Positions 1 to 64,000 of a stretch of DNA of 64,000 nucleotides are shown here, piece by piece. Under the pieces are notes generated by a model. That model saw nothing but the letters and a program-made list of their open reading frames with translations, did not search any database and was not told the DNA's origin. The stretch is from Tubiluchus corallicola (taxonomy: Eukaryota; Priapulida; Priapulimorpha; Priapulimorphida; Tubiluchidae): positions 2,501 to 66,500 of the forward strand of contig JAQGDQ010001029.1 in assembly GCA_030141605.1 (NCBI GenBank), written 5' to 3'. The first letter of the stretch is position 1; the number at the start of each line of letters is the position of its first letter. Made by a program: the position numbers and the translations under genes.

Positions 1-977
1 AATTTTAATAAATAATAGATATGAATGTGGTAAATTCATAATTAAGCGACACTGTGTCTTTCACTGTATATTTTCACAAAAAGCGAAGATCCCTGGAAGT
101 GAAAAAAATAGTACAATCAAAATAAATATAGCAGAGACTGTATTATCAACATTCAACATAGTTGAAAGCATGTCCAACCAATCAGTCATCGCGTAACAAA
201 TCAACTTTTATAGCTAGAATTGCATAATAAAATTATACATTCTCACCAGGCATATGACAAATATTCCAGCAGCAATTATAGTAGTCTGCATGTAACTCTG
301 CCACATTTACTCGTATGAGAATGCAAGTACTGAGTGAATTTACAAGAGATTATAAGGATAAAAACAAAGTTGGCAAATTGTAACAGAGTGCTCTAACAAT
401 CTGCTCTAATTGTTAGGCAATGTACAAAATATTTTTAAAATCAGAAACAATACAAAATTTACATCAAAAGGCCTGAAAAATGAACCAAGCACAACTGTTC
501 ATGAGTCATACTGCCTAATTGCGTGTTACTTAAATTATTATGACTCTACTGACTATTCATTTGACCCTGCTGCATACGCAATGGTAACAGCCAACTAACT
601 AATAAAAGCAACAATGCAGCTGAAATAATTAAGTGCTTTTCAGTTTTCCTAGCGAGAAATCCCTGAAATTTAATTTGGGACTATTCGATTTTTTCAGGTT
701 TAGAGATTTTTATAAGCTACTCACTGGTTTCACATCGAAGTCATCTTTTATCCAAAGAACTCAGTTTTTCGTATTTTAACGACATTTGGACAAAATTTTG
801 GAGAATTATTAAAATGTATTTCAAACACGTATATATATCACTGCAAGTCTACGTTGAAAAACATGCGCAGCTTGGTCTAGTAGTTTTTGCTTCCCGCAAA
901 CGTACTTAAGCATTGAAGACAACAAAACCCTGAGTTCAAAGGTTAATTTTAACGTCGCGGAAACGGCTGACCTCCTC

Positions 978-1013
<36 letters not shown>

Positions 1014-1400
1014 GTCTCTAGCTGTCGCTCTATTTTCCTTTCTTGAGTCCCCGCTTTTCTTCTCGTCTCCCACACCTGCCTCTTATTTTTCACTTCTTCT
1101 GTCTTTTCCTTTGTTCTCAGTTTTCTTTGCTCTTCTTAACATACTAACAATAAATGCTTTTGGCATACATATTCTAAATCGTTGGTCGTTGAATGAAACA
1201 TATTTGAAAATTTTTCTTTCACCTTCACCTCTCCTTTTCTCCTCTTTGTTTCGTTTTCACCTTTTCCCATCTCTTTCTCACTTCTCTTTTCTACTCATTG
1301 CTTAATTTCTGCGTTGTTATTTAACTAACAAAACCTCGACTGGTCAATCTGTTGGTTAAATTTCTTTTTTCTAAACAACGATATCTTTTTTAAGTGTCCT
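1..1400. other. Intergenic AT-rich stretch
   Basis: I see no supportable gene. The only clear structure is a CT dinucleotide run at 982-1012. Open frames here are short, lack family resemblance, and overlap the CT run or AT-rich sequence. Confidence 0.5.
982..1012. repeat. (CT)n microsatellite
   Basis: A pure CT dinucleotide run of about 30 bp inside a pyrimidine-rich stretch (about 970-1280). The minus-strand ORF across it is an Arg-Glu artefact of the repeat. Confidence 0.9.
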
Positions 1401-1499
1401 TTTGAGCGATCAAGAAAATGATCGTGAAGTTTCTCGTGAAGACTGATTGTCATCGACACAGTTCAATAAGTTTATTATGTGTCTGTTACCCAGAAACAC

Positions 1500-1729
1500 A
1501 TTTCAATTACGTCAGACGGCGATGCTTCCATTGTTGCGTATTTTATGTATAATATTATAAACACTGTAACCATAGAATCAGAATGTGAAACGTCTCTGGC
1601 TCTTAGCATGTGAGCTGGCTAAAATTTAAGTTAAAAAAACACGAGGAAAATTCGTAAACATCTAATTTATGTAGGTACATCTGTGTGAAGTGAAGTAACG
1701 CAGCCGTATATCACACCGAAGCCGTTACC
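1500..1729 (+). promoter_or_regulatory. Putative promoter and non-coding first exon of six-Cys gene 1
   Basis: This region ends in gccgttacc followed by the splice donor GTAAGT (GT at 1730-1731). Similar segments ending in similar donors lie at the same relative place before the other two six-Cys genes (6590-6830 and 12390-12610). It shares with them an ACGTCA/GACGCAAG-type element next to a short ccattgtt- or tggcg-type box. The next acceptor, 1,965 bp downstream, abuts the ATG of gene 1. The exon start and promoter core are not defined by sequence alone. Confidence 0.4.
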
Positions 1730-2221
1730 GTAAGTTATACACTAACTCCTAACGCCCTTGAATGGTTTTAAATTCATCTAGTTTTCTGAATTAATAGTAT
1801 CTAATTGTTATACCAATACATTTGTGAAAGAACAAGTTGCAAACGATTTCGCAATTTTTTCTAACAACATTAATAAAAAACACAGTCATTTTGCATTTCC
1901 AGTCGGTCCTTAACTCGAGTTTGAACATTCATCAGGACCTATGTTGGGAGATAACAATTGCTTATACTTGTACATATTCGTTGCAAATTAAACAGAGGGA
2001 GAGCGGAAGTAAGTGACGAAAGAGAAAGTGGTAGGTGTGAACGAGACAAAATGAGAAAGGGGGAGGGAGAGAAAGGAAATGGAACAGACAGGCAGTCATC
2101 GGTGATGTGTGTTTGATGTTAATTTTATTTATTTATTCATTGTGTTTTAATTGCTTTCATTCAGATTGTAATAAAATTTTTCTAAGCGATATTAGAGCAA
2201 ATCTCAGACGAAACATCTTAG

Positions 2222-2270
2222 AATTTTTAATGTGACGTCACAATTCATAGATGACGTCACATTAAAAATT
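2222..2270. repeat. Perfect 19-bp inverted repeat with CRE-like core
   Basis: Two perfect 19-bp arms (2222-2240 and 2252-2270) are separated by 11 bp. Each arm carries the palindromic octamer TGACGTCA. It could be a MITE remnant, a hairpin, or paired CREB/ATF-type sites in the long intron of six-Cys gene 1. The function is unknown. Confidence 0.85.
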
Positions 2271-2404
2271 ACTATATATGTCTAGATATTGCCAGATTAA
2301 TCGTAAAGTCAAGTTAATTACATTAATGATGATACAAACTCACAATTAATTAAATTTTGATACGATTAAAGGTCGATTTGAAAAAGAGGAAATTCGAGAA
2401 AGTT

Positions 2405-2530
2405 GGAATGTGGCCAAAATTTGAACCAACCAGCAAATTTCTGTTCGAAAGGAGGACACCTTAGACAATTAGGCCAGCGAATTCCCCACTCAAGGCAATA
2501 CAAAGTTCATCCCTTATAGAAGGCCTGTCC
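2405..2530 (-). mobile_element. tRNA-derived SINE (family A), minus strand
   Basis: On the minus strand a tRNA-like head has an A-box-like segment (gtctaaggtgtc) and a B-box-like ggttcaaat. It is preceded by a leader (ggatgaactttg...gccttga) that is shared, in opposite orientation, with the copy at 2866-3010. It does not fold as an intact tRNA and has no CCA-type end, so it is a retroposon and not a tRNA gene. Confidence 0.65.
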
Positions 2531-2579
2531 ACCGCCAACCAAATTGAGCATATAATGTTAGGTCGCGTTCACACTAAAG

Positions 2580-2710
2580 TGATTATAACCCATTAGATAT
2601 AGGCCCTGACCGTGGTTCATATCGAGCCGGTATTCCAACTTTTTACATTTTCTGTCTTTCAAGTTTGTTATCAAAATGTAATTAATTGTGGGTTTCTACC
2701 ATCATTAGCC
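2580..2710 (+). mobile_element. SINE family A 3' portion
   Basis: It contains a degenerate B box (gtggttcatatcgag). The following tail (acattttctgtctttcaag, then a taattaattgtgggtt element) matches the tail of the SINE at 45482-45640. It appears to be a partial third copy nested between the two inverted SINEs. Confidence 0.5.
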
Positions 2711-2865
2711 ATCATCTCCCTATAAAGATTATAATGTTTAGTTTATTCCCCATGGAAGTTTCGGACATAAAGTTGGTTAAAAATGAAAAAAATCTGTCTA
2801 GTTAATTAGAATCACTCTATTGTGAGCGATTTAACATTGAGAATGCTAAATTTGGTGAGCCAGTT

Positions 2866-3010
2866 ATAAAGGATGAACTTTAGACTGCCTTGACTCTTGA
2901 GGAAGGCGACGGCCCTAGTGGTCTAAGGTGTCTACCTTGTAATCACCAGGCTCCTGGTTCAAATCCAGGCTGTATTTCAACCTTTTCCACATTTTTGTCG
3001 TTCGCTTATT
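2866..3010 (+). mobile_element. tRNA-derived SINE (family A), plus strand
   Basis: The A-box-like tagtggtctaaggtg and the B-box ggttcaaatcc are spaced as in a tRNA. A leader is shared in inverted orientation with 2476-2530, and a ttcaaccttttccacattt tail follows. Together with the minus-strand copy it forms an inverted pair about 350 bp apart, inside the first intron of six-Cys gene 1. Confidence 0.7.
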
Positions 3011-3694
3011 TCATTTCTCAATGTGCACATTTTAAAATTGACAGTTAAAGGAACATATTATAAAGAATATGTCACTTACTCGCTACCATTTTGTCATGAT
3101 AGGGTTAACCGGCAATAAAAAATTGTTGGCTTATTGTCTCTTTTTAGGTAAGTTTTTAACAGCAAACTTACAATTTCTTTTCTTAGATTTCTACTAATTC
3201 AACAAAATGTTTATGGAGTTTAGTTATTCGCAAAAGCAAAAAGTTTTTCACAGTGTTAATTTATTTATTTTTAATGTTTAAATTTTTTTAAAGTATTATG
3301 GTAAATTTTACCAATAATATCTTATTTACTACAAAGGAGGAACTGTTACCATTTTTAAGCATCCGTCACCGTCATTGGTTTTACTAAATTTTACAGCTTA
3401 CAGCATGGATAATGCGTTTTTATGCTTCTAATCTTGTCATTGTTCTCTGATTGTTTTCAGGATTTTATTTTGGTTAAAAGTTTTTGAAACATTTCAATTG
3501 TTCACTTTTCCCTAGTAGTTAAGGCCCTGACCTTAGTCCGAGCTTGATGAAAACCCGATTTTAGATTTGACACCACGATTGCAAGATAGCAACAATTAAT
3601 GCTGTCATTTTCCAAAAATATGTGTTTCAAAAGGACCAATCAGGCTTGTAATTTCTTTGTAAGACTGATTTTTCGTGGCATTTATATTTTGCAG

Positions 3695-4276
3695 ATGACG
3701 TCTACTCGGGCCATTTTCACGATTTTGATTGGCACGTTGGTGGCGCAGACAGCATTTGCAAGATGGCAGAAAAAGAAACAATATAACAGGAAAGTTGACG
3801 ACACACACAATATACGTGATCGTAGTCTTGACTTCATTTACACTTTATTTAAACTTAATAATTGCTTCGACTTGCACATGAACGGCAGCAAACTAAACCA
3901 ACGGGGAAAAAACTGCGACACTTGCTTAGAAGGAAACAACGTTTTTTATTTTTACAAACCGGAAGCAGGCGAACTACTTTATACCGAGAATCGATATCAA
4001 GATTGCTGCGCCAACGACGATCATTACGAAGAGTGTACACGTGCCTTAGCAACAGACGCATTTGTAGGTCAGTGTTTTACTGGTTCAAACGGGAACAAAG
4101 CGTTGAATGAACGAGGTAACGACTGTAAACAATGCATAAAAGGTGAGACAGTTAACGAGCTTCGTGCACAAGGAGAAGAACAAGTTGATAGAGTTCTTAT
4201 TTACAAAGATTGCTGCAAGAGTGACGATCGTTACAGTTCTTGCAAAAATGTATTACAGCGCACAGTCACCAAATAA
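3695..4276 (+). CDS. Six-cysteine secreted protein 1 (two domains)
   Basis: I do not recognise a named family. The 193-aa product begins with a typical signal peptide (about residues 1-22, hydrophobic core IFTILIGTLVAQTAFA). Two tandem six-cysteine domains follow, with Cys at 57, 74, 77, 104, 105, 114 and at 127, 144, 147, 173, 174, 183. Both share the RG-x2-C-x2-C and C-C-x8-C motifs. I chose the ATG at 3695 because it abuts the splice acceptor ttttgcag, as in gene 2. The frame stays open to an ATG at 3599, but that would place the signal peptide internally. A polyA signal AATAAA lies near 4587. Six cysteines per domain suggest three disulfides, so an extracellular stable protein is inferred. 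Genes 2 and 3 downstream are paralogues. Confidence 0.75.
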   Translation: MTSTRAIFTILIGTLVAQTAFARWQKKKQYNRKVDDTHNIRDRSLDFIYTLFKLNNCFDLHMNGSKLNQRGKNCDTCLEGNNVFYFYKPEAGELLYTENRYQDCCANDDHYEECTRALATDAFVGQCFTGSNGNKALNERGNDCKQCIKGETVNELRAQGEEQVDRVLIYKDCCKSDDRYSSCKNVLQRTVTK

Positions 4277-6060
4277 GCCTCCACCACCGGCGCCCCCACT
4301 TTTTAATAGCTGCAGTTCTGTATATCGTCGGGAGCTCATTACTACATTGACACTTGTGTGTACAATCAACTAATTGAAAATAATAACTTAATAATTCGTG
4401 ATATTTCCTGTTCAAAAGAAAATCACACAACAATCACTGCATGTATGTCTGTAAGATACAGGTGAAATGTGCATAATACTACTTCTAAGTCTAATAACTT
4501 CATTTCCAAGGCTTGTATAAAATAATTGATTCGCTGCTTGCTGGAAAGTTTTAAAGATTGTTGCGACACTCTTTGTCAGTTATCTTTAAATAAAGTATAG
4601 GCGTATATGATCAAATGCTGTGTTTTTTATATCTCTTACATTCGAACTTGTATGTGCACCAGGTTGTACTTTTAACCCTAAATACGTAGAAAAAAACTTT
4701 ACTAGTAAAGATGGAACGCGTTTTGGTTTTGACGTTGTCGAAATATATAGTTAATTCTCTATGCGAACTCAGAATCTACCACACGAGTCCATGATTGACG
4801 ATACCTAATCTATAATTTTCCACCATCAAATGTTCAGTTCACAACATCCATTCAAAAATTCGAAATGCCCATTAAGTAGTTCCCAAATTCAAATTAATTG
4901 GTACGTCAAGTAAACCCAAATTTTCTTCCTATATTTTAAACAAATTTCATTCAAGTCTTTAGAAATTCCGAAAAAAATTTTGAATGCACGAGGAAAACAA
5001 AAACGATAGCCGCCAAACTTTCATTTAAGCAGAAGGTCTTGTAATGCCACGCTTGTTTGTTTTTTTAACTTCGTTGTGATCTCTAATCTTATGTTTGTTT
5101 TCTTCATTCATTAAAGTATTTTTTGCTCTTCGTTTTTGGATTTCTGTATTTAGAAGCTGGAATGTCAATGTGGACGAAGTAAAACCTAAAGTAACGAAAT
5201 CCAACGGTGGATTCATATTATATACTAAAATTTGATTTGTACAATATCAATGCAATATATAAAGTATCAGGCACTTTGGCTTCCAAAATAGTGTTCACTC
5301 AATATTGAAAAAGGGCTTCACAATGTGCACATTGGTCGTTTTACAACAGTTCCCGAAGGGAGTTTCACTTGTGATACTATCATCTGAGTCAACATTTCCT
5401 GCTTGTACTTAATGCAGCAGTTAACAATACAGAGGTGTAGTTTACAGCGACACATTTACTCGTTTTTTAACCCTTTCATACCCGTTGTATCCCGTGGGAT
5501 ACGAGAATATTTTCTGCCTTTAAAATTAATAAAATTTTAAAACTGACAGTTATTTGATCTGTTAATAGTTATTTTGATTTAAGCCAACAACGTTAGACTA
5601 AAACTGGTGATAAAATGGCAAACTAAAAAATCTACGTAGCACAAAAAACTGAGCAAAGTACAGTACTTTAGAGACGACTTTGTACAGATCAGCATAGCGT
5701 GCATACTAAATGTCTTAAATACTTTAAAAAATTATCAGCAGTCGCAAAATGAAGCACATTTTTTGCTTTTGTTGTGTTTTTAAAAAAGTTTTTCTTATTA
5801 AAAAAATAATTTGGGACTGAAAGGGTTAACTGAAGTTAATGCAGTCCAGTAAGCAGAATTCATTTGTCCTGCAAAAAGCAGTGACATCATTAAAATGTAA
5901 AACTGCGTTAGGTCTTAATGTAAAGTGTATTATGCCTACTGTGAACATTTAATGACCAGTGACGGTGAATGATCAGTACTGTTTTGCTACTAAGCCGTTT
6001 CTGTCTCTGATGCTGAACCTCAGCAAAGCAACAATCTGAGCTATCTGTGCAACTATAGGT
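4277..6060. other. Intergenic stretch after six-Cys gene 1
   Basis: It contains the probable 3' UTR and polyA signal (near 4587) of gene 1. The rest is AT-rich sequence with no supportable gene. Confidence 0.4.
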
Positions 6061-6069
6061 ACATTATAC

Positions 6070-6510
6070 TTCTTCTTCAAAGTCTAATTCCATCTATTGT
6101 AGACATTGAGTCATTACTAATTATTAGAACTATTATCCACTCCTCCCTGCCTCTAACAGCGTAAGTTCTTCTACTCCTAAAGGTATATTTGGTTGTTAAA
6201 CACCTTTATTTATCTTAGCCATCCAAGCTTTTTTTAGTTTGCCATGTGGTTTTTTGCAAAAGCTGCAAGCCTTTCTATAAAGCGATTCTTATTGGTGCTT
6301 CATTTGGTACTCTGAGAAGGTACCCTAGACATCTTAATCTTCGTATCTTGGACTTTTTAACTCCAAGGAATTTCTTTCGTTCTAGTACATAAATCTTCAT
6401 TTTTGATTATGTATGGCCATCTTATCTTTTCTTGAGCCATCGTTAAACCCCATGTTTCACTGTTGTACATAAATATGCTGGTAACGTAAGCATTAAATAA
6501 TCGATGCTTT
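6070..6510 (-). mobile_element. RTE-like LINE 3' fragment (decayed)
   Basis: Translating the minus strand with frameshifts gives hallmarks of the region after the reverse transcriptase domain in RTE-type LINEs: a SETWGLT-like motif followed by KIRRLRCLGYLLRVP, matching the usual RRLRWxGHxxRM pattern. The frame is broken by stops, so this is a dead 5'-truncated copy. It lies just upstream of the presumed promoter of six-Cys gene 2. Confidence 0.65.
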
Positions 6511-6589
6511 AATGTAAGTACATTTATACAGCGTTGCTGTACACTTTATAGTGCTGTACACGTTTGCGCAATTTCGCGCGAAAAATTAA

Positions 6590-6830
6590 ATGTGCCGTCA
6601 CGTTGTAACAGTGACGCAAGACGCCGCCATTGTTTCGTAGTTTGTTTCTGTGAACGTACAAGCTCAGAACGTAAAGCGATCAGCTGTGAGTGTGCGGAAA
6701 TCAATTAAAATACAGAGCTGAATTTAAGCATTTCCGTAGTATACAAGTTTTTAATTAGTGTATAAAACGAAGAAAGTTTATAAGCATCATCATCTAGCAA
6801 AATTTGTTGCTGTTTAGCGACGCCATTACT
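6590..6830 (+). promoter_or_regulatory. Putative promoter and non-coding first exon of six-Cys gene 2
   Basis: It is related to the segments before genes 1 and 3: GTGACGCAAG, a gccgccattgtttcgtag box, then gacgccattact immediately before the donor GTAAGT at 6831. A TATA-like tataaaac sits near 6761. The acceptor abutting the gene 2 ATG is 1,955 bp downstream. Exact transcription start is not determinable here. Confidence 0.4.
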
Positions 6831-7383
6831 GTAAGTTGTAGTTGGATTTGCTCAAATAAATTATAGAATTATGTAATGCTTAAATCTAATATCGAAATGT
6901 TTATAATGACAAAATTTTAACTTTGTCTAAGTAGTACTAGATTGGAATGAGTCGTTTTGAGTCTTATTAAGAATTTAGAAGTTATATGCCTCTTTGATGG
7001 CATGCTCTGATGCAAAGTTGTTATCGTTAATCTACGTAAATCTACAAATTATTTCAAACATGTTTTAGTCAAGTAGCTAACTTCCCAACCTGCTCTGCAG
7101 TTCCATAATAATGTACAGATTTTAGAAAGTAGGTTTATATGAATCTATGCCTGTATGCCACAGTGTTTCTTTACATTCTTCTAAACATAAGGTCCTTTTG
7201 GGATTAAACTTTCTTTAAATGATCCAAGATGCTAAGCAAAAATCTAGAAAATGTAATGATTCTTGCAGTATTATCATTTTTTAGCTTCAGTTGACGCTGT
7301 ATGCGGATGCCATAATTCATATTATCTCAATCATATTAATAATTATTAATATTATTAATTACATATTAGCACTTGACTTTGAC

Positions 7384-7735
7384 CAAATGGTACAGCCTAG
7401 TGATAACGCGTCTGCTTTCCGTCTGGGTGATTGTGAGTTCCATTCTGTGGCCGGGTGACATCAAAGATTTTAAAATGGTACTTGCTAGCTAGCTGTTACC
7501 CCCTACTTGGAATGTGGTAGACTCTTTAAGTTCAATTGTTCATATAATTTTAGCAATGTTATTACAGTAGGCAAAAAGCTGTTTGAGCTTATGTTAATTG
7601 TTCATCCAGAAGCCGAATTGTTCATTTAAATAAACATTATTATTATTACATTGAATTATTATAATTCATATTATTATTATTATTATTATCATCATCATCA
7701 TCATCATCATATTATATTATAATAAAAATAAATAC
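7384..7735 (+). mobile_element. tRNA-derived SINE (family B) with ATT/ATC tail
   Basis: The head has an A-box-like tagtgataacgcg and a B-box-like gtgagttccattc. The body carries gcaaaaagctgtttgagctt and gttaattgttcatcc, then aaataaa and an (ATT)n/(ATC)n tail. A second copy in opposite orientation at 31706-32085 shares the head, the spacer atggtac-tgct and the tail, which defines a family. It lies in the first intron of six-Cys gene 2. Confidence 0.75.
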
Positions 7736-7978
7736 GAAAAAAATAAAATTACGCAATTTATTAAAAACTACCTGTATTTATATCTAAATCAACAAATAAC
7801 TGAAATTTATACAAACATGTTCGTGCAGATGTCATAAACCTTCAACAAAAATCAACTTTTCGTGCTTTGATGGCAGCAAAAAAGCGGTAGTGTCCTCTAT
7901 TGTCTAAAATAGATGATACACGAGCTAGAAAACATTCATGGCCAAATAATGCACAAAATTCTCAAAAAAGGCGTGCGG

Positions 7979-7979
<1 letters not shown>

Positions 7980-8072
<93 letters not shown>
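7980..8072. repeat. (GA)n microsatellite
   Basis: A pure GA dinucleotide tract of about 92 bp. The plus-strand ORF through it (Arg-Glu repeats) is an artefact. Confidence 0.95.
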
Positions 8073-8075
<3 letters not shown>

Positions 8076-8104
8076 GCAGTATGTTCGCATGAAGCAAAAA
8101 AATG

Positions 8105-8190
8105 TTACCTCGGCGTGAGGCCCCCCTGGAGGGTGAGGCCCTAGGCAGTTGCCTAGTTTGCCTATGCTTAAGGCCGGCCCTGACAGGAGA
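8105..8190. mobile_element. DNA-transposon end remnant (GGCCGGCCCTG type)
   Basis: It ends in a GC-rich ggccggccctg motif preceded by a near-palindrome cctaggcagttgcctag. Such GC-rich ends are common in dispersed hAT-like elements of invertebrates. A related end occurs near 13005-13020. Family assignment is an inference. Confidence 0.35.
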
Positions 8191-8785
8191 GAACAGGGTC
8201 CCCAGATACCGAAGTCGGACAGCCTACAGTCTGCTGTTCACCATTAAGGTCCTTCATTGAAAGATAACAATTTGTGTACGAATCCCGTACAATTTTTAAA
8301 ATCAATTTTAAAACATTCACAATTCGCTTTTAAATTGCTTCTTCGTGGTTTCATGCTGGCATGTGTCTGGTAAGCGTAATTATGCATTAGAACTTCGTGA
8401 TTCTTCGCGGCTAAACTAGCTGACGGAGGAAACTCCAGCTGCAGGGTTTTCGCATGCGCAGTTACGCCACTGCTGTTCATACTGCAAAGGATAGGGTCCA
8501 TATCGAGGTTTTTTGGAAAAAAAAACAAAAAAAGCGTTTGCATGTTCGCTTGATAGCTGTAATTTCCTTGCACATCGTGAAATAGAATAAAAGTTTTGAA
8601 TTTTTCCAGTTTTTGACTGAAAACTTCAAAGATTTGATGATGCTGAATAGTAGTTTGGAGTTAGATCAGGAGGTGGTGTGGTAGGAAGATATATAAATTT
8701 GTCAGAAAATCGTTAGCCGGCTAATAATTGACTAGCTACGTTTCTTTGGCAAAGTGGAAAATCAATACTTTTTTGTTTTTCACAG

Positions 8786-9733
8786 ATGACGTCTGCATCA
8801 TCAGTGTACGGGAGTCTAATTGGACTGCTGATCATACAGACAACACTAGCAAGATCACAGCATAGGAGACATCATCCTAGACAGGCGCAGGTACAGCAAC
8901 AGGACCGGGTAACCGTACCTCTGATGCAGTCTCAAAAAGAGGGACAACAGTCGCAGAAAGAGGTAACCATATCCCCACAGCAACAGGAACGGGTAACCAT
9001 ACCTCTGATGCAGTCTCAAAAAGAGGGACAACAGTCGCAGAAAGAGGTAACCATATCGCAGTCTCAAAAAGAGGGACAACAGTCACAAAAAGAGGTAACC
9101 ATATCTCAGTCTCAAAAAGAGGGACAACAGTCGCAGAAAGAGGTAACCATATCCCCACAGCAACAGGAACGGGTAACCATACCCCTGATGCAGTCTGAAA
9201 AGGAGGGACAGCAGTCGCAGAAAGAGGTAACCATATCGCAGTCTCAAACAGAGGGACAACAGTCACAAAAAGAGGTAACCATATCTCAGTCTCAAAAAGA
9301 GGGACAACAGTCGCAGAAAGATGTATCCATATCGCAGTCGCAGAAAGAGGGACAACAGTCGCAGAAGGAGGAGCAACAGTTGCAGGAACAGGAACTCGAA
9401 CTTCGACCAGGCACAACAGACAAAGATCTTGTTAAGGTCCTTTTCGGTTACGTTTTCGATGACAAGTCAGGTGCAAAATGCTTCAAGGCAAAAGGAATGA
9501 CCATCATTGGGCTCAGCAAACGAGGAAAAAATTGTCGAACATGTATAGAAGGTAATAATGATGCTTATTTCTACGAAGCTGAGGCTGGTGCACCACCACC
9601 AGGCCTGGATGAGATTTTCACTGCATGTTGTATCAACTCCTCTTTCTACGGCGTGTGCAAAAAAGTAGTAAAAAACCAAGAAGACGAGGACGAACAAAGT
9701 CAGGAGGCGGAGGATCAGCAGATGGAAGATTAA
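8786..9733 (+). CDS. Six-cysteine secreted protein 2 with Q/K/E tandem repeats
   Basis: The product is 315 aa. It has a signal peptide (about residues 1-23), a low-complexity region (about 37-213) and one six-cysteine domain in the C-terminal third, with the same RG-x2-C-x2-C and C-C-x8-C spacing as genes 1 and 3. An acidic Q/E/D tail follows. The low-complexity region is built from 16-residue units of the type QSQKEGQQSQKEVTIS, with a variant unit containing PQQQERVTIPLM. The 48-bp DNA repeats are nearly identical, which suggests recent unit expansion. The ATG abuts the acceptor ttttcacag. The repeats add a long, charged, probably unstructured spacer missing from the paralogues. The function is unknown. 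Confidence 0.75.
   Translation: MTSASSVYGSLIGLLIIQTTLARSQHRRHHPRQAQVQQQDRVTVPLMQSQKEGQQSQKEVTISPQQQERVTIPLMQSQKEGQQSQKEVTISQSQKEGQQSQKEVTISQSQKEGQQSQKEVTISPQQQERVTIPLMQSEKEGQQSQKEVTISQSQTEGQQSQKEVTISQSQKEGQQSQKDVSISQSQKEGQQSQKEEQQLQEQELELRPGTTDKDLVKVLFGYVFDDKSGAKCFKAKGMTIIGLSKRGKNCRTCIEGNNDAYFYEAEAGAPPPGLDEIFTACCINSSFYGVCKKVVKNQEDEDEQSQEAEDQQMED
8890..9400 (+). repeat. 48-bp coding minisatellite
   Basis: Tandem units of about 48 bp (agggacaacagtcgcagaaa core) lie within six-Cys gene 2 and keep the reading frame. Two larger blocks (about 180 bp) are themselves duplicated, as shown by the two occurrences of the CCACAGCAACAGGAACGGGT segment. Confidence 0.9.
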
Positions 9734-10225
9734 AGAAAACCAGCTAGAAACGCCACTAGTGTAGTTTGCAATAACTTACATGGCTACCTGTATATCATTA
9801 ACTATTAATAAAATTAAATATTATCATTTAGTAGTAATGTACACTATCCTGCATTTTGGTCACCAATTTAAAACAAATCAGTCGTCCACAATCTGCTTAA
9901 CACTGAATTTGTGCCATTTTATTTATTATTTTGTATCATTTTTGCATCTTTATCAGATCTTAATTCCGTTGCGGCTACACGGTTGCTTTTTAGATAAGTT
10001 TATTTATTCTAAATTTGAAATAAAATAATAATAATAAATAAATAAATCAATCATTCTTTTGTTGAATGAAGTTTCTATTCATTTTCTTACTGTGCTTAAA
10101 TTACCTTTACGGTAGTTGTAAAAAGCATGTAAGAGTTACAACTATCAATAGCCATACAGTAAATGATTTTTCACTACTAAGCACAATGCAATTTCAACAA
10201 GTCTTCACAGTTTCACCGATTGATA

Positions 10226-10561
10226 ATCGTCATCATCATCATCATCATCGTCATCATCTCTGATGTCGCACATGCTTTGACATGTACCTTGCTCTCACTT
10301 TAGTCCATGCTGCCCTGTCACCCGCAACCTCCCATGTCTCTGTCTGTTATTTTGATATCTAATGGTGTGTTGACAAGATATTTTTGGATGAAATTGATGC
10401 AAGTCAGCAGCTGTCCTCCCTTGCGGTTTGTTTTCTTTCTGCAGTGTTTCTTTGAAAGCTAATTTTAATGGCCTGTCATCTGGTAGTCGCATAACATATC
10501 CTATCCATCTTAATCTTCTCTTTTTGATTTTAACTGTCCATGATGATCGTGAACAGGTCAA
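10226..10561 (-). mobile_element. RTE-like LINE 3' end with (ATG)n-type tail
   Basis: An uninterrupted minus-strand frame (10295-10561) includes KKRRLRWIGYVMRLP, the typical C-terminal RTE motif. On the minus strand it is followed by a GAT-rich microsatellite (plus-strand catcatcat run, about 10229-10258), as is usual at RTE 3' ends. It is severely 5'-truncated. Confidence 0.7.
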
Positions 10562-12380
10562 AGGTTAAGTGTACTAGACAACGCATTTGTGTACTCTTGA
10601 CAATGCTTAGCAGCCCAAACTGTTGTAGTAAAGTAAAGTTAAGCAAAGTCCACGTAAAACAACTAAAACTACAGAACTGACACGGCAGATGACTTTGCTT
10701 TACACGCATGTCACGTGACTGTTGAAGTTAAGACGTACTGCTAGGGTAAATTTAAACGTTGACCTACAGCAACTACGCACAACGAAACCGTGAAAATGCT
10801 TATTTGGTTACAATTAAACTTGTCTATCAGTTCGCTTAACAGTAGTGGTAGCAAAAATTCATAAAGACCAAATATGGATAATCATTCTGGTACATAACCC
10901 ACAAATGTAACAATTTTTATCACATTTTTTTGTTAAAAAAGCAGCGTTGCCACTGCACACTAGCAGCCATCTTCAGTTTTTACCCCAAGATGACTGTTAG
11001 TGTGCAGTGGAAACATATTTTCTTAATAAACGTTTTCTTAATAAAAATGTTATAAAATTTGTTATATTGTGGATTCTTCATCAAACTGACGCTGTTCTTG
11101 TTATAAAGAATTTCAATATCAAAAAACTTATCAACAATCAATCATCAGACTTGTCAATAATCAATAATCAGTTCTGATATTAATTTGCTATTGGATAACA
11201 TCATTTTTATTACACAGTGCAGACTAAACTAATGCGCTCTGTAATGGGGTGAGGGCGAACAGTCGTGTGGTTGCTGTGTGTGATAAACGACTGAAGTTTA
11301 GTACGTAGGGGTTTACCAGTAAATGGATGGATGACCACCAGTTTCATCTGCTATATTACTGCCATAATTTATTGAGGGTGGATGTATACACACCCAAAGA
11401 CACTGCTGCCGGTTCAGTAGTTCATCTTAGAGGAATGTAAACAATGGAAAAGAATATTGCTTGAAAATAAGTAAATATGTTATTGAAAAACTTTGTAAGA
11501 GCTTGTAATCATTCTTACACTCCCGATAACTTGTTTAATTTATTCTAAGCTAACACACAACATGCTGCTTGCATCAACGGCATCTTAGTTTGCTAGTAAT
11601 TTGTAACATGTATTGATGCCCCATCAGTGCAAGCACCTGTTTCCACAAGCATATGTTGTTTTTGCTGGAAAAAGTGAGTGTGCCGAAATTTTGGTGATAA
11701 CAGAAATACAATTATAACACTAACATCAATTTTCTTCGAATACAACCGTGTTTCTCCACTCATTGGCAGTGTCTGCTCAATGAAGTCATCTGGCAAAACC
11801 AGAATCTTTATCAAGAAGAGACAGTGACGTGCTAGAAGTGTCTTAACTACGTTTGGATTTCTCGATGAAGATGAAGTCGTCTAGCTCACCAATTCACGTA
11901 CTGATCAGGTTCAGTGTGATACTTAGCTTTGATCCAAACATGTGATCAGCAGTGCTCTACTTGGCTTCTTCCCAAGCATTGGTGCTGTAGTAAGTGGAGA
12001 ATCATGAGTGGTAATTTCCAATCCATCTTAGCCAACGCTTCTCTATGACCCCACCCACTCTTTCTTAAATTACATAATACCTGATTTTAAATTTTCTTTG
12101 GCCATTTCATACCCAACATATTTTTATACAGATGTCTTATGAAGCAGTTGATTTCGTTTTTCGTTTGTGTACCGTTGACTGTCCACAGTTTAAATTACAC
12201 CTATAAGATTGTACTCGTGATGACCAAATAACTTTTGCATTTTTCCAAAAAGTATGGCTTCCACGCTGTATTGTGTTGTTCTCTGTCTTGGACTCTTGGT
12301 GTCATCTTTTATTTTCAGACTGAAATTTCTCAGAGAGTTGGTTAAAAATAATGCATTTACCAAAATAACTTTGACGTCAT
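10562..12380. other. Intergenic stretch between six-Cys genes 2 and 3
   Basis: I see no gene. A snap-back inverted repeat at 10950-11010 is listed separately. Confidence 0.4.
10950..11010. repeat. 24-bp inverted repeat (snap-back element)
   Basis: The arms 10950-10973 and 10987-11010 pair with two mismatches around a 13-bp loop. The outer 13 bp (ccactgcacacta) are perfect. Flanks also show weaker symmetry (taaaaa/ttttta-rich), so this may be the centre of a palindromic MITE. Confidence 0.8.
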
Positions 12381-12389
12381 TCTAGTGTA

Positions 12390-12610
12390 CTATTGACGTA
12401 TTTGGTATAAATGACGCAAGATAATGGCGTTTCTATGGTTTTCTAGTTCGTTTCTTACAAGTTGTACAAACGTTGTTATGACAGTACGCTTACCAGAACT
12501 AGAAGATGGTGAATTCGAAAAAGGTTCAAATTCAAAATCGTCCTGTATATGAAGGCGAGGGTAGATAGATAGACAGTGCCAACCAATCAGAATCAGCCGA
12601 CGCCGTTGCC
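12390..12610 (+). promoter_or_regulatory. Putative promoter and non-coding first exon of six-Cys gene 3
   Basis: It resembles the segments before genes 1 and 2: ATGACGCAAG, a ctagttcgtttct box matching tagtttgtttct of copy 2, and gacgccgttgcc directly before the donor GTACGT at 12611. The acceptor before gene 3 is 1,167 bp downstream. Confidence 0.4.
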
Positions 12611-12829
12611 GTACGTAAACCGTTATGTTAGTTTTTGCAGTTTTGTCACTGTTAACCAAAGCTAAGACAGCAACCATACCTATTTCTGCATACCACTGGA
12701 AAAATTGCCTTTTGTTTTCAAGAAGATCTAATATAAAAATAAACCATAGATATACTGTGCTCAGTACTTTTGTACTCGCAACCATTTTATTATGTCAAAT
12801 TTTTGTAGGCCTTGTGCAGATAGTACAAT

Positions 12830-13020
12830 ACTGAAAGGGCCCCTCTTTGAAGCCCTTTATTTGAAATATGGGACCCCCAACTATGCAAATGTTGCTAAAA
12901 TATATCACAAGCAAAAAATGTTCAAGACGAGAGCGAGCAAATTAGAGTTTGCCTCCTCCTGTGGGACCCCATAATTTCATTAATCTAGGGGTCCCAAAAG
13001 GTCATGATCCGGCCCTGTTC
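12830..13020. mobile_element. Possible DNA-transposon remnant with ccggccctg end
   Basis: It begins near gaaagggcccc, contains gggacccc and ggggtccc inverted motifs, and ends in gatccggccctg. This recalls the end near 8170-8184. No ORF and no clear target duplication is visible. Confidence 0.3.
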
Positions 13021-13780
13021 ATGCTAAAAATGACAGGGAAGCGACATCAGTAAAAACTGATGTTCACAAAGGCAAATGTGATGGACAAAGGTGTAAAAAT
13101 CAGTCAAAAAACCTAAGAGAAACAGGTCAAGGATAACAAGATAATAGATAACGATGGGTTGAAGTCAAAAATTCCCAAATTAAAAGACAAAGGTGTTAAA
13201 GACAAGCGGTAAAACGACACAGGTGAATAAGACTTGTAAAACTGAAAAAGCAATAATAAAAAAGCAAAGAAAAAAGTCGGTAAGTAAAAAACCAAATGAA
13301 GTAGAATGGGGTTCGATTCATAGAAACTACGCGGTCCGTATCCTTTGACCAGCAACTCTTGATAAAAGTTCTTGGCTTTTTTCCTCTTCGCAAATCTTTC
13401 GAGGACAAACCAAACGTGGCGTAAATCAGCCAACATAATTTTTCGAAAGATAACTAAAACCGAGGAGATAGAGGGACAAAATGAACACGTTTGTAGGGTC
13501 AAAGGTTACAGTGAAATACGTTTAACTGTGTCAATTTGTGTTCGAAATGCTTCAAACATTGATGTCGATGTTCATACGCTCTTTTGTGTTTTCTCTCGTC
13601 TTGATATGGAAACTGCTACCCTCACAGAAGTTGTTTCGTTTATTTGTGGCACGTAAGAAATGGTTAATAATGCAAGGCCAAACAGTGACTACTACACGGT
13701 CTATCAAAATAGACAACAAAGTTATAAAATACAGTGCAGTAGATTACTCCAGTACAATGCACTTTATTTTTCTATAGGTG

Positions 13781-14140
13781 ATGCCAGGCGCCACGTTTGA
13801 GGTGCTTATAGGTCTTCTGATCATTCATGGGATACTCCCAGCGTCGGAACCAAAAGTAGAGACAGGATCTCCTAACGAGAATCCCGGAATGGACTCCCTT
13901 TTTTCCTACTTTGTCGACGAAAATGAAGGTGGAAAGTGTTTCAAGCCGAGGACAGTGAGCGTATGGATGACCAACCGAGGGAAGGATTGTCGAAAGTGCG
14001 TGCAAGGTCCCAACGTGCGGTTTCTTCTAGGAGCAGAGGCGGCAGAAGAATCAATCGACAGGGGCGCGACGTTCAAGAAGTGTTGCGCTAATAACGAGTA
14101 TTACAGAACTTGCAAAATGTTATTGAAAATAAGCAAATGA
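13781..14140 (+). CDS. Six-cysteine secreted protein 3 (single domain)
   Basis: The product is 119 aa. It has a signal peptide (about residues 1-22, core VLIGLLIIHGILPAS) and one six-cysteine domain in the order C-x16-C-x2-C-x27-C-C-x8-C, containing the motifs RGKDCRKCV and KKCCANN. The ATG lies 3 nt after the acceptor tttctatag (exon from 13778). Reading from the GTG at 13778 adds only one residue and is not needed. This is the simplest member of the tandem family and has neither the second domain of gene 1 nor the repeats of gene 2. The function is unknown, and extracellular action is inferred from the signal peptide and cysteines. Confidence 0.75.
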   Translation: MPGATFEVLIGLLIIHGILPASEPKVETGSPNENPGMDSLFSYFVDENEGGKCFKPRTVSVWMTNRGKDCRKCVQGPNVRFLLGAEAAEESIDRGATFKKCCANNEYYRTCKMLLKISK

Positions 14141-14529
14141 AACCACTTTCATGTGTTTCTAGTTAAACACAACTGCAAAGATTCACGATTATTACTAAAA
14201 TTGACTGTAGATGGCAGTACCATCACTTTGAAAAAAGATTTGATTACACATAGAGAAAAAAACTAAATCAAGTCTGCGCAAAACTACGGTAATGGATTCA
14301 ATACATCATGTCTGTACACTGTTTGCACTTGAATACACCTTACTTTTATTGTCTATAAAGTCAGGCAGTTTGATTCCGAATTTGCAAGTATCATGTTGTG
14401 TTAATTAAAGCCATTTTACCTATTATTGTCTGAATCAACTTTTAAAATACAAACAGCTATTCCTCAAATTTTAATATTTTTTGTTCGTTTATTGAGCATC
14501 TTATCAACTCTTGACATTCCAGCACTCTG

Positions 14530-14610
14530 CACAGCTGCCCGGGCAGCAGAAAAACCTGGGTTCAAGTCCCAGTGCAGATGAAAACCGTTTTCAGACTTTC
14601 TATAATGTGA
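14530..14610 (+). mobile_element. tRNA-like SINE fragment
   Basis: A strong B-box (gggttcaagtccc) sits behind a degenerate A-box region (gcacagctgcccgg). There is no intact cloverleaf. Confidence 0.4.
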
Positions 14611-14777
14611 TTATGCTGAAAGCGGTAAACTTCAGTAAAAGATCATCAGCCGTAAGCCACAGCAGGTGATTGTTACAAATTTTACGCATTTCATATTTTG
14701 ATTAATAACTGTTGCAACATCATTATAGCAAACAAAGGACCCACAAAAAGAACTCACAAACGAAGTACTCTATAATG

Positions 14778-15540
14778 GTCCGTTTACATGTTCAGTTTTT
14801 AAACTGTCAGTCTAAAAACTTGCACGTGTGTAGACATCAAACTTTACTCCGTCAAACACTGGTAATAACTATTCAAGGGGTGTCGGTCAAATTATGGTGC
14901 CAATATGCAGACGTTCTTTGTTGTCTATTGAGCTAGCTTCGGCTAGAAAGATAAAAAGGGAGAAACTGGAAAAGAAAGAGTTAAAAATTTGGAGAAGAAA
15001 ACAGCTAGGGCAAAAAGGGAGAAACTGGAAAGATTGAGAGCCAGTTAACAGCCTGATTTTCAAAAATTTAAATGATGAGGTGTCACTTGACTTTTTCAAT
15101 TATGTGTGTATGTCACACCCGCAATATTTGACTATTTATTGCAAGAAGTTCAATTTAACTAACGAACGACTGCATAACACACCTACAATACTGTCGCAAA
15201 TTTTGTTGATTGGCAGAAAGTACAGCAAAATAAGAAATTTCTTTTTCTAAGTAAAATCAAAATCTCCAATGTATTACCACTGTTTTTACCCTCCACGTAC
15301 CGGTATCAACCAACATGCAACAATGCTGTTCGTCGAATATTTATACCAATTGCTGAATTAATAATGAAAAAATCCCCTTGCCCCCGCTAGAAAATGAAAA
15401 TCAGTGCTGTAACGATGGTTTCATACAATCAAACTTTATCTGTCAAACTAAAAGTTTGTCAGTTTCACTGTTTACACGATCAAACTAAAACTGACAAAAC
15501 TAGTTTGAGGAAAAAACTGATCGTCTAAACGGGTTTTAAG
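14778..15540. mobile_element. Non-autonomous DNA transposon with approx. 19-bp imperfect TIRs
   Basis: The left end ccgtttacatgttcagttt and the inverted right end cccgtttagacgatcagttt match at about 15 positions. Internal motifs resembling the ends (cagttttagtttgatcgtg, aaactgacaaac) recur near 15430-15510. No coding capacity is visible, and the target duplication is not resolved. Confidence 0.4.
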
Positions 15541-16728
15541 CATACACAGCTGACCATATGTATAAGACTACTATATAGATAGGTAAGCACATGTTAACAA
15601 AAATGTGTAAATAATGTACAATGTGGGCATATAGAGGATGTAAGGTACTTTTAGAAGACGTTGTCAAGTATCAACTATGTTGCAGAATATATTGAAATTC
15701 GATGAAAAGTATTTTCCGTGATTTTAGTAAACTATGATTTATAAAATGTTTCATATTAAATTGGATGTAAACGTTCAGTTTTAAATTTACATGACATGTT
15801 CAGAAAGCCAATAAGATACAAAAAAGGGTCAGTCAATGTTGCTTCCTCAAAATTTCAGTTTGTTCTTTGCATGAAATTTATCCGGTAGGATTCATCACTT
15901 GATGAAACATCTCAGTAGTACACTGCCTGTGCAAGTGTATAACACAGCTGAGTACCAAGCTGCTGGACGACTCACTGTTTTTATACATGCATGCCAAAAC
16001 AACTTTTTGCAGTGCCAAGAATGACACGTTACATTTAACTCTAAATTAATTTGCAAATGGCTGAATCTGCAGTACGCTATATTCAAAGCTATTATACTAC
16101 TTTATAGAATTTATAGTAGTTTGTGGTGTTCGCATTACCAGTGTAATGCAATAAACCACGACACGACAAAGCACATCACACACACACATAGCCTTCACAT
16201 GTTTATTAAATAAACTTTTCAGTTTTTTACATAAATGTCTCCCCCACTTCCATCCGTATTGAAGCAGGTTATTTGTTTATGCAACAAGCGCAGAAGCAGT
16301 ACTCGATTCACTGAAAAAGAAGAAAAATTATGCTTACAAAAAGAACACAGAGAGAATGTCGCAATAATGATAAAATTAAGCTGCAAGACAAAGGTGTTAT
16401 TGATGCTAAAAAAAAGTAAATTTTCCTCTAGAAGTTTTCTAAATACTGGTCAAAGTGTCACATTGGCTTATCTAGTAAAGCTTGTATGACTGCACTACAT
16501 TATCTTAAAGCGCCAGGAGTTAGTTGTTAACATCAACTGTCTCCATCTGTTGGTTACAATAGTGAAACAGTTTGCACAAACCTACAAAATGTCAGCTAGC
16601 AGAAGATGCTAAAAACAAGTATTAAAAAGTTATGAACTGGATAACACTGCTGCCATGCGACAACCACCAACCAGGACATTAGTGTAAACAAGCGTTTGCT
16701 CTATCAAGTTTATCTTTCCTCCTCTTAT
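15541..16728. other. Intergenic AT-rich stretch
   Basis: I see no supportable gene. A short CA run lies near 16178-16188. The ORF at 16235-16489 has no recognisable features. Confidence 0.4.
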
Positions 16729-17269
16729 TTAAAAGAAGACCAGACAATTGTTTAGACTCAATCTCATTTTAACTGTCCAGAATATACATTTTCTTGCCTA
16801 TAAAAGTTAACAATTGTTTCTTATATTTAAATGATTAGCTTAGAAAGTTAATTAACAGTAACCGAACACAGCTGTTGCTTACGTCAGAAACTAACCACAA
16901 TTTGTGCAATGGCAGGCATCTTCCCTTGCGCATCAAGCACATTTGCATAAGTGTTACAGTATCGTTTAAACGCAATGATGTCACGAAAGATAGGCGTCAT
17001 ATGATGTCAGAAACTAACACTGGGCAGTTCATATGATCATGCTCATCACAGTACCGCCTTCTATTTTTCGGCCACGCGAATGTGACAAAAGGCGTCTAGT
17101 AGATTCACTAAGCTGCGCGTCGTTTTGAAAGTTTAACAAAATTTGAGTATCCGAGGTAATTATTATTTAATCTAAGCTTTGATTTAAACAAAGCTATCGC
17201 AGTTCTCAATATTTTATAGCATTATTTATTCTGAACTAATGTTTACACAATCATCCGGTTTTCCTTTAA
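16729..17269. mobile_element. TTAA-flanked MITE, copy 1
   Basis: It is flanked by TTAA on both sides (16729-16732, 17266-17269). The right end reads ccggttttcct, inverse to the left-end sequence aggaaaaccgg of copy 2. Long stretches match the copy at 53064-53564, for example gactcaatctcattttaa, ccgaacacagct, gcaatg-caggcatc and aatgtgacaaaa. TTAA targets and AGG ends fit Kolobok- or piggyBac-type elements. There is no ORF. Confidence 0.75.
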
Positions 17270-17476
17270 TAATAGCATGTGAAAGTAAACTGTAAAACTC
17301 TGCTTCATGCTTTCAATTTAGTTTCAGCTCAAGCAAAAAAAGATATGCGTAGTGCCCATTTCTAAAATTTCAGCATCACTGACTAACAAAGACAGCTTCC
17401 CACACGTGTGTTGATCATTTTTATTCACAAACTAACTTGTTCATGTTAGGTCAAAGACACAAATAAGGTTACTTAC

Positions 17477-24649
<7,173 letters not shown>

Positions 24650-24660
24650 AATGGCGGTTT

Positions 24661-24672
24661 CGCAAAAGGAAG
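24661..24672 (-). promoter_or_regulatory. TOP-like pyrimidine tract upstream of RPS13
   Basis: On the minus strand cttccttttgcg lies about 12-23 nt before the ATG. Metazoan ribosomal-protein mRNAs usually start in such a tract, which links their translation to TOR signalling. The transcription start here is inferred. Confidence 0.5.
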
Positions 24673-24855
24673 CACGTTTGCAGAAGCGTGCGCCACCTGT
24701 CCACTGTAATTTCAACTATTTGGTTTCATGAATTGGATAATGTATAATTTAATAGCAAACTTTCATAATAATTGACATCAACGACGGGGGAAAATAAAAT
24801 TTCGTTTCCCAACCTATTTTAATATTCTTTAAAATGAGTTTTCCCTGCATAATTT

Positions 24856-24915
24856 AACTACCCTAACCCTAGTCCTAATCGTAACCCCAACCCCAACACA
24901 AATCCTAGTCCTAAG
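24856..24915. repeat. Degenerate telomere-like (CCCTAA) block
   Basis: A short stretch has taccctaaccctagtcc followed by related ccccaacccc units. It lies about 200 bp upstream of RPS13 and is probably an interstitial telomere-like repeat. Confidence 0.5.
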
Positions 24916-25118
24916 CTGATTCACAAACAATTTTTTTTGTGTAGGGAATTGTTTCAAATGATTTGTAATTTGATGTTAAGCATTCTGGAGTTTTGTTTTG
25001 TGTTTTTGAATGTGTCCTTTGTTAGATGCAAAATTTGCTAATGCACTATGTAACTGAAGCATTCGTGCAATAAACATGAATTAAATGATCTGAATCATTC
25101 TGACTTTATAATCCTGGG

Positions 25119-25224
25119 GCCGATTTCAAAAAACCGTCACCAAATTAACGAAGTTCGTTATTACATTCACTTTACTATTAATAACGACGTCATTAAGTTG
25201 GTGACGGCTTTATGAAGCTGAGGC
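25119..25224. repeat. Snap-back MITE-like inverted repeat
   Basis: The arms 25131-25163 and 25179-25211 are 33 bp with few mismatches (ccgtcaccaaattaacga versus tcattaagttggtgacgg). Symmetry continues weakly outward to 25119 and 25224. The element is about 105 bp with a 15-bp loop. Confidence 0.8.
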
Positions 25225-25914
25225 CAACTTTCTAAAATTCCAAATTACACAAAGATAATGACAAAACATATGAATCCATTTGCATTTGAAACATATGCAA
25301 TGTAGAGTTAATAAATATACAATTATTTATTTATACAGTATGGTTATACACTAAACCAACAATTTCGTAAATTTGGAAATAACACAAACAACAACTTTTG
25401 ACAGAAAAAATATTTGGATATTTAACATTTCCAATTCGTAAGCTAATTGTGAACTTTCTAAAAACTGTTTGACGATAATCACTTCCCACAAAAATCCTAC
25501 CATATTGGTACAATGGTAGACAATTTATACTACATGCTAAATAAAATTATTTCTATGTACATGCCTCCATATGAAGGAAAATAACATTAATTCATTTATT
25601 AATTACTGAATTAATTCATTTTGAACATAAGAATACAGAAAAAATTGTTCACAGACAAAATACGCTTATAAAAAAGTTACTAAATGATTTTATCAAAAAA
25701 ATTACTGGTGGGAACAGTTAATTGAATATTGATAATTTCTGATACTGAACACTACTGTCAATAATTTGCATTTGGCTTAAAGCACAAGAAAAGCCTTCAT
25801 AAACACAAAGCTTAAAAAATTCGTTTTGAAATTTTATATCACTTACGTATTGTCTTTTTGCAATCAGGACTTCAATCGGTAGGCACGCTGTATAAAACAT
25901 GTCAATTTAAACTC

Positions 25915-26075
25915 CCGCGAGAGACCGTTAGACGCAGCCATTTTCAGGACTGGTCATTTGAAACACGTTTAGATAACATTTTGTAAAGTTTGAAAAAATA
26001 ATCAGAGCATTCGAAGCGCACAAGTCACTAACCAAGTAAAATTTAAAATTACTGTATCTTGTCAATAAGGTTAAA
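25915..26075 (+). repeat. Dispersed repeat B, copy 1
   Basis: The central part agtttgaaaaaataatcaga with gcattc, and flanking matches (gcagccatttt, tgaaacacgtttaga, attactgtatcttgtc), recur in inverted orientation at 47645-47810. The class is unknown and there is no ORF. Confidence 0.6.
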
Positions 26076-28566
26076 AATACGTTTTTTGGTTAGTGAGTCA
26101 GCGATATTTTACCAATTGGTGAAAACATTTTAAATAATTAATAATTTTCTTTTCTAGATACATAAGTCTTTCTAGCAGGTAAGCGAAAATCTAAGTAATA
26201 TAGATTTGCACGGAGTCTTTTGAGTAACAGTATTGCGGGAGATTCAAAATGAATCTGACAGTAGTGCGAGTAAAATATACGCATAAAATTGCTATAAAGT
26301 AATATAATTTTTAAGGCGATTTTTCTGAAACCTACTTCAGGTACCCCTTTTCTTGTCCTTTACAGAAGATGACATAACTGCCACCAAAACGTAGGTGGTT
26401 CAAACTACTGGTTCAATTTCAGTCTTTTGGCGTCAATGCAAGCCTGCCATTTTTTCCAACAGACTTAATCGTAATTACGATTAACGTTAAAAAACAGCAA
26501 ATTACTTCAACTTTTAAACTACAAAAAAATCCAATTAAAATCTAATAAGTAAACACCATTGCAAACTTTTTAGTTGGAAGCCTCATTTTCTCCATATAAG
26601 GGCTATTCTTAGACTCACATTTTGAACAACATGTTCTTGCTTTACACGTGGAATGCTTGACCCAAGTTTGATAAATAAAGTACATAAAATTCAGAAGTGA
26701 AAAACATATCACAAACTGTACTCTGCAGTTATAGACTCGTGTAATACGTATGTAATACTTGTGCAAAGGCAGCCATTCTGCACGCATACTAACAAATGAT
26801 GCACCATAGGAAAGACATTCGTTTATATGACAAAAAAAGTTCAAGTTAAAAAAACAATTAATTCATAAAATTCAGATCGAAAACTAATAATTAATTATAT
26901 ACTGAAAAATAATTTAAAATAAGAAACTTCTGTAATAAGATGGAATGTACATTTGAAAAACATTGAAAGCAAAATGCAGTTAACCGTCAGTGGAATGCAA
27001 CTTCATCAAAAGTTTGTTACCCCTATTTCAAACATTTAACTTATCTACCAGAAAAAAGAATACTATACAAAATATAATTTAGCACACCATATATGTATAT
27101 ATACATATATATATATAGTCTAGACTATAAACCTAACATGTACTGTTTTAAATGTCTAACACAGTTAATATAGTCTAACTATATAGCGTCTGCAAATTAG
27201 GCTAAACTTTGTGCTCCACTTGGATTAAACTTAACGTAAGATAGCAGCCATACATCTCGCGTTTATAGCTAACTAGATCTAATGAAAAAAGCGATGTTTA
27301 TAATTTCAATTAACAGGTGGCAGCACAACTTGAATGCCATCAGCATTCAGTTAAATGCAAAATATCTGACGGCAAATAAGTTACGTAAATGTAAGAAACT
27401 TCACAGCAGCTTAGATTTCTTGTATAGCTTCACATCCTGCAAGCCAGTGTCTAGCACTCAATGAAAAGGCTGCTTATGATGCTGACAGTTGTGGGAAGAC
27501 CGTAACCTGTCTCAAGAAAAGATGAATCAGCAGTGTTGTCTTTGTCATATGAGTACGCTCAACGTACATCCCCTGCTAAGCACACACCTTGACCATTGAG
27601 CTATTAGCCTAAATAGGAGTGTAAAAACCAACTTTCATACTTTTTCTTTCTGTTACAGAAACACTTCTCCACAATGAAGACAATCACAAGAAGACAGTTG
27701 TGTGATGCCACCTGGTGATAAACTAACCCAATAGATTTACACACTGCCAAAATTTTTTGTAAATTCCAATCATAAACTCTGGACAAAAATTCAACGGTTA
27801 TAATGATAATTTAATTTATTTCACAAGAAACTCCCACTCGTTGCATCTCACAACATCGTTTGCAATTAATGTAAATTAAAATGCCCACTTACAGACCCGT
27901 GCATGATAAATACGTTATCCACCTCCTACAACGTTCCCAACAGCTTTCAATCAACACAATTGCCAGATGAATTTTTAATGCTTTCCAATACCATCAAGCT
28001 AACTTGCTTTGCAGCAATGGGAGCTGTATTTATGGGTTAGCTGTGAATTAACTTGCCGGGCATGGCATATTAGCATTTTCCGGTAGAAAACTGAACATTT
28101 ACGGCTTTAGTAATCAATTCAAGCAGGCAATTCACCTTCCACAGTTCTCTTAAAATACAATAGAACAGTGTACGGTACAGGGTGTCACTAAACGACTGAC
28201 CAATGTAGAATATAGGCGAATGTTGCAAATTTTTGGCTAACTTTTTAACTGCTCTTGCATCGTAAACGTGTGCCTAAATCATAAGCAAATTTTCTGGTTT
28301 TTTATCACAAGAAATGTTATAAGCTGCTCAGGAATCACACAGCAACCTCACTGTGCAATAAATACTTCATCTTTATCACAAATTTTCCCTAAATTCAGCA
28401 AAGAATTTTCCCTCCGGAATGAAAAACGTTCAACTAAGCTGTACAAACGATCACATTCAAACTTCAATTTAGAAAGCTCACCCCATTTCAGTTTTAATGC
28501 TCAATCTGATACTAGAATGTTCAATTTAATATTCAGTATCAGAATGTTCAGCATCTTTTCTAACAT

Positions 28567-28912
28567 TCAATTCACAAAGTCGCCCGTTTCATCTGAATGC
28601 CCCTCAGCCCAGTTGCCGGTGACGCATGTGCCCTTACCCCTCCACCAAGTGTTGACGTCTTCGTAAGACTTGTGTAAATCCGTGTGCAACATGGCACACA
28701 GTCGACACCAGAAATATGTGTTGATGAACCTTCCAGTTCCCTTCCATTGGAAATATTCATTATAGAGGTCGTCGTTTTCATCTAGTTTCTTCAGATAGGC
28801 GCCAAGCTCTTTGGGTCCGGCAAAATCGTCCACGTGTATAAATGAGTGGTAGGGGGCAGCACGTTCGTAGTCTTCTTTCTTTGCACCCATCACTATTGGC
28901 ACAATATCGTTC
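28567..28912 (-). CDS. Fucosyltransferase coding exon 2
   Basis: It starts after the acceptor cattttcag and encodes NDIVPIVMGAKKEDY through to the stop. It includes HVDDFAGPKELGAYL, typical of GT10 C-terminal halves. Confidence 0.9.
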
Positions 28913-31900
28913 CTGAAAATGAATGGCATTAAATTAGCAAACAAGTACTTATGCGTTTAAGTCTTTCAAATAATACACGTCCCTATGTCACGAACACCAG
29001 CTGAGTTTTTTACAATAAAAGATACTATGGCTAGAGTTAGACTCCTTATCCACATGCCCATCTGCTAACTACATAAGCTCCCACTCAAAACAGAAAAAGG
29101 GAAGAACCGATCAGGTAACATGGGGCAAAGGTAATAAGGAAACGCTACTTACATACAAGAACATTATCATCATCATCAATTTATCAAAGCCCAATAAACA
29201 TGTAATGAGCTTATTGGAGTTTTGACCATAAAAAACAAAATGTAAACCAGTCAGGTTTGCGCTTTGATTTGAATCAGGATCCAGGGACTTTCGGATTACG
29301 AGTCCAACGGTTATGTTACCAAAGTAGACAGCATAAGGGACTAAGTGGTCCGGCGTCACAGCGTTAGTTTTGTAATCCAAGTGTACCTGGTTCAAACCAA
29401 GCTTGGCTCTGACATTTTCACGGTTGCTTCCTTTCGGTCGTCTGGTTTATATATACAACCGGTTTATAAATATATATATAACCAAGGAAGCAACCGTGAA
29501 TATATATATATCGTATAAATTTTAAGTGCAAATTCGGCTAAATTGTATAAATTTTAAGTGTTTCTTTCCTTTTATTATTATCTTTCCCTAATATATATAT
29601 ATATATATATATATCAATTTAGTTAACTGTTAGTTTGGAGATTATAGATATTTTTAATCAACTGTCCTTGACAACTCGACAAATCCGTATTCACTGACTA
29701 TTCACGGAACTTGAATTTATACAATTCAGCCGAACATGCATTATTCTCAGCTGCAAGAATACTCAAGACGCAGATCAATAAGCATTACACCTCAAGGCAG
29801 TAAAGAATGGTTTCATTTCCACAGTTCTTTACTTCACTCAGTCACCTCAAACAAGCCGCAAGGTTGCGCTATTGTTTGCTTGATCGATTGATTCACTTTA
29901 ATAAACTGCTCTTTCTACCGCCTTGCAAGTTGGAAGGCATCAATTAGGTGAAACCGATGCTGGCGTAAAAGCTCTGGACCTCTAATATACCGGAGTTTCG
30001 CCAAATTCAGCTTTTGATTCGCATTCGTGGCAAGACCGAAACCAGTGATGACCACGTGCAAGATTCGCACATTACTGAACAACAGTGCATACATAGTACC
30101 TATATGGGGACGGGGGAATCAGGGCACTGGGGCTGTAGTAGATGTAGCTTGTAAACAGGCTTATAAATAAACACATAACTATGGAATTATTCAGTAAAGG
30201 AGCAAATAAAGCATTGCATTCAATTTCTATGTGTCATTGTGCAGCAAATACTGCATGTACAAGCCCAAAAATGGCCAAAAACTATCTTTTTGATTAAGTT
30301 AACAAACCTATTAAAGAGGTTTTAGTGTATTCTTAACACGATAATTTCTTTTAAAGACGCCCAGTGAACTATTTTGTCAGTCGATGTCGTGAGCTAAACC
30401 AATTTAAATCAACAATTTTTATAGCCCCGTTCCTTTTGTATTTCAGAATCTCTATGGTAGCCATCTTCAAATTAAAATGGCCACTCTCAATGTCCAAATT
30501 CTGGTCTTATCTCTCCCACCAAGTTGGGTAGAGTTGCATAAATAATTTCATTTAATGTCAGAATGTTATCAGTTTTAAGAAAGAGAGAGACACTATTTAC
30601 AATCAGAAAAAGTTTAGCACGAAGTAAGATTACTGCTATTGTTCAACATTGCAGATTGTTTTATCAGGGAATATCAGCGATGATATGATAAAAAATGATT
30701 ATTTGGAAATTGACATTTGAGAAACTAATATGATCGCCATGCTGATTTTGAAAAGAAAATGAAAATACAACTTTTAGGTTAAGACAGATCCTTAGTTTTC
30801 CAAAATGTACAGCAAAGTTCTATAGCTTATCTAAACTCAAAAAAGTTTGAACGCACCTTATTGTTTTGTTTTCATAAATGAAAAAGTTAAACAATTACTT
30901 GTAAATGGCAATAGTTATGGTAATAATAAATTCATTTAGCATCACAAATTCGGTAGTTAAGATGTTAGTGCATATTATATAGATAAATACGAGCAGAGGT
31001 GACGAAACATCATACGGTCACCACAGCAAAGAGCTGTCAGGCAAAATGAATTTGCTCCAATCTTTCGTTTCTGGACAAGCACGTAGCTATTACTAAAGCT
31101 AAATTATAAAAAAAGAACACGCCTCAAGTCACCTATATCTATCTGCGCAAAGGTAAAAAAGACTGGTAACTGTTTAAGTACTGATCTTAAAAAGTTAAAA
31201 ATTGAAACTCATCACAAAAACAAATCAATTATTACGCGAACGTGTTTCAAATCGAAGCTAAAGCCGAGTAAACTGTCACAAACTAGGTTATATTCAACGA
31301 CCACCATCCTGATTCCCTAACATCATCCAGCCAAACGAGTTGCTATGGCAACCAGCCTGACGGTTAGCATCCCCTGAAGTATGTGACATATTATACTGAC
31401 TAGGACATCTAAGTTGAAATATAAGGCTATAATGATAACCTAATAATGTAGAAGCCTTTGTAATAAGCTGTTAGCGTCATGACGTACGACACGCGAGGCG
31501 CTGTTTTGACAGAAATGCCACTAACTGTGTATAAAAGATGAGCGTCGTTTACAAATTACTGCTAAATGACGAAAATATAACACTTTTCAAAATTCAAACA
31601 TTATTTTGTTGAAATTCAGAGCAGCGAGAAGAGACGCATTTGAAATTATTCACTGATAAAGACAAAATTTTAATATTGAACACAACCTGAACACATGCGT
31701 TATAATAACAACAACAACAACAACAACAACAACAATAATAATAATAACAATAATAATAATGACAATGACAATAACAATATTAATAATAACAACAACAACA
31801 ACAACAACAATAATAATAATCTTTATTTAAAGTCGCTTTTAGGATGAACAATTAACATAAGCTTCAAAGGGCTTTTTGACGACTGTAAATAAGAAATTTA

Positions 31901-33289
31901 CAACTATGCAACAGAGGCTATTATTATCCCACTTTTACCCTAAATACCACGCGCTAGGCAGGGCAACAGCAGGTACCATCTTTAAAGTCCTTGATATGAC
32001 TCGTATCGAACTCACGACATTCCAGCTGAAAAGAGGACACTTTACCACTAGACTAAACTGTCTGGAGTCAAGTAAGTCAGTTAGTTAGTGCACTTCCGTC
32101 ACGCATTAGTTAGCTATATTACTAGGTTTTCGCTAGTATTAACTCTATGCTTACACACTTCGCCATGACTGCACCATAATCATTGGAAAATGTTTCTCAC
32201 TATGTACAGTTTTAGCTATAGTAACGGTAGCAATATATTTAATTATGAAATTAATTTAATCTGAAATAATTTAACGAGTTGCTTAACCATATTTTTTCTG
32301 AGTTCTGTAACAATTCAAACTTGCGTGAAATTTTAAAAACGCCAGGACCGTGTCTGTTAACTTTGGCATGCATAACAGCAGTTGACAAACGACCTAATTA
32401 CACGTCCAGCACAATTAGACAAAAGGCACTTAAACTCACTAACTCTCAATTCCAGAACTGCTTAATTGCTCAGGGGAAAGTAGTTTAATAGACTATGCGA
32501 CACAAACAGAAACGTCTGGGTTTGGTAATACACACATGTCAGAGAATTCCACTTTCACTAGATGGTCTAATTCATTAGTTGATTCAAACTGTATTTATTA
32601 GTACAACATTAATTAGAATAAATACATACATGATCATTAAAGGAAGACAGGATATTTTTAATGCTGTTTTTAATACTAACGTGAAATAATTATTATCATA
32701 GAAACCTCTGCGCGGCTAGTTCTTCGCTGTTACACGCATTTTGCCATTTCCTAGTTAGATGGGTACTAGGGCCAGGGCCTGCCTCTACATTACTATAACT
32801 GTTAAAATATATACATTTTACCGGGCTTCAAACTGAGGTAGGATAGGAAAAATCCTCCTCCTCCATGTTTTCCTTTAAATTCTGCACATCTGACTATTAA
32901 AAGTGGATCGCATTTTATAACGTTCTTGAAATTTTACGGTAATCAATTCGCTTTATAATGTGAATCTCGTTAATTTCAGAGCAATGTGTGGATGTGTATG
33001 ACTATGGATAATGTCTTATGTACTGTAATATGCTCTTGAAAAATCAAAAATTATTTACAACAGAAGTCACAGAAAAAAGTTACAACTAATTTTGGCTATG
33101 GTTAGGATTATTTTTTTTCCAGTGACTTTCCCGCGACTTTTCTAACCGGTGTCTCTTTCACCTGTGGCTTTTTTACCTCTGCCTTCTTTACTTGCATTAG
33201 AAACATACACGTAAAGTGTACTATTTGAAACCAGTACGACGAATTTAAATTTATGACAGTACTACTGATTTTATGCTTTCTGCTACGAG

Positions 33290-33325
<36 letters not shown>

Positions 33326-36300
33326 GTTATTATTATTATTTATTAGGCACAAACAATAAATATATACATTTTATACATGAGTAAAAAGTAAACGGTAAAA
33401 TTATATAGCCATGATCAATACGAAGGTTGTGCCTACCACTGTGTGCCATGGATGACAGCAAGGAACTAAATCCTCAAACAGATCACTGCCTGTGATTCAA
33501 AATGTTTATTCATACACCACTGTAATAGCTCTTAATTACATGTCCTTACGTAAGCGATTATGTTATGTTACGTAAGCGAAATAAAGGTTATTTCGTAATT
33601 TGCAATGCACACAGTATTTGTCAATATACACATTAAATCTTGCACAGTATAATTACTCTGCTGCCCGGATATACATGTACTATATTTAATGGTTTAATCA
33701 GGCTGACATAGATTTTAGCTTATATAACTAATGTGCACAAATACAAAAATAAGTAAAATTATATCTACGTTTTCCATTATCTGTCCTCCCCTTCAATGCA
33801 TCAAACAATCGGCAAAGTTGCCAACTCAAAGAGTGTAAAATTGCGATTTCACAGTTAAGCGATTTCAAAAGGAGCCAGCCCTCGAACTCTAAATCAAAAT
33901 CCTGATTAGTGTGGAGCAGACAAAGAACCAGTTGGTGAATTCAGACAAACACATTTGCAATTTACAAAGTCTTTGATATCTGAATGTGACTTTGAAAACT
34001 GTGGAAATTAATTTGAAGGTTTTATAGTAACGTATTCCTCCTGTTACTATTAATGGTGAAAGCGTTGAAAGAGTCAGTTCTGTCAAACTACTAGTTGTCA
34101 ACATCTCTGATAACTCTGATACATGGAATGTACATGTTGAAGAAATACACAAAAAAAAGCCTGCAAACGTACTTACTTAACATTTTTAAAGAGAGCAGGC
34201 ATTTCTCAGAAAGATATGATTACTGTTTATTGTACTTTAATAAGACCAGTATTGGAATATGCTTGTCCTGCATGGCATACTTCATTAACATCAGAACAGA
34301 CAAAGTTACTAGAGTCAATTCAAAAATGTATTTTAAAGTTAAATATCCCAGGCACATCTTACATAAATGCTTTGCAGCTATCAAAAACTGAAATTTATCA
34401 GACCGTAGAAATGCATTTTGCATTTTGAAATGACCAACTGAATTTTTTTAAGTCAATCCAAAATCAAGACAGCAGACTACATTATTTATTACCTAAACAC
34501 AACCACCGTTAGCACAATCTTCGTAAACAACTGATGTACCCTTTGCCTCTCTGCTGTACTGAACGTTTTAAAAGTAGTTTTATACCATGCGCACTTTTTA
34601 ATTATCAGTAAGTTCATTACTACAGTGTACACTGTTTTCACGAGATATTATAATAATGGATTTTAATAAGATTAATCTTAACGAAAATTATTGTCTTTTA
34701 AATGCAATTTAAACTTCAGCCTATTTTAATTGATGTTAGATAAAGTCGTTTTAACGTAATGTAATTTAATTGTAATTTTAAACCTCAGTGTATCTTAATT
34801 AATGTAATGTAATTCAACCTTCAGGTTACCAGAGTTTTAATAATAATAAACTTTGAACTTTGAAAAAAATTGATTTATTTCTTTATACATACTGTACTGC
34901 ATTGTGTGTATTTGGCTTAGCCCTGTTTAAATGGTGAACATTACACAGAGCTCTGTAAATACCTAAAACATTTTAAAGTACATTTGTGTAAAGTGGGTTC
35001 AAAGACCATCAAGGAGACATTTATATTCTAAATACATCCACCTTCCTCCAACTACATAATATAATTTTTTAATACACGAGTAAAGGGCTTAACCAGTCAC
35101 ACGCACCTCAGCTTGTACGGTTGGAGCCTCTAGCTGGAATGTTTAGAGATAACCACTAACCAGTCAATATTCAACCACCACCACTGCTTGCATGATCACA
35201 AAAACCATGTTGCAATAGTACCATCTTAAGATCCCCCTGAGTAGCTGCTGAAACAGCATTTACTAGCGGGTATAGCTAGAACCCTATAAATAATTATCAT
35301 CGGCTGAAGAACATGTTTTTAGTCAAACACGAACCTGTCCGTCAAAAACAAGTCTATAATTTTAGAAGAACATGTTAGAACTTAGTACCAAGTACAAAAT
35401 GCTTTCTGAAGATCTATGCCTCTTGCATCACTCACTGCAAGACAAATGCCAAAAGATAAGAAGACCAAAGCGTCAAAGATTTGTGACAAAGCACTTGAAG
35501 AATGCACGCATGTCGCTGCAGCAATAACTTGTATAGGTATATCAAAATTTGGTGGAACATTACACGGAAAGCTTGCCCAAATCGGGTGGGTGATGCTCCC
35601 AACTTATGGGGACTTTGTCCATTTACTAAGGTAGCAATAAAAGTTTTCCAATATGCACAGCCATCAAAGAAACTAAGGCTAAGAACAGAAATAAGAATTC
35701 CGTGACAAGTAACTACTATATGACGTCACAAAATGATGTCACAACAATGCTCTATTTTATGACTGGTCGTTAGAAAAAGTCCTTTGTTTAAAGTTTGAAA
35801 TTAAAATTTCCGAAAGTCTTAAGGTTAACTGGACGCACTCTTAAAGGATATCTCAAAACAATCAACCCTATCAAATATTGAAAAGGGAACATACTATTTT
35901 TTCAAGCATAGAATGACTTACGTGAAAGAATTATTACCACAGAATGGTAATTTTGCATTCGCACCACATGCATTTCGCCATTCGATAGTTAGATGGTTAC
36001 TAGCACTTGTACCTCAGAAAAGCATTGTAGAAAAAAACAGGTGCTGTACCACACAGTTCAGAGGTGTGCAGGTGTGATGTAGCATACACAATCAAGAGCT
36101 CATATGTGAGCACAGCGGTAAACTTGAAATTTGAATTTTAAACTTAAAAAAATTCAAGTTTTTATACAGTAGTGCTGTACTTCAATTTCGTTTTCGCAAA
36201 CACGTGCAACATGCTCATGGAATATTCTTTCTTTTGAAAATTATGTTCAGTTCTGATGTCATCACTATATGGGCTCACCAGCCATCAAAAAAGTTTTTAA

Positions 36301-37497
36301 GTTATTATTTGATTATCAGAAACGCTTTGCCATTATTACAGGCATTGAAATGTATACTTTTTACCGTATTTCAAAATGGGATACGATATGAAAATTCGTC
36401 CTGTTTTCCTTCAAACTAAAAGGTAGCCAACTTATGCATCAATTTCAACAGAAGACTTACCTTAAGCCAGTATCGAAGAATTTCTCTGTGATATAATCAC
36501 GACAGTTAGAGTTTTCAAAAGATAAATAGAATTTGTACTGCTTATTGAGCATCTTAGTGCACTGTTTATGTTGACTTCTCGGACAGCTAAGTGACCCGCA
36601 GCTTCCGTAAATGTCTACGGGAACATGATTTCCTAATTCATTTGCGTACTTTAGACGATCATTTCTGGATCCACAATTTGACACAAACCAAGCAACCATC
36701 TTAGTCTTACCCTCGGCGTAGTCTCTGTTTTGTGGCAATGTTCGCACTTTAGAATCGTAAAGTTCAAACCTTTCATACGGAGTCACAATGTCGGAATCGT
36801 GCCGATAGGTGGCAGTCCAGTTGAAAACATTACTGAATCCGCCTAACCACTGTGAGTGATACGGACACTCTAGCTGATACCAGATCCAAACCTGACTGGA
36901 CGGTCGATGCTGAGACGAAACTGAGCTCGAGCTGAAATAGTTCCGAAACAAGATGGCGTCTGCATTAGCACCGGGATTTTTGTGTTCCGTCAGTTCACAG
37001 GTGTCTATACGACACTTCTGCTGCTGGAATAGCAACCGTCCACTCGGTACGTTCCAAAATCTTAGCCCTGTTTGAACGTAAATGAGCTTGAGTGTTTCGG
37101 GATTGGGCTTTTCCTTGGGAGAATAGTTCAACTGCTCTATGATACGATCACCCGCATCTTGATGTGGCCACAAGGGTAGCTTAGATACCACACTGGAAGC
37201 ATTGCTAAGACATGTAATGTCGTCTGGTACTGGTTTAACCTCATACAAGGTGACCGGGGCACTCGTATTTGGTTGAGAAATCATGTCACGGGGTACCATA
37301 TTTTCCTTTTTGGGTGTAGCTATGTTTTGTGGCGGGTTTTTCAGAAGAACCACTTGATCGCCGCTCCGCATCTCTCTGGCCATCTGCCAAACACTTTCAA
37401 GACTATTGTTTGTCGAAAGCCTCAAATTTAGGAGCAAAACCATGACTAGCACAACACCCCCGAAGATCAAGATTGAACGCCGTACGGAGAACCTCAT
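28567..37497 (-). CDS. Alpha-1,3-fucosyltransferase (GT10), two coding exons
   Basis: The spliced product is 460 aa (exons 36461-37497 and 28567-28912, minus strand, in frame through an Arg codon). It is a type II Golgi membrane protein with a short basic N-terminus, a membrane anchor at about residues 9-26 and a stem to about 110, followed by the catalytic domain. Family hallmarks are FNWTATYRHDSDI and then VAWFVSNCGSRNDRL in the acceptor-side half, and KFYLSFENSNCRDYITEKFF followed by DIVPIVMGA in the GDP-fucose-binding half. The end, with RLCAMLH and a late Cys, also fits GT10. It should transfer fucose from GDP-fucose to GlcNAc of glycans. Whether it makes core alpha-1,3 or Lewis-type linkages cannot be decided. 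The single intron is 7,548 bp. Confidence 0.9.
29335..29440 (+). mobile_element. tRNA-like SINE in fucosyltransferase intron
   Basis: The A-box-like ctaagtggtccggcgtc and the B-box ggttcaaacc are followed by ctgacattttcacgg. It is degenerate as a tRNA. Confidence 0.5.
29417..29500. repeat. Perfect 17-bp inverted repeat
   Basis: The arms ttcacggttgcttcctt (29417-29433) and its exact inverse (29484-29500) flank an AT-rich 50-bp spacer. The left arm is the end of a SINE, so this may be two SINE tails in opposite orientation. Confidence 0.85.
29590..31700. other. Fucosyltransferase intron, unique-looking part
   Basis: It holds a TA microsatellite near 29591-29613 and AT-rich sequence. No gene is visible on either strand. 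Confidence 0.4.
31706..32085 (-). mobile_element. tRNA-derived SINE (family B), minus strand, with AAC/AAT tail
   Basis: On the minus strand the head reads tagtctagtggtaaagtg and then the B-box gtgagttcgatac. The body shares atggtac-tgct, gcaaaaag, gcttatgttaattgttcatc and aaataaa with the copy at 7384. The tail is an (AAT)n/(AAC)n array at 31706-31822 on the plus strand. Confidence 0.75.
33291..33342. repeat. (TTA)n microsatellite
   Basis: About 50 bp of TTA/ATT trinucleotides with one interruption. Confidence 0.9.
33890..34865 (+). mobile_element. CR1/Jockey-like LINE 3' fragment
   Basis: Plus-strand translation with frame changes gives the post-RT region of a LINE: TINGESVERVSSVKLL and DTWNVHVEEI, then RAGISQKDMITVYCTLIRPV and LEYACPAWHTSLT, then LLESIQK. 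The 3' end has aataataaactttgaactttg, two copies of a 7-bp unit like CR1-type ends. Stops and shifts show it is dead. It lies in the fucosyltransferase intron, opposite to the gene. Confidence 0.75.
34870..36450. other. Fucosyltransferase intron, 5' part
   Basis: ORFs at 35416-35705 and 36204-36419 have no recognisable features. I see no gene. Confidence 0.4.
36461..37497 (-). CDS. Fucosyltransferase coding exon 1
   Basis: It starts with the ATG of MRFSVRRS, followed by the membrane anchor, and ends within the codon after FFDTGL. The donor is GTAAGT. A likely 5' UTR acceptor (ttcctttgtag) ends at 37654, so at least one non-coding exon lies further upstream. Confidence 0.9.
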
Positions 37498-38334
37498 GGT
37501 GAGTTAGCGTTCTACACAGCTATCTTCCCATTGAACTTGCTAACACCTCTAGATGTGTGAACTTAAAAAGGGACATCTTGGCAACGGCAAAGAGCTGATG
37601 GAATCCTGGCAGTGATGACGTACACGCTTTCTCTTCCTTACTCATTATCAGTCCTACAAAGGAAGAACAAATTATTAGTACTGCAAAGTTAGCAAAACAT
37701 ATTACCAGTCCAGTAACTTGGATTGAGCACAAAGGTTTGTATCTAGAAGCAACCGCTAGAGTAGAAAGTTAGCAATTCTGCATTTAACCCACGTCAATGC
37801 GGTACTCACTACTGGGCAAATCAGACTTCATTTCGCTTGCAAATTTACTGAATCAAACGCCAGCTATTACACCCTAGTGCTGCAAAGTGAATTCCAGTCT
37901 AATAAACAACGCGCGTGTAATCAAACGATCAATTTAAGCTTAACTACTGGCAAGTGCTAATTAATAATTTATAACTAGCTGAGCTGGGCCAGTAGAGAAT
38001 CGCTCTATTGAGCAAACATGCAGTCAACGATTCTATGTGCAAAGCGTGAGAGCTCATACACATTGAGCAGGAAGGATTCTTAAGTTACAAAGAAAAACTA
38101 ATTATCTGTACGAAGCAACTTATTTTGAACAGTCAGTCTTGGCATGAATAAACTAACTGGCATGTTTGTCTGTCAATAATAATATTAATATATTAATTAG
38201 TAATGGCTCGCATGTAGTTTCGGCCTCAGATAGCGCTGATTTTTTATATAAAACTTTTTTACTGGGAAACAATTGAACGCGGAAGAATTTGATGAAAATT
38301 GAAAAAAAATATATTGAGGGCTCATTATGAGTTA

Positions 38335-40495
38335 TAGACTAGGAAGTTTTTGTCTGAAAAACTGGTTTAATTTAAAAGAATTAGAAAATGCAGTAAGTAA
38401 AGTGCGAAATGAAGGCAAGTCGCTTGACTCCGACGGGTTTCACCTAAATATAATCAAACATTTTGGGCCAACTACAAAAAATATTGTATAAGGTATTGCA
38501 AATATGTGCTTAGAGAATCAATTATGGCCTTGGGCGAGCGGGAAAGTAATTCCACTAAAGAAGCCTAACAAAATTGATTATTCAAACGCCAGTAATTATC
38601 GCCCAATAACCATTTCTTCGTATGTAAGTAAACTTGTTGAGCGTTTAATTTCAAATAGACTTAAAAATAATTTGTTTCAGTTAAAGTGCATTGATACCAA
38701 GCAAGAATGCTTCATAAAAGGCAAAAAATTAGCGTTACTTAATCAGATTAGTTACTGATATGGAAGAAGACATTTTGAATAATGCATACGATATAACAAT
38801 TTGCTGTGATTACGGAAAAGCTTTCGACAGTGTTTGGGTAGAAGGTTTATTATTTAAACTTATTGATGCAAATGTACGAGGGTCTACGTTGCGCCTTATG
38901 GCATGTAGATTACAAAATCGTGATATTGGGATAAAGGTAAATGATTGTATGCCCGATCAATATCAATGCAATTTAGGACTTCCACAGGGGTCAGTTATAG
39001 CCCCAATATTGTTTATATTTTTCATTACCGATATGTTTGATAACATGCATGACTCAGTTTAAAAGCACAAGTATGTTGAAGATGGATCTTTGCACGTGTC
39101 AAATACAGACCCGCAAACCTGTGCTGCGATATACTTCACAAATCGTGCCAGAAATGGCGTTTAAAGATAAATACGTTATATGATAAAGTAGAAGCCTTGT
39201 TTGTAGGGGCATGGAAAATAACCAGATAGTTTCAAAATTAGTAACAACAAAGTATTGTTTGTTGCAAGTCAGCAAAATATTAGATCTTACTGTTGAGTGG
39301 AAATTAACTTCTGCTAAACATGCGGGTAGTAATGTTCATAAAAAGGTATGGTATAGATGGCTGAAAGTAAAAACCAGTTGCAGTAAATATAAAGGTTTGC
39401 GACTTGCTACCATTGTAAATATTTATAAAGCTACTACTTTGCCGATTATACTGTATGGTGCTACTGCATGGTTAGGAAAAAAAAACTTTGGGCATTTGAA
39501 GATATAATCTATAATATGATGAAAATTGCTGCGGGGGGATCTGCTTTTAAATCAGATCGAACTAAATTGGAAATACTTTTTGGTCTTCTACCACCGTTAG
39601 ACATAGAATTAAATGTAATCGCTTATTAAACGTCTTGTCTCTGGACGTTATGTCAGAATGCTGATGATTTAGTTAAACAAAAGATTCTGCAGTACGGTAG
39701 TGCATAAAGGCATATTTATAGAAAATATTATGTATGCACATGCGCAGACTCTGAGACACTTTATAAAATTTGCGTGGAATGAAAACTTCCGTACCACAGA
39801 TCTCGAAGAAATTCCCGAAAATATGTTAAAGTACACTAAACGTCAAATCATGGATTATGTTTCTTGTGCCTGCACAAAAAAATATAGGCATGTTATTGCA
39901 TTTTCAAGGAGAAAATGTTGAATATAAAATGTAAACCATTGATCTTGCCCCTGGGAAATAGTGAAAGGAAACTAGAATCCATTGCCATGTTTTTTAACTG
40001 GGCAGGGGAATTTTAGTAGCTTTCCGTATAGACTTAATACGTGTGATAGTAGTTTATGTCCATGTGGAGAAGAACATATTCAGCACATTTTATTCAGATG
40101 CAATAAAGTCGATAACACAAAAAGAATGCGGTTCGTAGAAATAGCTGATGCCAATTATGCACGTAATATAATGCTTCAATCTGATAAAAATTTAATGTGT
40201 TTTACTAAGCTGATCAAAGATAGTTTTATACTAAATAATTGTTAATTTAGACCCGTTCCAGTATACTAAAATAAATCATATATCTGTATAAAGTTAATTC
40301 ATGTGTATAATACTTGTGAATCATTTGAAATTAAATCTGATTTAGGTATTATATGTCATTTGTTGTACATAGTGTGAAACTGGAAATATTTAAAATATTT
40401 GTTACATAAAAATGCAAATTGTTGGTCCGAGCCTGCAAAAAGAGGCACCTCTTTGTATATATGTTCCTTTTTGAATAAAGATTTATTATTATTAT
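38335..40495 (+). mobile_element. Jockey/I-like LINE remnant (ORF2 with frameshifts)
   Basis: Collinear plus-strand frames encode successive parts of a reverse transcriptase: KVRNEGKSLDSDGFH, SNYRPITISSYVSKLVERL, CDYGKAFDSVWVEGLLFKL, NLGLPQGSVIAPILF, and a mutated catalytic box (YVEDGS in place of FADD). Further on comes a C-terminal Cys/His-type motif, LCPCGEEHIQHILFRC. At least four stops or shifts break it. The end is aataaagatttattattatt. The C-terminal motif suits Jockey/I-group LINEs, which makes it distinct from the LINE at 20846-24200. Confidence 0.8.
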
Positions 40496-40499
40496 AAAA

Positions 40500-43400
40500 A
40501 TCTGTCTCTCTGTCTGTCTGTTTTCCATCCAGACTGAAGAACATGTACATTGCGATTATAACTGGACTAAACCATTACGCAAAAACAGCAAGGCTATACA
40601 TGTTTTGTAGGCTGTAACCGGTTTTTTTAAATCCAATAATCTATATTCCATTACATTTGAGATCATTTCACTATTTAGATAAAAACTCGGTTTGATGCAC
40701 TTAATTTCACAGCAAGCTTTCGGGAAAACGACAAGTTATTAGAAATGGGTTACTCTGTATTTTTCGTTCACAGAATAGTAGGCTTATACAAGCCATTGCT
40801 TCTCTACCCCACTGCAGTACAATTATTCCTTTACGATAATGATAGTGCATGAAACATAATACTACATTATGAAGCAACAATTTTGATAGTTTGTCGCCAT
40901 GTACTAAACACTTGAATTAATTATAACATATATATAAGTGTTATTTATTCTTCGTGTGCACTAAACGCTTGAATTAATTATAACTTATATATAACGTTAT
41001 AAATTTTATTCTTCGTATTTAACACCAAACTTGTTTTAAAAATGTAATGAACGTGTGTTAATTTACTAATAAACTTGGAAATCATCTGATAAACCATATA
41101 ATTCAACCATTAGTTGCATTGAACATTAACATTCCTTATCTCCTTTACTGTTGTGAAAAGTCTTGGCAAATAATGTCTATTATTACTATATATATATATA
41201 TATACTATTCACAATACGACTAGCACGCTGAAATTCCCAAACATCATGCATCAAAAATGAGCGTGTCTTACAAAAAAACCTGTAACTTTAAAAAACTCAA
41301 CTGTGATTTGCCTGACGATTTTGAAAGATCAAAAATACGACGTTCGAATCTTGCCTAGACAGAAATTTATTTATTTTAATAGTAACATGACACGATTTTT
41401 CCTTTATTGCATTAGTAATTCCCAAGATTTCATTGATTATGAAGCAAGAATTGGTAAGTTATTCAAGAGAAACGAGATTTTTTTAAAAATTTTATACACG
41501 TAAATATTTATTTTCTCTGATAATTTATCTGTAATTAATTTGTTACCTGACATTCAGAAGGATGTGTTAAAGTTATATACAGTCAAGTACACGTGCAAAT
41601 AAAAAATTCACCTACAACCAATAACTACCTTTTGTGTCACAGTACAAAAAGTTTGCTGAAACAATTTTTTCGTTTAGGTTACATGCTACACTTTTGACCA
41701 CTTCCAAAACCTCACAACTGCTGCTCGCCAAGTCACCCCATAATGTAAATGAGCGTACAGTAGTTACTAGCAAGTCCAGAGCACAGTCAAATGTATACCT
41801 GTTACAGCAGCCTTCTCTGTACAATTTTTACCCTGTCCGACAGCCACACAAGAGAATATCATTATGCAATCAGAAAACACACGCTGTGCAGTTTCAATCC
41901 GTTTTCATCACAGCATGGATAAGGAAGATTGGATTGAGAATTTTTACAGAGAGAGACCGATCAATATAGGACGGAGAGGCGACGCATTGGGGACGGAGTA
42001 ACGTAAACACTATTAGCGTCTCCATTAGAGATGCGAGGTTTAAATAGAACATTAATACAGTGACGAAGTTATTCAAAGGATACTTTAATTTGTGCATCAT
42101 AAATGATACCTATGTAACCACTACTTTGGTGGTGCCGTCTGGCAAATAAAAGGTCAAGGTCACATAAAGGTCAAGCTATTTGTTGTTTAATGTAAAAACA
42201 CTGAAAGAAGTTCGAACTATTAAGTCAATTTTGGCGGATCTTGAAATTTAAGCGCAAGTTTGTATAGCTTCTAATTAGCGGCTAATTTAATTTACCAATG
42301 AATTTGAGTCAAAAGTCATTCAAGGTCATTTACATAAAAATACAAAAAATTAGCTGCACTGCAGACAAAAAAAGATTAATAAATGCAACTCTAAGTAACT
42401 AGACACAAACTCATTTGATGCACTATATAATATTAAAACGTAACACTGCTAATTCAGCCAGATTTAGCAATATATATAGTTATTCCAAATCACTGTGTTA
42501 TCACTGGCAATATATACAAAGTTTGCACAACATTATATCTAACTGGCTTCGTTATACCATGTAATCTTTCAAAGCAAAAACATGGTTTCTGGGCAAACCT
42601 AATAATTAATAAGTCCCACGTGTGTATAAAAATAGATAACTATGGAAAAAGCACATTTACATTGTCAAATCAACAAGAAGGGATGTTATCAGGTCCAAAA
42701 CACAAAAACACCTTTCCCTCAAGATCCACACAATATTCAATAGTAATATTTCCTGATAAGAATGAGCCAGACTGTATAGGGGATATACATGGGAAGAGGT
42801 GAAGTCTAGAAGAATCTCAGAACCTGCATTATATTCATGAAATGAGTCGAAACTGCACTGCTTAGCCTAGCACAAGTCGGCCTGGTTCGGGTTTTCCGGG
42901 TTGATTTCCATGGTTTGATTTGGCGTGACATTATTTTGTTCTATATACAATTTTCCACACACAATATTAATTTCAGAAATACAAATGCTTTATGTTTAGC
43001 GATGCAGAAATTTGGTCGCATTAGATATTCGACAATTAAACGACAATTACTTTGGCAAACAGGTTCTTCTTTGGGAGAATTAAAGACGTATTCAATAGAT
43101 GTAACACCACCAAATAGTCAAACTGAGATTTAACTATGCCTTCAAGGCCCAATTCATGAATAAAGTGAAAACATTTTTGGAGTTACGACTAGTCAAAAAA
43201 GAACACCACATACGTTTCTTCACCTTGTCTTACTGTTGCTATGTGACTTTCTTGTTACTTAATATTATTTATAAAATGCAAGTGCTTTAATTATCAAAGC
43301 TAAATTATTGAAAATTACTTTACGGTTTACGCTACACAATATGTATGCCGTACAGTACCTGCCGAGCTTCTACGTACTAGAAAAAACCGTTGAATGACAC

Positions 43401-44640
43401 CATTCTTGCACCTTGTACACAAAAACGCCAAAAACACAAAGAACTTTAAAAACACCTACACTACCCAGAATTACTTCATGTTATAGACGTTTGTGGAAAT
43501 GACATAGTTAAGCTTCACAAAATAGAAAATATGGTACATGACACAAACATCAATTGCATTCTCTCTCACAGACAATCTACTGTATGCGCGTACAAAAGTC
43601 ACTGTTCAGTGATTGCGACAGACAATTCGATTATTAGTCAGAGGGGTGGCCGGCATCGGGATTTCAAAGGAAATAGGAAATCAGAGCCCGGTATCTGAGG
43701 AAATAGCATGTTCGTTTCTGAGAAGTGACTCCTCTTGAAATTTATTTTTTCGGGGAAACAATTTTTAAAAGTCGACAAAAGAAATCAATATTTTTTCTTG
43801 GTATCGTATCTAAACCCAATTATTTTTTCCTCACATGTGGTTAGATTTGAACACGAATATCTTACAAAATTGTCAAATTAACGTTAAAAAGAAATTTGAG
43901 TTTCTGTTGTTAGACAATTTTTATAAATAGCAACTAGGGCAACTCCATGGATTAGAGGGACCAAACTAAACATTGAGTTAAAAGTAAAAGAGCGACTACC
44001 CCAAGCTCAACTAGAGGATTAATTTAATCTGCGAATCGGAATCTCGGGAGCGCAACTCAAGACCTACTTAATGTAGGTCTGTGGGGCAAGACTGGAATCT
44101 ATCTTATAAACAAGGAAAATCCTCTAAGGTAATATCCATATACATCGTTTCTCAAAGGAATAAATAGCCGGCGTCCTAGTGGCAGACGAAACCGCAGACA
44201 GCGAATTTTCCAGATAACCGCCAGTCCATTTGTTGGCCAGGTCGCCATGGTTAAACTTCGGCGTAGCCACAAGCAAACACTGCGTTTTTATAATCGTCAT
44301 CGGTTAGACTTACCGGAACTTACTATCGTAGTTGTTTTTCATCATAATAGATGGCGGCACCTGAATAGTTATGTAGGCAGACGTACAGTAACTCACTGTG
44401 CTGTCAGCTGCAATGCAGCCAGCCACTTGCTTTCTGTATGTGAGTGTGTGAGGTTTGATTGCACATGTGTGGTTGTGACGTTCGGTGTATTGATTGTCTG
44501 CGTTCAATAACAAGGGCTTATTCAGAAGAGGACGAAGATTTTCTCTTAAAAATGGTTATTGATAATCGCATTTTAGTTGTAAACAAAGGCTGACAGAAGT
44601 GTGGCTGTGTTTGTACAATAGTTTAAAATTTAAACTAAAA
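40500..44640. other. Intergenic stretch before septin
   Basis: No supportable gene. A roughly 60-bp tandem duplication lies at 40905-41025 (two copies containing cttgaattaattataac), and a TA run is at 41189-41205. The last 400 bp before 44645 should contain the septin promoter and 5' UTR. Confidence 0.4.
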
Positions 44641-44644
44641 CACG

Positions 44645-53027
<8,383 letters not shown>

Positions 53028-53063
53028 GTAAGTTGTTCAAATGACACAGCAGCGTGCACACTT

Positions 53064-53564
53064 TTAAAGGAAAACCGGGCGATTGACTAGACTCAATCTC
53101 ATTTTAATTTACTGTCAGAAATATACATAGACATGCCTATAAATGTTAGCAATTGTTTCTAATATTTGAATAATTAATTTTTGGAAAGTTAATTAATGGC
53201 AACCGAACACAGCTATGGCTTATGTCACAAACTAACCAAGTTTGTGCAATGATAGGCATCCTCCCTGCACGTCTAGCAGGTTTGCGTAAGCGAAAACTGA
53301 CTAGCACCGCAGTTTATGATCATGCTTATCACAGTACGGCACCTATTTATTGGCCATGCAAATGTGACAAAAATATGCCATTGCCAGTCTTAGTGGATTC
53401 GCAGAAGTGCGCTTAGCTTTGAATATTTAATAAAATTTAACAAAATATCCCAAGGCAAATTATTATTTAATCTAAACATTGATTGAAAACAAGCTGTTGT
53501 AGTTTTCAATATTTTAGACTTTGTTTTGAACTAATGTTTAGATAATTGTTCTGTTTTCCTTTAA
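53064..53564. mobile_element. TTAA-flanked MITE, copy 2
   Basis: TTAA sits at both ends (53064-53067, 53561-53564). The left end is aggaaaaccgg and the inverse right end aggaaaacag. It matches 16729-17269 along most of its length. It lies in the septin intron, 37 bp after a donor. Confidence 0.78.
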
Positions 53565-54478
53565 CAGCACATTTAACGTAACATAATGTGGCAGATTGTT
53601 TCTTGACATCAAAAGGTTTTGTGTTTCAAAATATTTTTTATATCCTATGGTAAATGTGAACGCCAAACTCAGATATAATGTTTAGAAAGATTTACATCAG
53701 AAATAATTTGAAATATACAACAGCAATGCCAGGCTGCAACAAGCAATACAAAACTATAAAAGTAGATGTGCACAACACAGCAATCTTTCCAGTACATCAA
53801 GTGCTGCCATCTATAAAGTGAAAAACTTTGTATGCGTGTCAGACTATCACCACATCTTCAATTTATTGTACAAAAACCCTGGCAGCCACGTGTTACTCTT
53901 CAAAAACAAACTTTTTCACAGTTGCAGTAATTGAAGATGATTGTGAAAAGGTCAAAGGTTAAATGTCTTTTCCAGTCTCAACGTGTAAGTTTTAGATAAT
54001 CTCACACTTATATGGCCGACCTGATTGAAGTGAGTCATCTGTTGGATTCATATTTCTAGCCATAGGCTGTAATAGCTCGATGATCCAACCTGCAAATTTT
54101 ACAAATGCATAATGTTCCTAGAAATAAATGGCGGTAGTAGGATAGATGTTACACCTCTGGCCGATTTCCCGGGGGGGGTGGGGATTTCCCCGGGGGGGTG
54201 GGGAAAAACACCCCTAAAAAAGTGCGAAAATCCGGGAAAACCCCTAAAAAAGTGTGAAAACCCGTGTGAAAGTGCGCACGTGACCGAAATCGACGAAAAA
54301 GCGCGAAAAACAAAGAAAAACGAAGAAAAGGCGTGTGAAACGAGGTAAAAATTTTCCATTTTTTCCCTCCCGCATGGCTTCATTTGGATCGAATGACCTT
54401 GAACTCTAGGTCACGTGACCAAAGTTCATTGACCCCTGGCCCCTGGATGGCTTCTTTTTTTGACGCCCCATTTTAAAC

Positions 54479-54571
54479 CGCGCGAAAGCGCGCGAAAGCG
54501 TGCGAAAGTGTGTGAAAGCGCGTGAAAGCGCGTGAAAGTGCGCGAAAGCGTGTGAAAGTGTGTGAAACGAG
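54479..54571. repeat. 10-bp tandem array (GCGCGAAAGC type)
   Basis: About nine degenerate decamers with period 10 and a fixed GAAAG core. Period 10 puts successive units on the same helix face, which would suit protein binding, but that is an inference. Confidence 0.85.
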
Positions 54572-54887
54572 GTAAAAAGCGCCTCAAACGAAGAAAAAGG
54601 GAGAAGTGGAGTTCCCGCCGAGGACTAATTAGTGCTAATTGGCGCTAATTGGCGCTAATTGGGGAGCCCCTGCCACCCCTCCGCCGCGTGCAAACGTCCG
54701 TCCCGGGGGTCGGGGACACCCCCCTGCAACCCACCCCTCCGTCGCATGGAATCGTCCACTGCAGGCAATGAGGGAAATCTTTTTCCCGCCACTCGCGCAG
54801 TGCCGGCCCTTTTCCGCGACCACTTCTCTCTCTCGGGTGCCCTCCCTTTTCCGCGACCACTTCTCTCGCGGGTTTAGATGTGTGTGT

Positions 54888-55035
54888 GTGTGGAGATTTA
54901 TTTCAAATGCCAAAGTTCGATAAATGCATTTTCACAAATCTTTTTTATTGATGGATTACAGGTGTGGAGATTTATTTGAAACGCCAAATTTCGATAAATG
55001 CATTTTCACAAATCTTTTTTTATTGATGGATTACA
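54888..55035. repeat. 74-bp direct duplication with polyA-signal-like sites
   Basis: Two near-identical units contain gtgtggagatttattt and gataaatgcattttcacaaa. On the minus strand each carries AATAAA (for example plus-strand tttatt at 55019-55024), which could end the minus-strand transcripts. Confidence 0.75.
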
Positions 55036-55172
55036 AAAAATTTTTTTTACATTTTTTATGCAAAATACATACGTGCTAAAACTAGATTATTATTATTATT
55101 ATGGTGACATGATAGTTCTACATTTTACGTTTTTTTCGCAAATTACACAAATTACGCAAAATTACAGTAAAA

Positions 55173-55775
55173 CTACACTAATGACGACGAGCGAGTACAT
55201 GGATTGTCGTCGTCGATGTGATACAGACAAACGTTATTGTTGTTAAAAACGAATTCGTTAAATTTGCGGAAAACGCGAGAGAAATCCTCGACCTTTGTCC
55301 CGCCCATCATTATTATGCTTCCGGTGTGAAAAATGTTCAGAGTAATTTGCTCGCATTTGCAAGTTAGTTTGGGAAATAGTTCCACTTCGTAAAACACTTC
55401 TCTAAAAGAATGCGTCGAAGGACGAACGAGTTCTTCGTACAGTGCACCCAGTTTCAATCTGCAGTGAATTTTGGCTCTGGCGGTGATGGTGCGAATTGCG
55501 ATCCCGTCGGCGGGCGTCAGTCCGAGACCTTTCGAGAGTTCTTCGATCGCATTGCGTAGTGCTTTTTCCTCCGAAAAACCGTTGGCCACCACGGAGCCGG
55601 AGGCAAAAATCATCAGCGTCCTGCCCAGTCGCTTTAGCAGAACCATTTGCGGTTTCCTTTCGTAGCGTCTTCCGCCCGTTCTCCGCCGGAGTTCGTTCAG
55701 ATCGAAGCGCTGCGAGAACGAAGCAGTGGCGACGATGTTGACCGTTTGGACTGACACGTTAGAACGTAGTTGGCA
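55173..55775 (-). CDS. TATA-box-binding protein (TBP)-fold protein
   Basis: This frame encodes both halves of a TBP saddle. Repeat 1 has VNIVATASFSQRFDL and LMIFASGSVVANG. Repeat 2 has ELFPKL and NIFHTGSIIMMGGTKV, matching the ELFPGL and LIFxSGKVVxTGAK signatures of eukaryotic TBP. Three of the four DNA-intercalating Phe positions are kept, and the first is replaced. The frame stays open upstream to 56168, but that part is a shadow of the overlapping gene, and no ATG exists at the domain start. It is therefore made by frameshifting, by splicing, or from a broken fusion with the 55697-56209 frame (relation -1). Role inferred: promoter recognition for the element's own genes. Confidence 0.75.
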   Translation of the reverse strand, partial: CQLRSNVSVQTVNIVATASFSQRFDLNELRRRTGGRRYERKPQMVLLKRLGRTLMIFASGSVVANGFSEEKALRNAIEELSKGLGLTPADGIAIRTITARAKIHCRLKLGALYEELVRPSTHSFREVFYEVELFPKLTCKCEQITLNIFHTGSIIMMGGTKVEDFSRVFRKFNEFVFNNNNVCLYHIDDDNPCTRSSSLV

Positions 55776-56209
55776 ATCGTTTCGGACGCCCGAACCGCTC
55801 TGCCTCGCCCGTTGCTCTGCCAACGTATGGCGGGCGGCGGGTGCTCGCTTTCCAAATCTTCTACGCGTATGACCACGCGATTTTTGGGGAGATGTTTTTT
55901 GACGAAATCGTACATCTCTGCTCCCTTGACGTAGGTGATCCTGCCTCTGGTGGTCTGTCGTAGAATGTTTTCCAATTCTGCATACTCGATCATTCCCTCC
56001 TCCCACGAGATGCCGTGTATGTGTCTGATTAGGTAGTTGTAGGTGGATCGCTTGTGCTGGGGAACGCGATTCCAGGGGTGGGGCGGTTTGAAGGTGTAGT
56101 TGTGATATATGCCGGTCTCTATTTCGCGAATTACCAAATTTTTGACCAGGTATTCTTCTTTTCCGCACTGGAAGGCATCTATGGTGAGAACTATGCTCGA
56201 TTCAGACAT
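55697..56209 (-). CDS. Uncharacterised Polinton protein, possibly RNase H/DEDD-like
   Basis: 170 codons on the minus strand. The ATG overlaps the stop of the upstream small ORF by 8 nt (ATGTCTGA). Features are IVLTIDAFQ, NYTFKPPHPW, HIHGISWEEG and GRITYVKGAEMYDFV. From memory this pattern resembles a protein widespread in invertebrate mobile elements that may derive from a DEDD-type exonuclease, but I cannot verify the family. The last about 18 residues look like a shadow of the TBP repeat in the neighbouring frame, so the real protein either ends near 55760 or continues into the TBP frame. An acceptor-like tcacag directly precedes the ATG. Confidence 0.5.
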   Translation of the reverse strand: MSESSIVLTIDAFQCGKEEYLVKNLVIREIETGIYHNYTFKPPHPWNRVPQHKRSTYNYLIRHIHGISWEEGMIEYAELENILRQTTRGRITYVKGAEMYDFVKKHLPKNRVVIRVEDLESEHPPPAIRWQSNGRGRAVRASETIANYVLTCQSKRSTSSPLLRSRSASI

Positions 56210-56432
56210 CTGTGACGATGGGGGGTCCTTCTACGCCGTCGGCAACGAGTTTTCCTTCGATGACGATTTGCTTGTGATTGTTCACAAATTCCAGAGACTT
56301 GATTTTTTCGAAGGTGTATTTTTTTATGACCTTGTTGGGGGCACTCTTGCGTGCGTTGGCGCGCTTGCCGCCCCGCGTCCCCGCTTGTTGTTGTTGCTTG
56401 CGAGGAACGGTGGTTAGAGGTTGTTTGAAATC
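56202..56432 (-). CDS. Small basic protein or terminal exon, uncharacterised
   Basis: The minus-strand frame from 56432 starts right after a strong splice acceptor (cttcttcttctcttgcag). It encodes about 76 residues: a basic Q/R/K stretch and then KKYTFEKIKSLEFVNN and QIVIEGKLVAD. It is in the same frame as the PC4-like ORF upstream, separated from it only by one TAG and the acceptor tract. It may therefore be the last exon of an alternatively spliced PC4-like transcript, or a separate gene with an unlocated first exon. I do not recognise it. Confidence 0.4.
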   Translation of the reverse strand, partial: DFKQPLTTVPRKQQQQAGTRGGKRANARKSAPNKVIKKYTFEKIKSLEFVNNHKQIVIEGKLVADGVEGPPIVTDV

Positions 56433-56486
56433 CTGCAAGAGAAGAAGAAGAACAATAGTTATAGTATTGTTGTTCGCTAACGACAA

Positions 56487-57704
56487 CTAGGCATTTTTGA
56501 TGAGCCATTCTTTCAGATTTCTAGGTTTTTTGGGGGCAGTGGGGGTGAGCACCATCGGCGGCGATGGAGGGGGCGTCGCGGAAATTACGAGTTTGTCTTC
56601 TTCTTTATCATCATCTTTCTCCTCTTCCTCCTCCTCCTCTCGAAAGATGTCCATTCGTGTCCCTCTCTCGCGTCTGCTTTTACACGGAGGGGCGGAGGTG
56701 CCGACGTCGACGACATTGCCGGCAGACTTCTTTCCGTCCAGTTTGTCCAGTTCCTCGCGTACCCGTCTTCTCGTATCTGCTCCTTTCAATATTCTGCGTC
56801 CCATTCTACCGATGATGACGCACTGTCCATTTAGCAGACTTCCATCCCTAATGGACACTCCCTCGATGCAGAGGAAACCTTGCCAAACTGTCATTCTACG
56901 ACGCGGCGACAATTGACATTCGTAGTATTCGTCGTCGTCCTCTATTTTGTCTATCTCCCCCTGTAGTTTTTCGTATTCTTCCAGATGGAGGTTGATGCCG
57001 GGTTTGGTCGGAACGAGCGTGGCGACGCCGTCGCTGTCCTCGTATTTCCTCTTCACTTTTTCGACTGCCCGTCTGAGACCTATGCTGGGATGCGTTGCCC
57101 ATTTGCTGATCAACACGTAGGTCTGCCCACACAGAAAGATGGCACCCGGATGTCGTTGACGTTGATACTTTGCCCTCGTCCAGTAGTGTGACATTTTCAC
57201 GGCTATGATCATCCTATCGATTAATTCCGATTCCAGCAGTGCCTGTACGGCCTCCTGACTCAACTCGAAATTTTGCTCGGGAAAGATGAAGAGCGGTCTA
57301 GAGTTTGCTATCATGAAAGACGTTCTGGCAGACAGTTGTATTTCAAAATCCGTATAAGATATCTCCTCGTTCAAGGCAGTCAGTATTTCTTCTCGTTTAC
57401 GTACGAGTTTGCCATACTCCATCACCGTCAAAGACGCGTGCTTCCCCCTAGTGAGTTTTTCGGTAGCGGGATCGTAGTTAGATCGTCGCCGAAAGTGAAC
57501 CTACGAATAAAAGGTCAAAAATTTTTTTAACACGCTCCTGCCCCCTGATGCTAAATAAAACAGGAAAAAAACAACGTTTCGGTATTCGAAATGCTAGAAA
57601 AATAATAATGAACATTTACTCACCTGATACACCTCGTCTAAGGATGAAAGCGATGTTGACAAATCGTGTGTCAGCGGATACACCAAGGCATCATTCTCCA
57701 TCAT
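56487..57704 (-). CDS. Protein with two PC4-like modules, spliced
   Basis: Exon 1 is 57624-57704 (ATG at 57704, 27 codons) and exon 2 is 56487-57500. The 123-bp intron has donor GTGAGT and acceptor tttattcgtag, phase 0. The product is 364 aa. Two regions (about residues 26-72 and 155-217) resemble the C-terminal half of the PC4/Sub1 fold: LTRGKHASLTVMEYGKL and PTKPGINLHLEEYEKL recall the GxKGISLxxEQWxxL signature. PC4 proteins bind single-stranded DNA and act as RNA polymerase II coactivators. A long acidic run (about 316-331) and a Pro-rich tail follow. A role in replication or transcription is inferred. Confidence 0.5.
57501..57623 (-). other. Spliceosomal intron inside Polinton gene
   Basis: GT-AG, 123 bp, more AT-rich than its surroundings, with an in-frame stop right at the acceptor, so read-through is impossible. 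Joining the flanks preserves the frame and extends the PC4-like module. Confidence 0.6.
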
Positions 57705-58075
57705 TAACATATAGCGATGTTTTTTCGTCGTCTGCGGATGTATGTGCTATCGCTGTGTCGCTCGAGACACTTGTGTCATCCCCCCGTCAAAACACCCCAT
57801 TATATAGCCGCTCTCTTCCGGTTGACGTCACCCAACGGTCGTTTGCCGTTAACAATAGCTCAAGCGTGAATGACGCAGCGTCTGTTCACTCTACCGTTTT
57901 CCCGCCAAACCGTCACGATGCGTCACACTACACGGCATCTATTGTGAAAAAAACACGCTGTTTGAACACGTTCGAGTGGGCTAACCGTTTTTTTTCGTAT
58001 GCATTGCGGTATTTTTATTCTTATTTTGATACAAAATTTATAAAGGAAGGTAGATTAATTTATTTGGTAATTACG
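57705..58075. promoter_or_regulatory. Divergent promoter region of the Polinton
   Basis: It separates the minus-strand block from the plus-strand block. A tatataa box faces left at 57800-57806, about 100 bp before the minus-strand ATG. A tttataaa box faces right at 58037-58044, about 32 bp before the ATPase ATG. The open frame across it (from 57548) is a chance extension of the ATPase ORF. Confidence 0.45.
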
Positions 58076-58711
58076 ATGGATCGAATTTATGATGCGAGAT
58101 TGAAATTTGGCAGCACCATGTTGGTGGCCGGACCCACTCGCGCCGGGAAAACCACTTTTGTAAAAAATTTACTCCTTCATCGGAACGTGTTGTTCGATGC
58201 TAAACCGGACAGGGTGTTGTGGATTTCGCAAACACCCCCTCCACTAGCCTCCTCTCGCGAAGAATTACAAGAAGTGGAGTACAGCGAGGACATAAATGTC
58301 GGAATACGTGCGGGAGATCTGGTGGTGGTAGACGACATGATGACGGAACTAGCCACCTCCAAACGACTGACTGACATGTTCACAAAGCTAGCACACCACA
58401 AACCGTGTTTCGTGGTTTTCATCACGCAAAATCTTTTTCAACAGAGCAAAGAATCGAGAACGCGCAGTCTAAACACCCACTACTTGGTGTTATTCAAAAA
58501 TCCGCGCGACAAGATGCAGGTGGAAGTGTTGGGTAGACAGATGTATCCGGGTAAAACGAAATCTTTTAGGGAGGCTTTCGAGCGCGCCACCGCAGCACCC
58601 TTTTCTTACGTGCTATTCGATTTGCGTCAGGAAACCGACGATGCCATTCGCATGAGAAGTAACATATTTCCTCACGAAGTACCACAATTGGTTTTTCTTC
58701 CTCAAAAATGA
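58076..58711 (+). CDS. FtsK/HerA-type DNA-packaging ATPase
   Basis: The product is 211 aa. Walker A is GPTRAGKTT at residues 19-27 and Walker B DLVVVDD at 81-87. An FITQNLF sensor-like segment follows, and LGRQMYPGK fits the A32-like genome-packaging ATPases of Polintons. It would pump element DNA into preformed capsids. I chose the ATG at 58076 because homologous proteins start about 15-20 residues before Walker A. The frame is open from 57548, but that extension is low in family character and crosses the divergent promoter. Confidence 0.88.
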   Translation: MDRIYDARLKFGSTMLVAGPTRAGKTTFVKNLLLHRNVLFDAKPDRVLWISQTPPPLASSREELQEVEYSEDINVGIRAGDLVVVDDMMTELATSKRLTDMFTKLAHHKPCFVVFITQNLFQQSKESRTRSLNTHYLVLFKNPRDKMQVEVLGRQMYPGKTKSFREAFERATAAPFSYVLFDLRQETDDAIRMRSNIFPHEVPQLVFLPQK

Positions 58712-58771
58712 GATAAGCAAAATGGTGCGCGTTGCATGCGACATAGAATTATTAACGACAACCGCAAAAAA

Positions 58772-59149
58772 ATGTCTCAAGCGCGCATTAGACGACACAG
58801 ACCTTTTCTCAAGCAACTCGCTCGTGCCAAACCGCGCGATAGGAGGGAGATGTTAAAGTGGGCCGATGCCGATGCGATTAATTTTTTGGCAGAATGCGCT
58901 CTCAACATACTACGCGGTAATGTGAAGTTGAAAACCAAACAGATAAAGGTATTGAGGGGACATCGCAATGTGCTGAGAAAATTGGCACGCGCCGGTTCCA
59001 CGTTGAAGGCCAGAAGACGTGCGCTAGTGCAAAAAGGTGGTATATTTCCAATCATACCCCTCTTGGCGGGCATATTTGGCGCCACTTCGGCTGCTGCTAG
59101 CGTAGCCAGAACGGTGAAGACATTCCGCGATAAGAAGAAAAAGAAATAA
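58772..59149 (+). CDS. Small basic virion-type protein with hydrophobic C-terminal segment
   Basis: The product is 125 aa, starting MSQARIRRHRPFLKQL (an ATG 12 codons upstream at 58736 is possible). The N-terminal part is rich in Arg/Lys. A GGIFPIIPLLAGIFGAT hydrophobic segment and a lysine tail follow. Similar short proteins next to the ATPase are a common component of Polintons, but their function is not established. A virion core or membrane-active protein is plausible. Confidence 0.6.
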   Translation: MSQARIRRHRPFLKQLARAKPRDRREMLKWADADAINFLAECALNILRGNVKLKTKQIKVLRGHRNVLRKLARAGSTLKARRRALVQKGGIFPIIPLLAGIFGATSAAASVARTVKTFRDKKKKK

Positions 59150-59150
59150 A

Positions 59151-59948
59151 ATGTATTCTCAGATGGTTTTACTACCGCTGGCAGAGTATAACAGGTTAAA
59201 ACATACGCGCCTCGTTCTAGACACGCCCGTCGAGCAGAAAACTGTAGAAATTCAACAGAAAATGGCGGAATTGGCAGCTCGAGGATTGCCACCCGATGTG
59301 GAAAATAAGATGAGAAGCGAATTGATGCAGGAGATCAAAGATTTGAAAAAACCCTCCTCCACGGGCGAAGATGACGATGGAACCCGACTGAAAGACACTC
59401 AAATAATCGAGGCATTACCCACCAAGTACAAGAGTAGGGGACAAAAAATGCTCTCCTTTTTGAAGGCCCATCGAACGCGTTGGGATGAAATGGGGCGTTT
59501 CGTGCACGAGGGACGCGCAATGAGTGGCACGCACCTGGTGGACTTGATAAATTTTGCTACAACTAGCGAGAAGATGACTCCCCCTCGCGGTTGGTCCGAC
59601 TTTTATCGTCATCTCAAAGAAATAAGTGTGCCCATGACTCTATTGGGTAAAACGGCTAAGACAGAACTCGAGAAGGGTCAACAGCAACAACAGCAGCGCG
59701 AAAGGTTGGGACTGACGACACCCCCATCCTCTCTAGCGCATCGACGCGTGGTGGCCGATGACGAAGCGAGGACAGCGACACCGACACCACCACCACCACC
59801 AGCCCCTCTACCTTCTAATAAACGAACCACGCGAAAACGTGGACCTCAACAACAACAACAACAGCAACAACAGCATCCTCGTCGCCGACGTCGACGACAA
59901 TCCTCACCCATAGTTAGAGAATGGGTGAGACTGGAGACAGAAGATTAG
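59151..59948 (+). CDS. Uncharacterised Polinton protein, Q/P-rich
   Basis: 265 aa from 59151. The ATG at 59163 (MVLLPLAEYNRL) is an alternative start. A mostly helical N-terminal half contains IIEALPTKYKSRGQKML and SGTHLVDLINF. The C-terminal third is low-complexity, with polyQ, polyP and a basic RRRRRR patch. It overlaps the integrase start by 28 nt. I recall proteins of this shape in many invertebrate Polintons, without a known function. Confidence 0.6.
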   Translation: MYSQMVLLPLAEYNRLKHTRLVLDTPVEQKTVEIQQKMAELAARGLPPDVENKMRSELMQEIKDLKKPSSTGEDDDGTRLKDTQIIEALPTKYKSRGQKMLSFLKAHRTRWDEMGRFVHEGRAMSGTHLVDLINFATTSEKMTPPRGWSDFYRHLKEISVPMTLLGKTAKTELEKGQQQQQQRERLGLTTPPSSLAHRRVVADDEARTATPTPPPPPAPLPSNKRTTRKRGPQQQQQQQQQHPRRRRRRQSSPIVREWVRLETED

Positions 59949-61015
59949 CCGAAATCTACTACGATTTGCGTCATCCTGCCGGTTATGCTAGCGCACGTGC
60001 ATTGAAACGCGCCTCTGGCGACACGATGCGTCGCGTGCGCGAATGGTTGAGTGCACAATCCGCCTACACCCTCCACAGGGGTGCCAGACGTAGTAGATAT
60101 GACACTCGCCCGACTTTGACGCGCGGTATCGATTATCAATGGCAAGCCGATTTGGTAATTATGGACGCGCTATCCAAATATAACGATGGCTACAAATACA
60201 TGTTAACCGTGGTGGATTGTTTTAGTCGTTATGCCTGGGCGAGAGCTTTGAAGAGTAAAGGTGGACGCGAAACTGCCGAGGCTCTACGCTCCATATTCGA
60301 AGAGGAGGGGCGCGCGCCCCTCAAATTACACACGGACAAGGGTAAAGAATTTCAAAATAGACATGTACAAAAATTGTTGAAAGACTATGGCATATATTTT
60401 TTCACCACGGAAAGTGTCTACAAGGCGGCCCTGGTGGAACGTTTTAACAGAACTTTAAAATCGAGATGCTACAAAGTTTTCACCCATCGCAACACCCTGA
60501 GATGGATAGATTTTCTCCAAGATCTGGTGTACGGATACAATGGTGCCACACATCGCACCATAGGAATGGCACCGCGCGAGGTGAATGCACGAAACGAGAT
60601 GCTTTTGTGGAGAAAATTATATGCCAAAGGAAGGAGGCGAAGAAAGAAAGATTTAAGAACACCTTCGAAATTAGTGGTGGGGGATTTGGTGCGTCTTTCC
60701 AAAGTCAAGGGACGTTTCGAAAAGTCTTACTTTCCCAACTGGACGGAAGAACTGTTCACGGTTAGTGCGGTGTCCGAAGGTGACGATTTCGCCACTTGGC
60801 CGCCCGCTTACCGCATATCCGATCACACCGGCGAAGAAGTGCGCGGTATATTTTATCGTGAAGAATTACAGAAAGTGATCAAGACGGACGACGTTTATCG
60901 CGTGGAAAAAGTACTCAAAACCAAAGGTAGAGGAAGACATAAGCGTTTCTTTGTAAAATGGTTGGGTTATCCCACAGAGTTTGCCAGCTGGATAACTGCA
61001 GAAGATTTTGTGTAG
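59921..61015 (+). CDS. DDE integrase with C-terminal chromodomain
   Basis: 364 aa of retroviral-type integrase that inserts the element DNA. The catalytic triad is D77 (QADLVIMD), D139 (LHTDKGKEF) and E173 (ALVERFNRTL), with about 33 residues between the second Asp and the Glu. The YGYNGATHRTIGMAP segment is the usual Polinton and Ty3-type motif. The end (about 325-362) is a chromodomain, YRVEKVL with FVKWLGYP and SWI, which may direct insertion to modified histones. It overlaps the preceding gene by 28 nt and is followed closely by the penton gene. All key residues are intact. Confidence 0.93.
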   Translation: MGETGDRRLAEIYYDLRHPAGYASARALKRASGDTMRRVREWLSAQSAYTLHRGARRSRYDTRPTLTRGIDYQWQADLVIMDALSKYNDGYKYMLTVVDCFSRYAWARALKSKGGRETAEALRSIFEEEGRAPLKLHTDKGKEFQNRHVQKLLKDYGIYFFTTESVYKAALVERFNRTLKSRCYKVFTHRNTLRWIDFLQDLVYGYNGATHRTIGMAPREVNARNEMLLWRKLYAKGRRRRKKDLRTPSKLVVGDLVRLSKVKGRFEKSYFPNWTEELFTVSAVSEGDDFATWPPAYRISDHTGEEVRGIFYREELQKVIKTDDVYRVEKVLKTKGRGRHKRFFVKWLGYPTEFASWITAEDFV

Positions 61016-61022
61016 AAAAAAC

Positions 61023-61805
61023 ATGATACCGGGTAGTTTTTCCGTGTTATTGCCCTCTAATGCCTCTCCCAAAGTGTATCCGGAGAACAGGCCGGGCGCC
61101 TTTCGCGTACAACTGCTCGATCCGCTAGAGCTGAAGGGAAACTGGGAAGTGGGTCTGACAGAAATAGTCTATCCGCGCTCATTCTACAATTACGAGGACA
61201 ACGAGTCGGTGGCCTTTATGACCCACGAGCGTGCCGTCAAGCTACCAGTGCTAACCGAATTTGCCGCACACTCCAAAAGGTTTAAACACATAGAGCTACC
61301 AAATGGACATTATAGCGATGCAAAAGAGCTGATGCACTACATAAATCAACAACTTCCCAAAAAGTTTTTCAACGTCACCTTTCACCCCATATCTAGACAC
61401 TCCCACTGGGCGGTTAAGGGAGAACTTTCCACTCTGGTCTTACGTAAACCGGTCACCGACATGATGGGTTTTTGGAACTTACCTTCGGCGATACTCACCA
61501 TAGGTGAACACGAATCCCCACACCCCTGCAAAGTGGATAGAGGACAACAGACGTTATACATCTATCTAGATTGCATCGAGCACTCCGTCGTGGGTCACAC
61601 TTCTGTACCTCTCTTGCGTGCAATAACCATTGCGCGACAGCATGGCGACACTGTCACTCACGAATTTCAGCGCATCTACTACCGCAAAGTTAACAAGAGT
61701 CAGATAAAAAGTTTGGAGGTGTATGTTTGTGACGACACTGGTAAAAAAGTGAACTTTCATTGGGGCCACATGATTTTGAATCTACACTTTAGACCATCAT
61801 TGTAA
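61023..61805 (+). CDS. Minor capsid (penton-like) protein
   Basis: 260 aa starting MIPGSFSVLLPSNAS. The in-frame extension to 61008 has no ATG and overlaps the integrase end. The N-terminal pattern (PSNAS-x3-YPENR, WEVGLTEIVYP) is characteristic of Polinton minor capsid proteins predicted to form a single jelly roll at capsid vertices. It starts 8 nt after the integrase stop, so both are probably on one transcript. Confidence 0.82.
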   Translation: MIPGSFSVLLPSNASPKVYPENRPGAFRVQLLDPLELKGNWEVGLTEIVYPRSFYNYEDNESVAFMTHERAVKLPVLTEFAAHSKRFKHIELPNGHYSDAKELMHYINQQLPKKFFNVTFHPISRHSHWAVKGELSTLVLRKPVTDMMGFWNLPSAILTIGEHESPHPCKVDRGQQTLYIYLDCIEHSVVGHTSVPLLRAITIARQHGDTVTHEFQRIYYRKVNKSQIKSLEVYVCDDTGKKVNFHWGHMILNLHFRPSL

Positions 61806-61878
61806 CACCGTTGCAACACCGCTAATAACTAATAAGCAAAAAAAGACACCCGCATCAGAACAAATTTACAGAAAGAGG

Positions 61879-62271
61879 ATGGTGGCCAACAGCGATCCCT
61901 ATTACAGCTATTATAGCAAACCTCAGATCGGGGGTGTGCTACCCGTATATGCCGGTGCAGGCTTACAGTCTGGCAGTGGCTTGTTTAGCCTTATAGCTCG
62001 CGTTGCCATACCGCTAATACGAAAAATTGCCAGTGTGGCTAAACCTGCGGGACGGCTAGCAATGGGTGCCGCTAAAAATATAGCCAAGTCGACTGCTAAG
62101 AGAGCAGCCGGCGGTTTAAAAGATGCTCTAGCGCAAGAGATAAGCAAAACCGTGTTGAGTGCAAAAAGACGTAAAGCAAAACCCGCTCAGCGCCGACGAC
62201 GTCAGACTGGTACTGGTAGAAGAACGAGAACAAAGGCAAAAAGAAGAACAAAGCGCGATATTTTTTCCTGA
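61879..62271 (+). CDS. pVI/pX-like basic capsid-associated protein
   Basis: 130 aa. The N-terminal motif is YYSYYSKPQIGGVLPVYAG with a nearby LQSGSGLFS, then an amphipathic or hydrophobic region (ARVAIPLIRKIASVAKPAG, AMGAAKN) and a strongly basic tail. The YY-x-Q-GG and Q-x-G-x-G patterns are usual in Polinton proteins compared with adenovirus pVI and pX, which lie inside the capsid and help membrane disruption or DNA packing. The assignment is by pattern and position. Confidence 0.65.
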   Translation: MVANSDPYYSYYSKPQIGGVLPVYAGAGLQSGSGLFSLIARVAIPLIRKIASVAKPAGRLAMGAAKNIAKSTAKRAAGGLKDALAQEISKTVLSAKRRKAKPAQRRRRQTGTGRRTRTKAKRRTKRDIFS

Positions 62272-62320
62272 ATTAGTAATCGGATTGCATAAAGAGGTAG
62301 AGAAGAAAAAAAGAAGAACA

Positions 62321-63625
62321 ATGGAAACACTGGCGGCTAAAAGTGAATTGGATTTGTTCACAGAAATGCCCACTCAGGTGGCCATTTCCGAAGGACAATA
62401 CGTGGATTTTCATCCCATAAACACCTACACGGAGAATGTGACTAGTCCCATCGAGTTTCACATAATTGGTAGTTCTGATGAATACTTAGATTGCGACGAT
62501 GTGCATCTAGTTTTAGATGTGCGCATGTTAACCGCAGCAGGTCAACCCATTAGAGTGGGTGCAGGGGTAGAAGATCCCCTTCCACATGTGGCACCAGTCA
62601 ATTTGCCCGCCACTTCCATGTTTTCGGATTGCGAAGTCATTTTGGGGAATACCCAAATACAGGGAGGCTCGCACGACTATGCCTATAGAGCTTACCTGCA
62701 AACCTTATTGGAGTACGAACCTGACACAAAAGATACACAATTGATCATAGCAGGATGGCAACCTGACCCCAGTAACAATCGAATCGATCAACCGGATCAA
62801 AACAATTCCATACAAGATAGAGCGCGCCCGTTGCGCGATGGCGCAACGCATCAATACGTCACTAAACTGTTTGTAGATTTCTTTAGACAACCGCGTTTTT
62901 TGTTGCCGGGCGTGGACTTGCGCATAAGGTTGATTAGACAGCGTGCAGACTGGTACATGATGAGCGCCTATCCGGATCGCGAAGTCTATTTGCACGTACA
63001 AAGAGCCGTCTTGTATGCACGACGCGTGCGCGTGATGCCAAGCGTGCTTAAAGCACACCTTGATGGTCTGAGTCGCTATAATGCCATCTACCCTTACAAT
63101 AAAGTAGAAATGACCAGTTTCACCATTGGACAGGGAGCACAAAGCATCGTGAAAGAGGATCTGTTCTCGGGTCGCGTACCAAAACTTTGCTTATTCGGAC
63201 TCGTGAGAAATGACGCTTATAACGGTTCGCGAGCACTTAGTCCATACAACTTTCAACATTTCAACATCAATCACGTCACCATGTACGTGGGCTCGGAAGA
63301 AATGCCACATCGCACCTTTCACCCGAATTTCCCGAGTGGAATCGTAGGACGCGAGTTTGTTGCTCTTTATCAGGCCTTTAATCTGTTTGGTAAAGATAAA
63401 GGAATCATCACACCTACAGAATTTAAACGGGGTACGACGCTCTTTGGATTTAACCTATCTCCAGATCAAAGCCTGGTTGGACATCGCCAAGGTGATAAAG
63501 GCGGTCAAGTACGTATCGAATTGAAATTTGCGCAAGCATTACCACACACCGTAAATGTGGTGGTCATGGCAGTATTTGATGCCAAAATCGAGATAACGAA
63601 ATTACTTGACGTCATAACACTATAA
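62321..63625 (+). CDS. Major capsid protein (double jelly roll)
   Basis: 434 aa starting METLAAKSELDLF. An in-frame extension upstream to 62159 is a shadow of the preceding gene. Typical features of the Polinton hexon-type protein are the N-terminal SELDLFTEMPTQ, IEFHIIGSSDEYLD, PVNLPATSMFSDCEV, and LLPGVDLRIRLIR, ending in NVVVMAVFDAKIEI. It should trimerise into capsomers of an icosahedral shell. It is intact. The stop overlaps the next start (TAATG), so it is probably translated from the same unit as the protease. Confidence 0.92.
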   Translation: METLAAKSELDLFTEMPTQVAISEGQYVDFHPINTYTENVTSPIEFHIIGSSDEYLDCDDVHLVLDVRMLTAAGQPIRVGAGVEDPLPHVAPVNLPATSMFSDCEVILGNTQIQGGSHDYAYRAYLQTLLEYEPDTKDTQLIIAGWQPDPSNNRIDQPDQNNSIQDRARPLRDGATHQYVTKLFVDFFRQPRFLLPGVDLRIRLIRQRADWYMMSAYPDREVYLHVQRAVLYARRVRVMPSVLKAHLDGLSRYNAIYPYNKVEMTSFTIGQGAQSIVKEDLFSGRVPKLCLFGLVRNDAYNGSRALSPYNFQHFNINHVTMYVGSEEMPHRTFHPNFPSGIVGREFVALYQAFNLFGKDKGIITPTEFKRGTTLFGFNLSPDQSLVGHRQGDKGGQVRIELKFAQALPHTVNVVVMAVFDAKIEITKLLDVITL

Positions 63626-64000
63626 TGTTAACGTTAACAGTACTCGTGTCGACGACGGCATCGGCAATAGCTGCAGCAGCGACACCGTTTTTATCTATGG
63701 TTAGTTCTTCAAGGACGATGACAGGAATGAACACCCTTCAATTGGAAGACTTCATGCAAAAACGCGCCCCTCCAGCAGCGAAACATCAATTTCGAGGGGT
63801 TTATTCGTCTTCTGAATTACTGGAGAGTGTCACAGTGAATGAACTCCCTGCTAGCTATATTGTCAACACTCAACCCAGCAATTTACCGGGCGAACACTGG
63901 GTGGCGCTCTATTTAGAGACCTCTGGTCGTGGAGAGTTATTCGATTCCTACGGATTGGCACCCACCTATAGAATTAGGAAATTTTTAAATAAAAATTGTA
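63625..64000 (+). CDS. Adenain-like cysteine protease (partial, runs off window)
   Basis: It is open from the ATG at 63625, which overlaps the capsid stop, to the window edge (125 codons). An alternative start is the Met of MNTLQLEDFM at residue 35, where the family homology begins. Motifs are GEHWVALYL with the catalytic His (residue 91) and LFDSYG with Asp (107). The catalytic Cys lies beyond the edge. Such proteases process capsid precursor proteins during maturation. Confidence 0.85.
   Translation, partial: MLTLTVLVSTTASAIAAAATPFLSMVSSSRTMTGMNTLQLEDFMQKRAPPAAKHQFRGVYSSSELLESVTVNELPASYIVNTQPSNLPGEHWVALYLETSGRGELFDSYGLAPTYRIRKFLNKNC

Follow-up and report, generated by a model that had tools for sequence, protein, structure and literature searches.

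A Polinton in the genome of the priapulid Tubiluchus corallicola carries a gene for a TATA-binding protein (TBP), and a second Polinton (L001), only distantly related to it, carries one as well; according to our analysis a Polinton-borne TBP is not a one-off. Judging from sequence and from a predicted structure, we propose, with a probability of about 0.6, that this protein binds promoters of the element itself and would bring host TFIIB and RNA polymerase II to them. For the L001 protein we likewise predict that it would guide host RNA polymerase II to the genes of its element.

The TBP frame and its fold

The frame occupies 55173..55775 of the window (the whole stretch of 64,000 nucleotides that was analysed) on the minus strand, with the TBP fold proper at about 55221-55757 and a TAG stop at 55175-55173; the plus strand of the same interval is interrupted by stops. 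The original prediction had read both TBP repeats here and had proposed a profile search and a structure prediction, and both agreed with it: the Pfam TBP family (PF00352) matches in two stretches, which are the two repeats (E=8.8e-23, score 80.4 against a cut-off of 22.9 bits), and the predicted fold is the TBP saddle. A comparison with solved structures gave 35 distinct sequences at E<=1, with TBP or TFIID names on nearly all of them. The motifs that had been named, ELFPKL, IFASG and IFHTG, are all found, and the count of three retained intercalating phenylalanines out of four was correct (human F214, F288 and F305 are kept, F197 is lost). Of the two minor-groove asparagines, which like these phenylalanines have known roles in TBP, repeat 1 retains its own (human N167), and repeat 2 has threonine in place of N257. 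Local identity to human TBP is 28%, human and Arabidopsis TBP being 84% identical.

The open minus-strand frame that contains the TBP runs from a TGA at 56204-56202 to the TAG at 55175-55173, and base shuffling of its 194-codon TBP stretch (55757-55176) gave a stop-free sequence in 0 of 5000 shuffles. No in-frame ATG precedes repeat 1 in this frame (56204-55173); there is a GTG at 55757, and the earliest in-frame ATG is at 55646, where a start would remove the first strand and helix of the fold. Upstream, within the same minus-strand gene block, lies a strong 3' splice-like site at 56432 with a polypyrimidine tract and CAG, and the splice donors around the frame, scored with a weight matrix, are weak ones only. 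Splicing of the TBP frame is possible, and because an in-frame ATG is missing before repeat 1 and the donors are weak, the window copy may not make TBP. We analysed the frame as it stands.

The Polinton around the gene

On the minus strand the TBP frame overlaps, out of phase, the 3' end of ORF B (55697..56209, 170 aa, no Pfam or PHROG match), whose ATG is in turn overlapped by the stop of the ORF behind the splice-like acceptor (56202..56432); the acceptor may mean that Polinton genes here are spliced. Then comes ORF A (56487..57431, 314 aa, with sub-threshold Pfam matches only and no PHROG). On the plus strand there are a probable packaging ATPase (57548..58711), with a P-loop, GPTRAGKT, recognised by eye and P-loop Pfam matches below threshold (best E=0.0074); a small basic ORF (58736..59149, 137 aa); an ORF of 265 aa (59151..59948); an integrase with a chromodomain (59921..61015; Pfam rve E=1.8e-17, Chromo E=8.4e-06), 35% identical to the L001 integrase (E=2.65e-62); a possible minor capsid protein (61023..61805), named from its position alone and matching its positional counterpart in L001 with E=3.4e-5 over 45 aa; a basic ORF of 130 aa (61879..62271); the major capsid protein (62321..63625); and the start of an adenovirus-type protease (63625..64000), cut by the window end, which matches Peptidase_C5 below the cut-off (E=0.025) and its L001 counterpart with 39% identity over 62 aa (E=7e-8). 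The capsid protein has the double jelly-roll fold; its alignment holds 41 of 44 relatives, P0031 (long), P0043 (partial) and P0044 (by choice) being left out. Like the TBP frame, the remaining genes of the element are open. Past the window lies a piece with what we take to be PolB motifs, and it gave no Pfam match and no significant alignment to the L001 PolB.

The contig stops inside the element, 2701 bases beyond the window, and as it does not reach the right terminal repeat, the element boundary was inferred from base composition: a G+C step near 54.1 kb, together with GC-rich repeats and a 59-nt direct repeat, would put the left end within 54130..55172. A boundary drawn in this way would leave some room for the TBP being a host exon or paralogue, lying outside the element or recently copied into it, which we nevertheless regard as very improbable, as the gene lies in the minus-strand block of the element, where it overlaps ORF B, has the G+C of the element, and has its sister, P0001, in another source. 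The placement of the gene inside a Polinton, as originally predicted, held, with the integrase, the capsid protein and other Polinton genes beside it. A captured host TBP exon, which the prediction had raised against itself, is contradicted by the low identity to human TBP.

In the host part of the window three plus-strand ORFs (3599-4276, 8786-9733 and 13778-14140) each begin, as judged by eye, with a signal-like stretch that is followed by a common cysteine motif; they have no Pfam match and appear to be a tandem gene family for secreted proteins. At 51736-52119 there is a tandem array with an 8-base unit, for which 37 overlapping copies of the reference stretch are listed.

Relatives and the second Polinton

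Among about 5.8 billion proteins the window TBP has a single relative at E<=0.001, P0001, 58% identical over 71% of the query, and the DNA-facing and stirrup motifs are the same in both, which suggests, as far as sequences can tell, that the protein is under selection. With a two-row profile and a limit of E<=10, P0002 came in as well (E=9.3e-6, 30% over 53%), with YEVELFP and IFHTG common to it and the window TBP; this protein search finds only sequences that have short words in common with the query. No relative was confirmed in viral_contigs with the window TBP, the capsid protein, ORF B, the integrase, P0002, A1, A2 or the capsid profile A3 as queries, and in genome_contigs query A1 gave 230 pattern matches and 0 relatives. 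In the phage collection the integrase query was without any match, and the TBP query met one haloarchaeal virus, weakly, at E=8; this is HRTV-9 (MZ334505.1 31385-31849), where the gene is annotated as a TATA-box-binding protein.

L001 (CALIZB010000033.1 1-8883) was recovered from genome_contigs through the capsid profile A3 (13 pattern matches, of which it is the one relative) and not through its TBP. This contig of 8.9 kb is assigned to a Bacteroidia MAG and is probably eukaryotic DNA that was misbinned. Its genes include those for an integrase and a capsid protein, a protease-like ORF, a type-B DNA polymerase split over two ORFs (a DNA_pol_B_2 match), and a TBP with its own ATG (E=1.5e-27). 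Only 52 bases separate the end of the TBP ORF from the integrase ATG, a gap that would be too short to hold an element end. Beside the TBP gene lies a small C2H2 zinc-finger ORF (573-842, minus strand), perhaps a second DNA-binding protein of the element, or host sequence. Both of the Polintons readable here thus encode a TBP. The original prediction had proposed to look in other Polintons for the same gene at the same place: in both elements the array integrase - capsid - protease - PolB has the TBP on its integrase side, but the orientation and neighbours of the gene differ.

In a tree of 8 rows the window TBP groups with P0001 (98/97) and P0002 joins them weakly (85/78), and the L001 TBP, 33% identical to human TBP, falls among the eukaryotic TBPs (97/93). 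A single clade of all four proteins is marginally rejected (p=0.047, in the same 8-row tree, with long branches for P0002 and L001), and on these sequences two separate acquisitions are likely.

The relatives bear also on whether the window TBP could be a relic, once working and now startless and unmade, in an element that has come to do without it. The missing ATG before repeat 1 and the out-of-phase overlap with ORF B would agree with such a history, and P0001 begins at a Met that matches the internal Met of the window TBP, so that the upstream break could be old. We consider a relic unlikely, though, taking in account the 194 stop-free codons and strong motifs in an element whose other genes are open too, the core motifs intact in P0001 at 58% identity, and the TBP of L001 with an ATG of its own.

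Proposed role and comparison with known systems

The E-x-E-L-F stirrup, a TFIIB contact in cellular TBP, is conserved in the window protein, and acidic residues at human positions 284/286, and likewise Leu287-Phe288, are kept in all four proteins (window, P0001, P0002 and L001). According to excerpts of PMC7221094, the 284/286 pair contacts TFIIB, conservation of its first position is about 40% across viral TBPs, and almost all viruses with a TBP encode a TFIIB-like protein of their own. No member of the TFIIB family is listed for 23 element stretches (12 from the window, 2 from L004 and 9 from L001), both elements being incomplete. We suggest that the Polinton TBP would bind and bend DNA at the element promoters, with a preference for these over others, and that its acidic stirrup pair would hand the promoter over to host TFIIB and then to RNA polymerase II.

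The same fold might instead bend DNA for replication or packaging, unconnected with transcription; TBP-like folds are present in other DNA-binding proteins, and RdgC is among the low-ranking matches. We give this little credence, as the match is to TBP proper across both repeats, and as four proteins out of four keep the TFIIB pair, residues that take no part in binding DNA.

Of the five positions of the helix-2 basic patch, the window TBP has two basic residues in one alignment and none when read by hand from another; P0001 and P0002 have 0/5, and L001 and Sulfolobus TBP have 4/5. To our knowledge, archaea do not have TFIIA, Mot1, NC2 or TAF1. It is this helix-2 surface that those regulators contact (in part from excerpts of PMC7221094), and its degradation may leave the Polinton TBP under weak control by them in the host; the argument is weak because it depends on the alignment, fails for L001, and meets an archaeal TBP that keeps 4/5.

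A retained TFIIB contact beside a degraded regulator surface would be also expected from a protein that sequesters TFIIB or host promoters and damps host transcription instead of serving the element. An element promoter motif that is not obvious would suit it as well: no TATA box stands out (TATAWAW occurs twice, each time on the minus strand), and before 11 candidate starts the best 6-mer occurs in 5/11, which is equalled in 10.5% of shuffles, longer words being no better. The same want of a motif counts against a TBP that serves the element, and so do the lost repeat-2 asparagine and the one lost phenylalanine. No observation points directly to an action against the host, however, and known viral TBPs serve viral promoters (excerpts of PMC7221094 and PMC12529657); we find it about as improbable as the role in replication or packaging.

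Coming back to a TBP that serves the element's own promoters, we may tentatively go one step further and suggest, at slightly less than even odds, that Polintons repeatedly acquire a TBP and use it privately to recognise their own promoters while relying on host TFIIB and RNA polymerase II, so that their genes could be switched on together, free of the controls that normally act on host TBP. If this is true, the swap of a single factor would be a minimal takeover of host transcription initiation by a compact Polinton, and it would give a handle on gene control in Polintons, which can be silent as transposons and act as viruses. Most known virus-borne TBPs either occur in viruses that also bring TFIIB or an RNA polymerase, or are herpesvirus mimics that depend on partner proteins.

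With cellular TBP, the TFIID subunit (PF00352), the window protein shares the two-repeat saddle, the E-x-E-L-F stirrup and three of the four intercalating phenylalanines, and it differs in its local identity of about 28%, a shortened first stirrup, the loss of F197 and N257, and in being encoded by a Polinton. In the viral structure library the named matches are headed by giant-virus proteins, and a TBP fold carried by a virus is what the window element has in common with giant viruses and mirusviruses, the latter encoding TBP according to excerpts of PMC10132985. Those viruses have large genomes, many with a TFIIB-like protein of their own (PMC7221094, in excerpt), whereas here we deal with a compact element in which no TFIIB is seen and the TFIIB contact pair is kept. 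Sporadic TATA-binding proteins are described, in excerpts of PMC10675990, for algal elements of putative mirusvirus origin, and not for the Polinton-like viruses of that paper.

The integrase and the double jelly-roll capsid protein are shared with animal Polintons (Mavericks, adintoviruses), as the probable ATPase and protease and the PolB-like piece would be; no report of a TBP in a Polinton, Maverick or adintovirus was found in the literature searched, which lacks most subscription journals. KSHV ORF24 and its herpesvirus kin are, as excerpts of PMC12529657 describe them, similar in that a TBP-like domain of the virus works with the RNA polymerase II of the host; ORF24 is without the acidic TFIIB residues and depends on further domains and partners, whereas the window protein is a core-only TBP that has the acidic pair.
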